From NCBI RefSeq assembly GCF_947496995.1, contig NZ_CANMFD010000001.1, positions 368,692 through 432,691 of the forward strand: 64,000 nt of DNA, written 5' to 3'. The first letter of the stretch is position 1; every line of letters starts with the position of its first letter. The DNA comes from an uncultured Roseibium sp. (GTDB lineage: Bacteria > Pseudomonadota > Alphaproteobacteria > Rhizobiales > Stappiaceae). The notes below the pieces were generated by a model that was not told where the DNA came from, did no database searches, and saw only the letters and a program-made list of their open reading frames with translations. The position numbers were made by a program, and so were the translations under genes. Shown here in pieces: positions 1 to 64,000 of the stretch.

Positions 1-267
1 GTGGCATTGCTGGAAACCGAGCAGGTGTCGCTCTCCTTCGCCGAGGATGCGATTGAGGAAATTGCCTCTGTTGCGGTTGATCTGAATGCCTCGGTGGAGA
101 ACATCGGTGCCCGCCGGCTGCAGACGGTGATGGAGCGGATCCTTGACGAAATCTCCTTCACCGCTCCAGACCGTCCCGGGGAAACCATTGAGATCACCGG
201 CGAATTCGTCCGTGAAAATATCGGCGACCTCGCCAAGAACGTCGATCTTTCGAGGTTCATTCTTTAA
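1..267 (+). CDS. hslU: ATP-dependent protease ATPase subunit HslU, C-terminal part
   Basis: This is the last 88 codons of HslU (ClpY), the AAA+ unfoldase that feeds substrates to the HslV peptidase in the cytoplasm. The visible part is the C-terminal small AAA+ subdomain, with the sensor-2 region [18 protein letters not shown] and the conserved tail ending DLSRFIL, which in this family docks into HslV. The GTG at base 1 is almost certainly an internal valine, because the gene starts upstream of the window. hslV is normally just upstream. The downstream gene is unrelated. The family call is secure although only the end is visible. Confidence 0.93.
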
Positions 268-336
268 GGGACGGGCGTATCGCCAGCGGCAATTTCGCCG
301 CTTGCGGTGCGCACGCGCTGGTGGCAGCATGCGCCA

Positions 337-831
337 ATGGTAGCTATTCGAAAAAGCAATGAGGAAGGTCACCGCCGGAAGTTCCTGGTGGTGATCGACG
401 ATACGCCGGAATGCGACCGGGCAATCGTTTACGCCGCAAAGCGTGCGGCACGCACCGGCGGCGTCGTCACGCTGGTCTATATCATCGCTCCGGGCGACTT
501 CCAGCATTGGCTGGGAGTTGAGGACATCATGCGGGCGGAAGCGCAGGAAGAAGCCGAGGCGACACTTGCCAAGGCCGCCGAGCGGGTGCGCACCGTCGCC
601 CGGACGGAACCGGAAACCGTCGTGCGCGAAGGCAACAAGGCGGATGAGATCCTGGAACTGATCGAATCGGATGCCGATATTGCAATCCTGGTGCTTGCGG
701 CAGGCACGGGATCGGAAGGCCCGGGGCCTCTTGTTTCCTCCATTGCCGGAAAATCGGGAAGTCCCTTTCCCATTCCGGTGACGATCGTGCCGGGCAACCT
801 GGATGACGATTCCATCTCGGCGCTGGCATGA
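337..831 (+). CDS. universal stress protein (UspA family)
   Basis: This is a single-domain Usp of about 164 residues with an alpha/beta nucleotide-binding-like fold, probably cytoplasmic and involved in stress survival; the ligand is unknown. The N-terminus RKFLVVIDDTPECDRAIVYAAKRAA is the typical first strand and helix with the conserved Asp. The C-terminal stretch LVLAAGTGSEGPGPLVSSI resembles the G-x2-G-x9-G(S/T) ATP loop, although the spacing is loose. The track start is GTG at 307; I prefer ATG 337, which gives MVAIRKSNEEG, but neither has a strong ribosome-binding site. The gene lies 70 bp after hslU, so co-transcription with hslVU is possible. Confidence 0.8.
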   Translation: MVAIRKSNEEGHRRKFLVVIDDTPECDRAIVYAAKRAARTGGVVTLVYIIAPGDFQHWLGVEDIMRAEAQEEAEATLAKAAERVRTVARTEPETVVREGNKADEILELIESDADIAILVLAAGTGSEGPGPLVSSIAGKSGSPFPIPVTIVPGNLDDDSISALA

Positions 832-870
832 CCGGGAAGCGGAAGCGACGAAAGATATCGGGTGGGGAAC

Positions 871-898
871 TTGATAGAACGCGATTTCTTCCTATCTA
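871..898 (+). promoter_or_regulatory. candidate sigma-70 promoter for the Nfu gene
   Basis: TTGATA at 871-876 and TATCTA at 893-898 are 16 bp apart and followed by a T-rich stretch. This resembles the alphaproteobacterial housekeeping pattern. It would give a leader of roughly 115 nt before the Nfu start. It was found by eye only. Confidence 0.35.
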
Positions 899-1020
899 GT
901 TTTTAATAGTTCCAAACTGATCGAAGATACGTTAGAAGCATTCATCGGTGTTTTGCGATGGAGAGACGCAAGGCATGACCGACAACGGGACGCGTTGAAA
1001 CAACGCGAGGACAACACAAG

Positions 1021-1578
1021 ATGTTCATTCAAACTGAAGCAACGCCGAATCCGGCGACCCTGAAGTTTCTGCCGGGCCGAGTGGTTCTGCCGGAAGGCAC
1101 CTATGACTTCCGCTCGCGGGCGGATGCCGGCGTGTCTCCCCTGGCTCAGAAGCTGTTCGATGTTCCCGGCGTTCTTGCCGTGTTTTTCGGTCACGACTTC
1201 GTGACGGTCACCAAGGACGATACCGACTGGCAGCATATGAAGCCGGCGATTCTCGGTGTCATCATGGAGCAGTTCATGTCCGGTCAGCCGGTCATGTCCT
1301 CGGGCGAAAGCGAAGACACGGAAGAAGGCGAGTTTTTCGAGGAAGGCGATTCCGAGACCGTCAACACCATCAAGGAACTCCTGGAAACGCGGGTTCGCCC
1401 CGCCGTTGCCCAGGATGGCGGCGACATCACCTTCAAGGGCTTCAAGGAAGGCATTGTTTATCTTTCGATGCGCGGCGCCTGCGCCGGTTGCCCTTCATCC
1501 ACCGCGACCCTGCAGCACGGAATTCAGAACCTTTTGCGGCATTTCGTGCCCGAGGTTGAGGAAGTTCGCCCGATCTGA
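1021..1578 (+). CDS. nfuA: NifU-like Fe-S scaffold/carrier protein (Nfu type)
   Basis: This 185-residue protein binds or transfers iron-sulfur clusters. Residues 1-95 form an Nfu N-terminal domain, starting MFIQTEATPNPATLKFLPG as in mitochondrial and alphaproteobacterial Nfu. An acidic linker (about 95-112) leads to the C-terminal NifU domain, which carries the cluster-binding CxxC at Cys154 and Cys157 in GACAGCPSS. This architecture differs from gammaproteobacterial NfuA, whose N-terminal domain is a degenerate A-type carrier. The start is supported by GAGGAC upstream. The gene stands alone, with a candidate promoter upstream and a clear terminator downstream. Confidence 0.92.
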   Translation: MFIQTEATPNPATLKFLPGRVVLPEGTYDFRSRADAGVSPLAQKLFDVPGVLAVFFGHDFVTVTKDDTDWQHMKPAILGVIMEQFMSGQPVMSSGESEDTEEGEFFEEGDSETVNTIKELLETRVRPAVAQDGGDITFKGFKEGIVYLSMRGACAGCPSSTATLQHGIQNLLRHFVPEVEEVRPI

Positions 1579-1600
1579 GCGGAATTTCTGTGTAATTTCA

Positions 1601-1632
1601 AAGGCTCGGCGCATTCGCCGGGCCTTTTTTAT
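1601..1632 (+). terminator. intrinsic terminator after the Nfu gene
   Basis: An 11-bp stem (AAGGCTCGGCG pairing with CGCCGGGCCTT, one G-T wobble) has a CATT loop and is followed by a T run. It starts 22 bp after the nfuA stop codon. Confidence 0.88.
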
Positions 1633-1667
1633 TTCAGACCCCCGATCTCTGTGGAAGGCAAGCCCCC

Positions 1668-1740
1668 CTTTGGACTTAGGTCCAAAGCGCGGCTCGACTC
1701 TGTGAGCTCACCGGGTTAGTGGCATGTGACGGCATGTGAC
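1668..1740 (+). repeat. hairpin and tandem 10-bp repeat upstream of tsaB
   Basis: A perfect 8-bp hairpin, CTTTGGAC-TTAG-GTCCAAAG, lies at 1668-1687. It is followed at 1721-1740 by two exact copies of GGCATGTGAC, placed one helical turn apart. The repeat ends 34 bp before the tsaB start, a plausible place for a promoter or regulator site. No regulator is recognised. Confidence 0.5.
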
Positions 1741-1774
1741 GTCCGCATGCCGAACGAACAACGATTGACCTGAA

Positions 1775-2452
1775 ATGCGTGTCCTGGCCATCGATACCGC
1801 ACTTGCCAATTGCGCCGCCGCTGTTCTCGACAACGGAGCCGCGACGACCTGTTACGAAGCCTGCGGCGAGGAGATTGGCCGCGGCCATGCGGAACGGCTG
1901 ATGGTCATGATCGGCGAAGTGATGGCCGAAACCTCCACGGCCTTCGTCGATCTGGACCGGATCGTTGTCACGATCGGGCCGGGAAGTTTCACCGGACTGC
2001 GTGTCGGCCTTTCCGTTGCCCGAGGGTTCGGACTGGTCCTCGGCAAGCCCGTCGTCGGTGTTACCACGCTCGCCGCCATTGCCCGGCAAGCCGCCCCCCA
2101 TGATGGAGGGCCATCGGTGCTTGTCGCGCTGACGGGCAAGGCCGACGAGGTCTACTGCCAGGAATTCACCTCTTTTGGAGCCCCGGCTGGCGAGGCCGGT
2201 GTGCGCAGCTTGAAGGATCTTGCGGCAACATTGCCGGAGGGAATAAGATTGGCCGGATCTGCGGCCGACAGCGTTGCGGAGACGCTCGCCATTCCGGGGG
2301 AGCGAATTTTGTCTCGCAGCGGTTTTCCGGCTATCCGGGAGGTGGCCGAGTTGGGGCTCGATGCGGATCCGGCGAGATCGTCGCCTTCGCCGCTGTATCT
2401 GCGGCCACCCGATGCGACGCCGCAGACCAAGGGAAGGATTGAACGGCAATGA
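1775..2452 (+). CDS. tsaB: tRNA threonylcarbamoyladenosine biosynthesis protein TsaB
   Basis: TsaB (YeaZ) is the partner of TsaD and TsaE in making t6A37 on ANN-decoding tRNAs. The 225-residue protein has an ASKHA-type N-terminus (MRVLAIDTALANCAAAV) and the diagnostic motif GPGSFTGLRVGLS near residues 68-80. The middle and C-terminal region (about 105-225) is less conserved, as is usual. Its stop overlaps the rimI start (ATGA), so the two genes are translationally coupled. The tsaB-rimI pairing is common in bacteria and supports both calls. Confidence 0.95.
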   Translation: MRVLAIDTALANCAAAVLDNGAATTCYEACGEEIGRGHAERLMVMIGEVMAETSTAFVDLDRIVVTIGPGSFTGLRVGLSVARGFGLVLGKPVVGVTTLAAIARQAAPHDGGPSVLVALTGKADEVYCQEFTSFGAPAGEAGVRSLKDLAATLPEGIRLAGSAADSVAETLAIPGERILSRSGFPAIREVAELGLDADPARSSPSPLYLRPPDATPQTKGRIERQ

Positions 2453-2937
2453 GTTTTTGGTGGTTCTGGACTCAGCCGCCTGTCGTGGAAGAGGCGCTGG
2501 ACGAGGACCTGCCGAAGATAGCCGAAATTCACGCTGCCTGCTTCGCGCACAATTGGAATGTAGACGAGCTCGGGCGGATGAAAGCCCAGGACGGGACGAC
2601 CTTCCTGGTTGCACGGCGCGCCAGTCCCTACGGGACACGGGCGCCGCTCGGGTTCCTGATCCTCAGAACGGTCGCTGACGAGGCGGAGGTCATCACCATT
2701 GCGGTGAATGCCCGCCAGCGCGGTCGCGGTATAGGCAAGAAGCTCATGGAAGCAGGCCTTTTTCGCCTCTACGCCGAGCGCTGCGAACATTTGTTTCTTG
2801 AAGTTGACGCAGCCAACGAAAGCGCCTTGCTGCTCTACCGGGGGCTCGGCTTCAAGGAGATTGGCCAGCGCAAGGGTTATTACAGCGACAGTGGCGGGGA
2901 CGGCACGGCGCTTGTCATGCGCATCGATCTTCGGTAA
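2449..2937 (+). CDS. rimI: ribosomal protein bS18-alanine N-acetyltransferase RimI
   Basis: This is a GNAT-fold acetyltransferase that uses acetyl-CoA to acetylate protein N-termini, classically that of S18. The 162-residue protein shows the acetyl-CoA P-loop RGRGIGKKLM at residues 91-100. Beta strand 4 (EVITIAVNA) precedes it, and the segment AANESALLLYRGLGFKEIGQRKGYY is typical of RimI. It overlaps tsaB by four bases. The in vivo substrate in alphaproteobacteria could be broader than S18, so the enzymatic name rests on family and context. Confidence 0.92.
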   Translation: MSFWWFWTQPPVVEEALDEDLPKIAEIHAACFAHNWNVDELGRMKAQDGTTFLVARRASPYGTRAPLGFLILRTVADEAEVITIAVNARQRGRGIGKKLMEAGLFRLYAERCEHLFLEVDAANESALLLYRGLGFKEIGQRKGYYSDSGGDGTALVMRIDLR

Positions 2938-3084
2938 GCGCTGTAGCAGGATCGACAGACCTGTCAACGGGATCGATTGAGGGTCTGATTGCTGATCGAT
3001 TTTGAAGTGGTGGAGCACCCGGTCGGCGTTCAATGGAACGCAGCAAGCTCCGACGAACATGAACTACCAGCGGGCGGCAATTCA

Positions 3085-3534
3085 ATGGCTGACGACGAGC
3101 AACTAACGCTAGCGGATATGTGTATCGCAAAAGGCATGCGCATGACCGAGCAGCGGCGGGTCATCGCCACGGTCATTGAAGAAGCCTCGGACGAGCACCC
3201 GGATGTCGAGGAGCTTTACCGCCGTTCGGTGTCGATCGATTCGAGGATTTCCATTTCAACCGTATACCGGACGGTGAAACTGTTCGAGGATGCCGGGATG
3301 ATCGAGCGTCACGACTTCAGGGACGGCCGCTCGCGCTATGAAACCGTTCCCGATGAGCACCACGACCATCTGATCGACCTGCGCAGTGGTCAGGTCATCG
3401 AATTCCGCAACGAGGACATCGAGGCCCTGCAGGAGTTCATCGCCCGCAAGCTTGGCTACAAGCTGGTCGACCACCGGCTGGAACTCTATGGCGTGCCCCT
3501 CGATCCTTCGAAGGACGAAAAGGACGATGGCTGA
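3085..3534 (+). CDS. fur: Fur family metal-dependent regulator (Fur/Mur clade)
   Basis: This 149-residue repressor has an N-terminal winged helix (RMTEQRRVIATVIEE, ISISTVYRTVKLFEDAGMI) and a C-terminal metal-binding dimerisation domain with the ligand cluster EHHDHLIDL near residues 91-99 and HRLELYG near the end. It lacks the paired CxxC zinc motifs of enteric Fur and has a single cysteine. In Hyphomicrobiales the member at this locus is often Mur, the manganese regulator, so manganese is as likely as iron. The track start at 2989 would add 32 residues with no Fur homology; ATG 3085 is preferred. The gene overlaps plsC. Confidence 0.92.
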   Translation: MADDEQLTLADMCIAKGMRMTEQRRVIATVIEEASDEHPDVEELYRRSVSIDSRISISTVYRTVKLFEDAGMIERHDFRDGRSRYETVPDEHHDHLIDLRSGQVIEFRNEDIEALQEFIARKLGYKLVDHRLELYGVPLDPSKDEKDDG

Positions 3535-4411
3535 AATCAAGGCCGTTCTCATCATTTTCATTCTGACGCTCGTCTCGTTGATCCTCATTCCGCTGCAATG
3601 GATTGCGATCCGGCTGCAGCTTCCCATGCGCAGGAAACTGCCGCAGATCTGGCACCTGATCGCCACGCGGCTTGTCGGCATCCGCATCCGCCAGATCGGC
3701 AGCCCTTCGCCCGACAGGCCTTTGCTGATCACCTCCAATCATGCCTCCTGGGTCGATATCACGGTCATCGGCTCGCTCATGCCGTTGTCCTTCATCGCCA
3801 AATCGGAGGTCTCCGGCTGGCCCATATTCGGCTTGTTGGCAAAACTGCAGCGCACGGTGTTTGTCGACCGCACAAAACGGACGCGCACAGTCGAGGTGAC
3901 CGATACGATCGCCGGCCGCATGGCGGCGGGCGATGCCATGGTGCTGTTTGCGGAAGGCACGTCCAATGACGGCAACTGCGTTCTGCCCTTCCGCTCCGCT
4001 CTTCTGGGAGCAGCTACGCGTGCGGTCGGCAACGGCGGCGGCGAGAAGGTCTGGGTTCAGCCCCTGTCGGTGGCGTATCAGGGCTTTTACGGCCTGCCGA
4101 TGGGCCGGGCACACCGTCCCCATGTCGCCTGGTACGGCGACATGGAGCTTGCAGGTCACCTGTGGGGCGTCTTCGCACGTGGAGCCTTCGACGTGATCGT
4201 GCACTGGGGAGACCCGGTTCTGGTCGACGGCGACACGGATCGCAAGGCGTTGACCCGCCAGCTGGAGAGGGAAGTCCGGGCGATGACGGTCGCTTCGCTG
4301 CTGCAAAAGCCGATTGAATACGAAGATTCCGGCGAAAGCGGCGATTCGGACGAAATCGGGCCGTTCGAGTTCTTCTCAAACGGGGAAAAACCCGGTAAAG
4401 CTGGCGTCTGA
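3527..4411 (+). CDS. plsC: 1-acyl-sn-glycerol-3-phosphate acyltransferase (PlsC family)
   Basis: This is a membrane-bound lysophospholipid acyltransferase of 294 residues, probably making phosphatidic acid. A hydrophobic segment at residues 5-28 anchors the N-terminus. The catalytic HX4D motif is NHASWVD (His72, Asp77) and the acceptor-phosphate motif is FAEGTSNDG (EGT at 143-145). A short acidic tail follows. The start ATG 3527 overlaps the fur stop, and the track's earlier start only reads through fur in another frame. An OlsA-type lyso-ornithine-lipid acyltransferase is an alternative, because these families share the same motifs. Confidence 0.85.
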   Translation: MAEIKAVLIIFILTLVSLILIPLQWIAIRLQLPMRRKLPQIWHLIATRLVGIRIRQIGSPSPDRPLLITSNHASWVDITVIGSLMPLSFIAKSEVSGWPIFGLLAKLQRTVFVDRTKRTRTVEVTDTIAGRMAAGDAMVLFAEGTSNDGNCVLPFRSALLGAATRAVGNGGGEKVWVQPLSVAYQGFYGLPMGRAHRPHVAWYGDMELAGHLWGVFARGAFDVIVHWGDPVLVDGDTDRKALTRQLEREVRAMTVASLLQKPIEYEDSGESGDSDEIGPFEFFSNGEKPGKAGV

Positions 4412-4537
4412 ATTTTACGAGTGCCGCCCGCAGCCATGCTTGAGCGGAAACAATGGGCGCGAAGGATTAAGAGATCCCGCCCGACGGCGCTTACACTCAC
4501 GACATGCCGGCCGCGTGACGCAGGCCATGAGGAGCGA

Positions 4538-6022
4538 ATGACAAGCCGCCCGGAAGCAGACCAGGAAACGACCGCATCCGCCGTTTCTCTGACAGCAGAA
4601 AAGACAGCAGCAGTGGCAGGAAACATGCGCAAGGTGTTCGTGCGCACCTACGGCTGCCAGATGAATGTTTATGACAGCGACCGCATGACCGATGTTCTGG
4701 CGCCGGAAGGGTTCCAGGCGACGGACAACATGGAAGACGCGGATCTGGTCATTCTCAACACCTGCCACATCCGCGAAAAGGCTGCCGAGAAGGTCTATTC
4801 CGAGCTTGGCCGTATCCGCAAGGTGAAGGAAGAGCGCGCCAGATCAGGCAAGGAGATGATGGTCGGCGTCGCCGGCTGCGTGGCCCAGGCGGAAGGCGAG
4901 GAGATTTCCAGGCGTGCGCCGATTGTCGATCTCGTCGTCGGCCCCCAGAGCTATCACCAGCTTCCGGCGCTGCTGGACAAGGTTCGCCAGGGCAACAAGG
5001 TCGTCGAAACCGAATTCGACATCGACGCGAAGTTCGACCACCTGTCCGCACGTGCCGAGACCCCACTGAAAAAGCGTCCTCCATCCGCCTTTCTGACGGT
5101 GCAGGAAGGCTGCGACAAGTTCTGCACCTTCTGTGTCGTGCCTTATACGCGCGGCGCGGAAGTATCCCGCTCCGTGGCGCAGATCGTGACCGAGGCGGAG
5201 CGTATGGCCGCCTCCGGTGTGCGGGAGATCACGCTGCTCGGCCAGAATGTCAACGCCTACCACGGCGTTTCGCCCGATGGTGCGACGTGGGGGCTGGGTC
5301 GTCTTCTCCGCCGGCTCTCCGAAATCGACGGTCTGGACCGGCTGCGCTACACCACCAGTCATCCGCGCGATATGGACGACGACCTCATCGACGCCCACCG
5401 GGAACTGAAAACCCTGATGCCCTATCTGCATCTGCCGGTGCAGTCCGGGTCGGACGCGATCCTCAAGGCCATGAACCGCCGGCACACACGCGACGAGTAT
5501 TTCCGTCTGATCGATCGCATCCGCGACGCGGCGCCTGGCATTGCGCTTTCCGGCGATTTCATCATCGGATTTCCGGGTGAAACGGATCGGGACTTCGACG
5601 ATACGATGGATCTGATCCGCCGCGTCGGTTACGGCTCCGCCTTTTCGTTCAAATACAGCCCTCGGCCCGGAACGCCGGGAGCGGGCATGGACGATCAGGT
5701 GCCGGAAGATGTAAAATCCGCGCGCCTGGCCGCCTTGCAGGATCTGGTGAGTGAACAGCAGAAGGCCTTCAACCTGTCCCGGCTCGGCATGACCTGCGAC
5801 GTGCTTCTGGAAAAGGTCGGCCGCAATCCAGGCCAGCTTGTCGGCAAGTCACCCTGGCTGCAGCCGGTGCAACTGGACGCTCCGGAGAATCTGATCGGCA
5901 GCATACAAGCGGTGGAAATCGTAGATACGGGATCTAATTCGCTGTTCGGACGCCTGATAGACGGGCAAGATGAAACTGACTTTCCCGGGGCCATCCCGGC
6001 TTCGGCGGCTCAGGCCGGATGA
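4538..6022 (+). CDS. miaB: tRNA-2-methylthio-N6-dimethylallyladenosine synthase MiaB
   Basis: MiaB is a radical-SAM methylthiotransferase that converts i6A37 to ms2i6A37 in tRNA. The 494-residue protein has the N-terminal UPF0004 domain with cysteines in TYGCQMN, NTCHIRE and VAGCVAQ for the auxiliary cluster. The radical-SAM motif CDKFCTFC lies in the middle, and a TRAM RNA-binding domain (about 425-490) is at the end. The start ATG 4538 has GAGGAG immediately upstream. The protein carries about 30 extra N-terminal residues before [12 protein letters not shown]. It precedes phoH-ybeY-ybeX-lnt, the same order as in many proteobacteria. Confidence 0.96.
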
Positions 6023-6038
6023 CTACAGGAGACGTCGT

Positions 6039-7175
6039 TTGACGCGAGACAGCCACTCTTCTCCCCGCAAGTCCACGGACCAGTCTTCTTCCGCCGCCGC
6101 GTCGGCCTCCGATATGACCCACATCGTCCTTGCTTTTGAAGACAACCGGCTGATTGGAGATCTCTTTGGTCAATTCGATCAGAACCTGGCTCTGATCGAG
6201 CAGCGGCTGGGCGTAGATGCGATCGCGCGGGGCAATCAGGTCACCCTGAAAGGCTCCCAGGCCGGGTGTGCGCAGGCGCGCACGGCGCTGGAGTCCATGT
6301 ACCAGCGGCTGCTGCAGGGGCAGGAGATCCATCCCGGCGATGTGGATGGCGCATTGCGCATGGCCGCTGCCGCGGAAGCGCAGTTGCCCCTGCCGACCCT
6401 GGAGCCGAAGTCCCGGCTGGCGTTCGCGCAGATCGCCACCCGCCGCAAGACCATCGTCGCCCGGACGCCGACGCAGGACGCCTATATCCGTGCGATGGAC
6501 CGGGCCGATCTGATTTTCGGCACCGGCCCGGCCGGCACCGGCAAGACGTTTCTGGCCGTGGCCTATGCCGCGGCGCTTCTGGAGCGCGGCGATGTCGCCC
6601 GGCTGATCCTGTCGCGCCCGGCTGTCGAAGCCGGTGAACGGCTCGGCTTCTTGCCCGGTGAAATGAAGGACAAGGTCGATCCGTACCTGCGCCCGATCTA
6701 CGACGCGCTCTATGAAATGATGCCGGCGGAAAAGGTGGACCGCGGTCTGCAGTCCGGGATGATCGAGGTCGCCCCGCTCGCCTTCATGCGCGGCCGCACC
6801 CTGTCGAACGCGGTCGTTCTGCTCGACGAGGCCCAGAACACCACGTCCATGCAGATGAAGATGTTCCTGACCCGCCTTGGTGACGGCTCCAAGATGATCG
6901 TGACCGGCGACCCCAGTCAGATCGATCTTCCACCCGGACAGAAGTCCGGTCTGCGGGAGGCTCTGGGGCTTTTGACGGACATTCGGGAAGTCTCCCATAT
7001 CCGCTTCAATGAAACGGATGTGGTCCGTCACGAACTGGTCGGCCGGATCGTCACCGCCTACGACAATGCCTCCCGTGAGGAAGCGGAGGCGCGCGAAAGG
7101 CGGTATTCCGAGCGTCGCCCTGCTGCTCCCGTCGAGGAGACAAAGCCCCGCGCCCGCGAAGCCGCGACCACCTGA
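6039..7175 (+). CDS. ybeZ: PhoH family ATPase (YbeZ)
   Basis: This PhoH-like P-loop ATPase is thought to act with YbeY in RNA or ribosome quality control. Walker A is [13 protein letters not shown] and the Walker B-like motif is [11 protein letters not shown], followed by [11 protein letters not shown]. Residues before about 110 form the N-terminal KH-like region. The likely start is TTG 6039, with AGGAGA upstream; ATG 6114 ([11 protein letters not shown]) is an alternative that would remove a Ser/Arg-rich leader of 25 residues. It lies 16 bp after miaB and 14 bp before ybeY, so one operon is likely. Confidence 0.93.
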
Positions 7176-7189
7176 AGACTGTTGGATCC

Positions 7190-7708
7190 GTGATGCCAGG
7201 CCCGTTGCCAGATGGATTTGTGATAGATCTCGCGATAGAGGCGGGTGAATGGCCCGGGGAAGCAGACTTGTTCCGGCTGGCAGACCGGACGATTTCGGCG
7301 GCGTTTGCCGAAGCCGGTCTACAGGTGACTGAAAACACGGAAGTCTCGCTTCTTTTCACCGACGATGCCGGGATCCGCCAGTTGAACGGCAAGTGGCGGG
7401 ACAAGGACAAGGCGACGAATGTCCTGTCCTTTCCCGGCGGCAATCCGGAAGGAGACGTCTATGGACCGCTTCTGGGGGATATCGTATTCGGATACGAGAC
7501 CGTTTTGCGGGAAGCGGAAGAATTGGGAATTGAATTCGGCGATCACCTTTCCCATCTGATTGTTCATGGTTTGCTTCATCTTTTCGACTATGATCATCAG
7601 GATAATGAGGAAGCTGAGCTGATGGAGAGCCTTGAGAAAGCCATACTGGCATCTCTGGGGATCGATGACCCTTACGCGGACAGGCCCCTTGTGGCGGACA
7701 GCGGTTAA
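7190..7708 (+). CDS. ybeY: endoribonuclease YbeY
   Basis: YbeY is a zinc-dependent single-strand endoribonuclease involved in 16S rRNA maturation and ribosome quality control. The 172-residue protein shows the metal-binding signature HGLLHLFDYDH (H-x3-H-x5-H) near residues 125-135, preceded by ATNVLSFPGG. GTG 7190 and ATG 7193 are both possible starts and differ by one residue. It sits between phoH and ybeX in the conserved ybeZYX-lnt cluster, which makes the call secure. Confidence 0.96.
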   Translation: MMPGPLPDGFVIDLAIEAGEWPGEADLFRLADRTISAAFAEAGLQVTENTEVSLLFTDDAGIRQLNGKWRDKDKATNVLSFPGGNPEGDVYGPLLGDIVFGYETVLREAEELGIEFGDHLSHLIVHGLLHLFDYDHQDNEEAELMESLEKAILASLGIDDPYADRPLVADSG

Positions 7709-7744
7709 GTGGCATCATGAGGCATGTTGTTTTTGTATTGATGG

Positions 7745-8962
7745 ATGATGAACGCAGTTGAACCGCAAAGTCCGACAGGCGAGCCGAAGGCCGCCGCGTC
7801 AGGACAATCTCAGGACGGGGAAGACCCGCAACAGACCAGGCCGCAGCGATCTGCGGCCTTTCTCGAAAATCTCAAACGCGTGTTGCGCTTGGGGCGTCAG
7901 TCGTCGTCACTGCGCGAAAATCTTGAAGACGAGTTGGCGCGGGAAGGCAGCGACAATGCGTCGTTCTCTCCCGAAGAGCGCATGCTGCTCGGCAATATTC
8001 TGCGCCTTCGGGAACTGCGTGTCGACGATGTCATGATCCCGCGCGCCGATATCGAGGCGGTCGATGTGGGCACCAGCCTGAGCCGGGTGATGGAGCTGTT
8101 CCAGAAGAGTGGACACTCCCGCATGCCGGTCTACGAGGATACGCTCGACGATCCTCGCGGCATGGTGCACATCAAGGACCTGATGGCCTATATCGCCGAA
8201 CGGGCCGCGACTGCCAGGTCTGCAACTGCTGTGGACAAAAATACCGATGCAACCGACGGGGATGACCTTCCCGCCAATGGTTCGGCGCGCAACGGCCACA
8301 ACAGACCGGACCTGGATCTTTCCGGCGTGGATCTGTCGGTCACCCTCAAGGAAACCGAACTTCTGAGGGACCTGCTGTTCGCCCCGCCCTCCATGCCCGC
8401 GACCGATCTGATGGCCAAAATGCAGGCCGACCGGATCCAGATGGCGCTGGTAATAGACGAGTATGGCGGCACGGACGGGCTCGTTTCGCTGGAAGACCTG
8501 GTCGAAGAGGTCGTCGGCGACATCGAGGACGAGCACGACGAAGCCGAGGAAGCCATGTTGATCCCGGATGGTGAGGGTGTGTGGATCGCTGATCCGCGCC
8601 TGCCTCTGGAGGATATGGACGAGGCCCTCGGCACCGACCTGAACAACGGCGAAATCTCCGAGGATGTCGATACCCTGGGCGGTCTGCTCTACGTCTCGGT
8701 CGGCCGGGTTCCGGTTCGGGGCGAGTTGTTGTTCGTTCCTGTCGAGATGCCGGGATTTGAATTCGAGATCATGGATGCGGATCCGCGGCGCATCAAACGT
8801 CTGAAGATCCGACGTCGCCGCGCGGAGCCCCGCCAGCAGGAATTGCGCCGCCGCCCGAAACGCTCCGATGCACCCGTCGCCGAAGCCGGCCACGAGAAGG
8901 GCGCCGACGCGAACCGGCCGGTTGTTTCCGCGGATCCCGGGCGGCCCGACAAACTTTCCTGA
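7745..8962 (+). CDS. ybeX: CorC/HlyC family CBS-domain protein (YbeX)
   Basis: This 405-residue protein carries a tandem CBS pair (about 100-260) and a C-terminal CorC_HlyC transporter-associated domain (about 275-360, from EGVWIADPRLPLEDMDEAL). No membrane segment is visible, so it belongs to the soluble YbeX/CorC branch; links to magnesium efflux and to ribosome maturation come from other bacteria. An insert of about 45 residues with a polar, Asn/Asp-rich sequence separates the two CBS motifs, and a basic tail rich in Arg follows residue 350. The position between ybeY and lnt matches the conserved cluster. The ribosome-binding site is weak, so the start is uncertain by a few codons. Confidence 0.9.
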   Translation: MMNAVEPQSPTGEPKAAASGQSQDGEDPQQTRPQRSAAFLENLKRVLRLGRQSSSLRENLEDELAREGSDNASFSPEERMLLGNILRLRELRVDDVMIPRADIEAVDVGTSLSRVMELFQKSGHSRMPVYEDTLDDPRGMVHIKDLMAYIAERAATARSATAVDKNTDATDGDDLPANGSARNGHNRPDLDLSGVDLSVTLKETELLRDLLFAPPSMPATDLMAKMQADRIQMALVIDEYGGTDGLVSLEDLVEEVVGDIEDEHDEAEEAMLIPDGEGVWIADPRLPLEDMDEALGTDLNNGEISEDVDTLGGLLYVSVGRVPVRGELLFVPVEMPGFEFEIMDADPRRIKRLKIRRRRAEPRQQELRRRPKRSDAPVAEAGHEKGADANRPVVSADPGRPDKLS

Positions 8963-9040
8963 CCTGCCCTGAATAGGCCTTGACCGCCCTGCAGCAAGAC
9001 GACAATTCTCCTGCCCTGTGAAACAGGAGCGAAGTCACGA

Positions 9041-10657
9041 ATGCACTGGTTGTCTCAACGCCTGGCCGTTCTGCCGAACTTCTTCCTTTTGGCCTGGGGA
9101 TGGCAGCGCCGCATAGTATGTGTGCTGTGCGGAGCGGCGACCGCATTTGCGTTGCCGCCCTACGGGCTGATGCCGGTTCTGGCCATCACCTTTCCCTGCC
9201 TCGTCTGGCTGTTGGACGGCGCGGTGGAGACGGGGCCGGGAAAGGTGCGCAGCCGGCTGCGCACCGGCTTCGCCGTCGGCTGGCTGTTCGGCTTCGGCTA
9301 TTTCCTGTCCGGACTGTGGTGGATAGGGGCGGCCTTTCTTGTCGAGGCGGAGCGCTTTGCCTGGCTGATGCCTTTCGCGGTCCTGGCGATGCCTGTCGGT
9401 CTGGCGCTGTTTACCGGGCTCGGCGTTGCGCTTGCAGCCCTCCTGTGGTCGGACAGGTTCTACCGGATCGTGCTTCTGGCCGCCTGCCTGTCCCTGTCGG
9501 ACTGGCTGCGCGGCCACGTGCTGACGGGCTTTCCCTGGAATGCTTTCGGCTACGGGGTCTCCGGCTCGCTCACACTGTCGCAGACCGCGAGCCTCGTCGG
9601 CATCTACGGCCTGACCTTCCTGACCCTGGCGCTTGCCGCTTCCCCGGCTGTTCTTGCCGACGCAAGACCCTTGCGGCAACGCCTCGGGGCGTTGGGCGCC
9701 GCCATCGCGGTATTGGGCCTTGTCGCGGTTTACGGCTCGGTTCGCCTTGCCTCGGTGGAAACGAAGGACGCGGCGCTGGATATCCGTATCGTCCAGCCCT
9801 CGATCAGCCAGAAGGACAAGTGGCGGCCGGAGTTCAGGGATACGATTTTTCAGACTTATCTGGACATGACCGAGGCCCCTCTCGGCGGCACTGCCCGTGT
9901 CGGCATGCCGCGGCTCGTGGTCTGGCCGGAATCGGCTGTGCCTTTTCTTCTCACGCAGGAACCGGGCGCTCTTTACCGGGTGGCAGGCGCTCTTGGTGAA
10001 AAGAGCGAACTGGTGACCGGCGCCATTCGTGCCGAGGCCGGAGCCGATGGCGCGCTTTACTTCAACAGCGTCTTTCTGATCGGTGGCGATGGCACCGTTC
10101 GCGGCATATACGACAAGGTCCGCCTGGTGCCGTTTGGCGAATACGTACCCTTGCGATCCGTGCTCGACCGGCTTGGAATTTCCAACCTGGCCGGTCCCAT
10201 GGAAGGCTTCGAAGCGGGATATCAAAGGCGCGCACTGTCCACCGCCGGAGGTTTAGGTTTTCTACCTCTGATTTGCTATGAGGTGATATTCCCCGCCGAT
10301 TTCGCTGGAAAAGCCGGTGCGCCGGCCTTCCTCCTCAACGTGACCAACGATGCCTGGTTCGGACGTACACCGGGCCCCTATCAGCATTTCGCGCAAGCCC
10401 GCATGCGGGCGATCGAAACGGGCCTGCCTCTCATCAGGGCGGCGAACACGGGCATTTCAGCGATCGTTGACGGCAAGGGGGAAGTGATTGATGCCCTTTC
10501 GGTATTCGAAAAAGGAGTGATTGACGCAAGATTGCCGCAAAGCATCGGGACAACAATCTATGGCAGATTTGGCGATGCTTCTTTTCTCCTGGTGGCGATT
10601 TTGCTTGTGTTATTTGCCGGGATATTCGAATACAACCGGCATTCGCGTCTAAATTGA
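9041..10657 (+). CDS. lnt: apolipoprotein N-acyltransferase
   Basis: Lnt adds the third acyl chain to the N-terminal cysteine of lipoproteins in the inner membrane. The 538-residue protein has about six N-terminal membrane helices (residues 20-225), a periplasmic nitrilase-like domain and one C-terminal helix. The catalytic triad is visible as Glu in VVWPESAVPF, Lys in YDKVRLVPFGEYVPL and Cys in LPLICYEVIF. CAGGAGCG precedes the ATG. It closes the miaB-phoH-ybeY-ybeX-lnt run. Confidence 0.96.
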   Translation: MHWLSQRLAVLPNFFLLAWGWQRRIVCVLCGAATAFALPPYGLMPVLAITFPCLVWLLDGAVETGPGKVRSRLRTGFAVGWLFGFGYFLSGLWWIGAAFLVEAERFAWLMPFAVLAMPVGLALFTGLGVALAALLWSDRFYRIVLLAACLSLSDWLRGHVLTGFPWNAFGYGVSGSLTLSQTASLVGIYGLTFLTLALAASPAVLADARPLRQRLGALGAAIAVLGLVAVYGSVRLASVETKDAALDIRIVQPSISQKDKWRPEFRDTIFQTYLDMTEAPLGGTARVGMPRLVVWPESAVPFLLTQEPGALYRVAGALGEKSELVTGAIRAEAGADGALYFNSVFLIGGDGTVRGIYDKVRLVPFGEYVPLRSVLDRLGISNLAGPMEGFEAGYQRRALSTAGGLGFLPLICYEVIFPADFAGKAGAPAFLLNVTNDAWFGRTPGPYQHFAQARMRAIETGLPLIRAANTGISAIVDGKGEVIDALSVFEKGVIDARLPQSIGTTIYGRFGDASFLLVAILLVLFAGIFEYNRHSRLN

Positions 10658-10849
10658 TATTTTTTGTTTGAGTTGAGTGAAGGAAGTGTGATACAACCGT
10701 GAAATAGCCGATTGAGGGCTGCTTCATGTACAAGTGAAGGGTTGCGGGCAAACTTCGATCTCTTGGGCCTTGTGGGGAGGACGCTGGGGGAGCTTGTGCA
10801 AACGACAACGAGCGGACATTCGCCGCGAGAAAAAGAAAGTGCGACGTAG

Positions 10850-11254
10850 ATGCCCAGTAAGAAGTCTCCGAATCCTATTGATATCCATGTTGGCAGCCGT
10901 GTCCGGCTCCGCCGCATGATGCTTGGCATGAGCCAGGAAAAGCTGGGCGAAGCCCTTGGCATTACCTTTCAGCAGATTCAGAAATATGAAAAAGGCACCA
11001 ACCGGATCGGTGCCAGCCGCTTGCAGCATATCGCGACTGTATTGAAGGTGCCGGTCGCGTTCTTCTTCGAAGATGCTCCGGGGACCCCGGATGAAGCTGA
11101 AGGCTTCGGGGAAACGCAGCCCACCTCTTATGTCGTGGACTTTCTGTCGTCTTCCGAGGGCCTTTCGCTCAACAAGGCATTCGTACGGATTGAAGATCCG
11201 AAAGTCCGTCGGCGGATCGTTGATCTCGTCCGTTCTCTTGCCGGCGATGAGTGA
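10850..11254 (+). CDS. Xre/Cro-CI family transcriptional regulator
   Basis: This 134-residue protein has an N-terminal HTH_3 domain at about 15-75 (GSRVRLRRMMLGMSQEKLGEALGITFQQIQKYEKGTNRI) and a short C-terminal region of unknown function (YVVDFLSSSEGLSLNKAFVRIEDPKVRRRIVDLVRSL). It resembles the rhizobial PhrR-like repressors found in this exact position between lnt and metK. The target is unknown; the adjacent metK promoter region is a reasonable guess. A gap of 192 bp separates it from lnt. Confidence 0.88.
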   Translation: MPSKKSPNPIDIHVGSRVRLRRMMLGMSQEKLGEALGITFQQIQKYEKGTNRIGASRLQHIATVLKVPVAFFFEDAPGTPDEAEGFGETQPTSYVVDFLSSSEGLSLNKAFVRIEDPKVRRRIVDLVRSLAGDE

Positions 11255-11272
11255 CAAAAATTCATCTCGCGC

Positions 11273-11298
11273 TTGACGTGGCGAAAAACTTCTAAGAT
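11273..11298 (+). promoter_or_regulatory. possible metK promoter
   Basis: TTGACG (11273-11278) and TAAGAT (11293-11298) lie upstream of the metK leader hairpin. The spacer is only 14 bp, shorter than usual, so this is a weak call. Confidence 0.25.
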
Positions 11299-11308
11299 TG
11301 ATGCTTCT

Positions 11309-11336
11309 GGAAGCGGCGATGTCATTCGCCGCTTCC
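11309..11336 (+). promoter_or_regulatory. strong hairpin in the metK 5' leader
   Basis: A perfect 11-bp stem, GGAAGCGGCGA with TCGCCGCTTCC, closes the loop TGTCAT. It ends 31 bp before the metK ATG. The sequence after it is TTCATATTCATT, not a clean T run, so it may be an attenuator, a stability hairpin or a weak terminator for the Xre gene. It does not match the SAM-II or SAM/SAH riboswitch patterns that I know. Confidence 0.6.
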
Positions 11337-11367
11337 TTCATATTCATTCCCAGAAGGACGATCGCCA

Positions 11368-12540
<1,173 letters not shown>

Positions 12541-12566
12541 CGTCGCGAAAGCGTACTGAAAGAATA

Positions 12567-12596
12567 GGATCGCCGGCAGTCGCCGGCGATCCGCTG
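12567..12596 (+). terminator. GC-rich hairpin between metK and trmB
   Basis: A perfect 11-bp stem, GGATCGCCGGC with GCCGGCGATCC, has an AGTC loop and is followed only by GCTGTTT. It starts 27 bp after metK and ends 22 bp before trmB. The T run is poor, so partial termination or RNA processing is as likely as full termination. Confidence 0.5.
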
Positions 12597-12613
12597 TTTG
12601 AAGTTGTTACAAG

Positions 12614-13300
12614 ATGGCTGACCGCTACGAAGGTTCCTTTTTCGGCCGCCGCATAGGCAAGCCGCTGACACCGCGCCGTGAGGCGATGATGAAAAGGGAA
12701 CTGCCGCGCCTGGGGCTGAACCTCGAAAGCCCCCCTCCTGCCGATCTGCGCTATCTGTTTGAAGCGAATGTCCGGGACATCTGCCTTGAGGTCGGTTTCG
12801 GCGGCGGCGAGCATCTGCTGCACAGGGCAAGAACCAATCCCCGGACAGGGTTCATCGGCGTCGAGCCTTTTGTCGGCAGCATGGCCAAGGCCCTGGCGGC
12901 AATCGTCGAGGAAGGACTGAAAAACGTCCGCCTCTTTGATGACGATGCGGTCAATCTGCTCGACTGGCTGCCGGAGGCTTCCGTCGATCTGGCTTATCAG
13001 CTTTATCCCGATCCCTGGCCTAAAGTGCGCCACTGGAAGCGCCGTTTCATCAATCAGCAGAATCTGTCCCGCTATGCCCGGGTGGTAAAACCGGGATGCG
13101 AATTCCGTTTCGCCAGTGACATCGACACCTATATCGACTGGACCCTGCGCCATTGCCGCGATCATCCGGCATTCGAATGGACGGCCGAAACGGCTGCCGA
13201 CTGGAAGACGCCCTGGGCGGGGTGGCCGGGCACGCGATATGAAGCCAAGGCGATCCGCGAGGGACGTATTGGCCGCTATCTTACGTTCCTGCGGGTTTAG
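12614..13300 (+). CDS. trmB: tRNA (guanine-N7-)-methyltransferase TrmB
   Basis: TrmB methylates G46 in the tRNA variable loop using AdoMet. The 228-residue Rossmann-fold protein has the AdoMet motif [12 protein letters not shown] at about residues 57-68 and the family motif [18 protein letters not shown], followed by a C-terminal [17 protein letters not shown]. The ribosome-binding site is weak (TTACAAG before ATG). Placement directly after the SAM synthetase gene is common in rhizobia. Confidence 0.95.
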
Positions 13301-13535
13301 CGCCTGTCGCCTTCAAGTGGCTTCCCGGGTTCGGGAGGACACCCGAGGCAGCGTTTGCATCGCAAATGCGTTCGGTCGATTTCCTGAATTCAATTCAACG
13401 CGACATGCTCTGGCGGTCAGCTTTTGCGTCTGAATAGACTTCTTTCCGGGATTCCTGCCTGCGGCTCTTGCCTTTTTGCGTCCTTTGGCGTTATACAGCC
13501 CGTGTTTCACCTCAACGGCTTTTCTGGGCATTTGA
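13301..13535. other. trmB-rimP intergenic region, no gene seen
   Basis: No credible gene was found. A wobble-containing hairpin, GCGTTTGC-ATC-GCAAATGC, lies near 13352-13372 without a T run. The minus-strand 72-codon ORF here is short, highly basic and unsupported. The region probably holds the trmB 3' end and promoter sequence for the rimP-nusA-infB operon. Confidence 0.5.
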
Positions 13536-13566
13536 GAGTGGGCCCGCCGGGGACCCGCTCTTTTTC
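13536..13566 (+). terminator. terminator-like hairpin in the rimP-nusA leader
   Basis: GAGTGGG (13536-13542) pairs with CCCGCTC (13554-13560), with an inner CCC/GGG-rich loop, and runs directly into TTTTTC. It lies about 235 bp after trmB and 109 bp before rimP, nearer the downstream gene. It could therefore act as an attenuator of the nusA operon, or simply as a distant trmB terminator. Confidence 0.6.
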
Positions 13567-13674
13567 GCTTACTTAAACCGGAAACTGAAGAATTCGAGCA
13601 GGATTGCCCTATGTAAACTGACAGTCAGGCATCTGATGCTCTGGGCCGGAAGCGGCTGTAAACGGGAGCCAAGT

Positions 13675-14268
13675 GTGAGCGCACACGAACCAAGAATTGT
13701 GACGGAACAGGGTGTCGACGCCCGTGTTGCCGCGATAGTGGAGCCGGTCATCGAAGACCTGGGCTACCGCTTGGTGCGCACCAGGATCAGCGCGGCCAAT
13801 GGCTGCACGCTGCAGATCATGGCCGAGCGGCCTGACGGCACGATGACTGTTGAAGATTGCGAAACAGTCAGCCGTGCGGTGTCACCCGCCCTCGACGTCG
13901 AAGACCCGATCAACCGGGCATATCATCTTGAAGTTTCCTCTCCCGGTATTGACCGGCCCCTGGTGCGCTCCGGCGATTTCGAGCGCTGGGCCGGCCATGA
14001 GCTGAAGGTCGAGATGGCTGTCATGCTCGATGGCCGCAAACGGTTCCGGGGCACCCTGCTCGGCGTGGAAAGCGGCGCTGCGAAGATCCGCATTCCCGAT
14101 AGCGCCAAGGGCGAGGAAGACACGGTGGCCTTGCCGCTCGAAAATATCGGCGAAGCCAAGCTCGTGCTCACCGACGATTTGATTACCGCGGCTCTTCAGG
14201 CGGAAAAGGCGGCTCTGGCCGCCCGCGAACCGCAAGAAGAGCTGACTCAGGACAACACGCCCAACTAA
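13675..14268 (+). CDS. rimP: ribosome maturation factor RimP
   Basis: RimP assists 30S subunit assembly. The 197-residue protein matches the family length, with [17 protein letters not shown] at the N-terminus and the typical segment [38 protein letters not shown]. The track start at 13468 adds unrelated residues; GTG 13675 has GGGAG upstream and fits the family. It is the first gene of the rimP-nusA-ylxR-infB operon. Confidence 0.94.
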
Positions 14269-14343
14269 GCACACGGCTTGGCGGCAGGAAGATAAAGCGC
14301 CCGGTACGGACCCGACACTAAAAAGGCGCAAGAGGAGTGGAAT

Positions 14344-15999
14344 ATGGCAATCAGCGCGAACCGGCTGGAACTGCTGCAAATCGCTGACGCGGTCGCACGG
14401 GAAAAATCGATCGACCGGATGATCGTCATCAACGCGATGGAAGATGCGATCCAGAAGGCGGCCCGCTCCCGGTACGGCACGGAAACGGAAGTCCGCGCCG
14501 AGATCAATCCGAAAACCGGTGAGATCCGTCTGCAGCGTCTTTTGCAGGTTGTCGAAACCGTCGAGAACGTCTCGACCGATATTTCGCTGGCCGATGCCCT
14601 GGCGCGCAACCCGGAAGCAAGCCTCGGTGATTTCATCGCCGAACCCTTGCCGCCGCTCGACTTCGGCCGCATTGCCGCGCAGTCCGCGAAACAGGTCATC
14701 GTGCAGAAAGTGCGCGAAGCCGAGCGCGACCGGCAGTACGAGGAATTCAAGGATCGCGTCGGCGAAGTCATCAACGGCGTCGTTAAGCGTGCGGAATACG
14801 GCAACGTCATCGTCGATCTCGGCCGTGGCGAAGGTATTGTCCGCCGCGACGAACTGATCCCGCGGGAAGTATTCCGCACCGGCGACCGGATCCGCGCTTT
14901 CATCTATGATGTCCGCCGCGAGCAGCGCGGCCCGCAGATCTTCCTGTCGCGGACCCATCCGCAGTTCATGGCCAAGCTGTTTGCCCAGGAAGTGCCGGAA
15001 ATCTATGACGGCGTCATCGAGATCAAGTCGGTCGCCCGTGACCCGGGATCGCGCGCCAAGATTGCCGTGATCTCCAAGGACAGCTCCATCGACCCGGTCG
15101 GTGCCTGCGTCGGTATGCGCGGCAGTCGTGTTCAGGCCGTCGTCGGCGAATTGCAGGGCGAAAAAATCGACATCATCCCGTGGAACGAGGAAGCGGCAAC
15201 CTTCATCGTCAACGCGCTGCAGCCGGCGGAAGTCGCCAAGGTTGTTCTGGATGAGGATGCCGAACGTATTGAAGTCGTCGTGCCGGATGACCAATTATCT
15301 CTTGCGATCGGACGTCGCGGACAGAACGTGCGTCTCGCTTCCCAACTGACCGGCTGGGCCATCGACATCATGACGGAGCAGGAGGAATCCGACCGCCGTC
15401 AGAAGGAATTCCAGGAACGCTCGCAGTTGTTCATGGAAGCCTTGAACGTCGATGAGATGGTCGGCCAGCTTCTGGCGACCGAAGGTTTCTCCTCTGTTGA
15501 GGAAGTCGCCTATGTGGAGCCTGAAGAAATCTCGATGATCGAGGGCTTCGACGACGACACGGCCGTCGAGATCCAGGCCCGCGCCCGCGACTTCCTTGGC
15601 GAACTCGAAGCCAAGCAGGACGAGGAGCGCATCTCGCTTGGCGTTTCCGATGAACTCCGGTCGATTGACGGCCTGACCACCGCGATGCTGGTTGCTCTCG
15701 GTAAGGAAGGCGTCAAGAACATGGAAGATCTGGCCGGCTGTGCCGCGGACGATCTCATTGGCTGGGTCGAGCGCAAGGACGGTGAGACGAAGCGCTTCGA
15801 GGGCGCATTGTCCGAATTCGACGTTTCGCGCGCCGATGCCGAGAACATGGTGATGTCGGCACGCCTTGCGGCAGGCTGGGTCACCGAAGAGGAACTGGCA
15901 GCACAGGCAGCCGAGGCGGAAGACGACGAGGAAGTCGGCGTCGAGCCCGTCGAGGCTGCCCAGGAAGAAGTGCCGGGTGGCGCGATCCTGAATGGCTGA
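14344..15999 (+). CDS. nusA: transcription termination/antitermination factor NusA
   Basis: NusA binds RNA polymerase and modulates pausing, termination and antitermination. The 551-residue protein has the N-terminal RNAP-binding domain (1-135), an S1 domain (VGEVINGVVKRAEYGNVIVDLG, about 138-200), two KH domains (about 205-345, with GACVGMRGSRVQAV and SLAIGRRGQNVRLAS) and C-terminal helix-hairpin-helix-like repeats with an acidic tail. AGGAG precedes the ATG. In enteric bacteria this operon is autoregulated by NusA, and the hairpin upstream of rimP may be relevant to that. Confidence 0.97.
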   Translation: MAISANRLELLQIADAVAREKSIDRMIVINAMEDAIQKAARSRYGTETEVRAEINPKTGEIRLQRLLQVVETVENVSTDISLADALARNPEASLGDFIAEPLPPLDFGRIAAQSAKQVIVQKVREAERDRQYEEFKDRVGEVINGVVKRAEYGNVIVDLGRGEGIVRRDELIPREVFRTGDRIRAFIYDVRREQRGPQIFLSRTHPQFMAKLFAQEVPEIYDGVIEIKSVARDPGSRAKIAVISKDSSIDPVGACVGMRGSRVQAVVGELQGEKIDIIPWNEEAATFIVNALQPAEVAKVVLDEDAERIEVVVPDDQLSLAIGRRGQNVRLASQLTGWAIDIMTEQEESDRRQKEFQERSQLFMEALNVDEMVGQLLATEGFSSVEEVAYVEPEEISMIEGFDDDTAVEIQARARDFLGELEAKQDEERISLGVSDELRSIDGLTTAMLVALGKEGVKNMEDLAGCAADDLIGWVERKDGETKRFEGALSEFDVSRADAENMVMSARLAAGWVTEEELAAQAAEAEDDEEVGVEPVEAAQEEVPGGAILNG

Positions 16000-16140
16000 C
16001 GGCACGGGGCGAAAGCCCCGGCCGGAGCCTCCCGTGGCTGCATGAGTGCACGGCGGGAGCTCTGACAAATTAAGATTGATCAGCTTTTCTGCTTTCAAGT
16101 GCAGTTGGCTGAGAGCAGGTTGATCCGGGGGAGTGGCCGC

Positions 16141-16797
16141 GTGCCCAGGAAGAACGAACCAACCGAACGGCAATGTGCCGTCACCCGGGAGGTTCTGCCC
16201 GTGAGTTCGCTGATCCGGTTCGTCCTCGACCCCGAGGGAGAGGTTGTTCCGGACCTGAAGCGGGTTCTGCCCGGACGCGGTGTCTGGGTCACGGCGTCAA
16301 GCGATGTTGTTGCTGTCGCCGAAAAGGACCGGAAGAAAGTTTTCGGCAGGGGCTTCAAGGGTGAAGCCCGTGTCGAGCCCGGACTGGCGGATCGTGTCGA
16401 TGCGCTCATGGAACGGTCTGCGTTGCAGGCGCTCTCCATGACGCGCAAGGCCGGCGGGCTGGTTACCGGGTACGCAAAGGTTGACGCGGCGCTGCGGCGT
16501 GACCCGGTCATCGGGTTGTTGCATGCCTCGGACGCCGCTGACGATGGGGTACGAAAGCTTGCGGCGGTGGCCGCGGGCAGAGAAGAACCGGCAAACGGAT
16601 GCGAAATCGTTCGTTTGTTCGATTCGGCTCAATTGGATTTGGCATTGGGCCGGTCTAATGTGATACATGCTGCACTGCTTGCGGGGCAGGCTGGCGAAAA
16701 TTTCCTGGCACGAGTGCGTGACTTGGAGAGATTTCGCAGCTATTCCAACGCAGACGGCACTAATAGCAACGCTGAAAAGGCAGTTGCGCAGGACTGA
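16141..16797 (+). CDS. RNA-binding protein, YlxR (DUF448) domain fused to an L7Ae-like domain
   Basis: This protein of about 218 residues joins an N-terminal YlxR/DUF448 domain ([41 protein letters not shown]) to a ribosomal L7Ae/L30e-like domain ([30 protein letters not shown], then [14 protein letters not shown]). Both domains are associated with RNA or ribosome functions, and the fusion is usual in alphaproteobacteria. GTG 16141 is chosen because GGGGGAG lies 7 bp upstream, whereas the track start at 16099 has no ribosome-binding site. It lies between nusA and infB, as ylxR does in many bacteria. Confidence 0.88.
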
Positions 16798-16804
16798 AGG
16801 CAAT

Positions 16805-19519
16805 ATGAGCGATACGAAAACTCCAGGCGACAAGACTATCAGCGTTGAGCGTGGCAAGACGCTTGGCCTCAAGCGCGGCGGTGGCGATCAGGGAACTGTT
16901 CGGCAATCGTTCTCGCATGGCCGGACGAAAGCCGTCGTCGTGGAAAAGAAAAAGCGCCGTCTCGTAGTTCCGGGGCAGGAGCCCAAGTCGGAAGCGCCGG
17001 CAACGGCGACCCAGCGTCTTGATACGCCGTCCGAAGCGCCGCGCAAGCCGCAGCAGCCAGATTCGCAGGCCGCCAAGCAGGCCCGCCAGTCCGCCTCCGG
17101 CCAGCGTCAGAAAGGCAACGGCAACGTCCTGCGAACCTTGACCAAGGAAGAAGCGGCGGCCCGTTCGGCTGCGCTTGAAATGGCCAAGGTACGTGAGGTC
17201 GAGGAAAGCAAGCGCCGTCAGGAAGACGAAGCGCGCCGGGCTGCCGAAGCCGCACAGCGCAAGATTGAAGATGAAGCCCGCGCCAAGGCGGAAGCGGAAG
17301 AACGCGCAAAGTTCGAAGCGGAAAACGCCCATCTTGCCGAAGCCAAGGCCGAGGAAGCTGCGGCTGCACCGGAACCGGACGCTTCTGCCGAAGCTGCACA
17401 GCCTGCCGGCGCCCGTCAGCCGGCCCATGCCGATGGTGGCCGTCCGCGCAACCTGAACGAGATGGGCCGTCGCAAGGCGCCTGCCGAAGATCGTTCGGCA
17501 CCCGCTGCGCGTCAGCCGGGTGGTCCGGTCGCTGAAGAAGACGATCGCGGCAAAAAAGATGTGCGCGCGGTCAAGCGCCCGAAACAGGCTCCGGCTCCCG
17601 CGGCACGTCCGCGTGGTGGAGACGATCGCCGTCGCTCGAAACTGACCATTTCCGCCGCCACCGGTGGTGACGACGGTCAGCGTGCACGCTCGCTCGCATC
17701 CATGCGCCGCCGTCAGGAAAAAGCCAAGCGCGGCCAGCAACAGGTGGTGCGCGAGAAGATTTCCCGTGAAGTCGTGCTGCCTGAGGCAATCACCATCCAG
17801 GAGCTGGCCAACCGTATGGCCGAGCGTGCTGTCGATGTGATCAAGCTGCTGATGAAGCAGGGCCAGATGCTCAAGATGAACGATGTCATCGACGCCGATA
17901 CGGCCGAGTTGATCGCCCAGGAAATGGGCCACACGGTCAAACGCGTTTCCGAGTCGGATGTTGAAGAAGGTCTGTTCACGCAGGAAGACGATGAGTCCTC
18001 CAAGCAGGCACGTCCGCCTGTCGTGACGATCATGGGTCATGTCGATCACGGCAAGACGTCCCTGCTCGATGCGCTGCGCAAGTCCAAGGTGGTCACCGGC
18101 GAAGCCGGCGGCATCACCCAGCATATCGGCGCCTATCAGGTTGACCAGGACGGCCAGAAGATCACCTTCATCGATACGCCGGGTCACGCAGCGTTCTCGC
18201 AGATGCGTGCTCGCGGTGCCAAGTCGACCGATATCGTGATCCTGGTCGTTGCAGCCGATGACGGTGTCATGCCGCAGACCAAGGAAGCGATTGCGCATGC
18301 CAAGGCCTCGGGTGCTCCGATCATTGTCGCCATCAACAAGATGGACAAGCCGGAAGCCGATCCCAACCGGGTACGCACCGAGCTCCTGAGCGACGAACTT
18401 GTCGTGGAATCCATGGGCGGTGATGTCATCGACGTGGAAGTGTCCGCGAAAACCGGTCAGGGCCTCGACAAGCTTCTGGAAATGATCCTGTTGCAGGCGG
18501 AAGTTCTCGAACTTCAGGCCAATCCGGACCGCACCGCGGAAGGCATCGTCATCGAGGCGCAGCTGGATCGCGGACGGGGCCCGGTGGCAACCGTTCTGGT
18601 TCAGAAAGGTACGCTCAAGCCGGGCGATATCGTGGTTGCAGGGGCCGAATGGGGCCGTGTCCGCGCCATGCTCGACGAGAACGGCAAGCAGGTCAAGGAA
18701 GCAGGCCCGGCCAAACCGGTCGCGGTTCTGGGCTTCCAGGGCACGCCTGAAGCCGGTGACATGGTCGCGGTCGTCGAAAACGAAGCCCGCGCCCGTGAGA
18801 TCACCGACTACCGTCAGCGTCAGGTCCGCGAAAAAGCGTCCGTGGTCGCCTCCGGTGCCCGTGGTTCGCTCGAGCAGATGATGAACAGGCTGCAGGAGAC
18901 CGGCAAGAAGGAATTCCCGCTGGTTCTCAAGGCCGACGTGCAGGGTTCCGCCGAGGCGATCGTCCATGCGCTCAACGAGTTGGGCACCGACGAGGTCGGA
19001 GCACGTATCCTGCTCTCCGGTGTGGGTGGTATCACCGAAAGCGACATCACCCTGGCGGCGGCTTCCAAGGCGCCGATCATCGGCTTCAACGTGCGTGCGA
19101 ACAAGCAGGCCCGCGAAGCAGCGTCCCGTGACGGTATCGAAATCCGCTACTACAACGTGATTTACGATCTCGTCGACGACATCAAGGCGGCGATGTCCGG
19201 TCTGTTGTCGCCGGAACGCCGCGAAACCTTCCTCGGCAATGCGGAGATCAAGGAAGTCTTCCACATCTCGAAGGTCGGCAAGGTCGCCGGGTGTCTGGTT
19301 ACCGAAGGCGTCGTGGAACGTGGTGCGAATGTCCGCCTCATCCGCGACGACGTGGTCATCCACGAAGGCGAGCTGGGAACGCTCAAGCGCTTCAAGGACG
19401 AGGTCAAGTCTGTCGAATCCGGTCAGGAATGCGGCATGAACTTCGTCAAGTATCAGGACATGCGTCCGGGCGATATCATCGAGTGTTTCCGCGTCGAGCA
19501 GATCGCCAGAACGCTTTGA
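16805..19519 (+). CDS. infB: translation initiation factor IF-2
   Basis: IF-2 is the GTPase that places fMet-tRNA on the 30S subunit and promotes subunit joining. The protein is 904 residues long. Its long N-terminal region (1-300) is charged and low-complexity, rich in Ala, Glu, Arg and Lys, with a coiled-coil-like segment ([37 protein letters not shown]). The conserved core has G1 [10 protein letters not shown]3 DTPGHAAF and G4 NKMDKPEAD, followed by domains II, III and IV. ATG 16805 is preceded by GAAGG and is preferred to the track start. A strong terminator follows. Confidence 0.97.
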
Positions 19520-19557
19520 TCGTGAGTTAGGATCACACCGATCCAAAATCAGATATG

Positions 19558-19583
19558 AGGGCGCGCGAAAGCGCGCTCTTTTT
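19558..19583 (+). terminator. intrinsic terminator after infB
   Basis: A 9-bp GC stem (AGGGCGCGC with GCGCGCTCT) has a GAAA tetraloop and a T run, beginning 38 bp after infB. It implies that rbfA and truB are at least partly transcribed from their own promoter. Confidence 0.85.
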
Positions 19584-19686
19584 ACAATTGGACCGCGCCA
19601 ATGGCGCGGCATAAGCGCCGGATTGCCGATGGATGCGCAGATTGATACTGCGCATGTCCGCAATGACGGCGGTCAGGACAACTACA

Positions 19687-20094
19687 ATGGCAAGACATCA
19701 CGGACAAGACAGCCGTGGCCCGTCCCAGCGCCAGTTGCGTGTCGGCGAAACCGTGCGCAAGGAGCTGTCGGACATTCTGACCCGCGGTGAATTCTCCGAT
19801 CCGGATCTGGAAGGGGTCATCGTCACCATCCCCGAGGTCCGCATGACGCCGGATCTGCGCCTGGCGACCTGCCTCGTCATGCCGCTCGGCGGGAAGAATG
19901 CCGACAAGGTGGAAAAGGCCCTCAACCGCAGCGCCAAGTTCCTGCGCGGCCAGGTGTCCCGGCGGCTGACCATGAAATACATGCCCGATCTGCGCTTCGT
20001 CCTCGACACGCGCTTCGATGATGACGACCGCATCGACACGCTGCTGCATTCGCCTGACGTTGCGAAGGATCTTGGCAAGGACGAAGACGAATAG
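19687..20094 (+). CDS. rbfA: 30S ribosome-binding factor RbfA
   Basis: RbfA is a KH-fold cold-shock factor for 30S maturation. The 135-residue protein shows SQRQLRVGETVRKELSDILTRG, VTIPEVRMTPDLRLATCLVMPLG and the helix LRGQVSRRLTMKYMPDLRFVLDTRFDDDDRIDTLL, all diagnostic for the family. ATG 19687 gives a normal N-terminus, whereas the track start adds 18 unrelated residues. It follows the infB terminator by about 100 bp. Confidence 0.95.
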   Translation: MARHHGQDSRGPSQRQLRVGETVRKELSDILTRGEFSDPDLEGVIVTIPEVRMTPDLRLATCLVMPLGGKNADKVEKALNRSAKFLRGQVSRRLTMKYMPDLRFVLDTRFDDDDRIDTLLHSPDVAKDLGKDEDE

Positions 20095-20123
20095 GACTGG
20101 CCGGTCTCGGCCACATTCTCTTT

Positions 20124-20200
20124 GTCGTCCCTGCGATGGCAGGGAACCGGTAAACACCGACGACTGGCTCGAATACCGGATGACCGGCGCGCGCCGGGGA
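20124..20200. repeat. palindromic sequence between rbfA and truB
   Basis: The hairpin TCCCTGC-GATG-GCAGGGA lies at 20128-20145, and the 14-bp perfect palindrome CCGGCGCGCGCCGG at 20184-20197 within a run of CCGG repeats. It resembles small extragenic palindromes and has no T run. Its function is unknown. Confidence 0.4.
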
Positions 20201-20294
20201 CACCGGATACCGGTCTCTCGCCCGCTTGAACCGGAATGACAAGGAGAGGACATTTTTCTCTCCAGGGGCCACAGAATTCTCAAACGGAGCCGAT

Positions 20295-21239
20295 ATGGCA
20301 CGGCAACAACAAGTCAAAAGAAAAAAGAATGCCATCAACGGCTGGCTTGTGCTCGACAAGCCTTTCGGCATCACCTCCAACGAAGCTCTCGGCAAGCTGA
20401 AGCGGATCTTTTCGCCGCAGAAGGTTGGCCATGCCGGAACGCTCGACCCGCGCGCGTCCGGTCTGCTGCCCGTGGCCTTTGGAGAGGCAACCAAGACGGT
20501 GCCTTTCGTCATGGACGGCCGCAAGGTTTACCGCTTTGAGGTGACCTGGGGCGTTGAAACCGATACCGATGATACCGAAGGCAAGGAAGTGGCTCGCTCC
20601 GATCTGCGCCCGGAACCCGACGCGATCAACGCCGTGCTTGGCGAATTTGTCGGGACCATCCAGCAGGTGCCACCGAAGTTCTCGGCCATCAAGGTGGCCG
20701 GAGAGCGGGCCTATGACCTGGCGCGCGGCGGCGAAGACGTGAAGCTTGCAGCCCGTCCCATCGATGTTCATCGCCTGGATCTCGTGGAATGTCCCGATAT
20801 CGATCGCGCCGTGTTCGAAGCGGAATGCGGCAAGGGCACCTATGTGCGCGCGCTTGCGCGCGATCTCGGCCGCCGGCTTGGCACTTGCGGCCATGTCACC
20901 GAGCTCCGCCGTCTGCTCGTCGGCCCGTTCGGGGAGGGGGATCTGGTCGCACTGGACGAGATCCTCGAAGCTGCCGAAGAGCTGGAGGAAGGCGAGAGCG
21001 TCGAGGCGCTTGTCTCCGAGTTCGTGCTGCCGGTGCGCGAGGCGATGGACGACCTGATCGAACTTCCGGTTTCCGGCGACGACGCGGCCAAGATCCGCAA
21101 GGGCATGGCGGTGCTTCTGCGCGGCCGCGACGCCCCGCTCAACACGGACATCGCCTTCGCCAGCCACGCCAATGTTCCGGTGGCGATCGGTTCGATCGAA
21201 AAAGGCCGTTTCCAGCCGACGCGGGTGTTCAACCTGTAA
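20295..21239 (+). CDS. truB: tRNA pseudouridine(55) synthase TruB
   Basis: TruB makes pseudouridine 55 in the T-loop of tRNAs. The 314-residue protein has the catalytic motif KVGHAGTLDPRASGLLPVAFG (Asp in LDPRASG), NGWLVLDKPFGITSNEAL at the N-terminus, and CGKGTYVRALARDLGRRLG in the middle. A C-terminal PUA-like region follows. ATG 20295 has GGAG upstream. TruB normally precedes rpsO, but here a separate gene lies between them. Confidence 0.96.
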   Translation: MARQQQVKRKKNAINGWLVLDKPFGITSNEALGKLKRIFSPQKVGHAGTLDPRASGLLPVAFGEATKTVPFVMDGRKVYRFEVTWGVETDTDDTEGKEVARSDLRPEPDAINAVLGEFVGTIQQVPPKFSAIKVAGERAYDLARGGEDVKLAARPIDVHRLDLVECPDIDRAVFEAECGKGTYVRALARDLGRRLGTCGHVTELRRLLVGPFGEGDLVALDEILEAAEELEEGESVEALVSEFVLPVREAMDDLIELPVSGDDAAKIRKGMAVLLRGRDAPLNTDIAFASHANVPVAIGSIEKGRFQPTRVFNL

Positions 21240-21352
21240 ACGGCATTCGAACTGCCCAGGCGTCTGGGGGCCGGTTGAATGGAAGCCAATTCACCGATAT
21301 TGACCCTCCAGGCGGGAATGGTAGTCTCCGGGCACAATTCGGAGCAGTCCTG

Positions 21353-22162
21353 ATGGAGAGCCGCAAAGTCATCGAGCTTATTGCCGGAAAGCTCAGGTCG
21401 GAAAAACACGTGCAGGCGCTCTGTTTGAGTGGAAGCTACGGCGCCGGTTTGGAAGACGGGTTCAGCGACATCGATTTCCTGGTCGTTCTGGACGACGGTG
21501 CATTCGACACTTTCACGCAAACCTGGCGCACAACTCTGTCGACCGTCGGTGAAATTGTTCTTTGGAGAGAGTTCAAAAGGACAGATCTCCTTGTCAATGC
21601 AGTTATGGCGGACTGGCTCAGGATCGATCTGCTAGGCGTCAACGCTGACCGGATCAGGATTGGCCGCGCTCGGAACGGTCTTGAGGTTCTCTTTGACCAT
21701 ACGGGGCTTGTGGAAGCGCTGCCTGAAGTCCTGGAGGATACCGGCCCCGATCCAAAACAGATGCAATACCAGTTTGAGGAGTTCATTCGCATTCTCGGAC
21801 TGATGCCTCTCGCCATGGGGCGGCGGGAATATTTCAATGCGATTACAGGAGTGTTCCACCTTCGAAATCTGCTCGTCAGTCTTCTCATCGAGGAGACGCG
21901 AGCGCCTCACTGGGGCGGAGCGCTGCACCTCAACAGGTTGATCACGGACGAGCAGAAAGAGCTCCTGGGCTCTTTGCCAGCCCTTGTTCCGGGCCGGGAG
22001 GCCGCAATTGAAGCGCACCTTGCCTACGCGGCAGCCTATCTTCCGCGGGCACGTAAATTGGCGGACCGTTACGCAATTCCGTGGCCGGAAAGATTTGAAC
22101 AGGTGACTTTGGGCAACCTGAATTCGAAGCTCGGACTCGACGTTTCGCATCTGCTCCACTGA
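21353..22162 (+). CDS. nucleotidyltransferase-fold protein, function unknown
   Basis: This 269-residue protein has a DNA polymerase beta-like nucleotidyltransferase domain: the motif GSYGAGLEDGFSDIDFLVV (GS-x-DxD) lies at residues 26-44, followed by LLVNAVMADWLRIDLLGV, which may hold the third carboxylate. The C-terminal half (about 130-265) is helical and resembles the substrate-binding half of aminoglycoside or lincosamide adenylyltransferases, but I do not recognise a specific family. GGAG precedes ATG 21353; the long track ORF is this gene plus a shadow over truB. The location between truB and rpsO is unusual and suggests an inserted gene. The substrate is unknown and a resistance role is only a possibility. 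Confidence 0.75.
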   Translation: MESRKVIELIAGKLRSEKHVQALCLSGSYGAGLEDGFSDIDFLVVLDDGAFDTFTQTWRTTLSTVGEIVLWREFKRTDLLVNAVMADWLRIDLLGVNADRIRIGRARNGLEVLFDHTGLVEALPEVLEDTGPDPKQMQYQFEEFIRILGLMPLAMGRREYFNAITGVFHLRNLLVSLLIEETRAPHWGGALHLNRLITDEQKELLGSLPALVPGREAAIEAHLAYAAAYLPRARKLADRYAIPWPERFEQVTLGNLNSKLGLDVSHLLH

Positions 22163-22347
22163 GAATGCCGGTCGAAGCTTTCAAGTCGGCTTGATCTGCG
22201 GCCCGTCGAATGGAACCGTGTGAAAGATACCACTAGCTTTTCCCGACGTTTTCCGCCATATATCGCCGCCATTGGGCATTTCAGCTCAATTCGTCCGTAA
22301 GAATCCTTTGCTGAACGACATCTCGGCTCTGGAAACTCGCGGATCAG

Positions 22348-22408
22348 GCCGGGTTCCGGCAGTTCAACGTGTCCGGTCAACGGACCACCACTCTTTGAAA
22401 GGAAAAGA
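22348..22408 (+). promoter_or_regulatory. hairpins in the rpsO leader
   Basis: GCCGG-GTT-CCGGC (22348-22360) and GTCCG-GTCAA-CGGAC (22371-22385) sit just upstream of the rpsO ribosome-binding site GAAAGGAAAAGAG. S15 represses its own translation through leader structures in several bacteria, including a rhizobial relative, so an S15-binding leader is plausible. The structure was not compared with a model. Confidence 0.35.
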
Positions 22409-22411
22409 GCG

Positions 22412-22681
22412 ATGTCGATTACAACAGAGCGTAAAGCCGAGCTCATGAAGGAATTCGCCACCAAGGAAGGCGACACCGGGTCTCCTGAAGTACAGGTAGC
22501 CATTCTTACCGAGCGCATCAACAATCTGACCGAACACTTCAAGGATCATGGCAAGGACAATCACTCCCGCCGCGGTCTCCTGAAGATGGTTGCGCAGCGC
22601 CGGTCCCTTCTGGACTACGCGCGTGGCAAGAGCGAAGAGCGTTACAAGACACTCATCGAGCGTCTCGGCATTCGCCGCTAA
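22412..22681 (+). CDS. rpsO: 30S ribosomal protein uS15
   Basis: This 89-residue protein is the usual S15 length. It shows [55 protein letters not shown], the conserved 16S rRNA-binding region, and ends with [12 protein letters not shown]. It binds the central domain of 16S rRNA. A clear terminator follows, and pnp lies 404 bp downstream in the classic rpsO-pnp order. Confidence 0.98.
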
Positions 22682-22696
22682 ACTCCCAAATGAAAG

Positions 22697-22726
22697 AACG
22701 CGGCGGGAAAAACGCCGCGTTTTTTT
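22697..22726 (+). terminator. intrinsic terminator after rpsO
   Basis: ACGCGGCG pairs with CGCCGCGT across a GGAAAAA loop and is followed by seven T. It starts 15 bp after the rpsO stop. Confidence 0.93.
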
Positions 22727-23085
22727 GCATCGGGCACTCCTCCCGGATCGCTTTACGCAAGGAAGCCGGTCTGCTGGACGTGAACGCCCCATGCGCCGAA
22801 CTGCGAGCAGAACCGTCCATGTCGCCGATCCCTTGCGGATCTACCGACCGGGTTTTGCTCTTGAGCGTTTCCATTTACCGGCAAACGCTCTATAGAAACC
22901 TCGTGACACGTCATGGGGCAGGATTACCGGCTTCTTTCCAGGTTCAAGTCAGAAAGCAGCCCGTTGTCTTGCCCGTGGCATGTCCGCCGGTAACCGGCCC
23001 ATCCGGGGCCGACCGGGAATGTGTTTGTTCCGAATGTGTGCTGTACCGAACAGCGACGGAACGGGCAAATCTGTAAGGACAGATT
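22727..23085 (+). promoter_or_regulatory. pnp promoter and leader region
   Basis: No gene is seen here. An inverted repeat, GAGCGTTT-N12-AAACGCTC, lies at 22863-22890 and is followed directly by TATAGA (22891-22896). With TTTCCA (22868-22873) this gives a 17-bp spaced candidate promoter overlapping the repeat. The leader would then be about 185 nt long. PNPase mRNA is autoregulated through its leader in enteric bacteria; whether that holds here is unknown. Confidence 0.4.
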
Positions 23086-25212
23086 ATGTTTGATGTTCAT
23101 CGTGTAGAAGTCGAGTGGGGCGGTCGTCCGCTCGTGCTCGAAACGGGCAAGGTTGCCCGCCAGGCCGATGGCGCCGTAATGGCGACCTACGGCGAAACCA
23201 AGGTTCTGGCGACAGTCGTTTCCGCCAAGCAGCCGAAGCCGGGTCAGGATTTCTTTCCGCTCACCGTGAACTACCAGGAAAAGGCATTTGCCGCCGGTAA
23301 GATCCCGGGTGGCTTCTTCAAGCGTGAAGGCCGCCCGTCCGAACATGAAACCCTGACATCGCGCCTGATCGACCGTCCGATCCGCCCGCTGTTCGCCAAG
23401 GGCTACAAGAACGACACCCAGATCGTCATCACCGTGCTCTCCCACGACCTTGAGAACGCACCGGACATGCTGGCGCTGGTCGCTTCTTCCGCGGCTCTCA
23501 CGCTCTCCGGCGTTCCTTTCATGGGACCGATCGGCGGCGCGCGCGTCGGCTACATCGACGGCGAATATGTGCTGAACCCGCTGGTCGACGACATGCCGGA
23601 ATCGGCTCTGGACCTGATTGTCGCCGGAACCGGCGATGCGGTTCTGATGGTGGAATCCGAAGCCAAGGAACTTGACGAAGACATCATGCTTGGTGCCGTC
23701 ATGTTCGGTCACAAGGGCTTCCAGCAGGTTATCGACGCGATCATCAAGCTCGCTGAAACGGCTGCCAAGGAACCGCGCGATCTGGTTCTTCCGGATCACT
23801 CGGACCTGTTTGAAAAGATCAAGTCCATGGCAGCGGACGATCTGACCGCCGCCTACAAGATCACCTCCAAGACCGAGCGCAAGAACGCAGTCGATGCCGC
23901 AAAGGCAAAGGTTGTCGAGGCACTGATCACCAACGCTGCCGAAGGCGAAGCGGTGGAAGCCACCGTGCTCGGCGATCAGTTCAAGAAATTGGAAGCGGAA
24001 ATCGTCCGTGGCGCCATCCTCGACACGGGCACCCGTATCGACGGACGCGATCTGTCTACCGTCCGCGCGATTTCCTCCGAGGTCGGCATTCTGCCCCGTG
24101 CGCACGGCTCCGCCCTGTTTACCCGTGGTGAAACCCAGGCACTGGCGGTCGCCACCCTCGGCACCGGCGAAGACGAGCAGTTCGTTGATCTTCTTGAAGG
24201 CACCATCAAGGCGCACTTCATGCTGCATTACAACTTCCCGCCCTATTCCGTCGGCGAGACCGGCCGCATGGGTTCCCCGGGACGCCGCGAGATCGGCCAT
24301 GGCAAGCTGGCATGGCGCGCCATCAACCCGATGATGCCGCCGCACCACGACTTCCCCTACACCGTCCGCGTCGTGTCCGAAGTTACCGAATCCAACGGCT
24401 CGTCCTCCATGGCGACTGTTTGCGGAACCTCTCTGGCACTGATGGATGCGGGCGTTCCGCTGAAGGCACCGGTAGCCGGTATCGCCATGGGTCTGATCAA
24501 GGAAGGCGAGCGCTTTGCCGTTCTGTCCGACATTCTCGGCGACGAGGATCACCTTGGTGACATGGACTTCAAGGTAGCGGGAACCGAAAACGGCATCACC
24601 TCCCTGCAGATGGACATCAAGATCGACGGTATTACCGAAGAGATCATGAAGGTCGCTCTGGGTCAGGCGAAAGACGGCCGCGTTCACATTCTCAGAGAAA
24701 TGTCGAACGAGATCACCGAAGCCCGTGCCGAGCTCGGTGAGCATGCACCGCGCATCGAAGTGATGAAGATCCCGGTCGACAAGATCCGTGAAGTCATCGG
24801 TTCCGGCGGCAAGGTCATCCGGGAAATCGTCGAGAAGACCGGCGCCAAGGTCAACATCGAAGACGATGGCACCGTCAAGATCGCGTCCTCCGACGGCAAG
24901 GCGATCAAGGCAGCGATCAACTGGATCAACTCCATTGCCGCTGAACCGGAAGTCGGTGTGATCTACGAAGGCACCGTTGTGAAATGCGTTGATTTCGGCG
25001 CATTCGTGAACTTCTTCGGTGCCAAGGACGGTCTGGTCCACATTTCCCAGCTTGCTCCCCACAAGGTCGCCAAGGTCACCGATGTGATCAAGGAAGGCGA
25101 CAAGGTCTGGGTCAAGCTCATGGGCTTCGACGAGCGCGGCAAGGTCCGCCTGTCCATGAAGGTTGTCGATCAGGAAACCGGCAAGGAAATTCCGAAGGAC
25201 GACGGCGAATAA
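23086..25212 (+). CDS. pnp: polyribonucleotide nucleotidyltransferase (PNPase)
   Basis: PNPase degrades RNA 3' to 5' by phosphorolysis and is a degradosome component. The 708-residue protein has two RNase PH domains (about 10-220 and 310-545; for example [27 protein letters not shown] and [21 protein letters not shown]), an alpha-helical linker, a KH domain ([20 protein letters not shown]) and a C-terminal S1 domain ([22 protein letters not shown]). The length and motifs are standard. AAGGA precedes the ATG, and a strong terminator follows. Confidence 0.98.
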
Positions 25213-25239
25213 GCCGCTTCATTCTGAAGCTGGAATCGA

Positions 25240-25270
25240 AACGGGGGCCTTCATGGCCCCCGTTTTTTTT
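25240..25270 (+). terminator. intrinsic terminator after pnp
   Basis: AACGGGGGCC pairs with GGCCCCCGTT across TTCAT and is followed by eight T. It may also slow transcription arriving from the convergent GGDEF-EAL gene. Confidence 0.94.
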
Positions 25271-25334
25271 GTTTTGACGCTTTTGAAAACACGCTCAGGT
25301 CGAACAGCTTTCCATCACTTGCAGGTGGTCGTGT

Positions 25335-28088
25335 TCAACCGGTTTTCACCGCGGCCTCGTTCCGACCGTTTATGCGGCCGAGATAGTCGCGGAAGTCCTC
25401 CGCCGACATCGGCCTGGCAATGCCGAAGCCTTGAATGAGGGTGCAGCCGAAGGATGAAACCAGGCTGCACTGCTCTTGTGTTTCAGCCCCTTCGCAGATG
25501 ACCGAAATGCCGAGCGACCGCGCCATTGCGACCATCGCCTCGACGAGTGCCTGTCCATCCTTGTCCCGTTCAATGTCCTTGATGAAGGTCCGGTCGATCT
25601 TGAGTGTGTCGACCGGCAGGCGTTTCAGGTAGCTGAGCGAGGAATAGCCTGTACCGAAATCGTCGAGGGAGATTCTGACGCCCAGTGAGCTGATCGCCTC
25701 CAGGATGTCGACGGGATTGACGCGCTGGTCCTCGAACTTGATGCTTTCTGTGATTTCGAGCTGAAGGCGTGACGGCTCCGTTCCGGTTTCGGTGAGGATG
25801 GTCTGAAGCTGGCTGACGAACCCTGTTTCGCGGCATTGCCGCGGCGAAATATTGGCGCTGATGCTGTCGAGCTGCAGTCCGTTCCGGTTGCAGGACTGGA
25901 AGAAGGCGCAGGTTTCGCGCAACACCCATTCGCCCAGCGGAACGATCAGCCCGCTTTCCTCCGCGATCTTGATGAACTCGACAGGATGAACGTCCCCCAG
26001 TTCCGGGTCCGACCATCTGGCCAGTACCTCGCAGGAGACGATCCTGCCCTTAGGGAAATCCATGATGGGCTGGAAATTCAGATGCAGGTTTCCCTCTTCG
26101 ATGGCCGCCCGCAAGGAGATCTCGATCTGGCCGGTGCGCGCGGTCTGCTCGTTCATACGGCTGGCGTAGAACCTGTAGCTGGCCCCGCTCTCCGATTTCG
26201 CCTGGTACATGCTGGTGTCCGCCTGCTGGAGCAGGGCTTCGTCCTCCAGGCCGTCGTTGGGCGACAGCGTGATCCCCAGGCTGCCGGACAGGACGACGCG
26301 GGTGTCATTTTCCAGCACGATCGGCTTTTCGACCTCGCTCAGGATATCGCGAACGGTCTGCTCGATCTGCCAGCGGTCTTCCGGGTCGGTCAAAAGGATC
26401 GCGAACTCGTCGCCGCCCATGCGGGCAACGGTTTGATCCGGGCCGAGAACTTCGGTCAAACGCGTTGCCACGGTCCTGATCACGTGGTCTCCGGCGTTCG
26501 CTCCGTAGGTCTCGTTGACGGTCTTGAACCGGTCGAGATCGAGGATCATCAGCGCCGTCAGCTCACCGAGCTGCTTGTTGCGCTGCAGGGTCTGTCGCAG
26601 GCGGTCTATCAGCAGACGGCGGTTCGGGAGACCGGTCAGGATATCGAAATTGGCATTCCTGGTTGCGAGTTGCTCCTGGCGTTTGCGTTCGCTGATATCG
26701 GTGATCGTGGCGTAATAGGCGGGTGCCCCGTTCCAGTCGGTGATGCGGACATGCTGCTCCAGCCAGACAGTCTGCCGGTCCTTGCGTATACCCTTGATCT
26801 CATGCGCTCTGGGCGTGTCGTTGTTTTCATTCGCAGTGTAATAGCTGCTCAGGCGGCCGTGTTCCTCCGGCGCGTAGATCGCCGGCGATGGTGCGCCGAC
26901 GAGCTGCTCGGGAGAGCCAGGGTCGTAGCCGAGCATCTTCAGCAGGGCGTCGTTCACATAAAGAATGCGGTTGTCGGCATGCACCAGAACCCCGTGCAAT
27001 GACCCGTCGATCATGTCCTTGAACTGGGCATCGCGGACGCGCATGGATTCAAAGGCTGCCTGGAACATCCGGGCCAGCTTGTTGAACTCGGAAATAAGCC
27101 CGGGCTTTGGCGGCGTGACCTGTTGCGACTGCCGCAGGCTCATCGCGTAGCTGACAAGACGCCCGAGCCCCGCACTGGTGATCCGGTTCACGAGCAGGGC
27201 GGCTCCGATCGCAAGGACTGCCGTATAGATCAGGAACGGCATGAACATCCGGGTGTAGGTTTCCTTGACCTTCTGCAGCGTGTCGATCGGCTGTTTGGTC
27301 ACGGTTGAGAGCTGATGTCCGTCCATGCTTCTCATGAGCGGGGTATAGACATAGAGATTGTCGTCGCGCAGATGGTGACCCACCTCGTCGTTGTCGGTGA
27401 TGAGACCGTCCGGCAGAACCTCGGTCGTCAGGTCGCCGATGCCTGCAATCAGGGTGTCCTTGTAATAAAAGGCCAGATCCTGCGCACGAAGCGTTTTCGC
27501 CAGTTCTCCCGGCAGGGTGAAGGAATCGGTGACGGTCGTTCCACCGAAGATCCTTGCAATCGCCTCGCCGGATTCCGGATCCAGAACCAGGATCGACAGG
27601 GCGGCGGTTACAATTTCCTGGTCCGACTCGTGATCCGTGTAGGTCACCCAGATATCGGGAGGCATGGCGGAGCGGATGGCGGGCGGTAACTGGTGGCTCA
27701 GGTCGATGAGGCCAAGGCTGCCGTTGATCCAGCTTTCCTCGTCCGGACGGTCGATCAGCAGGATGTCCAGAACCGCGCTGGTCATTCCCTCTGTCTCCCG
27801 CTCGATGACCTTCTTGGCGGTGGCCCTGTCATCCGCTTCAAGCGCATCACGTATTTCGGGACTGGCGGCGACCGCGCGGATATGACCTTCCAGCTTTTCC
27901 AGATGCTGCGTAAAAACCAGCCCGGAGAGCGTGGCCGTGGATCTGGCGCTGCGGGCGATTTCATGTTCGGCGATCGAAAGGCTGCCCAGATAGGTGATCC
28001 AGAACAGGGCAATCGCCGTTCCGATCAACCCGAAGGTGAACAGAGCCATGACAAGCCGGTTGAAGGGAATGGAAAAGCCTTCTTTCAA
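25335..28088 (-). CDS. membrane sensor with PAS, GGDEF and EAL domains (cyclic di-GMP turnover)
   Basis: This 917-residue inner-membrane protein has transmembrane segments at about 11-33 and 283-305 enclosing a periplasmic sensor of about 250 residues. A PAS domain (about 350-470), a GGDEF domain (about 480-640) and an EAL domain (about 660-910) follow. The cyclase motif MGGDEFAIL is intact, but the RxxD inhibitory site expected five residues upstream is absent. The EAL domain keeps EVLARW, NISPRQ, LEITES, DDFGTGYSS, KIDRTF and CEGAETQEQ, so phosphodiesterase activity is likely. It is monocistronic and convergent with pnp. Which activity dominates cannot be read from the sequence. Confidence 0.92.
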   Translation of the reverse strand: MKEGFSIPFNRLVMALFTFGLIGTAIALFWITYLGSLSIAEHEIARSARSTATLSGLVFTQHLEKLEGHIRAVAASPEIRDALEADDRATAKKVIERETEGMTSAVLDILLIDRPDEESWINGSLGLIDLSHQLPPAIRSAMPPDIWVTYTDHESDQEIVTAALSILVLDPESGEAIARIFGGTTVTDSFTLPGELAKTLRAQDLAFYYKDTLIAGIGDLTTEVLPDGLITDNDEVGHHLRDDNLYVYTPLMRSMDGHQLSTVTKQPIDTLQKVKETYTRMFMPFLIYTAVLAIGAALLVNRITSAGLGRLVSYAMSLRQSQQVTPPKPGLISEFNKLARMFQAAFESMRVRDAQFKDMIDGSLHGVLVHADNRILYVNDALLKMLGYDPGSPEQLVGAPSPAIYAPEEHGRLSSYYTANENNDTPRAHEIKGIRKDRQTVWLEQHVRITDWNGAPAYYATITDISERKRQEQLATRNANFDILTGLPNRRLLIDRLRQTLQRNKQLGELTALMILDLDRFKTVNETYGANAGDHVIRTVATRLTEVLGPDQTVARMGGDEFAILLTDPEDRWQIEQTVRDILSEVEKPIVLENDTRVVLSGSLGITLSPNDGLEDEALLQQADTSMYQAKSESGASYRFYASRMNEQTARTGQIEISLRAAIEEGNLHLNFQPIMDFPKGRIVSCEVLARWSDPELGDVHPVEFIKIAEESGLIVPLGEWVLRETCAFFQSCNRNGLQLDSISANISPRQCRETGFVSQLQTILTETGTEPSRLQLEITESIKFEDQRVNPVDILEAISSLGVRISLDDFGTGYSSLSYLKRLPVDTLKIDRTFIKDIERDKDGQALVEAMVAMARSLGISVICEGAETQEQCSLVSSFGCTLIQGFGIARPMSAEDFRDYLGRINGRNEAAVKTG

Positions 28089-28538
28089 CGCGGCGCTCCA
28101 TGCGTTTCAGTGGGACCCGTCCCTGAAGAAACAGCGAGTGACACGTGCGGTGCCGCAGCCTTTCGAGAACACGCTTCTCCCGTTGAGGCCGAGAGTTGGT
28201 TGAGCCAGAGATTTCTCAAAAAAGGTTTTTTTGTATGCATTGCGTGCATTTTAAAGAGAGTAACATGAAATTTTGATTGAGAATTCCAAATATATGAATT
28301 GGCCGTCTGATTTTTCAGCATATGATTGTATAGTTTATGTGCAGTGTAGGATAAATAGAAATCAGCTGAGTGATATTGGTAATTCAACTGATATTATACA
28401 TTAGAAAAATTCATGATTCTATCGATATATTTTACAATAAACGCACCTGACAAGTGTTGCTGTGGGCTTGCGATCAGGCGTTTTCCTCTCTTCGTGAACC
28501 TGATATACCCCCTTCGATAACTGAATGAGAGGAACGGG
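28089..28538. other. AT-rich divergent promoter region (GGDEF-EAL gene / dapB)
   Basis: No gene is seen. About 28220-28445 is markedly AT-rich compared with the rest of the window, with tracts such as TATATTTTACAATAAA and ATTATACATTAG. It must hold the promoters of the two divergent genes. The short minus-strand ORF at 28085-28387 looks non-coding. An AT-rich spacer of this size could bind a nucleoid protein or mark an old insertion. Confidence 0.5.
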
Positions 28539-29351
28539 ATGCGGCAGATTCGCTTGGTCGTCGTTGGAGCTGGGGGCAGGATGGGCCGCGCCTTGACGCG
28601 CGCTGCAACTGAAAACACGGGCACTGAAATCGTCGCGGCTGTCGAAAGGGAAGGTGCCGAGGTCCTTGGTCAGGATGTCGGAGACCTGGCCGGCGTCGGC
28701 GCGCTGGGGGTTCCTGTGACCGACGATCCCCTGACCGCCTTTGCAAAGGCTGACGGTGTTCTGGATTTCACGGCTCCTGCGGCAAGCCTGTGGTTTGCCG
28801 AGCTGGCGGCCCAGGCGCGTATCGTCCATGTGATCGGCACCACCGGCTGGGCCGAGGGCGAGGACGAGCCGCTGCATGCGGCGGCGCGTCATGCCAGGAT
28901 CATCAAGTCCGGCAACATGAGCCTCGGGGTCAATCTACTTGCAAATCTCGTCCGCAAGGCTGCCGCCGCTCTCGATGCCGATTTCGACATCGAAGTTCTT
29001 GAAATGCATCACAAGCACAAGGTCGATGCGCCATCGGGAACTGCGCTGCTGCTCGGTCAGTCCGCTGCGGACGGAAGAGGCATCGACATGCAGACGCATT
29101 CCGTGCGCTCACGCGATGGCATCATGGACCCGCGCAAAACCGGCGACATCGGTTTTGCCACCCTGCGCGGTGGATCCGTGATCGGCGAGCATTCGGTGAT
29201 ATTTGCCGGTGAAGGCGAACGTATCGAACTGACCCACCGCGCGGAAGACCGGCAACTCTTCGCGCGCGGCGCCGTCAAGGCGGCCCTCTGGGGATTTGAC
29301 CAGAAGCCGGGATTTTATTCGATGGCCGATGTACTCGGTCTTGAGAATTGA
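28539..29351 (+). CDS. dapB: 4-hydroxy-tetrahydrodipicolinate reductase DapB
   Basis: DapB performs the NAD(P)H-dependent second step specific to the diaminopimelate/lysine pathway. The 270-residue protein has the dinucleotide-binding motif [12 protein letters not shown] at the N-terminus and the catalytic motif [16 protein letters not shown] (His and Lys), with the conserved block [30 protein letters not shown] precedes the ATG. It is followed by gpmA on the same strand, 131 bp away, an arrangement also seen in rhizobia. Confidence 0.97.
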
Positions 29352-29482
29352 ACTTGAAGAACTGTTGCAGCATTCTGCGTCGAGACCAACGCGGCAGGAA
29401 TGCGCCAACACATTAGGACAATTACCTTTCTGCTTTCATCCGGAAATATGAAGGCAGGCAGATCTGGTTTAGGGAGATTGGC

Positions 29483-30103
29483 ATGGATCGCCTTCTTGTG
29501 CTCGTCCGTCACGGACAAAGCGAATGGAATTTGAAGAACCTGTTCACCGGCTGGAAGGATCCCGGCCTGACGGAACAAGGTATCGCGGAAGCCCACAAGG
29601 CAGGTCAGGAGCTTCGGGATCTGAAGCTGACATTTGATCTGGCATTCACCTCCGTTCTGTCCCGCGCGCAGAAAACCCTGGATATCATCCTTGAGGAACT
29701 TGGCCAGACCGGTCTTGAAACCCTCAAGGATCAGGCCCTCAACGAGCGCGACTACGGTGACCTGACTGGCATGAACAAGGACGAGGCCCGCGAGCAGTTC
29801 GGTGAGGAACAGGTTCACATCTGGCGCCGCTCTTTTGACGTCCCGCCCCCCGGCGGAGAAAGCCTGAAGATGACCGCCGAACGCGTTCTGCCGTATTACA
29901 AGTCGGAAATCCTGCCGAAGGTACTTTCCGGAAAGCGCACGATCGTGGCCGCGCACGGCAATTCCCTGCGCGCACTCATCATGGAACTGGAAGATCTCAG
30001 CCCGGAAGAAATCCTGAAGCGGGAACTCGGCACCGGAACGCCGATCATCTACCGGCTCGACGAGAGCGGCAAAGTCCTGAGTGTTCAGGACCTGGCGGAC
30101 TGA
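29483..30103 (+). CDS. gpmA: 2,3-bisphosphoglycerate-dependent phosphoglycerate mutase
   Basis: This glycolytic enzyme interconverts 3- and 2-phosphoglycerate. The 206-residue protein has the phospho-accepting histidine in [11 protein letters not shown], the substrate segment [58 protein letters not shown], and the second histidine in [10 protein letters not shown]. It is shorter than the enteric enzyme of about 250 residues, as is usual for rhizobial GpmA. AGGGAG precedes the ATG. A hairpin follows 34 bp downstream. Confidence 0.96.
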
Positions 30104-30137
30104 GCTACCTGAAAAGACATGCTGTCAGCGAAAAGAA

Positions 30138-30159
30138 AAAGGGGCGGTTTCGCCCCTTT
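30138..30159 (+). terminator. hairpin after gpmA (twin of 30394-30417)
   Basis: AAAGGGGCG pairs with CGCCCCTTT across GTTT. There is no long T run after it, so termination may be weak. The same hairpin recurs about 256 bp downstream with one loop base changed. Confidence 0.55.
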
Positions 30160-30187
30160 GAGACCGATGACAAACCTTCATGACGTC

Positions 30188-30228
30188 TTTCCGGACAAGT
30201 GCAGCGTCGCTGCACGCTGATCCGGAAA
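30188..30228. repeat. nested palindrome, first copy
   Basis: The outer arms TTTCCGGA and TCCGGAAA enclose the inner hairpin GTGCAGC-GTC-GCTGCAC. It resembles the second element at 30322-30366 in having a CCGG-rich outer stem and a GCAGC inner stem. It is REP-like, extragenic and of unknown function. Confidence 0.6.
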
Positions 30229-30321
30229 CCAGCATGTCAGCGCGAGCGCAAGCGAGCACTCAACCTGTCAAGCCTTTGAAATCATGAAGCAAGACGCGCC
30301 TGTGGCGCGAAATATGTCTGG

Positions 30322-30366
30322 ATCCCGGATCTGGCCATGCAGCTATCGCTGCAGACCGTCCGGGAT
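30322..30366. repeat. nested palindrome, second copy
   Basis: The outer arms ATCCCGGA and TCCGGGAT enclose the inner hairpin TGCAGC-TATC-GCTGCA. It shares its design, though not its full sequence, with 30188-30228, and its outer arms resemble the palindrome at 43537-43559. Confidence 0.6.
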
Positions 30367-30393
30367 GAGGCGCTGAGAGTTTGTCAGCAGTCT

Positions 30394-30417
30394 GAAAGGG
30401 GCGGTTACGCCCCTTTC
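30394..30417 (-). terminator. hairpin after the adenosine kinase gene
   Basis: GAAAGGGGCG pairs with CGCCCCTTTC across a 4-base loop. It lies 9 bp beyond the stop of the minus-strand kinase gene and is nearly identical to the hairpin after gpmA. Confidence 0.55.
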
Positions 30418-30426
30418 CTGGTGTCG

Positions 30427-31428
30427 TCAGACCTCGAAACCGCTCTGCGCGGCGGTCGTTTTCAGCGGCCATTCCGGGCGGGCACCAACGTGACTGATCA
30501 CGCTTGCGGCGCATATGCAGCCCAGTTCTGCGGCGTCTGAGAGCTTGTATTCGCGGGCAAGACCAAACAGGAAACCGGCCGCAAACAGATCGCCCGCACC
30601 GGTCAGATCCACCACATTTTCCACCGACTGGGCGCTGACCTTCAGCGTCTCGTCTTTGGTGATGACCATTGCGCCTTCCGCGCCGAGCGTGAGCGCGGTC
30701 AGGGCGCCGGTGTCCTGGGCGCCGGAGATTGCCGAGCCGAGATCGGACGTTTCGTAGAGCGCCTTCAGCTCGTGCTCGTTGGCAAACAGAAGATCGACCA
30801 CTCCGTCGGACAACAGTGACTGGAACTCGCTGCGGTACCGGTCGACACAGAAGGAATCCGACAGGGTGAGAGCCACCTTGCGTCCATGCGCATGCGCGAC
30901 TTCGGCGGCCTTCAGGAAGGCTTTCTTGGCCTCTTCAGGATCCCATAGATAGCCTTCCATATAGGTGACGGCGGAAGCCGCGACCACCGTCTCGTCGACG
31001 TCGGACGGGGAGAACTCGGTGCAGGCGCCGAGATAGGTGTTCATCGTCCGCTCGCCATCCGGCGTGATCAGGATCATCGACCGTGCGGTCGGCTTGCTGT
31101 CGCGCAGGCGCGGCGTGTTGAAGTAGACGCCGGTGCCGTTCATGTCGTGCGAGTAGCTGTCACCCAGTTCGTCTTCGGCGACCTTGCCGAAATAGGCGGG
31201 TCTGCCGCCGAGCGACGCGATTCCGGCTGCCGTATTGCCGGCGCTGCCGCCCGACACGCGGACTGTCTGGCCCATCTTGTCGAACAGACGTACGGCTTCT
31301 TCCGTATCGATCAGCCGCATGGAACCCTTGATGAGGCTCTCCTGAAGCAGGAAGTCTTCCTCGACATGCGCAAAGACGTCGCAAATGGCATTGCCGATAC
31401 ACAAGGCGTCAAATCTGGTTTCGGTCAT
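30427..31428 (-). CDS. PfkB family carbohydrate/nucleoside kinase, probable adenosine kinase
   Basis: This 333-residue ribokinase-fold protein probably phosphorylates adenosine to AMP. Key features are the N-terminal segment FDALCIGNAICDVFAHVEE, the substrate-site motif VSGGSAGNTAAGIASLGG, and the PfkB signature DLTGAGDLFAAGFLFG with the catalytic Asp. ATG 31428 has GAGG upstream and is preferred to the track start at 31452. Alphaproteobacterial proteins of this type are usually named adenosine kinase, but other sugar or nucleoside substrates cannot be excluded. It follows pheA on the minus strand by 32 bp. Confidence 0.85.
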   Translation of the reverse strand: MTETRFDALCIGNAICDVFAHVEEDFLLQESLIKGSMRLIDTEEAVRLFDKMGQTVRVSGGSAGNTAAGIASLGGRPAYFGKVAEDELGDSYSHDMNGTGVYFNTPRLRDSKPTARSMILITPDGERTMNTYLGACTEFSPSDVDETVVAASAVTYMEGYLWDPEEAKKAFLKAAEVAHAHGRKVALTLSDSFCVDRYRSEFQSLLSDGVVDLLFANEHELKALYETSDLGSAISGAQDTGALTALTLGAEGAMVITKDETLKVSAQSVENVVDLTGAGDLFAAGFLFGLAREYKLSDAAELGCICAASVISHVGARPEWPLKTTAAQSGFEV

Positions 31429-31460
31429 AAGGTCCTCTGGTGGTGCCGTCATGTGCGGCT

Positions 31461-32351
31461 TCAGGAATGGGGGTTGGGCCTCAGGGCGCGGTTGGCTTCC
31501 GGTTCCTTGATCTTGTCCCGGAAGGGGCTGGCACGGTAGACGCCGAGCATGTTCAGCTCCGCGCAGAAAAAGGCGAGTTCCTCAAGCGCCAACGCGACTG
31601 AAGGGTCCTCGGGGTGGCCTTCCACATCCGCGTAGAACATGGAGGCGAAGAACTGGCCCTCGAGCTGATAGGATTCCAGCTTCGTCATGTTGACACCGTT
31701 GGTGGCAAAGCCGCCGAGCGCCTTGTAGAGAGCGGCCGGTACGTTGCGGACCCGGAAGATGAACGTCGTGATGACCGGTTGGCCGTTATACGCCGCTTCC
31801 ATCTTGTCACGCGAAAGGATGACGAAGCGCGTCGTGTTGTGGGCGGCGTCCTCGACATCGCGGCGCAGAATATCGAGCCCGTAGATCTCGGCTGCCATTT
31901 CAGGCGCGAGGGCGCCGACGCTCGGATCGTCGAGTTCCGCGATCTGGCGGGCGGACCCTGCCGTGTCGCCGCCGACAACGGCAGTGAGGCCGAACTCCCG
32001 AATGACATTGCGGCACTGGCCGAGCGCGTGAATGTGGCTTTGCACCTTCTTGAGACCTTCCAGCTTCGCGCCTCTGGGCGCCATGAGCTGGAAGCGGATC
32101 GGCATGAAATATTCGCCGATGATATGCAGGTCGGATTTTGGCAGCAGATGGTGGATGTCGGCGACGCGCCCGGCCACCGAGTTTTCGATCGGGATCATGG
32201 CAAGGTCGGCCGTGCCGTCCGCCATGGCCGAAAAGCAATCCTCGAATGTCGGACACGGAATGGCTTCATAGTCGGGATAGACACTCCGGCATGCCATATG
32301 CGAATTGGCACCGGTTTCTCCCTGGAAAACTATTTTTTTTCTGTCGTTCAT
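31461..32351 (-). CDS. pheA: prephenate dehydratase
   Basis: This enzyme converts prephenate to phenylpyruvate in phenylalanine synthesis. The 296-residue monofunctional protein starts IVFQGETGANSHMAC and has the catalytic motif NTTRFVIL. A C-terminal ACT domain (about 195-280: TTFIFRVRNVPAALYKALGGFATNGVNMTKLES) is expected to bind phenylalanine for feedback inhibition. No chorismate mutase domain is fused. GGAAAG precedes the ATG. The third to sixth codons contain a run of eight A. It is part of the kdsB-pheA block. Confidence 0.96.
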   Translation of the reverse strand: MNDRKKIVFQGETGANSHMACRSVYPDYEAIPCPTFEDCFSAMADGTADLAMIPIENSVAGRVADIHHLLPKSDLHIIGEYFMPIRFQLMAPRGAKLEGLKKVQSHIHALGQCRNVIREFGLTAVVGGDTAGSARQIAELDDPSVGALAPEMAAEIYGLDILRRDVEDAAHNTTRFVILSRDKMEAAYNGQPVITTFIFRVRNVPAALYKALGGFATNGVNMTKLESYQLEGQFFASMFYADVEGHPEDPSVALALEELAFFCAELNMLGVYRASPFRDKIKEPEANRALRPNPHS

Positions 32352-32437
32352 GGTTCTTTCCGCCTCTGGGCAGGATGCCCTGACACTTTGAAGTTCTTCT
32401 GCGTTTCCGCCGCACGATGTCTGCGAAAGCGGGCTTT

Positions 32438-33184
32438 CTAGGAGGCCTGATACACCTCTCGGGCGCGCTCCAGATCCTCCGGGGTGTTCACATCCATGGG
32501 CGCGCTGTCGATGATCGATACGTCGATCCGCATGCCTGCCTCCAGCGCGCGCAGCTGCTCCAGCTTCTCGCGCTTCTCCAGCGGAGAGGGAGGCAGCTTG
32601 ACGAAATCGGCCAGCGCGGCGCGGCGGTATGCGTAGATGCCGACATGCTGATAGAGAGGACCGTCTCCGCTTGGCGCGGTCGCGCGGGTAAAATAGAGCG
32701 CACGGTGATGACCGTGGCCATTCGGCGTCGTGACGGCCTTGACGAAACTCGGATCGTCCCGGAATCGCGGCTCCGTAATTTCCGTCATGATCGTGCCGAT
32801 TGCCACGTCAGGGATGCTCAGGGGAGCGAAAGCCGCGCGAATCGCCTCCGGCGCAATCAGCGGCACGTCGCCCTGCACATTCAGGATGACATCATGCCGG
32901 CCGTCCGGATCCACAAGGTTGACCGCCTCCTGGATGCGGTCCGAGCCGGAGGGATGGTCGGCCCTGGTCATGATGGCTTTGCCGCCGTGATCGTGAACGG
33001 CCTCGGCGATATCCTTGTCGTCGCAAGCAACGGCAACCGGGCCGATATCCGCGTTCTGCGCCTGCTCAAGTACCCTGACGATCATGGGTTTTCCGCAAAT
33101 ATCGGCGAGTGGCTTGCGTGGAAGACGGGTTGCCGCGAGGCGGGCCGGAATGATGACGAGTGCAGCGCTCAAAACAGTCTCCAT
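32438..33184 (-). CDS. kdsB: 3-deoxy-manno-octulosonate cytidylyltransferase (CMP-KDO synthetase)
   Basis: KdsB activates KDO as CMP-KDO for lipopolysaccharide core synthesis. The 248-residue protein has LVIIPARLAATRLPRKPLADI at the N-terminus, ADHPSGSDRIQEAV and NVQGDVPLIAPEAI. ATG 33184 lacks a good ribosome-binding site, while TTG 33172 has GGAG six bases upstream, so translation may begin four codons later. It is divergent from the cytochrome c gene, the arrangement seen in many rhizobia. Confidence 0.95.
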   Translation of the reverse strand: METVLSAALVIIPARLAATRLPRKPLADICGKPMIVRVLEQAQNADIGPVAVACDDKDIAEAVHDHGGKAIMTRADHPSGSDRIQEAVNLVDPDGRHDVILNVQGDVPLIAPEAIRAAFAPLSIPDVAIGTIMTEITEPRFRDDPSFVKAVTTPNGHGHHRALYFTRATAPSGDGPLYQHVGIYAYRRAALADFVKLPPSPLEKREKLEQLRALEAGMRIDVSIIDSAPMDVNTPEDLERAREVYQAS

Positions 33185-33371
33185 GGGGCCGGACGCTTCG
33201 GCGGGATTGTTAAAAATGCCTGCCGCGTCCGTTTGTCATATCAGATGTCCTTTTAAAGCTATGGACAGCAAGGTCAAAAAATTTGTAGGTTCCGGCAAAT
33301 TTTAAAAAGCTGATAGGGTCCGCAGCCTCATGCTGCGGGCTCGGACGCGTATGAGCTTGGAGCCGGAGAGA

Positions 33372-33923
33372 ATGGATTCCTTCACGCTGAACAAGGCCGC
33401 AGGTGCGGTTCTGATGGTTCTTATCCTGACTATGGGCGTCGGCATTGTCTCCGACATCATTTTCCATCCGACGATTCCGGGGAAACCCGGCTATGAGATC
33501 GTCGTTGCCTCTGCGGAAGATGCGACCTCGGAAGTGGAAGCGGTTCCGGAAGTCGTGCCGATTTCCGAACGCCTTGTGGAAGCTTCGGCTGAAGACGGTG
33601 CGAAAGTCGCAAAGAAATGCGCGGCCTGCCACGACTTCACGCAAGGCGGCGCCAACAAGGTCGGTCCGGCTCTGTGGGCGGTTGTCGGCCGCAAGCCTGC
33701 CAGCCACGAAGGCTTCAGCTATTCGTCCGCGATGGTCGCCTACGCTGAAGAGCATCCGGAATGGTCTTTCGAAGAACTCGATCATTTCCTGCTCGCCCCG
33801 AAAAAGCATGTCCCCGGAACGTCGATGGGATTTGCGGGTCTGCGTAAACCTGAAGATCGCGCGGATATGATCGCCTATCTCAATGAGCAGTCAGACTCAC
33901 CCGTGCCGGTGCCATCCGAGTAG
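33372..33923 (+). CDS. cycM: membrane-anchored c-type cytochrome (CycM-like)
   Basis: This 183-residue protein has an uncleaved N-terminal anchor (about 7-28, AAGAVLMVLILTMGVGIVSDIIF), an acidic/proline linker, and a class I cytochrome c domain in the periplasm. The heme-binding motif is CAACH and the distal Met ligand is probably in GTSMGFAGL. CycM-type cytochromes carry electrons from the bc1 complex to aa3 oxidase in rhizobia. ATG 33372 is preceded by GGAGAG. It is monocistronic with a strong terminator and divergent from kdsB. Confidence 0.9.
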   Translation: MDSFTLNKAAGAVLMVLILTMGVGIVSDIIFHPTIPGKPGYEIVVASAEDATSEVEAVPEVVPISERLVEASAEDGAKVAKKCAACHDFTQGGANKVGPALWAVVGRKPASHEGFSYSSAMVAYAEEHPEWSFEELDHFLLAPKKHVPGTSMGFAGLRKPEDRADMIAYLNEQSDSPVPVPSE

Positions 33924-33960
33924 TTCTCAGCAACGAACACGTAGTTTCAATGAATATCGG

Positions 33961-33989
33961 AAAAGCCGGATTAGTCATCCGGCTTTTTT
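33961..33989 (+). terminator. intrinsic terminator after the cytochrome c gene
   Basis: AAAAGCCGGAT pairs with ATCCGGCTTTT across TAGTC and is followed by more T. It starts 38 bp after the stop. Confidence 0.93.
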
Positions 33990-34069
33990 ATTTAAATTGT
34001 AGGAAAAATTAACACATCTTCCGTTACGTAGTGTATTGTCAGGGCGGGTTGGGATTAGGCAAGAGCCGT

Positions 34070-35506
34070 ATGGATTTTAATCTGGCACGAAATATATTTT
34101 TCAGTTCGAGTGGGGCATTTACCGCGTTCATCGTCGCGATTGTGTGTTTCCTCGCTGGAATCGCGGTCACCGCGCATGTCGGACAACTCGTGCGAAGCGA
34201 ACTTGTCGCTCAGCACAAGAAAGATGCGGTCGCCGACCTGTCCGAAGCGCGCGCGCGCCTTGAGGGTGAGATCAGTCGGACCGTGGCCCATGGTTTCGGC
34301 ATCCGGGCCTATGTGACCCAATTCGCCGATCAGCCGTTCGAGATGGAACACTATCGGGAGATCGCCAGCGATCTGATCGAGGAAAATTCCTCCATACGGT
34401 CCATCGGGCTTGCTCCCAACAATGTCCTGCGGGCCGTCTTCCCCCTCGGGCCCAACCAGTCGGCTATCGGCCTGAACTACCGGATGAACAGCGCGCAGTG
34501 GCCGGCGATACGCGATGCGATGATTAGCCGTGAAGTGGTGATCGCCGGTCCGCTTGAACTCGTTCAGGGAGGGCGTGCCCTGGTAATAAGGATCCCGGTG
34601 TTCCCGCCCGCTTTCCCCGGCCAGCCCGTGAGCGACCGCTCCTACTGGGGCGTTGCGACGCTGATTCTCGACGAAGCGGGCATGATGGCGGCCGCAGGCA
34701 TGAAGGATGTCCTGAACGGTATCAACACCGCCGTGGTCAACAAGAATGCGGCCAGCACCGCAAACAGCGTCATATTCGGCAGCCCCTCCGTTCTGGAAGC
34801 CGACTTCGTCTCGCTTCCTCTTCACCTTCCCGGTGGCTTGAACTGGCAATTGCTGGGCTACCCGCAGGGTGGCTGGTTGAGTTACGGCGACGAAGTCTGG
34901 ATGACCCAGCTGATCGGCAGCCTTATCTCCCTTGTTTTCGGCACCATGGCCTTTCTTCTGATCAACGAGGTCTACAAGGTGCGCTCGATGGCGCTGCACG
35001 ATCCCCTGACAGGGCTGGCGAACCGGCGCCTCCTGGAAGAGCGCATGTACCAGCTTGCCACCATGTGCGAGCGCTCGGGATCCGGATTTGAGATCTTTTA
35101 CGTGGATCTGGATGCCTTCAAACCGGTCAATGACAATTACGGCCATTCGGTCGGAGACCAGTTGCTGATCGAAATCGGCCAGCGGCTGCAGCATCAGACA
35201 CGCCAGAGCGACACGGTCGCCCGCGTCGGCGGCGACGAGTTCATTGTCCTGACGCCCGGCAATATGCGTTTCCAGGAAAAGGATGCCTTCCTGAACCGTC
35301 TGTCGGAACGTGTCGAACAGGCCTTCACCTTCGCAAGCATCAAGATCGACGTCAAAGCCAGTATCGGCAGTGCGAGCTACCCAGGGGATGCTGCTTCGGT
35401 CGATGATCTGCTCAAGGTGGCCGACGGTCGCATGTATGCCCAAAAGGCGAAATCCAAGCAGAACAAGGAAGCCCCGTCCGAAAAGGGCGTGCCCCAGACA
35501 GGTTAA
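34070..35506 (+). CDS. CHASE-domain diguanylate cyclase
   Basis: This 478-residue inner-membrane protein has helices at about 15-37 and 280-302 flanking a periplasmic CHASE-like sensor (about 60-265: SIRSIGLAPNNVLRAVFPL, GLNYRMNS, GPLELVQGGRALVIRIPVF). A C-terminal GGDEF domain follows (about 310-465). The active-site motif is VGGDEFIVL, and RQSD five residues upstream fits the inhibitory RxxD site, so product inhibition is expected. ATG 34070 is preferred to the track start. There is no EAL domain. It stands alone between the cytochrome gene and the peptide transporter operon. Confidence 0.9.
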   Translation: MDFNLARNIFFSSSGAFTAFIVAIVCFLAGIAVTAHVGQLVRSELVAQHKKDAVADLSEARARLEGEISRTVAHGFGIRAYVTQFADQPFEMEHYREIASDLIEENSSIRSIGLAPNNVLRAVFPLGPNQSAIGLNYRMNSAQWPAIRDAMISREVVIAGPLELVQGGRALVIRIPVFPPAFPGQPVSDRSYWGVATLILDEAGMMAAAGMKDVLNGINTAVVNKNAASTANSVIFGSPSVLEADFVSLPLHLPGGLNWQLLGYPQGGWLSYGDEVWMTQLIGSLISLVFGTMAFLLINEVYKVRSMALHDPLTGLANRRLLEERMYQLATMCERSGSGFEIFYVDLDAFKPVNDNYGHSVGDQLLIEIGQRLQHQTRQSDTVARVGGDEFIVLTPGNMRFQEKDAFLNRLSERVEQAFTFASIKIDVKASIGSASYPGDAASVDDLLKVADGRMYAQKAKSKQNKEAPSEKGVPQTG

Positions 35507-35617
35507 ATTTCTGTCATTTAGCCATCCGGCAGGTGACGTTTGGCCGGCTGGTCCCTAAACTGGTCCGTGACAGCCCAATTCATCCGGGCTGAGGAACGGA
35601 GAGGGATACAGAAGCTG

Positions 35618-37528
35618 ATGATGGTCACATGGCGCGTTTTGAAGATGGCTGCGGCGCGGATCGCGCTTGCAGGGGCGATGTCCGTCACAGGCCTCGCATT
35701 GGCCGGCGTGACGATCGGGAGCCTTGCAAGCGGGACGGCATTTGCCGATGAGCCCGAGTGGCACCATGCATCCGCGCTCAACGGAACACCCAAATACGGT
35801 CCGGATGTTCCCCATTTTGATTACGTCAATCCGGACGCGCCGAAAGGCGGTGTCGTCAGGCTGGCGAGCAGCAGCAGCTTCGATACGTTCAATATCCTTG
35901 CCCAGAAGGGCAATATCGCGCCCGGTATTCTGGAGGTGTATGAAAGCCTCATGGAACCGTCGCTGGATGAAGACGACATCAGCGCGCAATATGCCGTCCT
36001 TGCGAACGCCGTCCGGTTTCCCGACGACTATTCCTGGGTCGAATACAGGATCGACCCGAACGCAAGATGGCACGACGGCGAGCCGGTAACCGCCGAAGAC
36101 GTCGTCTGGTCGTTCGAAAAGGCGATCGAACTCGATCCCCGCCGGAAATTCTACTATCAGAACGTCACATCGACCGAGATCGTCGCGGACAACGTCGTCC
36201 GGTTTACCTTCGATTCCGTGGGCAACCGCGAGCTGCCGAAAATCATGGGCCAGCTTACCATTTTGCCGAAGCACTGGTGGGAAGGCAAAAACGCCGAGGG
36301 TGAGCCGCGTGACATTTCCCGCGCAACCCTGGAGCCGCCGCTCGGGTCGGGCCCTTACCGGATCAAGGACTTCTCGCCCAGCCGTCAGGTGATCTACGAA
36401 CGTGTTGAGGACTATTGGGGCAAGGATCTGCCGTTCCGGGTTGGTACCAACAATTTCGACGAGATCCGCTACATCGCCTTCCTTGACGATTCCGTCCAGT
36501 TCGAGGCGTTCAAGGGTGACCAATACGACTTTCACGTCGAGCGCAGTTCCAGCCAATGGGCCAAACGATATGATTTTCCGGCTGTCAGGGACGGTCGGGT
36601 CGTGAAGGAGATTTTTCAGGACAAGTCCACCGGCGTCATGCAGGGCTTCTTCTTGAACCTGCGCCGGGAAAAATTCCAGAATCCGGATGTCCGCAGGGCG
36701 CTCAACTACGCCTATGATTTCGAAACGACCAACGAGATCGTCTCGGCAAACCTGCTGAAGCGGGTCAATTCCTATTTTGCGGGAACCGAGCTTGCCTCCT
36801 CCGGTCTGCCGCAAGGCAAGGAACTGGAAATACTCGAGGAAGTCCGCGATCAGGTACCGCCCGAGGTGTTCACCGAGGAATACACCAATCCTGTCGGCGG
36901 AAACCCGCAGAATGTGCGCGCCAATCTTCGCGAAGCCGTGAATCTGCTCCGCGGAGCCGGGTTCGAGCTCAAGGACAGGAAGATGATCGATCCGGCGACC
37001 GGCGAGCAGTTGAGCGTGGAGTTCCTTTACCGGGACAAGGCCAGCGAACGGACGTTGCTCCCCTATGCAAAGAACCTGGAAAGTATCGGCATCAACCCTG
37101 TCCTGCGTCTGGTGGATGTCTCCCAGTTCGTCAACCGGGTGCGCAGCAGGGACTTCGACACCGTCGTGCTGGCAATCGGTCAGTCCCTGTCTCCGGGCAA
37201 CGAGCAGCGCGAATACTGGGGTTCTGAATCGGCGGACAATCCGAGTTCGGCAAACTACAGCGGCATCAAGAACCCGGCGATTGACCACCTGATCGACAAG
37301 GTGATCTTCGCGCAGGACCGCGAAACGCTTGTGGCCGCGACCCATGCGCTCGACCGGGTGCTTCTGTGGAACCACTACGTGGTGCCGCAATTCTATTCCG
37401 ACGAAACCAGGACAGCCCGCTGGAACCGCTTCGGCCATCCCGACCGGATGCCCGAATACAGCACCGGCTTCCCGGCCATCTGGTGGTACGACGCGGAGCT
37501 GGCGGAAAAGACGGGAGCGGAAAGATGA
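35618..37528 (+). CDS. yejA: extracellular solute-binding protein, YejA-like (first copy)
   Basis: This family 5 (SBP_bac_5) periplasmic binding protein of about 636 residues would feed oligopeptides, or microcin C-like peptides, to the YejBEF transporter. A long signal peptide ends near SGTAFADEPEW. The mature protein begins WHHASALNGTPKYGPDVPHFDYVNPDAPKGGVVRLAS, typical of YejA. The start is uncertain: ATG 35618 or 35621 fits the signal peptide, with GAGAGG 10-15 bp upstream. Its stop overlaps the start of a second binding-protein gene. Confidence 0.9.
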   Translation: MMVTWRVLKMAAARIALAGAMSVTGLALAGVTIGSLASGTAFADEPEWHHASALNGTPKYGPDVPHFDYVNPDAPKGGVVRLASSSSFDTFNILAQKGNIAPGILEVYESLMEPSLDEDDISAQYAVLANAVRFPDDYSWVEYRIDPNARWHDGEPVTAEDVVWSFEKAIELDPRRKFYYQNVTSTEIVADNVVRFTFDSVGNRELPKIMGQLTILPKHWWEGKNAEGEPRDISRATLEPPLGSGPYRIKDFSPSRQVIYERVEDYWGKDLPFRVGTNNFDEIRYIAFLDDSVQFEAFKGDQYDFHVERSSSQWAKRYDFPAVRDGRVVKEIFQDKSTGVMQGFFLNLRREKFQNPDVRRALNYAYDFETTNEIVSANLLKRVNSYFAGTELASSGLPQGKELEILEEVRDQVPPEVFTEEYTNPVGGNPQNVRANLREAVNLLRGAGFELKDRKMIDPATGEQLSVEFLYRDKASERTLLPYAKNLESIGINPVLRLVDVSQFVNRVRSRDFDTVVLAIGQSLSPGNEQREYWGSESADNPSSANYSGIKNPAIDHLIDKVIFAQDRETLVAATHALDRVLLWNHYVVPQFYSDETRTARWNRFGHPDRMPEYSTGFPAIWWYDAELAEKTGAER

Positions 37529-39420
37529 TCGGGTTCTCCTCCCCGTCGCGCCGGCGGCTGCTGCAACTGACCGGCGCTGTCGCGGTGGCAGGGCTGGGGC
37601 CGTGGTCAGCGGGCCCCGGTGCTGCCGCGCCGAGTGCGGCCGGGAAAGGACCCCAGCATGGCCTGTCCGTTTTCGGGGATCTCAAATACGGGCCCGGTTT
37701 CACCCATTTCGACTACGTCAATCCGAATGCCCCGAAGGGGGGAACATTCTCCTTTACCGCCCCCTACTGGTACTTCAACCAGAACCCGCAGACCTACAAC
37801 ACCTTCAATTCCTTCATCCTGAAGGGAGATGCGCCGCCGCGCATGGAACTGTGTTTCGACACGCTCATGGTCCGCGCCCAGGACGAACCGGATGCGGTCT
37901 ACGGTCTGGTGGCGGAAACGGTCGAGGTCTCGGAAGACGGAAATCGCTATTTCTTCAATCTGCGTCCGGAGGCGAAGTTCCATGACGGTTCAAAGCTGAC
38001 GGCGGAAGATGTCGCCTTCTCCATCCTGTTGCTGAAGGCGGACGGGCATCCGCTTCTGAGCCAGCCTCTGGCAGCCCTGAAGGATGCCGAGGTCCTGAGC
38101 GAGAACCGGGTCGCCCTGCATTTCGACGGCACCCAGGCGCTGCAGCTGGCGCTGGTCATCGCCACCGACTATCCGATCTTTTCCAAGCGCTATTACACCG
38201 CTTACGACTTTAAGCAGTCCACCCTGACACCGCCGCTGTCCTCGGGCCCCTACAAGGTCGGCAAGCATGCGGTCGGCCGATATGTCGAGTATCACCGGGT
38301 TGAAAACTACTGGGGCCGGGACCTGCCGGTGATGGCGGGCCAGTGTAATTTCGCGGCCATCCGGCTTGAGTTCTTTCGCGAACGGCAGGTCGCATTCGAG
38401 GCCTTCAAGAAGGGTAATCTCCTCTATCGCGAAGAGTTCACCTCCAAGAACTGGGCGACGGAGTATAATTTCCCGGCGATTGAAAACGGCGAGGTCGTCC
38501 GGAGAGAATTTCCCGACGGACGGCCCTCGGGAGCGCAGGGCTGGTACTTCAACACGCGCCGCGAAAAATTCAGGGACCCGAGGGTTCGCCAGGCGCTTGG
38601 CTACGCCTTCGATTTCGAATGGTCCAACAAGAACCTCTTTTACGGACTTTACGACCGGACCGTGTCGTATTTCGAGAATTCCGACATGAAGGCCGAGGGG
38701 CTACCGTCAGCCGAAGAACTCGCCCTTCTCGAACCTTTCCGCGATCAGCTCCCTGAAGCGGTATTCGGCGAAGCGGTCGTCCCGCCGGTGAGCGACGGTT
38801 CCGGGAACGACCGGTCCCTGTTGCGCAGGGCGAGCGATCTGCTGAGCGAGGCTGGCTACCAGCGCGATGGCACGGAACTTGTCGGTCCGGACGGAAAACC
38901 GCTGGAAATCGAGTTCCTGAACAACACCACCGCCTTCGAGCGGATCACCAACCCGATGATCAAGAACATGCAAAGGCTGGGCATCAAGGCCAGCCTGCGC
39001 GTCGTCGATCCGGCTCAGTACCAGTCACGCCTCAACGACTTCGATTTCGACGTCGCCAGTCAAAGGGTCTCGTCCTCGGCGACGCTTTCCGATGATGTGC
39101 GCGAACTTTGGGGGTCGCGGGCGGCAGAAATACCGGGCTCTCACAACATTGCCGGCGTTGCCGACCCCGTGGTCGACGCCATGATGGACAAGGTCATCGC
39201 GTCGCGGAGCCGCGAGGAGATGGACACCGCCGCGCGGGCCCTGGACCGGGTTTTACGCTCCGGATATTACTGGATCCCGCAGTGGTACAAGAACATCCAC
39301 ACTGTCGCCATGTGGGATGTCTACGGCTATCCGGAAAAGACACCGCGATATCTTTTCCCCATCGAGGAACTCTGGTGGATAGACAAGGAAAAGGCCGCAA
39401 AACTCGGCAAAGCCGGTTAA
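37525..39420 (+). CDS. extracellular solute-binding protein, YejA-like (second copy, Tat signal)
   Basis: This second SBP_bac_5 protein of 631 residues overlaps the first by four bases. The N-terminus SPSRRRLLQLTGAVAVAGL is a twin-arginine signal, unlike the Sec-type signal of its neighbour. The mature start GLSVFGDLKYGPGFTHFDYVNPNAPKGGTFSF is clearly paralogous to the first copy. The pair probably arose by duplication and may widen ligand range for one transporter. The longer track ORF start reads through the upstream gene in another frame. Confidence 0.9.
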   Translation: MIGFSSPSRRRLLQLTGAVAVAGLGPWSAGPGAAAPSAAGKGPQHGLSVFGDLKYGPGFTHFDYVNPNAPKGGTFSFTAPYWYFNQNPQTYNTFNSFILKGDAPPRMELCFDTLMVRAQDEPDAVYGLVAETVEVSEDGNRYFFNLRPEAKFHDGSKLTAEDVAFSILLLKADGHPLLSQPLAALKDAEVLSENRVALHFDGTQALQLALVIATDYPIFSKRYYTAYDFKQSTLTPPLSSGPYKVGKHAVGRYVEYHRVENYWGRDLPVMAGQCNFAAIRLEFFRERQVAFEAFKKGNLLYREEFTSKNWATEYNFPAIENGEVVRREFPDGRPSGAQGWYFNTRREKFRDPRVRQALGYAFDFEWSNKNLFYGLYDRTVSYFENSDMKAEGLPSAEELALLEPFRDQLPEAVFGEAVVPPVSDGSGNDRSLLRRASDLLSEAGYQRDGTELVGPDGKPLEIEFLNNTTAFERITNPMIKNMQRLGIKASLRVVDPAQYQSRLNDFDFDVASQRVSSSATLSDDVRELWGSRAAEIPGSHNIAGVADPVVDAMMDKVIASRSREEMDTAARALDRVLRSGYYWIPQWYKNIHTVAMWDVYGYPEKTPRYLFPIEELWWIDKEKAAKLGKAG

Positions 39421-39485
39421 GCTTGAAAAGTGACACCTCGGGCCCGCGTCAGAAGGCCGGTTGAAAAAGGGACTGCACAGTTTCC

Positions 39486-40607
39486 ATGGGCGCTTATATC
39501 CTTCGCCGTTTGCTGCTGATGATACCGACGCTGGTCGGGATCATGGCCATCAACTTCTTCATCATTCAGTTCGCACCCGGTGGGCCGGTCGAGCGGGTCA
39601 TCGCCCAGCTTTCCGGCACCGATGTCTCGGCAACGGCGCGCATAAGCGGCGGCAGCAGCGACATGATGGGCACCGGCAACGACGCCTCGGGCGGCAGTGG
39701 CGGTGGAGCGGACAGCGTCACCTCCAAGTACCGCGGTGCGCGGGGGCTCGATCCGGAGTTCATCAAGGAACTCGAAGTCCAGTTCGGCTTCGACAAACCG
39801 CCGTTTGAACGCTTCCTGAACATGCTCTGGAACTATGCAAGGTTCGATTTCGGCGAAAGCTACTTCCGCGACATTCGCATTCTGGATCTGATCGCCGAGA
39901 AGCTGCCCGTCTCGATCTCTCTGGGGCTCTGGATGACCCTGATCTCCTATCTGGTCTCCATCCCGCTCGGCATCCGCAAGGCAGTGACGGACGGCTCCCG
40001 CTTCGACGTGTGGACCTCCGGCGTGATCGTTGTGGCATACGCCATTCCGGGCTTCCTGTTCGCGGTGTTGCTGATCGTGCTGTTTGCCGGTGGGTCCTTC
40101 TGGGACTTCTTCCCGCTGGTCGGCCTCGTGTCGGAAAACTGGGAGCAGCTCTCCTGGCCTGAACGTATTGCCGACTATTTCTGGCACCTTGCCCTGCCGC
40201 TGACCGCGATGGTGCTGTCCGCCTTCGCCACCACAACCCTGTTGACGAAGAACTCCTTCCTCGACGAAATCCGCAAACAATATGTGACCACGGCGCGGGC
40301 CAAGGGCCTGACCGAACGCCAGGTGCTTTACGGACATGTTTTCCGCAATGCCATGCTGATTGTCGTCGCCGGATTTCCGGGGGCCTTCATCTCGTCCTTC
40401 TTCGCGGGATCTCTCCTGATCGAAACGATCTTCAATCTCGACGGGCTGGGCCTGCTCAGCTTTGAATCCGTCATCAACCGCGACTACGCCGTGGTCTTTG
40501 CAACACTCTACATCTTCTCGCTGATGGGGCTTCTGGTGAACCTGATTTCCGACCTGACCTACACCTGGATCGATCCGCGCATCGATTTCGAGAGCAGGGA
40601 GGTCTGA
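39486..40607 (+). CDS. yejB: peptide ABC transporter permease YejB
   Basis: This is an inner-membrane permease of the DppB/OppB type, 373 residues. The first helix is at about 7-28. A Gly/Ser-rich periplasmic insert (about 50-80) leads into [36 protein letters not shown], which is characteristic of YejB. Five more helices follow, and the EAA loop is [23 protein letters not shown]. It lies 65 bp after the second binding protein and 3 bp before yejE, so it is in the same operon. Confidence 0.95.
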
Positions 40608-40610
40608 GCG

Positions 40611-41795
40611 ATGGATTCACGGCTCACCAAGGATATGGAAAACGCAGGCTACGACGTGCTCAATCCGCTGGCCGAAGAGACAGCGCCGCCGCCGCGGAAA
40701 ATGCGCCTCTCGCCGATCAATCAGCGCAGGCTGATGAATTTCAAGGCCAACAGGCGTGGCTTCTGGGCGCTCTGGGTCTTTCTGGTACTGTTCATCCTGG
40801 CAATGCTTGCCGAGTTCGTCACCAACGACCGGCCGATCATCGCGGTTTACAACGGCGAATTGCTGGCGCCGGTCTTCGTCGACTACCCGGAAGAAAAATT
40901 CGGCGGCTTCCTGGCGGTGACCGACTATCGCGATCCTTTCATCCAGGAAGAGATCGCCGCCAACGGCTGGATGCTGTGGCCGCCGGTGCGCTATTCCTAC
41001 CGCTCCGTGAACCACGACATTCCGATCCCGGCTCCGGCGCCGCCGTCATGGACGATGGACAAGGAAAAACGCTGCTCGCGCTATCCGCTCGGCGCGGAGG
41101 ACCCCAATTGCAACATGGGCAACTGGAACTGGCTCGGCACCGATGACCAGGGCCGGGACGTCCTGGCCCGCCTTGTCTACGGCTTCCGGATCTCGGTGCT
41201 GTTCGGCCTGGCGCTGACGCTGGCTTCCTCCGTCATCGGCATCGCCGCCGGCGCCGTGCAGGGCTACTACGGCGGCTGGGTGGATCTTCTGTTCCAGCGG
41301 TTCATCGAGGTCTGGACCGCGATCCCGACCCTGTATCTGATCTTGATCGTTTCCTCGTTTCTGGTGCCGGGTTTCTGGACCCTGTTCACGATCCTGCTCG
41401 CCTTTTCATGGGTGGCGCTGGTGGGCGTGGTGCGGGCGGAATTCCTGCGCGGCCGGAATTTCGAGTATATTTCGGCGGCCCGTGCGCTCGGTGTCTCCAA
41501 TCCGGTCATCATGTGGCGGCACCTGCTGCCCAATGCCATGGTCGCGACGCTTACCTTCATGCCGTTCATTCTGAACGGGTCCATCTCGACGCTGACCGCC
41601 CTGGATTTTCTCGGCTTCGGCATGCCGCCCGGCTCCGCCTCGCTTGGGGAGTTGCTGGCGCAGGGCAAGAACAACATCCAGGCGCCCTGGCTGGGCATCA
41701 CCGGCTTCATCGTCATCTCGCTGATGCTGAGCCTTCTGATCTTCATCGGCGAGGCTGTGCGCGACGCCTTCGATCCGCGCAAGAGCTTCTTGTGA
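40611..41795 (+). CDS. yejE: peptide ABC transporter permease YejE
   Basis: This is the partner permease, DppC/OppC type, 394 residues. The cytoplasmic N-terminus with LSPINQRRLMNFKANRRGFWALW is the usual OppC_N region and precedes the first helix. A long periplasmic segment (about 75-175), typical of YejE, follows, then five helices and the EAA loop SAARALGVSNPVIMWRHLLPNAM. GGAGGTCTGAGCG upstream of the ATG is a strong ribosome-binding site. Confidence 0.95.
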   Translation: MDSRLTKDMENAGYDVLNPLAEETAPPPRKMRLSPINQRRLMNFKANRRGFWALWVFLVLFILAMLAEFVTNDRPIIAVYNGELLAPVFVDYPEEKFGGFLAVTDYRDPFIQEEIAANGWMLWPPVRYSYRSVNHDIPIPAPAPPSWTMDKEKRCSRYPLGAEDPNCNMGNWNWLGTDDQGRDVLARLVYGFRISVLFGLALTLASSVIGIAAGAVQGYYGGWVDLLFQRFIEVWTAIPTLYLILIVSSFLVPGFWTLFTILLAFSWVALVGVVRAEFLRGRNFEYISAARALGVSNPVIMWRHLLPNAMVATLTFMPFILNGSISTLTALDFLGFGMPPGSASLGELLAQGKNNIQAPWLGITGFIVISLMLSLLIFIGEAVRDAFDPRKSFL

Positions 41796-41805
41796 GGCGG
41801 GCAGT

Positions 41806-43452
41806 ATGAGTGAAAACACCATGACCAACGAGCCGCTCCTGTCTGTCGAAGACCTCTCTGTCGCCTTTACCCAGAGCGGCCGGGAAACCCTTGCCGTCGA
41901 CAGGATTTCCTTCGACGTCCGCAAGAGGGAGACCGTTGCCCTGGTCGGCGAGAGCGGGTCCGGCAAGTCGGTCTCCGCACTGTCGGTTCTCAAGCTGCTG
42001 CCCTATCCCACGGCCTCGCACCCCTCCGGCCGGATACTCATGAACGGCCGCGATCTCCTGCAGGCCGATGACGGCGAGATACGCAAGGTGCGCGGCAACG
42101 ACGTGTCGATGATCTTTCAGGAGCCGATGACCTCGCTCAATCCGCTGCATCCGGTGGAAAAGCAGATCGCCGAGATCCTCAAGATCCATCGGGGCATGGG
42201 TGACGCCCAGGCAAGGACACGCGTTCTGGAATTGCTCAATCAGGTCGGCATCCACGACCCGGAGCAGCGGCTGAACTCCTATCCGCACCAGCTTTCCGGC
42301 GGACAGCGCCAGCGGGTGATGATCGCCATGGCGCTTGCCAACGAGCCGGATCTTCTGATCGCGGACGAACCGACCACGGCTCTGGACGTGACGGTGCAGG
42401 CGCAGATCCTGGAACTGTTGAAGGATCTGAAGCGCAAGCACGGCATGGCCATGCTTTTCATCACCCATGATCTCGGCATCGTGCGCAAATTCGCCGACAG
42501 GGTCTGCGTGATGACGGACGGCAAGATTGTCGAGCAAGGGCCAGTCGCCGAGATCTTCGACAACCCGCAGCACGATTACACCAGGCACCTGCTTGCCGCC
42601 GAACCCAAGGGTCAGCCGCCCGCGACCGACACGGAAAAGCCCATCGTGGTGCAGGCCGACGATCTGAAGGTCTGGTTCCCTGTCAAACGTGGCTTCCTGC
42701 GCAAGACCGTCGATCACATCAAGGCGGTCGATGGCATCGACGTCACGGTCCGTGAAGGCCAGACGCTCGGGATCGTCGGTGAGAGCGGGTCGGGCAAGAC
42801 GACGCTCGGCCTGGCGATCCTGCGGATGATTTCCTCCACCGGACGCATCGCCTTCAAGGGGCAGGACATCCAGACACATTCCTGGAAGGAAATGCGTCCG
42901 CTGCGGCGGGACATGCAGATCGTCTTCCAGGATCCCTATGGCGCGCTGAGCCCGCGCATGTCGGTGGCCGAAATCGTCGGCGAAGGCCTGAAGGTGCATT
43001 TTCCGGGGATCACTGCGGAGGAGCGCGACCGCAGGGTGGCAAAGGCGCTGGAGGAGGTCGGGCTCGATGCCGCGACCCGGCACCGCTACCCGCACGAGTT
43101 TTCCGGCGGCCAGCGCCAGCGGATCTCCATTGCCCGCGCCATGGTTCTGGAACCCAAATTCGTCATGCTGGACGAGCCGACGTCCGCGCTCGACATGAGC
43201 GTGCAGGCCCAGGTGGTCGACCTCCTGCGCGATCTGCAAAAGGCTCACGGCCTGGCCTATCTGTTCATTTCCCACGACCTGAAGGTTGTGCGGGCGCTCG
43301 CCAACGAGGTCGTCGTCATGCGTCAGGGCAAGGTGGTGGAATCCGGTTCCTCGGAACAGATTTTCGACGCCCCGCGGACCGACTACACCAAGGCCCTGAT
43401 GGCGGCGGCGTTCCGTCTCGAGGCCGCGCCGGAAGGCATCGTCAGCGTCTGA
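41806..43452 (+). CDS. yejF: peptide ABC transporter ATP-binding protein YejF (double ATPase)
   Basis: This 548-residue protein carries two complete ABC ATPase domains in one chain. The Walker A motifs are GESGSGKSV and GESGSGKTT, the ABC signatures are LSGGQRQRV and FSGGQRQRI, and the Walker B motifs are [12 protein letters not shown] and [11 protein letters not shown]. The oligopeptide-transporter C-terminal extension follows each domain. It powers uptake through YejB-YejE. It starts 11 bp after yejE and ends the five-gene operon. Confidence 0.95.
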
Positions 43453-43536
43453 TCCGCAATGGCCGCCGCCGCCCGCCAGTGCCGGCCGTCTTTTGGGTTT
43501 TTCTCTTTCTCATCTCATCACTCGTACGGAACACGC

Positions 43537-43559
43537 GATCCCGGTCTTGAACCGGGATC
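43537..43559. repeat. extragenic palindrome
   Basis: GATCCCGGT-CTTGA-ACCGGGATC has perfect 9-bp arms. It lies 84 bp after yejF and 165 bp before the Xre gene. There is no T run. It resembles REP-type palindromes and the outer arms of the element at 30322-30366. Confidence 0.6.
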
Positions 43560-43678
43560 CGCCGTGAGACTCGAACTCCACGCTGGGGGCGGGGTATTGC
43601 GGCGCGTTGCCGGTTTTCCACATCACAAAGGACCGGCTACGTATCTAGAGCTGCAATATTAATGCTTGAAACATGACT

Positions 43679-43704
43679 TTAGATATGTCAGATAGTTAAT
43701 CTAA
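43679..43704 (+). promoter_or_regulatory. inverted repeat upstream of the small Xre gene
   Basis: TTAGAT-N14-ATCTAA lies 20 bp before the start codon in an AT-rich stretch. This is a natural place for an autoregulatory operator. The binding protein is unproven. Confidence 0.4.
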
Positions 43705-43724
43705 GGGGCAAAGGATAAGTTTGC

Positions 43725-43997
43725 ATGATCACAGCCGCACAAATGCGCGCCGCCCGCGCCCTTGCCGGTATCGACCAGAAAACACTCGCCGAAAAGGCCG
43801 GTGTCTCGGTGCCGACGATCCAGCGCATGGAAGCCAGCGATGGCAATGTGCGCGGAGTCATTGAGACACTGACGAAGGTTATCGATGCGCTCAATGCCTG
43901 TGGGGTCGAAATCCTCGGCGACAATCAGCCGAGCACCGGCGGCGGGCGAGGCGTCCGGCTGATGCAGCCGGGTTCCTCCGGCACTCCGGCAAAGTGA
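43725..43997 (+). CDS. small Xre family regulator
   Basis: This 90-residue protein is mostly one HTH_3 domain: MRAARALAGIDQKTLAEKAGVSVPTIQRMEASDGNVRGVIETLTKVIDALNACGVEIL (about 6-64), followed by a Gly/Ser-rich tail. AAGGATAAG precedes the ATG. Similar small regulators lie next to SulP transporter genes in other alphaproteobacteria, so control of the downstream transporter or of itself is a reasonable guess. A MITE-like element now lies between the two genes. Confidence 0.85.
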   Translation: MITAAQMRAARALAGIDQKTLAEKAGVSVPTIQRMEASDGNVRGVIETLTKVIDALNACGVEILGDNQPSTGGGRGVRLMQPGSSGTPAK

Positions 43998-44037
43998 TGT
44001 GCGGAAATTTTCCAAGTGACGGCGATTCCTCGCTTTA

Positions 44038-44301
44038 GGGTACGGACTCATAAAATTATGCTTTCAGGTCGTTCAGAAAACGTTTGGTTCCAAGGCGCAA
44101 GATCGCAGGAAACCTTTATGGTTTTCAAGATTTTGCAACGCCGGAGACAATCGCTTTCTGAACGATCCGAAGGACATCAATCCGGCTGCGAAGAGCCGCG
44201 TCAAAGCCTTTGCCCCATGCACCAGCATGGCGCTTCAGGCTTTTCCTAACTCTTCTTTGCCGGGTTGATGCCTGGAAGTACAATTTTATGGGTCCGTACC
44301 C
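44038..44301. mobile_element. 264-bp MITE-like non-autonomous element
   Basis: The ends form 20-bp terminal inverted repeats with one mismatch: GGGTACGGACTCATAAAATT at 44038-44057 and the reverse complement of GGGTACGGACCCATAAAATT at 44282-44301. Both ends are flanked by TA (44036-44037 and 44302-44303), as expected for a TA target duplication. The left half (44069-44165) is itself an imperfect palindrome centred near 44117. No transposase frame is present. The TA flanks suggest mobilisation by an IS630/Tc1-like or related transposase, but the parent element is not in this window. Confidence 0.8.
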
Positions 44302-44346
44302 TAGCGGGGGCGGTCCCGTCGCATTCAAGTAGACTGGACTGACAGG

Positions 44347-46107
44347 ATGGACGCTTCTCGGCAGGTGCAAACCGGGTCGACAGCCGGCGGACCGGGGACG
44401 GATCGTTTTCCCGAGCCGACATTTCTCGAACTCTTCACGCCCAAGCTGGTGACCGTTTTCCGGGAAGGTTATCACTGGCCGCAGTTCCGCGCCGACGCGA
44501 TTGCCGGGCTGACCGTTGCCATTGTCGCCTTGCCCCTGTCGATGGCAATTGCCATCGCGTCCGGCGTCTCGCCGGAGCGGGGTCTGTTCACCGCCATTAT
44601 CGGCGGTTTCCTGATTTCCGCTCTTGGCGGCAGCCGATTCCAGATCGGCGGACCGGCGGGTGCTTTCATCGTGCTGGTCGCCGCGACCGCGCACCTTCAC
44701 GGCATCGAGGGTCTGCTGCTGGCTACCATGATGTCCGGCGTCTTCATGCTTGTCGGCGGTTACCTGCGGCTCGGCACCTATATCAAGTTCATTCCCTATC
44801 CGGTGACCGTCGGCTTTACCGCCGGCATTGCCGTGATCATTTTCGCCAGCCAGCTCAAGGAACTGTTCGGACTGACGCTGGAGGGTGCGGAGCCCGGCGA
44901 GTTCGTCGAGAAACTGGCCGTGCTCTCGGCTGCGGCGCCAACGGTCAATGCCGCTGCCGTGACAGTGGCCGCGCTCACGATCGGTGCGATCCTGATCTTG
45001 AAACGCCTGCGGCCGGGCTGGCCGGGCATGCTGATCGCGGTGGTCGCCGCGTCCCTTGCCGCGACGCTGTTCGCACTGCCGGTGGAGACAATCGGCACCC
45101 GCTTCGGCGGTATCCCCCGCAGCCTGCCGCTGCCCTCGCTGCCGGTGTTTGACGGCGAACTCATGCTTGCCATCCTGCCTGATGCGATTGCCTTCGCCTT
45201 GCTGGGATCGATTGAATCCCTGCTGTCGGCCGTCGTCGCCGACGGCATGACCGGGCGTCGCCACCGTTCCAATTGCGAGCTTGTCGCCCAGGGCGTTGCC
45301 AATATTGTCTCGGCGCTGTTCGGAGGCATCTGCGCGACAGGTACAATCGCGCGCACGGCAACCAATGTGCGCGCCGGTGCACACGGCCCGGTCGCCGGTA
45401 TGTTGCATGCGCTGTTCCTGCTTGGCTTCATGCTGGTGGCCGCACCGCTGGCCAGCTACATTCCGCTGGCCGCTCTTGCCGGCGTTCTGGCGGTCGTTGC
45501 CTGGAACATGGTCGAAAAGCAGGCGTTCGCCGCCCTCATCCGTTCGTCGCGCGGCGACGCGCTTGTTCTGCTCGTCACCTTTCTGCTGGTCGTCTTCCGC
45601 GACCTGACGGAAGGCATCGTCGTCGGCTTCGCGCTGGGCGCTGTTCTCTTCATCAACCGGATGTCGAAGACGATTGCCGTTGAAGCGCATGTCCCGGCAC
45701 CGCTCGACGATGTTGCCGACAGGACCAACGGCGACCGCTATGCCTATCATGCCGAGAGCGCCAGCGATCCTCATACGGTCATCTACCGGATCTCCGGAGC
45801 ATTCTTCTTCGGTGCCGCCGCCACCGTCGGCTCGGTGCTGGATCGGATCGCCGACCAGAGGCGAAACTTCATCCTCGACTGTTCGGCGGTTCCCTTCCTG
45901 GATTCAACCGCCGCCAGCGTCATCGAGGGCACCGTACGCAAGGCCCATCGCGCCGGGGTGCGCTTCTTCATAACCGGTGCATCCGAGCAGACGCGCCGCA
46001 TGCTGGTCACGCACAATGTCCGCCCGCCCCAGGTGCGCTACAAGGCAACGATTGAAGCGGCGCTGCGGCAGCTCAAGACCGAAGACGAGACGCGACCGGA
46101 TCAGTAA
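44347..46107 (+). CDS. SulP family inorganic anion transporter with STAS domain
   Basis: This 586-residue inner-membrane transporter starts with a cytoplasmic N-terminus. The SulP core (about 45-430) follows, with the signature region FRADAIAGLTVAIVALPLSMAIAIASGVSPERGLFTAIIGG and many helices. A C-terminal STAS domain (about 470-570: VIYRISGAFFFGAAATVGSVLDRI, LDCSAVPFLDSTAASVIEG) ends the protein. Sulfate, bicarbonate or a dicarboxylate could be the substrate, and the sequence does not decide. The start is 45 bp from the MITE-like element, so the element now forms the immediate upstream region and may have altered the promoter. Confidence 0.93.
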   Translation: MDASRQVQTGSTAGGPGTDRFPEPTFLELFTPKLVTVFREGYHWPQFRADAIAGLTVAIVALPLSMAIAIASGVSPERGLFTAIIGGFLISALGGSRFQIGGPAGAFIVLVAATAHLHGIEGLLLATMMSGVFMLVGGYLRLGTYIKFIPYPVTVGFTAGIAVIIFASQLKELFGLTLEGAEPGEFVEKLAVLSAAAPTVNAAAVTVAALTIGAILILKRLRPGWPGMLIAVVAASLAATLFALPVETIGTRFGGIPRSLPLPSLPVFDGELMLAILPDAIAFALLGSIESLLSAVVADGMTGRRHRSNCELVAQGVANIVSALFGGICATGTIARTATNVRAGAHGPVAGMLHALFLLGFMLVAAPLASYIPLAALAGVLAVVAWNMVEKQAFAALIRSSRGDALVLLVTFLLVVFRDLTEGIVVGFALGAVLFINRMSKTIAVEAHVPAPLDDVADRTNGDRYAYHAESASDPHTVIYRISGAFFFGAAATVGSVLDRIADQRRNFILDCSAVPFLDSTAASVIEGTVRKAHRAGVRFFITGASEQTRRMLVTHNVRPPQVRYKATIEAALRQLKTEDETRPDQ

Positions 46108-46110
46108 CAG

Positions 46111-46130
46111 CGGCGTTTATGGAAATGCCG
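46111..46130. terminator. hairpin between the convergent sulP and transglycosylase genes
   Basis: CGGCGTTT-ATGG-AAATGCCG, an 8-bp stem with one wobble, fits in the 25-bp gap between the two convergent genes. There is no T run, so the terminator call is tentative. Confidence 0.35.
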
Positions 46131-46132
46131 TC

Positions 46133-47347
46133 TCATCCCACCCAACAGGTGGCGAAGAAGCCGTTCTTTTCCTGGTCCTTGCCGATGGAGCGCCGGGTCT
46201 TGAAGCCGATCAGCCCGTCGGCGCCGCCGACGTCATGGCCGAGGCCTTCAAGGCGCTGCTGCAGATTGCGCACCGCGCCACGGGTGGTTTCCTTCATCGG
46301 TTTCCACTCTCCGGCAAAGCCCTTGTTGCTGCCGTAGCGGTCGGCCAGATGGCCGATGAAGAGCGCATAGGTGTCGCTCTCGTTGTAGTCCTTGATCACG
46401 TAGAAGTTTTCCGTGGCGATGAAAGCCGGGCCATACCGGCCGGCAGGCAGGAGAATGTTGCCCGGCCGGTTCAGTTCATGATCCGGAAAAGGCTTGCCGC
46501 TGACCCGCCTGACGCCTTCCCGGGCGAAGGCGGAGATCTTCTGGCGGTTGTCCGGCCCCTCGCGGGTGCACGATACGCTGTCGGGCAAGATCACCTCATA
46601 ACCCCAGTCCCGGTCCTTGACCCAGCCGTGTTCGGACAGGTAGTGCGCGATAGAGGCCATGGTGTCGACCTCGGACGTCCAGATGTTGCGCTTGCCGTCA
46701 CCGTCGAAATCGACGGCATATTTCAAGTAGGACGACGGCAGGAATTGCGGCTGGCCCATTGCTCCGCCCCAGGAGCTTTTCATCGCCTGCCGCGAGATGT
46801 CACCGTTCTGCAGGATTTTGAGCGCGGCGATCACCTCGCCTTTGAAGAAGTCCGGCCGCTGTCCCATGAAGGCCTGTGTCGCGACAACGCGCAGAGCGTC
46901 ATGGGGGATCTTGGCGCCGCCATAGCCGCTCTCCCGGGCCCAGATAGCCAGGATGATGCGCTTGGGAACGCCATAGCGGGCCTCGATCTTTTGAAGCGCT
47001 GCGGCATGCTTCTGCATCAGGCTGCGTCCGCGCGGTACCAGCGCGTTGAACTGGCTGTCGCGGAAATAGCGGGCGGGCGACTTGAATTCGGACTGAAAGT
47101 TGACCTTCGGCGGCGCGCCCTTGCCGCCCGGACCGACGAGGCCGGGCAGGGACGTGTCCGGCGTGAGGCCGGCAAGCTCCCGGTCGAGCGTCGCCTGAGA
47201 AACCCCCGCCTGCCGTGCGGCGGGCATGATTTCGGTCTTCAGGAACTGCCTGAACTGCGCGTCGTATTGACCGGCCTGCAGCTGAAATCCGGAAAAGACG
47301 AAAGCGGCAAGGACGGCTGAGCAAAGTGTTGCAATTCGGCGGATCAA
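46133..47347 (-). CDS. lytic murein transglycosylase (MltB-like) with peptidoglycan-binding domain
   Basis: This exported enzyme cleaves the glycan backbone of peptidoglycan to form anhydro-muropeptides. The 404-residue protein has a signal peptide (about 1-25) and an SLT_2 domain (about 30-325) with the catalytic Glu in ARESGYGG and the motif SSWGGAMGQPQFLPSSYLKYAVDFDGDG. A C-terminal PG_binding_1 domain (about 335-390) follows. No lipobox cysteine is seen, so it is probably a soluble periplasmic enzyme. The start codon is TTG with GGAG eight bases upstream. Confidence 0.92.
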   Translation of the reverse strand: MIRRIATLCSAVLAAFVFSGFQLQAGQYDAQFRQFLKTEIMPAARQAGVSQATLDRELAGLTPDTSLPGLVGPGGKGAPPKVNFQSEFKSPARYFRDSQFNALVPRGRSLMQKHAAALQKIEARYGVPKRIILAIWARESGYGGAKIPHDALRVVATQAFMGQRPDFFKGEVIAALKILQNGDISRQAMKSSWGGAMGQPQFLPSSYLKYAVDFDGDGKRNIWTSEVDTMASIAHYLSEHGWVKDRDWGYEVILPDSVSCTREGPDNRQKISAFAREGVRRVSGKPFPDHELNRPGNILLPAGRYGPAFIATENFYVIKDYNESDTYALFIGHLADRYGSNKGFAGEWKPMKETTRGAVRNLQQRLEGLGHDVGGADGLIGFKTRRSIGKDQEKNGFFATCWVG

Positions 47348-47413
47348 GACAGGCTCCGGAAGTTGACTCTCTATCGTGAGCCTAACACGTCGGAAGCCTG
47401 AGTTGGAGCGTGC

Positions 47414-47992
47414 CTAAAGCTCTGTCCAGCTCAAATTGCGGCCCGTCTGGTCCGTCAGCCAGGTCTTTTCGAAGCGGAACCAGCTGCCGCCGCGCGTCTG
47501 GTCGTGCGCTCTGGAGATCGGCGCGCCCATCAGGTGGCACATCAAAAGCGTGCCGACGCCGCCATGTCCGGTAAAGAGGACGGGGTCCGCCTCCGCAACG
47601 TGGCGCATGGCGCTTCGGATGCCGGTGACGATCCGGTTCTGCGCATCGATTGCCCGCTCCCAGCCACGGACGGACTTGTAGGGATCGGCGAAGAACGCGT
47701 CGGCGGTTTCCTCGAACTCCTCAGGCGGAAGAAAACCCGTCGCGCTGCGGTCGTTCTCGTGCAGGAAAGGCAGGGTCCGTTGAGAGACGTTCAGGCGTGC
47801 GGCAAAGGTCTGTGCGGTTTCCAGCGCCTTGGTTTCAGCGCTCGAAATCACGCCACGGATGTCCCCGGCAAAAGGCAGGAAGGCGGCCTTCGCCGCGCGC
47901 TGCCTGCCGACATCCGACAGGCCCCACTCCGGAACAGGTACCTCGGGGTCGATCGCGACCTCCGGGTGGGTCAGATACACGCACCAGGTCAT
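47414..47992 (-). CDS. histidine phosphatase superfamily protein with atypical RHG motif
   Basis: This 192-residue protein has the phosphoglycerate-mutase-like fold: the N-terminal strand plus His (CVYLTHPEVAIDP), SSAETKALETAQTFAARL, and the second histidine in VLFTGHGGVGTLLMCHL. The usual RHG is replaced by THP, so the Arg that normally precedes the nucleophilic His is missing while the His is kept. Activity may be altered. The substrate is unknown. It is 66 bp upstream of the transglycosylase gene and 29 bp downstream of nudC, all on the minus strand. Confidence 0.8.
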   Translation of the reverse strand: MTWCVYLTHPEVAIDPEVPVPEWGLSDVGRQRAAKAAFLPFAGDIRGVISSAETKALETAQTFAARLNVSQRTLPFLHENDRSATGFLPPEEFEETADAFFADPYKSVRGWERAIDAQNRIVTGIRSAMRHVAEADPVLFTGHGGVGTLLMCHLMGAPISRAHDQTRGGSWFRFEKTWLTDQTGRNLSWTEL

Positions 47993-48021
47993 GCCGTTCC
48001 ATCCTCGTATTTTGGGCGGAT

Positions 48022-48966
48022 CTAGATCCGCTTATCCAGCCAACCGGTGATCAGTTCATAGGCGATGGAGATCGACGGCGGGATCCTGTGGCCTTCCGGA
48101 TGCGTGTCGGCCATCATCTGGCGGACCTCCTCCCGGTCGCACCACTTGCACGCCTCCAGTTCGTCATCCTCGATCTCGATTTCGGAAGATATCGCCATGC
48201 CGGTGCAGCCCATCATCAGGTTGGCCGGAAACGGCCAGGGCTGGTTGGCGATGAGCCGGACGTCTCCGACCCGGATGCCTGATTCTTCCAGGGTCTCGCG
48301 GCGAACGGCCTGTTCCACGGTTTCTCCCGGCTCCATGAAACCGGCAAGCGTCGTGTAAATGCCTTCCGGCAGCCGTGCCGGACGGCCCAGCAGCGCCCGC
48401 TCGCCATCGGTGATCAGCATGATCACGCAAGGATCCGTGCGCGGGAAATGCTGACCGCCGCAGACAGGGCAGTCTCGCCGGTAGCCGGCCTCGGCCATGA
48501 AGGATTTTTCGCCGCAGCGCGAGCAGAAACGGTGGGTCCGGTGCCAATGCACCAGCGCGCGGGCCTGGGCCAGCGGCCCGAGATCCTGCGGCGGGAAAAG
48601 GTGCTGCAGCGCCAGCGTTCTCAGGTTGACCAGCCGCAGATCCGCCTGCGTCTCCAGGTCCTCATCACTCTGCGGCAGCGTGGCCGCGAAGAGCGCTTGC
48701 CCGGTTTCGGGCCGCAATCCCAGGAAAACCAGTTCGTCCGGGTCGGCTCCCAGCGCCTTGGCGGCGGAGAGCCCATGCCCGATTGCTAGCGTTTCGGCGG
48801 CGGGAAAGACCAGCGTCGTGTCGGTTGACAGCACCACTTGCGTGTCCGGCTTGTTCAAAAGTCCGGAGAGATAGCTTTGGTCGCCGCGCCGCGTCGATTG
48901 CCGGTCGAGGGTGTTGCCGAGAAAGCTCATCTCCATCGGCAGGAGACCGGCGGCGCTGGCTTGCAT
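48022..48966 (-). CDS. nudC: NAD(+) diphosphatase NudC
   Basis: NudC hydrolyses NAD(H) and can remove NAD caps from RNA. The 314-residue protein has an N-terminal NUDIX-like domain, a zinc ribbon (CSRCGEK and CPVCGG, four cysteines), and the catalytic Nudix box GFMEPGETVEQAVRRETLEESGI. The residues after it, QPWPFPANLMMG, match the NudC SQPWPFPxS signature. ATG 48966 has AAGGATCAG upstream and is preferred to the track start at 49026. Confidence 0.94.
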   Translation of the reverse strand: MQASAAGLLPMEMSFLGNTLDRQSTRRGDQSYLSGLLNKPDTQVVLSTDTTLVFPAAETLAIGHGLSAAKALGADPDELVFLGLRPETGQALFAATLPQSDEDLETQADLRLVNLRTLALQHLFPPQDLGPLAQARALVHWHRTHRFCSRCGEKSFMAEAGYRRDCPVCGGQHFPRTDPCVIMLITDGERALLGRPARLPEGIYTTLAGFMEPGETVEQAVRRETLEESGIRVGDVRLIANQPWPFPANLMMGCTGMAISSEIEIEDDELEACKWCDREEVRQMMADTHPEGHRIPPSISIAYELITGWLDKRI

Positions 48967-49098
48967 GTTCTGATCCTTGGAGAGTTTTTGAAAGGAAATG
49001 TGCTGGCAATGCATCGGGTGCGGCAAAGACTGGGGGTAACCTAGGACGCCAGGGGGAGGGTGTCCAGATGGCCTTCCCGGCGAACCGGGGTGCCCTTG

Positions 49099-49518
49099 CT
49101 ATTCGTCTTCAGATGCGAAGGCGTCCCGCAGCTGTTCGATCAGATCGTCCGCCTTTTCCGGCTCGTACGGCTGTGCGGGCACCGCACCCCAGACCGGTCC
49201 CGGCCATGCAGCGTCGTCGCGGAAGCGCGCGATAACATGCACATGCAGCTGGGACACCTGGTTGCCGAGCGCCGCGACATTGAGTTTTTCGCAGTTGATC
49301 ACGGAGCGCAGCACCTTGCTGGCGCGGGCAATCTCCTTGATGAGCTGCTGCTGGTCCTGCTCGTCGAGGTCGATGATTTCGACCATATCCTGTTTGCGCG
49401 GGATGAGCATCAGCCAGGGATAGGTGGCATCCTTCATCAGGCGCACGGCGCAAAGCGGCAGGTCCGCAACGAAATAGCTGTCGCCTTCGAGGCGCGGGTT
49501 GAGGTTGAAAAAGGACAT
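49099..49518 (-). CDS. HIT family protein
   Basis: This 139-residue histidine-triad protein probably hydrolyses nucleotidyl or dinucleoside phosphate substrates. The triad motif is QLHVHVIARF (H-x-H-x-H region) at about 88-97, and the preceding block is TYPWLMLIPRKQDMVEIIDL. ATG 49518 gives MSFFNLNPRL and has AAGAGA upstream. It lies 132 bp upstream of nudC on the minus strand and may share its transcript. The substrate is not identifiable. Confidence 0.9.
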   Translation of the reverse strand: MSFFNLNPRLEGDSYFVADLPLCAVRLMKDATYPWLMLIPRKQDMVEIIDLDEQDQQQLIKEIARASKVLRSVINCEKLNVAALGNQVSQLHVHVIARFRDDAAWPGPVWGAVPAQPYEPEKADDLIEQLRDAFASEDE

Positions 49519-49719
49519 GTCTCTTTGATCCAGAGGCTTCAAGGCAAAGCGGTACGGGGCAACCGGGTCAGAGTTTCCCGATCAATTTCGGCCAGCATAG
49601 GTGCAGACCGGGCGCAAAGTGAAATGGTTTTCACGCCTTTTGCCGACAATGGGATGGAAGACCGGGTGACGCTGCAGCGGACGGCTGGTCTACCGGCAAA
49701 TAAAAAACGGGCCGCCCTC

Positions 49720-49748
49720 TTGCCAAACCCCATGGGGCTTCTGATATA
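49720..49748 (+). promoter_or_regulatory. SRP RNA gene promoter
   Basis: TTGCCA (49720-49725) and GATATA (49743-49748) are separated by 17 bp, with the RNA 5' end expected about 8 bases further on. The match to a sigma-70 promoter and the position relative to the RNA both support it. Confidence 0.65.
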
Positions 49749-49756
49749 AGGCCCTC

Positions 49757-49856
49757 GGGAGGTTGGTGGTGGACGAGCCACTCGCCAACCGGGTCAGGTC
49801 CGGAAGGAAGCAGCCCTAACGAGCCTCGGCACGGGTCGCCGTGCCAGCCTCCCACC
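49757..49856 (+). ncRNA. ffs: signal recognition particle 4.5S RNA (bacterial small SRP RNA)
   Basis: The apical domain is unmistakable: GGTCAGGTCCGGAAGGAAGCAGCC, containing the GGAA tetraloop and the Ffh-binding symmetric and asymmetric loops. The terminal stem pairs GGGAGGTTGG (49757-49766) with CCAGCCTCCC (49844-49853). The RNA partners Ffh for co-translational targeting of membrane proteins. Exact ends are uncertain by a few bases. It is followed by a terminator and lies near dnaX, a common arrangement. Confidence 0.95.
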
Positions 49857-49889
49857 CAACATACCGGACGTATCCGGCTTCAGAATGTC

Positions 49890-49921
49890 AAAGCACCGCC
49901 GGATGTCAGCGGTGCTTTTTT
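49890..49921 (+). terminator. intrinsic terminator after the SRP RNA
   Basis: AAAGCACCGC pairs with GCGGTGCTTT across a 9-base loop and is followed by a T run. It lies 34 bp after the RNA gene, just beyond the end of the minus-strand phasin-like gene. Confidence 0.9.
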
Positions 49922-49953
49922 GTTTGGGTCTTCTGCGGTTTGAAGCAGTCGCT

Positions 49954-50382
49954 TCAGGCTTTGCCGCCATTCAGGCGGCGCTCGTTGGAGCGCACGCGCT
50001 TCGCATAGGGCTTGACGGCCGCCGCCGCGAGAGCCTCGCCATGCCGGCTGGAAAAGTCCGGCTGCCGGCCGAGACTCATGGTCTTGAAGAAGGCCAGCCC
50101 CTGGAGAGCCATGGTGCTGTTGATGGCCATGACGCTTTCGATGGAAGCCTCGGCTTTTTCAAACACCATGCGGTTCATCTCGGTGGCATCGTGTGCTTCA
50201 CCCGCAAAAGCGGATGCTGCCATGGATTCGCACCGTTTTGCGATGACCATCGGCGCGTGAAACCACAGGCTGAACATGTCGTTCGCAAGATTTGATTTTT
50301 TGGTTATGACGGTGTCTCCGTGAGAGGAATGCCTGGCGGCGATAAATTGGAACCGCTCTGGCCCGCATGATGCGGTAAACAT
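49954..50382 (-). CDS. phasin-like small protein
   Basis: This protein of up to 142 residues contains a helical phasin-like core, MFSLWFHAPMVIAKRCESMAASAFAGEAHDATEMNRMVFEKAEASIESVMAINSTMALQGLAFFKTM. Phasins coat polyhydroxyalkanoate granules, but no PHA gene is nearby, so the role is inferred from sequence style only. The start is unclear. The first ATG gives 142 residues, with a poorly conserved-looking leader. A good GGAG sits just upstream of GTCATAACCAAA, where no standard start codon exists in frame. ATG 50277 would give a 107-residue protein. Confidence 0.6.
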   Translation of the reverse strand: MFTASCGPERFQFIAARHSSHGDTVITKKSNLANDMFSLWFHAPMVIAKRCESMAASAFAGEAHDATEMNRMVFEKAEASIESVMAINSTMALQGLAFFKTMSLGRQPDFSSRHGEALAAAAVKPYAKRVRSNERRLNGGKA

Positions 50383-50545
50383 ATAAATAATACTCTACAT
50401 ATGGCCCCTTGGTTCCATAAAATAAGGACTGGGTTAAAAGAACGCTTCATAACCGGTGGCATTTGTGGAGAACCCGCCCTGCCATTCACAGAAAAACTTT
50501 CAAAGGCCCGTCCCACTTTGCAAAAAAATCGCTATGGTGCAGCCC

Positions 50546-52504
50546 ATGGATGAGACAGGCTTTCCGCAGGAAGGCGCCGCAGCGGCGCCGGGTCCGATGA
50601 GCGATCACGACACCGCCAAACCGGCTTCGAAGGATGGGGCTTATCGCGTTCTTGCGCGCAAATACCGCCCGAAAACCTTCGAGGATCTGGTTGGCCAGGA
50701 ACCGATGGTGCAAACGCTGGAAAACGCGTTCGACACCGGACGTATCGCCCAGGCGTGGATGCTGACCGGTGTGCGCGGTGTCGGCAAGACCACAACGGCC
50801 CGCATCCTCGCCCGCGGGCTCAACTACGAGGTGCCCGGCACCGCGGACAAGCCGACGGTCAGGCTCGAGCAGGAAGGCACGCACTGCCGGGCGATCATGG
50901 AAGGCCGCCATGTCGATGTCATCGAGATGGACGCCGCCTCCCACACCGGCATCGGCGACATCCGCGAGATCATCGATGCGGCGCGTTACCGTCCGGCGAC
51001 TGCGCGCTACAAGGTCTACATCATCGACGAGGTGCACATGCTCTCCAATGCGGCCTTCAACGGTCTGTTGAAGACGCTGGAAGAGCCGCCCGAACATGTG
51101 AAATTCATCTTCGCCACAACGGAAATCCGCAAGGTTCCGATCACGGTGCTCTCCCGGTGCCAGCGCTTCGACCTGCGCCGGATAGAGCAATCGAAACTGA
51201 TCGCCCTGCTGCGCCGCATCTCGGATGCGGAAAACATCCGGATCTCCGACGACGCCCTGATGCTGATCGCCCGGGCCGGTGAAGGCTCAGCGCGCGATTC
51301 GCTTTCCCTTCTCGACCAGGCGATGGCCCACGGGGGCGGCGCGATCGAGGCGGAAGACCTGCGCCAGATGCTGGGTCTCGCCGACCGCGCCAGGGTGATC
51401 GATCTCTTCGGGCATCTGATGGCCGGTCGTATTGACGAGGCGCTGGGCGAACTTCAGGCGCAATATGAGGTCGGGGCGGATCCCGCCATCGTGCTGACCG
51501 ATCTGGCGGATTTCACCCACCTCGTGACGCGCATGAAGGTGGCGCCGAAGTCGGCGGACGAAGCGTCCGTGACCGAGGCCGAACGCAGCCGGGGCCGGGA
51601 GTTTGCCGAAAAGCTTTCCGTCAGGCTGCTCTCCCGGGCCTGGCAGATCCTTCTGAAAGGCGTGCAGGAAGTTCACGCCGCCGCCAAGCCTCTGGCTGCA
51701 GCCGACATGGTTCTGGTCCGTCTTGCCTATGCCGCCGATCTGCCCGACCCGGGCGATCTGATGGAACAGATCCGCAATGGCCGGAACCCGCTTGAGGGAG
51801 GCGCCCCCCAGGGTGGTGCCCCCTCTGGTGGCGCGCCATCTTCCGGAGCCCCCACGGGCGGGGGAGGCCCCACAGGCGGCGGAGCGCAGGCCATGGCCGT
51901 CGGCATGCCGCGCGGTTCCGGCATGCAGGGCGACGGCCCCACCATGCAGGGGGCAGATTCGCAGCAGCGCGGGGCAAGACCGCAGCTCTCGACCATTCAG
52001 GGCGGGATGCCACAACAACAGGCCGTGCCGCAACCGCAGGAGAGTGCGCCGCCGGCCCATACTCTGCGCAGCCTTCAGGATTGCGTGGCTCTCGCCTCCG
52101 AAAAGGGCGATATCCCGCTCAAGGTGAAGATCCAACGGCAGATGCGGCTGGTGAAATTCGAGCCCGGCAAGATCGAGATCCAGCCGACCGAGGACGCGCC
52201 TGCCGATATCGCCGGAGAGTTCGGCCGCAAGCTGACCGAATGGACGGGGCAACGCTGGTTCGTGGCGGTTTCACGCACCCAGGGACGCCCGACCATCCAT
52301 GAGGAACAGGAAGCCAACCAGCAGCAGCTTCTGTCCGATGCCAGGTCTCATCCGACCGTCGCCGCACTTCTCAGCCAGTTTCCCGGTGCGCGGGTTGTCG
52401 ACGTCAAGGTGCAGACCAGCGAGGAAGATGAAGCGGCCCTGGCAGATCCGCTTTTGAACGATCCCCTGCTGAACGAAGCTCTCGGGAATGACGAAGACGA
52501 TTGA
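50546..52504 (+). CDS. dnaX: DNA polymerase III subunits gamma and tau
   Basis: DnaX is the clamp-loader ATPase of the replicase. The protein is about 652 residues: an AAA+ core with Walker A GVRGVGKTTTARI, Walker B YIIDEVHML, and sensor/arginine-finger segment FATTEIRKVPITVLSRCQRFDLRRI. Domain III follows, then a Gly/Pro/Ala-rich linker (about 415-490, GGAPQGGAPSGGAP and similar) and a tau-like C-terminus. The Cys-rich zinc module of enteric DnaX is reduced to a single Cys (GTHCRAIMEG). Start choice between 50534, 50546 and 50597 is uncertain. ybaB and recR follow, as in most bacteria. Confidence 0.95.
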   Translation: MDETGFPQEGAAAAPGPMSDHDTAKPASKDGAYRVLARKYRPKTFEDLVGQEPMVQTLENAFDTGRIAQAWMLTGVRGVGKTTTARILARGLNYEVPGTADKPTVRLEQEGTHCRAIMEGRHVDVIEMDAASHTGIGDIREIIDAARYRPATARYKVYIIDEVHMLSNAAFNGLLKTLEEPPEHVKFIFATTEIRKVPITVLSRCQRFDLRRIEQSKLIALLRRISDAENIRISDDALMLIARAGEGSARDSLSLLDQAMAHGGGAIEAEDLRQMLGLADRARVIDLFGHLMAGRIDEALGELQAQYEVGADPAIVLTDLADFTHLVTRMKVAPKSADEASVTEAERSRGREFAEKLSVRLLSRAWQILLKGVQEVHAAAKPLAAADMVLVRLAYAADLPDPGDLMEQIRNGRNPLEGGAPQGGAPSGGAPSSGAPTGGGGPTGGGAQAMAVGMPRGSGMQGDGPTMQGADSQQRGARPQLSTIQGGMPQQQAVPQPQESAPPAHTLRSLQDCVALASEKGDIPLKVKIQRQMRLVKFEPGKIEIQPTEDAPADIAGEFGRKLTEWTGQRWFVAVSRTQGRPTIHEEQEANQQQLLSDARSHPTVAALLSQFPGARVVDVKVQTSEEDEAALADPLLNDPLLNEALGNDEDD

Positions 52505-52595
52505 TCTGCGATCATTGTTCTTCTAAATGCTGACCCCGAAGACAAGCGGTATGCGGCGACAGCCGGCGAATTGAGGCTTTAGAAGGAGTAGTTCC

Positions 52596-52916
52596 GTGGA
52601 TTTCCTGAAGATGATGAAGCAGGCCAAGGAAATGCAGTCCCAGATGGGCTCCCTGCAGGAACAGATCGTAGAGATCGAGGTCGAAGGATCGTCCGGTGGA
52701 GGACTGGTCAAGCTCGCTCTCAACGGCAAGGGCGATCTCAAGAGCTTGAATATCGATCCCTCGCTCCTGAAAGAGGACGAGGTCGAAATCCTGGAAGATC
52801 TGATCATCGCGGCCCATACCGAAGCTCGCGCCAAGGTTGAGCTGGCGATCCAGGAAAAAACCCAGGAACTCATGGGTGGCCTTGGTCTGCCTGATGGCAT
52901 GAAACTGCCGTTCTGA
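52596..52916 (+). CDS. ybaB: YbaB/EbfC nucleoid-associated protein
   Basis: This 106-residue DNA-binding protein forms a tweezer-like dimer. It begins [58 protein letters not shown], the hallmark of the family. The start is GTG 52596 with GAAGGAG upstream. It lies between dnaX and recR, the universally conserved order, which suggests a link to DNA repair or replication. Confidence 0.95.
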
Positions 52917-53032
52917 CGGTCCTTGCCGGCTGTTACCGCTTTGCCTTCTCTCGCGTGGAGTAAAGCGCCTGTCAGGCGGAATGAGGGGAGTGGCCTCTCG
53001 GGGCCGTTGAAACCTTCATTGAAGAGAACATC

Positions 53033-53644
53033 ATGGCGCAGAAAAGTGTTGCTGGTCCGGAAATCGAGCGGCTGATCCAGCTGCTGGCAAAACTGCCGGG
53101 CCTTGGCCCGCGCTCCGCCCGCCGCGCCGCCCTGCATCTCATCAAGAAAAAAGATCAGCTCCTGGTTCCGCTGGCGGAAGCCATGGGCGTTGCGGTGACC
53201 GAAATCGGCATCTGCTCCACCTGCGGCACGGTCGACACCTCGGATCCCTGCACCATCTGCTCCGATCCCAGACGGGAACAGGACGTCCTGGTGGTGGTCG
53301 AGGATGTCGCCGATCTGTGGGCGCTGGAGCGGGCCGGGGCGGTCAATGCCCGCTATCATGTCCTTGGCGGAACGCTGTCGCCGCTCGATGGCATCGGCCC
53401 CGAAGATCTCAATCTCGGTTCCCTGATCGATCGCTGCGGCGCCGACGGGTTCACCGAGATCATCCTGGCGATCAACGCCACCGTGGAGGGACAGACCACG
53501 GCCCACTATATCATGGACCAGCTCTCGCATCTGGATGTCCGGGTCACCCGGCTGGCACACGGCGTTCCGGTCGGCGGGGAGCTCGACTATCTCGACGAAG
53601 GCACGCTTAACCAGGCACTGAAAGCGCGGACACGGTTCGACTGA
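53033..53644 (+). CDS. recR: recombination protein RecR
   Basis: RecR acts with RecF/RecO to load RecA at gaps. The 203-residue protein has the helix-hairpin-helix region [23 protein letters not shown], a zinc finger with four cysteines ([16 protein letters not shown]), and a Toprim domain ([39 protein letters not shown]), then [23 protein letters not shown] precedes the ATG. Length and motifs are standard. Confidence 0.97.
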
Positions 53645-53807
53645 CTGCCTGAATTGAAAAAAATAATCGGCTGAGACTGAAAAACATGCATCGGGATAGC
53701 GATGCAGACAACGCCGGTATGATCCAGGTGGCTGCAGACTGCGGCCTTGCATCGCCATCGCTGCGCACCTATGTCGACACGGTCATTCACAGATCGTCGA
53801 AGGTTCC

Positions 53808-54488
53808 ATGTTCCAGGCTGCCTCCCGTGCCATGTCCCAGGTTTTCGAGCCGCCCTTCCGGGCGATCTTCTGGAAGCTGCTCGGTTTCACCCTCGGCGTT
53901 CTGCTGGTGATCTGGATTGCCCTCCAGGGGCTGGTCGCGAATTTCGTCGAGCTTCCCTATGGCTGGATGGATACGGCCCTGTCGGTTCTCACCGGCATCG
54001 GAGCGGTCTTCGTGCTGGGCTTTCTGATTGCGCCGATTTCCGCTCTTTTCGCCGGTTTCTTTCAGGACGAGATCGCCGACATCGTGGAAACCCGGGACTA
54101 CCCGGGCGACGGGCCCGGCAGGGCACTGCCTCTGGGGCAGTCCATCGGTCAGACGATCAAGTTCACGGGCGTGGTGGTGCTCGGCAACCTGTTTGCCCTG
54201 CTGCTGCTTCTGGTCCCGGGCGTCAACCTGATCGCCTTTTTTATGGTCAACGGCTATCTGCTCGGCCGCGAGTTCTTCGAATTTGCCGCCATGCGCTTCA
54301 TGCCCCCTGCAGAGGCCAAGGCGTTCCGCAAGGCACGCGGCGGCACCGTGTTTCTGGGCGGGCTGGTGATTGCCGCCTTGCTGGCGGTGCCGATTCTCAA
54401 CCTGGTCACGCCGATCTTCGCGACCATCTTCATGATGCATCTCTTCAAGCGTCTGGCAGCCCGGCAGGTTGATCGTTCCGGGGCCTGA
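53808..54488 (+). CDS. EI24/CysZ-like integral membrane protein
   Basis: This 226-residue inner-membrane protein has four or more hydrophobic segments (about 22-45, 58-85, 120-150 and 185-215) and matches the EI24 domain, which includes CysZ. Typical features are the N-terminal amphipathic helix FEPPFRAIFWKLLGFTLG and the central NLFALLLLLVPGVNLIAFFMVNGYLLGREFFEFAAMR. CysZ imports sulfate in enteric bacteria; that function is not established for alphaproteobacterial members. It lies 163 bp after recR. Confidence 0.85.
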   Translation: MFQAASRAMSQVFEPPFRAIFWKLLGFTLGVLLVIWIALQGLVANFVELPYGWMDTALSVLTGIGAVFVLGFLIAPISALFAGFFQDEIADIVETRDYPGDGPGRALPLGQSIGQTIKFTGVVVLGNLFALLLLLVPGVNLIAFFMVNGYLLGREFFEFAAMRFMPPAEAKAFRKARGGTVFLGGLVIAALLAVPILNLVTPIFATIFMMHLFKRLAARQVDRSGA

Positions 54489-54551
54489 TTGCCTCCCGGC
54501 CCTAGCTTTTTCGCTTCTCTTTCTGCAAAGGTCTCCGAAACGGAGAGCCAC

Positions 54552-55514
54552 ATGCAGGCGTTGTTGAACGAAATAGCCGAGGCTGCGGCAGCCGAGGCAG
54601 ACAAGGGCAAGGTCGCGACCTATATTCCCGAACTTGCCGGGATAGACCCCGGGCAGTTCGGAATCGCAGTCGCCACGGCGGACGGAAAGCTTTTTTCCGC
54701 CGGGGACGCAGACGTGCCGTTTTCCATCCAGTCGGTCTCCAAGGTCTTCGCGCTCGCCCTCGCGCTCGGCAGGGTCGGCGAGCAGCTCTGGCGGCGCGTC
54801 GGGCGGGAACCTTCCGGACTGTCCTTCGATTCGGTTCTGCTGCTGGAGCGGGAGAAGGGCATTCCCCGCAATCCCTTCATCAACGCCGGCGCCTTGGTGG
54901 CCACCGACACCTATCTGGCCACGTCGAGGCCGCGCGAGGCGCTGGGGGAACTGCTGCACTTCATCCGCGCGGCGGCGGATGACGAGAGCATCCACATAAA
55001 CGAAACGGTGGCCCGGTCGGAGATTGCCACCGCGCACCGAAACTTCTCCCTGGCCCACTACCTTGCCTCGTTCGACAATCTTCATGCCTCGGTCGACAAG
55101 GTGATCGGCACCTACAGTCACCAGTGCGCGGTCGAGATGACATGCCGGCAACTGGCGATGGCGGGCCGCTTCCTGGTCGATGCGCCCAAGATGCCGGCCC
55201 TTGTTTCCGATGAACGCCGCCGGCGCATCAACGCGCTGATGATGACCTGCGGCCATTATGACGGCTCCGGGGACTTCGCATTTCGTGTCGGCATGCCCGG
55301 CAAGAGTGGTGTCGGCGGCGGTATTCTGGTGATTTCACCGAGCAGGGCCTCGATTGCAGTCTGGTCGCCCGGGCTCAATCCCTATGGCAATTCCAAGCTT
55401 GGAACAGAAGCCATGCAGACCTTTTCGCACGAGACCGGTTGGTCGGTGTTCGGCGTTCCGCACAGGGGGCAACCGGCTGACCACGAGGTAAACTCACGGC
55501 TGACCACGAAATGA
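54552..55514 (+). CDS. glsA: glutaminase
   Basis: This enzyme hydrolyses glutamine to glutamate and ammonia in the cytoplasm and belongs to the serine beta-lactamase-like fold. The 320-residue protein has the nucleophile motif [10 protein letters not shown] (S-x-x-K), [39 protein letters not shown], and [14 protein letters not shown] near the end. ATG 54552 is preceded by GGAGAG and is preferred to the track start. A role in acid tolerance or nitrogen balance is known for the family elsewhere. Confidence 0.95.
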
Positions 55515-55748
55515 CGAAACACTCACGGGAAGCCTGTTTGACCTTGAGGAAACCGGATCGGCGCACGGTTCCTGACAGTGTTCCGGCATTTCTTCTCCGT
55601 TCATGAGTTCACACCCTGGTAGGGAAGATTTGTCGCAGCCCCTATTTAAAACGGTTCAAAAGTGGTTTAGGTGCAATTAGGCCTATAGGATCTTTTGACC
55701 TTTCGAAGCGTTGGCGCTAGAACCTTTCTGAACAACGCTTTGATTTGC

Positions 55749-55768
55749 TTACGTTTACGCGAACGTAA
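55749..55768 (+). promoter_or_regulatory. inverted repeat, possible operator upstream of sdhC
   Basis: TTACGTT-TACGCG-AACGTAA has perfect 7-bp arms, 184 bp before sdhC. The sequence type resembles operators of MerR or LuxR-like regulators, but I cannot assign one. Confidence 0.4.
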
Positions 55769-55879
55769 ATTGGAGCGACTGAACTCAGGAAATACCGCCG
55801 ATGGCGGTAATCGGGCCTTTTTCAGGGTCTTAATCGGCCGGTTTTTCCCGAATTCATGCCGCTCGGAATTTTTAAGATC

Positions 55880-55927
55880 GATCAACTTTTATGCTTTCAT
55901 ATGGGTCCATATGAAAACTTGTTGATC
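55880..55927 (+). promoter_or_regulatory. nested palindrome in the sdhC leader
   Basis: The outer arms GATCAAC (55880-55886) and GTTGATC (55921-55927) enclose the inner inverted repeat TTTCATATG-GGTC-CATATGAAA (55895-55916). Both arms are perfect. It ends 25 bp before the sdhC ATG, so it could be an RNA stem-loop near the ribosome-binding site or a protein operator. Confidence 0.6.
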
Positions 55928-55952
55928 CAGCGTCGTACGGGAGAGGAATTCC

Positions 55953-56351
55953 ATGTCGAACGCCGATCTGCGGGGCAACCGCCCGCTGTCGCCCCATCTT
56001 CAGATTTATAAACCCATTCTGACGATGGTTATGTCGATCCTGCACCGCATCACGGGCGCGGCGCTTTATTTCGGCACGATTCTTCTGGCCTGGTGGCTGA
56101 TCGCCGCCGCGGCCGGCCCGTCCCACTTCGATTTCGTCAACGATATATACGGCTCCATCCTGGGCCGGCTGGTCCTGTTCGGCTTCACCTGGGCACTGGT
56201 GCATCACATGCTCGGCGGCCTCCGTCACCTGATCTGGGCCATGGGCTCCGGATTCGGCAAGGAAGCCCGGGAATGGATGGCCAGGGCCACCATCATCGGT
56301 TCCGTTTCCCTGACCCTGGTCCTCTGGGTCATCGGTTACCTGGTTCGTTAA
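55953..56351 (+). CDS. sdhC: succinate dehydrogenase cytochrome b556 subunit
   Basis: SdhC is one of two membrane anchors of complex II and holds heme b and part of the quinone site. The 132-residue protein begins [32 protein letters not shown], the SdhC signature with the quinone-site Ser/Arg region, and has three helices. The likely heme ligand is a His in [25 protein letters not shown] precedes the ATG. sdhD follows after 10 bp. Confidence 0.96.
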
Positions 56352-56361
56352 GGAGAGCGTC

Positions 56362-56745
56362 ATGAAAGATTTGCGCACACCGCTGAACAAGGTCCGTGGC
56401 CTCGGCTCCGCCAAGGAAGGCACCGATCATTACTGGAAGCAGCATGTCACCGCTTTCGCCAATGTCTTCTTGATCAGCTTTTTCGTGATCATGGTGATCG
56501 CGATGCAGGGGTCCACCCATGCCGAGGTCATCGACACGCTGAAAAACCCGCTGGTCTCGATCGTCCTGCTTCTGGTGATCCTCTCCGGTGTCTATCACAT
56601 GAAGCTCGGCATGCAGGTGATCATCGAGGATTACGTGCATGGCGAAGGCATCAAGTTCCTTTCCCTGATGCTGAACTCCTTCTTCTGCGTCTTTATCGGT
56701 TTCGGCTGCATCTTCGCAGTGCTCAAGATTGGCTTTGGAGGCTGA
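56362..56745 (+). CDS. sdhD: succinate dehydrogenase hydrophobic membrane anchor subunit
   Basis: SdhD is the second anchor subunit, 127 residues, with three transmembrane helices. It shows [31 protein letters not shown] at the N-terminus and [24 protein letters not shown], which holds the conserved His and the DY/HG quinone-site region. AAGGAGAG precedes the ATG. It is 5 bp from sdhA, so the operon is continuous. Confidence 0.95.
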
Positions 56746-56750
56746 CCCGG

Positions 56751-58577
56751 ATGGCCAAGACTTACGAATTCGTCGACCATACCTATGATGTTGTCGTTGT
56801 CGGCGCCGGTGGTGCAGGCCTGCGCGCGGCACTCGGTATGGCCGAGCAGGGCTTCAGGACCGCCTGCATCACCAAGGTCTTCCCGACCCGCTCGCACACG
56901 GTTGCCGCCCAGGGCGGCATCGCGGCCTCTCTCGTCAACATGACGCCGGACAGCTGGCAGTGGCACATGTACGACACGGTGAAAGGCTCCGACTGGCTCG
57001 GCGATACCGATGCCATGGAATACCTTGCCCGTGAAGCTCCGAAAGCCGTTTACGAGCTGGAACACTACGGCGTGCCCTTCTCGCGCACCGAGGAAGGCAC
57101 GATCTACCAGCGTCCCTTCGGCGGCCATATGCAGAATTTCGGTGAAGGTCCCCCCGTACAGCGCACCTGCGCCGCGGCCGACCGCACCGGTCATGCCATC
57201 CTGCACACGCTTTACGGCCAGTCCCTGCGCCACAACGCGGAATTCTATATCGAGTATTTCGCGCTCGACCTGATCATGTCAGACGACGGTGTCTGCCAGG
57301 GCGTGATCGCCTGGAACCTCGACGACGGCACGATGCACCGCTTCGCTGCCAAGACAGTGGTCCTGGCAACCGGAGGCTACGGCCGGGCCTTCTTCTCGGC
57401 AACCTCCGCTCATACCTGCACCGGCGACGGCGGCGGCATGGTGGCGCGCGCAGGCCTGCCGCTTCAGGACATGGAATTCGTCCAGTTCCACCCGACCGGC
57501 ATCTACGGCTCCGGCTGCCTGATCACCGAAGGCGCGCGCGGCGAAGGCGGCTATCTGGTCAACTCCGAGGGCGAGCGCTTCATGGAGCGCTACGCGCCGT
57601 CGGCCAAGGATCTGGCGTCCCGCGACGTTGTCTCCCGCTGCATGACCATGGAGATCCGCGAAGGCCGCGGCGTCGGGCCGAAAAAGGACCATATCTTCCT
57701 GCACCTGGATCACCTCGATCCGGCGCTGCTGGCTGAACGTCTGCCGGGCATCTCCGAATCGGCGAAGATTTTCGCCGGCGTGGACCTGACCAAGGAACCG
57801 ATCCCGGTCCTGCCGACCGTTCACTACAACATGGGCGGCATTCCGACCAACTACTGGGGCGAGGTGCTGAACGCGGATGGTGACAATCCGACCCGCATCC
57901 AGCCGGGCCTGATGGCCGTCGGCGAAGCTGCCTGCGCTTCCGTCCACGGCGCCAACCGCCTTGGCTCGAACTCCCTGACCGACCTTGTGGTGTTCGGACG
58001 TGCCGCCGCCATTAGGGCGGGTCAGGTGATCGACCGGAAAGCCGCCATACCGACACCGAACGAGGCGAGCTGCGACAAGATCATGGAGCGCTTCGACAGT
58101 CTCAGGAATGCCAACGGCACGATCCCGACGGCGGACCTGCGCGACAAGATGCAGCACGCCATGCAGGAGGACGCTGCCGTCTTCCGCACCCAGGAAAGCC
58201 TGTCGCAGGGTTGCAAGCGTCTGTCCGAGATCTGGGGAGAGCGCAAGGACCTCAAGGTGACCGACCGGTCGCTGATCTGGAATTCCGATCTGGTGGAAAC
58301 GCTGGAGCTGGAAAACCTGCTGGCCAACGCGATCACCACCGTCTACGGCGCCGAAGCCCGCAAGGAAAGCCGCGGCGCCCATGCGCGCGAGGACTTCAAG
58401 GACGGCCCGTTCTCCGGCCGCGACGACGTGAACTGGCGCAAGCACACGCTGGCCTGGGTAAATGAAGCCGGTGACATCAAGCTGGACTACCGCCCGGTCG
58501 TGACCGATCCGCTGACCACCTTGGAAGAAGGTGGTATCGACCCGAAGAAGATCGCGCCGAAAGCGCGCGTCTACTGA
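56751..58577 (+). CDS. sdhA: succinate dehydrogenase flavoprotein subunit
   Basis: SdhA oxidises succinate to fumarate using covalently bound FAD. The 608-residue protein has the dinucleotide motif [20 protein letters not shown], the FAD-linked His in [16 protein letters not shown], and active-site segments such as [26 protein letters not shown] and [21 protein letters not shown]. Length is normal. GGAGG precedes the ATG. The next gene is not sdhB but a methyltransferase gene. Confidence 0.98.
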
Positions 58578-58590
58578 CGGGAGGGGGCGG

Positions 58591-59433
58591 TTGAGCGAGG
58601 CAGCAACACTTCTGGACACAAGAAGTCCGTTCGGCACCTATCCGGTCGAACGGATGGTCCGTGCTGCCTGGCGCCTGGCCGACCGGCATGAACTGTCCAA
58701 GGGGCTGCGCATCCGCATCCGCGCTCTGGTCGCACGGCTTTTCAGGGGGCCTTACGATCTGGAGGCGGACGGTCTGAAATTCCGCATCTATCCGGGCGAG
58801 AATTACGACGACCGCAAGATCCTGTCCAAGGGGCGCTTGCCGGAACGCGAAGAACACAGGCTGATCGCGCCTCATCTGGGCGAGGGCAAGGTGTTCGTCG
58901 ATGTCGGCGCCAATATCGGCTCTTACGCGATCTTCGCCGCCGGTCTCGGCGCGCAGGTGGTCGCGATAGAGGCCAATCCGCAGACGGCGGACAAACTGAC
59001 GTTCAATGTGCGGGCCAACGATCTGCTGGACAGTGTGACGGTCGTCCGCTCGGCCGTCGGCCCGCGCGACGACACGCTGCCCTTGTGGCAGGAGCCGAGC
59101 AATTGCGGCTTTGCCACCTTCGTCAAGGACCTGACCACCGGAGAGTGGGCGGGCGACTGGACGCCGACTTTCGTGAAAGTCCGGCCGCTGACAGCCCTGT
59201 CCGACGAACTGGGTCTGCGCAAGATCGACGTATTGAAAGTGGATGTGGAAGGGTTCGAGGACCGTGTGGTGCTTCCCTTCCTGCGGCACGTGGACAGGGA
59301 CCTCTGGCCCCGTGTGATCCTTCTTGAAACCAACTGCCGGCCCTACTGGACCGAGGATTGCCTGAGCGAACTGGCAAACCGGGGCTACCAGGTGACCGGC
59401 CGAACGAATGACAACATGGTCTTCGAGCTTTGA
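58591..59433 (+). CDS. FkbM family methyltransferase inside the sdh operon
   Basis: This 281-residue SAM-dependent methyltransferase is of the FkbM (Methyltransf_21) type. The AdoMet motif is [32 protein letters not shown], and the later motif is [13 protein letters not shown]; the family often methylates sugars or secondary metabolites. TTG 58591 is the likely start, with GGGAGGGGG just upstream and 13 bp after sdhA. The gap to sdhB is 64 bp. The tight spacing suggests co-transcription with sdh. The substrate is unknown, and nothing indicates a role in complex II beyond position. Confidence 0.85.
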
Positions 59434-59497
59434 TCTCGAGCCAGAAGACCAACCGGCCCGGACGCGAAACCAGGGCCCAACGCGGAGCAGTAACGAC

Positions 59498-60280
59498 ATG
59501 GTTCAGCTGACGCTTCCCCGGAACTCCCAGGTGACGGAAGGCAAGGTGTGGGACAAGCCGGAAGGCGCAACCAACCTGCGTGAGTACCGCATTTACCGCT
59601 GGAACCCGGACGACGGGCGCAACCCCCGGGTAGATACCTATTTCATCGACGCGGACGACTGCGGCCCCATGGTTCTGGACGGCCTGATCTTCATCAAGAA
59701 CAAGATCGACCCGACCCTGACGTTCCGCCGGTCCTGCCGGGAAGGCATCTGCGGGTCCTGCGCGATGAACATCGACGGCACCAACACCCTGGCCTGCACG
59801 AAGGGCATGGACGAGGTCGCCGCCGACGTGGTCAAGATCTACCCGCTGCCGCACATGCCGGTGGTGAAGGATCTCGTGCCGGACCTGACGCGCTTTTACG
59901 CCCAGCATCGCTCCATCGAGCCGTGGCTCCAGACCGTGTCGCCGCCGCCGGAAAAAGAGTGGCTTCAGTCGCACGAGGACCGGGTGAAGCTGGACGGTCT
60001 GTATGAGTGCATCCTGTGTGCCTGCTGCTCGACGTCCTGCCCGTCCTACTGGTGGAACGGCGACCGCTATCTCGGCCCGGCAGTCCTGCTTCAGGCCTAC
60101 CGCTGGCTGATCGACAGCCGCGACGAGGCGACCGGCAAGCGCCTGGACGATCTGGAAGATCCGTTCCGCCTCTACCGCTGCCACACCATCATGAACTGCT
60201 CCCAGGCTTGCCCGAAGGGTCTCAACCCTGCCAAGGCAATCGCCGAGATCAAGAAGATGATGGTCGAACGCCGGGTCTGA
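59498..60280 (+). CDS. sdhB: succinate dehydrogenase iron-sulfur subunit
   Basis: SdhB carries the 2Fe-2S, 4Fe-4S and 3Fe-4S clusters that pass electrons from FAD to quinone. The 260-residue protein shows the ferredoxin-like cysteines in [25 protein letters not shown], then [16 protein letters not shown], and [24 protein letters not shown] 59498 has GGAG about 10 bp upstream; the track start adds 30 unrelated residues. A strong terminator ends the operon. Confidence 0.98.
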
Positions 60281-60304
60281 TCCTGTCGAAAACCCAAGAG
60301 CTTG

Positions 60305-60334
60305 AAAGGCCGTCCTTCGGGGCGGCCTTTTTTT
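60305..60334 (+). terminator. intrinsic terminator after sdhB
   Basis: AAAGGCCGTCC pairs with GGGCGGCCTTT (one G-T wobble) around a stable TTCG tetraloop, followed by a T run. It starts 25 bp after the sdhB stop and ends the sdh operon. Confidence 0.94.
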
Positions 60335-60625
60335 GTTCCAGAGGTTCGACAGGCCACATGGCCGGCGCATCACCTGCCGCCTCATGCGGGCACCGGTTTT
60401 GCGTGGTGAACCCGCAAGTACCGGGAAGGGCAGGTTCCACAAACCCATTCCTGCAGCACCGGCATCGACCGGCAGGCAGTCTTGTGACACGCTGCCTCTT
60501 ACGGTGGGAAAGCCATGGAACCGCTCACGTTGGCTTCACACTCTTGTGCGGGGAAGCGCAAGGGAGTTGAGTTGTCTCGGCGCGCGAATGGCTTACCTCT
60601 TAACGCAATTGATGGAGGATCCTAC
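60335..60625. other. intergenic region before msrA, no gene seen
   Basis: The region contains several short GC-rich complementary segments (CCTGCC with GGCAGG, GCGGG with CCCGC, ACCGG with CCGGT) between 60370 and 60450, but no riboswitch signature that I recognise. The msrA promoter is probably here. Confidence 0.4.
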
Positions 60626-61270
60626 ATGAAGCGCCTTTTGCCGCTATCTGTCTTCGCCGCTCTTGCAGCAGCAACTCCCTATACACAGGCGCAGGCGGAA
60701 ACCGCGATCCTTGCCGGTGGATGTTTCTGGTGCGTGGAATCGGATCTGGAAGCCCTTCCCGGCGTGCGCGAAGTCGTCTCGGGGTATGCCGGCGGAACGA
60801 CGCAGAACCCGACCTACAAGGATTACGAGCGGGGCGGTCACCGGGAGGTGGTGAAAGTCGATTTCGACGAAAGCCGGATCAGCTATGGCGATCTGGTCGG
60901 AATTTTTCTGCGAACGATCGACGTGACGGATGCGGGCGGTCAGTTCTGCGATCGCGGCCATGGGTATTCCTCGGCGCTCTATCCGCTGGACGCGGCACAG
61001 GCAAAACAGGCCGAGGCGGAAATTGCCCTGGCGCGCAAGACACTCGGGTCAAAGGTCGTCACTCCTGTCGAACAGCCGGCAGTCTTCTGGCCGGCCGAAG
61101 ACTATCATCAGAACTATTACAAGAGCGACGTGCGCACGCTGACACGCTTCGGGTATGTCTCGCGGGCCGATGCCTACAAGGGCTATCGCAAGGCCTGTGG
61201 TCGCGACGCACGGGTTAAATCCGTCTGGGGCGCTGAGGCTTTTGAAGGGTTGCCGAAGTCGGGGTCTTGA
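60626..61270 (+). CDS. msrA: exported peptide-methionine (S)-S-oxide reductase MsrA
   Basis: MsrA reduces methionine-S-sulfoxide in proteins. The 214-residue protein starts with a signal peptide (MKRLLPLSVFAALAAATPYTQAQAE, cleavage near residue 23-25), so it should act in the periplasm. The catalytic motif is AILAGGCFWCVESDLEALPGV, followed by VVSGYAGGTTQNPTYKDY and YHQNYY. A recycling Cys may be the one in RKACGRD. The start ATG 60626 has GGAGGAT upstream. No msrB is adjacent. Confidence 0.93.
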   Translation: MKRLLPLSVFAALAAATPYTQAQAETAILAGGCFWCVESDLEALPGVREVVSGYAGGTTQNPTYKDYERGGHREVVKVDFDESRISYGDLVGIFLRTIDVTDAGGQFCDRGHGYSSALYPLDAAQAKQAEAEIALARKTLGSKVVTPVEQPAVFWPAEDYHQNYYKSDVRTLTRFGYVSRADAYKGYRKACGRDARVKSVWGAEAFEGLPKSGS

Positions 61271-61386
61271 GGCACTTTCGCGCCCGAATCTGGCCGGATC
61301 TGGCGCGATACGACATTAAAATTTGCCGTTGAGGAATTTGTGACCTACATTTTTGCGGGTGGGCTCGCGTCTGGAAGGACGGTGTC

Positions 61387-61908
61387 ATGCTTGGTTTGTT
61401 TGGAAGTCCCTCATTAAGGGAGCCGGAATTCATTTCGGAACTCAGAGCTGTCGAAACGGAAGACCGACTTCGCTTGAAGACCGCCGGCTTGCTGGAAGCC
61501 GCCGGGCTGGAGATCCGCGACACCAACACACCGACCGAGTTTGCCGCCGCGGCCACTGTCGCGATCATGAGGCTGGTGCTCGCGACAGCCGAACGCGACT
61601 TTGACGATCTGTCGTTCGAAAACCGGTTCGTGACCGGTCTCTTCGGGTTTCTCATGGCACATGACCTGTCCCGGCGGACCAATGCCGATCTGGGGGTCGT
61701 GCTGGGCATTGCCGGTCTCGATCTCTTCTCGCGTGAGGAAATCGACCAGATCTACACCCTCGGCAAGTCCTACCGGCGCCTGCGTCAGCATCGCCAGATC
61801 CATCTGGCCTTGCGTGAGGTCATCAGCGGGTTCCTTGCACACCCCAGCGCGGAGACCCTGGACGACCTTGCTGGCGTCTATCAATTGTGCCTGCGCGGGG
61901 ACGGCTGA
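61387..61908 (+). CDS. hypothetical protein, helical, family not recognised
   Basis: This 173-residue protein is predicted to be mostly alpha-helical, with no signal peptide or clear membrane segment. Segments include LRAVETEDRLRLKTAGLLEAAGLEI, AATVAIMRLVLATAERDFDDLSFENRFVTGLFGFLMAHDLSRRTNADLGVVLGIAGLDLFS and a C-terminal LREVISGFLAHPSAETLDDL. GGAAGGA precedes the ATG and codon use matches its neighbours, so it looks like a real gene. It lies 116 bp after msrA and converges on the outer-membrane protein gene. No function is proposed. Confidence 0.75.
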   Translation: MLGLFGSPSLREPEFISELRAVETEDRLRLKTAGLLEAAGLEIRDTNTPTEFAAAATVAIMRLVLATAERDFDDLSFENRFVTGLFGFLMAHDLSRRTNADLGVVLGIAGLDLFSREEIDQIYTLGKSYRRLRQHRQIHLALREVISGFLAHPSAETLDDLAGVYQLCLRGDG

Positions 61909-61926
61909 AGCGGATCGGTGAGGCGA

Positions 61927-62643
61927 TCAGTATCGGTAGCCAAGGCCGAGATTGAACACGTCGATATTGTTGCTTGCCGTCATGATCGTCGAAAGCTCAT
62001 TCATGTTGAACTGGATATCGTCAAACCGGAAGTGCTTGTAGTCGGCGCGCGCGAAAAACCCGTCGTTGATCCGGGCCTCGACCCCGCCGCCGAGCACCAG
62101 TGCAAGGGCTGTTTTGGAATAGGAGGATTCCAGCATGCGCGCCGGCGGCGGTGAAAACATATCGTCTTCCGCGAGCATGGCCCGTGTTTCGTGGTCCACC
62201 TGCAGGCGTCCATAGCCGACCCCGGCGGAAACATATGGCATGAACCTACCGGCATCGAAGCCGAGACGGACGGTTCCCGAACTCAGCCACTTGCCCTGCA
62301 CGGAAAGATCTTTCGACGCGTCGCTGCGAAAATTGGTGACCATGCCCTCCAGATGAGCGCCCAGAACCAGCTGGTTGAACTGGTGATCGTAGCCGACCGA
62401 ACCGCCGAATACCCCGGACCGCTCAAAATTGCTTTCCTTGTTCGTATTATATCTGGACTCCGCGGTGCCCGAGACGTTCAAAAACGCACCGCCGGCAAAA
62501 AGAACGCCGCTGAAGCCGGACCAGTCGGAACGCTCCAGGCGAAGATGTTCCACAGTGCCGAAGGTGGCGACAGGCACATCCGCTGCCAAAGCGGAAGCAG
62601 TAGAACCAAGAAGAAACAACCCGAAAACAGTTGCGATGCGCAT
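61927..62643 (-). CDS. outer-membrane beta-barrel protein (Omp25/31-like)
   Basis: This 238-residue protein has a signal peptide (MRIATVFGLFLLGSTASALAADV). A series of alternating amphipathic beta-strands follows, ending in YRY with a C-terminal aromatic, as expected for a BAM substrate. Typical segments are WSGFSGVLFAGGAF, GVFGGSVGYDHQFNQLVLGAHLEG, FMPYVSAGVGYG and FFARADYKHFRFDDIQF. It fits the OMP_b-brl family common in Hyphomicrobiales as Omp25/31 or RopB. GGGGG precedes the ATG. The specific role is unknown. Confidence 0.88.
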   Translation of the reverse strand: MRIATVFGLFLLGSTASALAADVPVATFGTVEHLRLERSDWSGFSGVLFAGGAFLNVSGTAESRYNTNKESNFERSGVFGGSVGYDHQFNQLVLGAHLEGMVTNFRSDASKDLSVQGKWLSSGTVRLGFDAGRFMPYVSAGVGYGRLQVDHETRAMLAEDDMFSPPPARMLESSYSKTALALVLGGGVEARINDGFFARADYKHFRFDDIQFNMNELSTIMTASNNIDVFNLGLGYRY

Positions 62644-62721
62644 TTGTAAACCCCCACGAAAGCTCAGCCTGAGTCTTTCATATCGCGAAAAGGGTCAATG
62701 CTTCGTTAAGGTTAACAGTCT

Positions 62722-64000
62722 TCAAACGCCTGCTTCGAAAGCCTCGACGAGATCAAGGAATGCCTCGCCGTATTTCTCCAGCTTCGACTGGCCGACGCCG
62801 GATACTGCAAGCAGCGCATCCTTGGTCACCGGACGCGCGGACGCAATACCGGCCAGGGTTGCATCCGGGAACACCACATAGGAGGGGACTTTCTGGTCGC
62901 GTGCGATCTGGGTCCTGAGGCGGCGCAACCGCTCGAACAGAAGCTTGTCTTCATGGTCGAGCTCGTCGGCGACCGAACCTGTGCGCGATGTGCGGGTCTT
63001 TTTCAACCCGGCCGCGTTGCGGTCCTTGCGCAGGGCAAGTGTTTCTTCGCCGCGCAGCACGGAGCGGGCCTTTTCCGTCAGGACGAGGGCGCCGAACTGG
63101 GTGTGATCGACGTCGACAAACCCTGCGGCGACGAGCTGTCGTGCGAGTGACTGCCAGGTCTTCTGCGCCACTTCCGCGCCGATGCCGAAGACCGACAGGG
63201 CGTCATGACCGAAGCGGGTGGTCTTCTCGTTGCTCTTGCCGAGCAGCACGTCGATGACATGACCGGTTCCGAAGCGCTGTCCGGTGCGGTAGATGGCCGA
63301 CATGAACTTCTGCGCGGCTTCCGTTCCGTCCCAGGTTTCAACCGGCGACAGACAGGTATCGCAATTGCCGCAAGGCTTCGGGTAGGTCTCGCCGAAATGG
63401 GCCAGCAGCGCCTGGCGCCGGCAGCCCGAGGTCTCGCAAATGCCGAGCAAGGCGTTCAGCTTGGCGTTTTCCGCGCGTTTGACCTCGTCCGGAGCATCGC
63501 CTTCGGCAATCATGCGCCGCCGCTGCACCAGATCGGCCATGCCGTAGGCCATGAAGGCTTCCGCCGGAGCGCCGTCGCGGCCGGCCCGGCCCGTCTCCTG
63601 GTAATAGGCCTCGACGGAGGACGGCAGGTCCAGGTGCGCGACATAGCGCACGTCCGGCTTGTCGATCCCCATGCCGAAGGCGACGGTGGCCACGAGGCAC
63701 AGGTCCTCCTCAAGCAGAAAAGCGTCCTGGTTGGCCGATCTCTCCTCGGCCGGCAGCCGCGCGTGATAGGGAAGCGCCCTGATGCCTTTCTCGGTAAGCC
63801 ACGCGGCGATGTCCTCGACCTTCGCCCGCGACAGGCAATAGACGATGCCGCTTTCGTTTTCGTGCTTCTTCAGGAAATCCAGAAGCTGCTGACGCTGGTT
63901 GGTGCGCTCGACGATTTCGTAGCGGATGTTCGGCCGGTCGAAACTGGTCGAGAAGACTTCTGCGTCTTCAAGCTGCAGCCGCGCCAAGATGTCCTTTTGG
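62722..64000 (-). CDS. recQ: ATP-dependent DNA helicase RecQ, C-terminal part
   Basis: This is a 3' to 5' DNA helicase of recombination and repair. The visible 426 residues begin in helicase domain 2 ([60 protein letters not shown]). They continue through the RQC zinc-binding domain (cysteines in [31 protein letters not shown]), a winged helix, and an HRDC domain (about the last 75 residues: [37 protein letters not shown]). The N-terminal ATPase domain lies beyond the window, and the frame is open to base 64000. Confidence 0.96.

What the first reader, a model, noticed from the sequence alone, without database searches (positions are those of the whole stretch)
58591..59433. FkbM methyltransferase gene inside the succinate dehydrogenase operon
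sdhC-sdhD-sdhA and sdhB are usually contiguous. Here a SAM-dependent FkbM-type methyltransferase lies between sdhA and sdhB, 13 bp after sdhA, with a strong ribosome-binding site and TTG start, on the same transcript. It is an intact gene, not a remnant. It could methylate a quinone-, lipid- or sugar-type substrate co-regulated with respiration, or be a passenger tolerated because it preserves the operon.
Basis: partly seen in the sequence, partly recalled or inferred. Interest (0 to 1): 0.62.

Follow-up and report, generated by a model that had tools for sequence, protein, structure and literature searches.

The report
Conserved methyltransferase gene between sdhA and sdhB
Marine bacteria related to Roseibium carry an intact, evolutionarily conserved FkbM-type methyltransferase gene inside the operon for succinate dehydrogenase, which is a real and apparently unreported arrangement, but nothing shows that the enzyme acts on respiration.

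Summary
In this Roseibium-like genome the order is sdhC-sdhD-sdhA-fkbM-sdhB. The gene (58591-59433, TTG start) is intact, lies 13 bp after sdhA and 64 bp before sdhB, and scores above the FkbM family cut-offs.

It is not strain-specific. It sits between sdhA and sdhB in 43 of 45 genus genomes and 68 of 87 family genomes, and in four other families of the order. These genes form one clade with its own motif (R82-L83), track SdhA and SdhB distances, and are under purifying selection. In one genus where sdhA and sdhB are separated, the gene stays beside sdhB. A second FkbM clade has independently reached sdh in two more families.

Function is not shown. Whole lineages lost the gene (14 of 16 Pseudovibrio) with sdh intact. 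No SDH residue clearly follows its presence, UbiG and UbiE are encoded elsewhere, and the junction also carries unrelated inserts. I favour a small-molecule (sugar or lipid) O-methyltransferase that uses the sdh operon for expression, over an SDH- or quinone-modifying enzyme.

A hairpin leader before sdhB, kept with varying stem sequences in most of the family, probably insulates sdhB translation.

The parts
55953..56351 (+). sdhC (cytochrome b556 subunit)
   Evidence: TIGR02970 128 bits
56362..56745 (+). sdhD (membrane anchor)
   Evidence: TIGR02968 88 bits
56751..58577 (+). sdhA (flavoprotein)
   Evidence: TIGR01816 931 bits
58579..58584 (+). Shine-Dalgarno-like GGGAGG of the methyltransferase gene
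   Evidence: sequence; most Roseibium orthologues have a purine-rich stretch there
58591..59433 (+). FkbM-type SAM-dependent methyltransferase, 280 aa, TTG start
   Evidence: PF05050 47.6 bits, TIGR01444 81.7 bits; AlphaFold model mean pLDDT 89
58834..58839 (+). codons of R82-L83, residues diagnostic of the sdh-linked clade
   Evidence: 98-100% in sdh-linked rows, 3-6% in unlinked homologues
59455..59477 (+). hairpin in the sdhB leader (GGCCC 59455-59459 pairs with GGGCC 59473-59477)
   Evidence: stem kept with different sequences across the family
59482..59488 (+). conserved GCGGAGC (sdhB ribosome-binding site)
   Evidence: present in 73 of 87 family genomes
59498..60280 (+). sdhB (iron-sulfur subunit)
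   Evidence: PRK05950 382 bits
60304..60331 (+). intrinsic-terminator-like hairpin plus T run after sdhB, the strongest such site around the operon

Best explanation
This is an old, vertically inherited, functional FkbM-type methyltransferase gene that became part of the sdh operon (sdhCDA-fkbM-sdhB) before the family diversified and is still under selection. Most likely it O-methylates a small polar substrate such as an envelope sugar or lipid head group, as characterised FkbM enzymes do. It is translated from its own ribosome-binding site on the sdh transcript, which gives steady aerobic expression, while a hairpin leader lets sdhB be translated independently of it. Shown here: gene order, intactness, conservation, single clade, purifying selection, leader hairpin. 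Inferred: co-transcription, enzyme activity, substrate class, role of the hairpin.
For: Same order in 68 of 87 family genomes and in families f13, f14, f18 and f45. One clade, support 95/80; single origin not rejected in the smaller tree, AU p 0.44. MT distances track SdhA (r 0.88) and SdhB (r 0.87) as well as those two track each other (0.86). Omega 0.06-0.25. Motif residues D104, G106, N108, G110, K216, D218, E220, G221, E223 invariant in all rows checked, E127 and E246 97% or more. Class I methyltransferase fold. No promoter-like site on the + strand around the gene; strongest terminator-like site after sdhB. No SDH residue strongly follows its presence. UbiG and UbiE encoded elsewhere.
Against: The substrate class rests on family chemistry from general knowledge, not on a test here. 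Within the family the MT-to-SDH distance correlation is weaker (0.68 and 0.52). In five families the gene is next to sdh, and where sdhA and sdhB are apart (f18 genus g65) it stays beside sdhB, which a mere expression platform does not predict. A second FkbM clade reached sdh independently.
Confidence: 0.5

Rival explanations
1. The enzyme modifies the succinate dehydrogenase complex itself (a side chain of SdhA, SdhB, SdhC or SdhD) and is a lineage-specific maturation or tuning factor.
For: Adjacency to sdh in five families with matching distances; stays beside sdhB where sdhA is elsewhere; a second FkbM clade independently at sdh in f20 and f21; clade-specific R82-L83 motif.
Against: Lost in five lineages of the family with sdh intact. 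No SDH column is conserved in MT+ genomes and absent from most MT- lineages except SdhB F49 and D19, in 3 of 5 lineages. Other unrelated genes sit at the same junction.
Confidence: 0.15
2. Selfish or neutral passenger: the sdhA-sdhB junction tolerates inserts, and this gene persists because removing it without harming sdhB is difficult.
For: Other inserts at the junction: CreD in Stappia, a small Cas2/VapD-like gene in one Roseibium, and by inspection of translations DUF3052-like, alpha/beta-hydrolase-like and sulfotransferase-like genes in other families. Absent from 19 of 87 family genomes.
Against: Purifying selection over the whole divergence, invariant motif residues, and clean loss in 12 Pseudovibrio leaving a 24-25 bp gap shows that removal is possible.
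Confidence: 0.25
3. The enzyme methylates a respiratory quinone or another electron carrier used by SDH.
For: Operon context; one distant homologue, outside the sdh-linked clade, lies next to genes read by eye as a cobalamin adenosyltransferase and etfBA (L169).
Against: UbiG (293 bits) and UbiE (265 bits) are present elsewhere; the protein belongs to FkbM, not to those families.
Confidence: 0.05

Closest known systems
FkbM family methyltransferases (TIGR01444 / PF05050)
   Same: Family score above cut-off, class I fold, conserved DxGANxG and K-x-D-x-E-G-x-E-D motifs.
   Different: Own N-terminal part, clade-specific R82-L83 motif, and location in the sdh operon; substrate unknown.
Canonical alphaproteobacterial sdhCDAB operon
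   Same: Same four subunits in the same order on one strand.
   Different: A methyltransferase gene between sdhA and sdhB, and a hairpin leader before sdhB.
UbiG and UbiE quinone methyltransferases
   Same: SAM-dependent class I enzymes; functional link to respiration.
   Different: Different families; both already encoded elsewhere in this genome.

Membership tests
FkbM methyltransferase family | score above curated cut-offs | tested here: met
   PF05050 47.6 against 22.7; TIGR01444 81.7 against 37.7
FkbM methyltransferase family | class I SAM-methyltransferase fold with glycine-rich motif | tested here: met
   AlphaFold pLDDT 89; best PDB matches are class I methyltransferases such as RumA and COMT; invariant D104, G106, N108, G110
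FkbM methyltransferase family | O-methylation of a hydroxyl substrate | not testable with these tools
   needs biochemistry
sdh operon | subunits and inserted gene on one strand, no internal promoter, terminator at the end | tested here: met
   coordinates; consensus scan only: no + strand promoter-like site, 12-pair terminator-like site after sdhB, one weak terminator-like + strand match inside sdhA
sdh operon | a single transcript across both junctions | not testable with these tools
   needs RT-PCR or RNA-seq
Quinone methyltransferase (UbiG or UbiE) | membership in TIGR01983 or TIGR01934 | tested here: not met
   not among its NCBIfam matches, nor among the genome matches of either model
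SDH subunit methyltransferase or maturation factor | target residue co-occurring with the enzyme | tested here: inconclusive
   no strong column; SdhB F49 and D19 weak

The most novel reading that the evidence does not exclude
The sdh-linked FkbM clade is a dedicated modifier of complex II or of a molecule bound to it, recruited to the sdh operon at least twice in Hyphomicrobiales.
Probability: 0.13. Interest if true: 0.7.

Novelty: new variant of a known kind. Interest (0 to 1): 0.42.

Why it matters
A core respiratory operon has carried an uncharacterised, selected enzyme between two subunits of one complex through the divergence of five bacterial families. If the enzyme acts on complex II or a bound lipid it would be a new layer of respiratory control. 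If not, it is a clear case of a core operon used as an expression platform, with a hairpin leader that probably protects the downstream subunit. Natural losses in Pseudovibrio make both readings testable.

Tried and rejected
Strain-specific insertion: rejected, 68 of 87 family genomes. Decay: rejected. Riboswitch in the sdhB leader: no Rfam family at gathering score and only a chance-level cobalamin match (E 2.9). Whole-family column alignment of the leader hairpin: not alignable, so stems were scored per sequence against shuffles. Specific fold neighbour in PDB: only generic class I methyltransferases. Plasmid origin: three distant plasmid hits, non-mobilizable; weak PADLOC mad2 and PHROG methyltransferase matches reflect the shared domain. 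Literature: no paper in the held library contains FkbM together with succinate dehydrogenase, sdhA and sdhB, and the lists returned by related queries show none on this arrangement; no paper was read in full. SDH residue covariation with gene presence: none convincing.

Full report
Observation. The gene order sdhC-sdhD-sdhA-MT-sdhB is as described and every boundary was checked. The methyltransferase (MT) is 280 aa with a TTG start 13 bp after the sdhA stop and a GGGAGG 6 nt before it, and it ends 64 bp before sdhB. Pfam and NCBIfam put it in the FkbM family above cut-off. Orthologues begin at or near the same place with GTG, TTG or ATG, so the longer ORF from 58531 is not the gene.

Distribution. 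Title lines of named records place the closest loci in Roseibium/Labrenzia. Orthologues lie between sdhA and sdhB throughout. Some genus genomes have two tandem MT genes. Outside the family it is between sdhA and sdhB in f13, f14, f18 and f45. In f18 genus g65 the gene is beside sdhB with, in the locus checked, a tyrosine recombinase gene upstream, and sdhA is elsewhere.

History. In the larger tree (89 rows) the sdh-linked genes of f1, f13, f14, f18 and f45 form one clade (95/80). In the first tree of 82 rows two unlinked rows fell inside it, but holding the linked rows together was not rejected (AU p 0.44). The clade has R82-L83 in 98-100% of rows against 3-6% of unlinked homologues. A second clade (99/94) holds the f20 genes (after sdhCDA, sdhB not adjacent), an f21 gene (between sdhA and sdhB), one f21 gene elsewhere, and f36 genes, one of them 2.7 kb downstream of sdhB with a kinase gene in between. 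A third group lies in several genomes near genes read as sfsA, map and radC (read from translations). So association with sdh arose at least twice, or is old and was often lost. Distances among the MT proteins track those of SdhA and SdhB (Mantel r 0.88 and 0.87).

Selection and fold. Pairwise omega against the window is 0.06-0.25 for the MT, 0.02-0.10 for sdhA, 0.02-0.07 for sdhB, and 0.03-0.20 for the neighbours cysZ and glutaminase: a gene constrained like an ordinary enzyme, less than SDH. The AlphaFold model (mean pLDDT 89) is a class I methyltransferase; Foldseek gives only generic relatives.

Function. FkbM enzymes with known function O-methylate sugars or polyketides (general knowledge). 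UbiG and UbiE are encoded elsewhere. I asked whether any SDH residue follows MT presence in the 87 genomes; nothing convincing did, the weak cases being SdhB F49 and D19. The gene is missing in five lineages, in 12 Pseudovibrio with only a 24-25 bp sdhA-sdhB gap, so it is dispensable to SDH. The junction also holds unrelated genes elsewhere. I therefore favour an independent substrate with the operon as expression platform, at moderate confidence, and keep an SDH-modifying role open.

sdhB leader. Directly upstream of sdhB, 73 of 87 family genomes have GCGGAGC, in nearly all preceded by a hairpin. Stem sequences differ (28 arm pairs among 61 distinct leaders), yet the mean stem score exceeds all 100 shuffle sets (15.0 against 8.3); individually 48% of leaders exceed their own 95th percentile. 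The leader is kept in seven MT-less genomes, which suggests that the gene was deleted from an MT-bearing ancestor there, and is missing in the 12 Pseudovibrio with direct sdhA-sdhB contact and in two Stappia-like genomes with a CreD gene before sdhB. An insulating or processing role is inference.

Limits. Co-transcription, activity and substrate need experiments.

Noticed in passing
window 59455-59488: Hairpin plus GCGGAGC leader of sdhB, structure kept with varying stems in most of 73 of 87 family genomes; no Rfam family.
   Followed up: partly
L144:4677-5033: Small Cas2/VapD-like gene (PF09827, 24.8 bits) inserted between sdhA and the methyltransferase gene in one Roseibium.
   Followed up: partly
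L136:3590-4996 and L125: CreD gene (PF06123, 446 bits in L136) between the methyltransferase gene and sdhB in Stappia-like genomes, where the hairpin leader is missing.
   Followed up: partly
L083-L085, L137-L140: Two tandem methyltransferase genes (47% and 65% identical to the window's) with overlapping ends inside the sdh operon.
   Followed up: partly
L145-L158 against L192-L195: SdhA identity to the window is bimodal across the order (about 70% or 79-87%) while SdhB stays about 73-86%, suggesting replacement of sdhA in part of the order.
   Followed up: no
L194, L203, L215: DUF3052-like and other small genes in the sdhA-sdhB gap of other families, so the junction is a recurrent insertion point (identified from translations only).
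   Followed up: no
L091:6001-6844: Frameshift in the methyltransferase gene of a Breoghania metagenome assembly; decay or assembly error.
   Followed up: no
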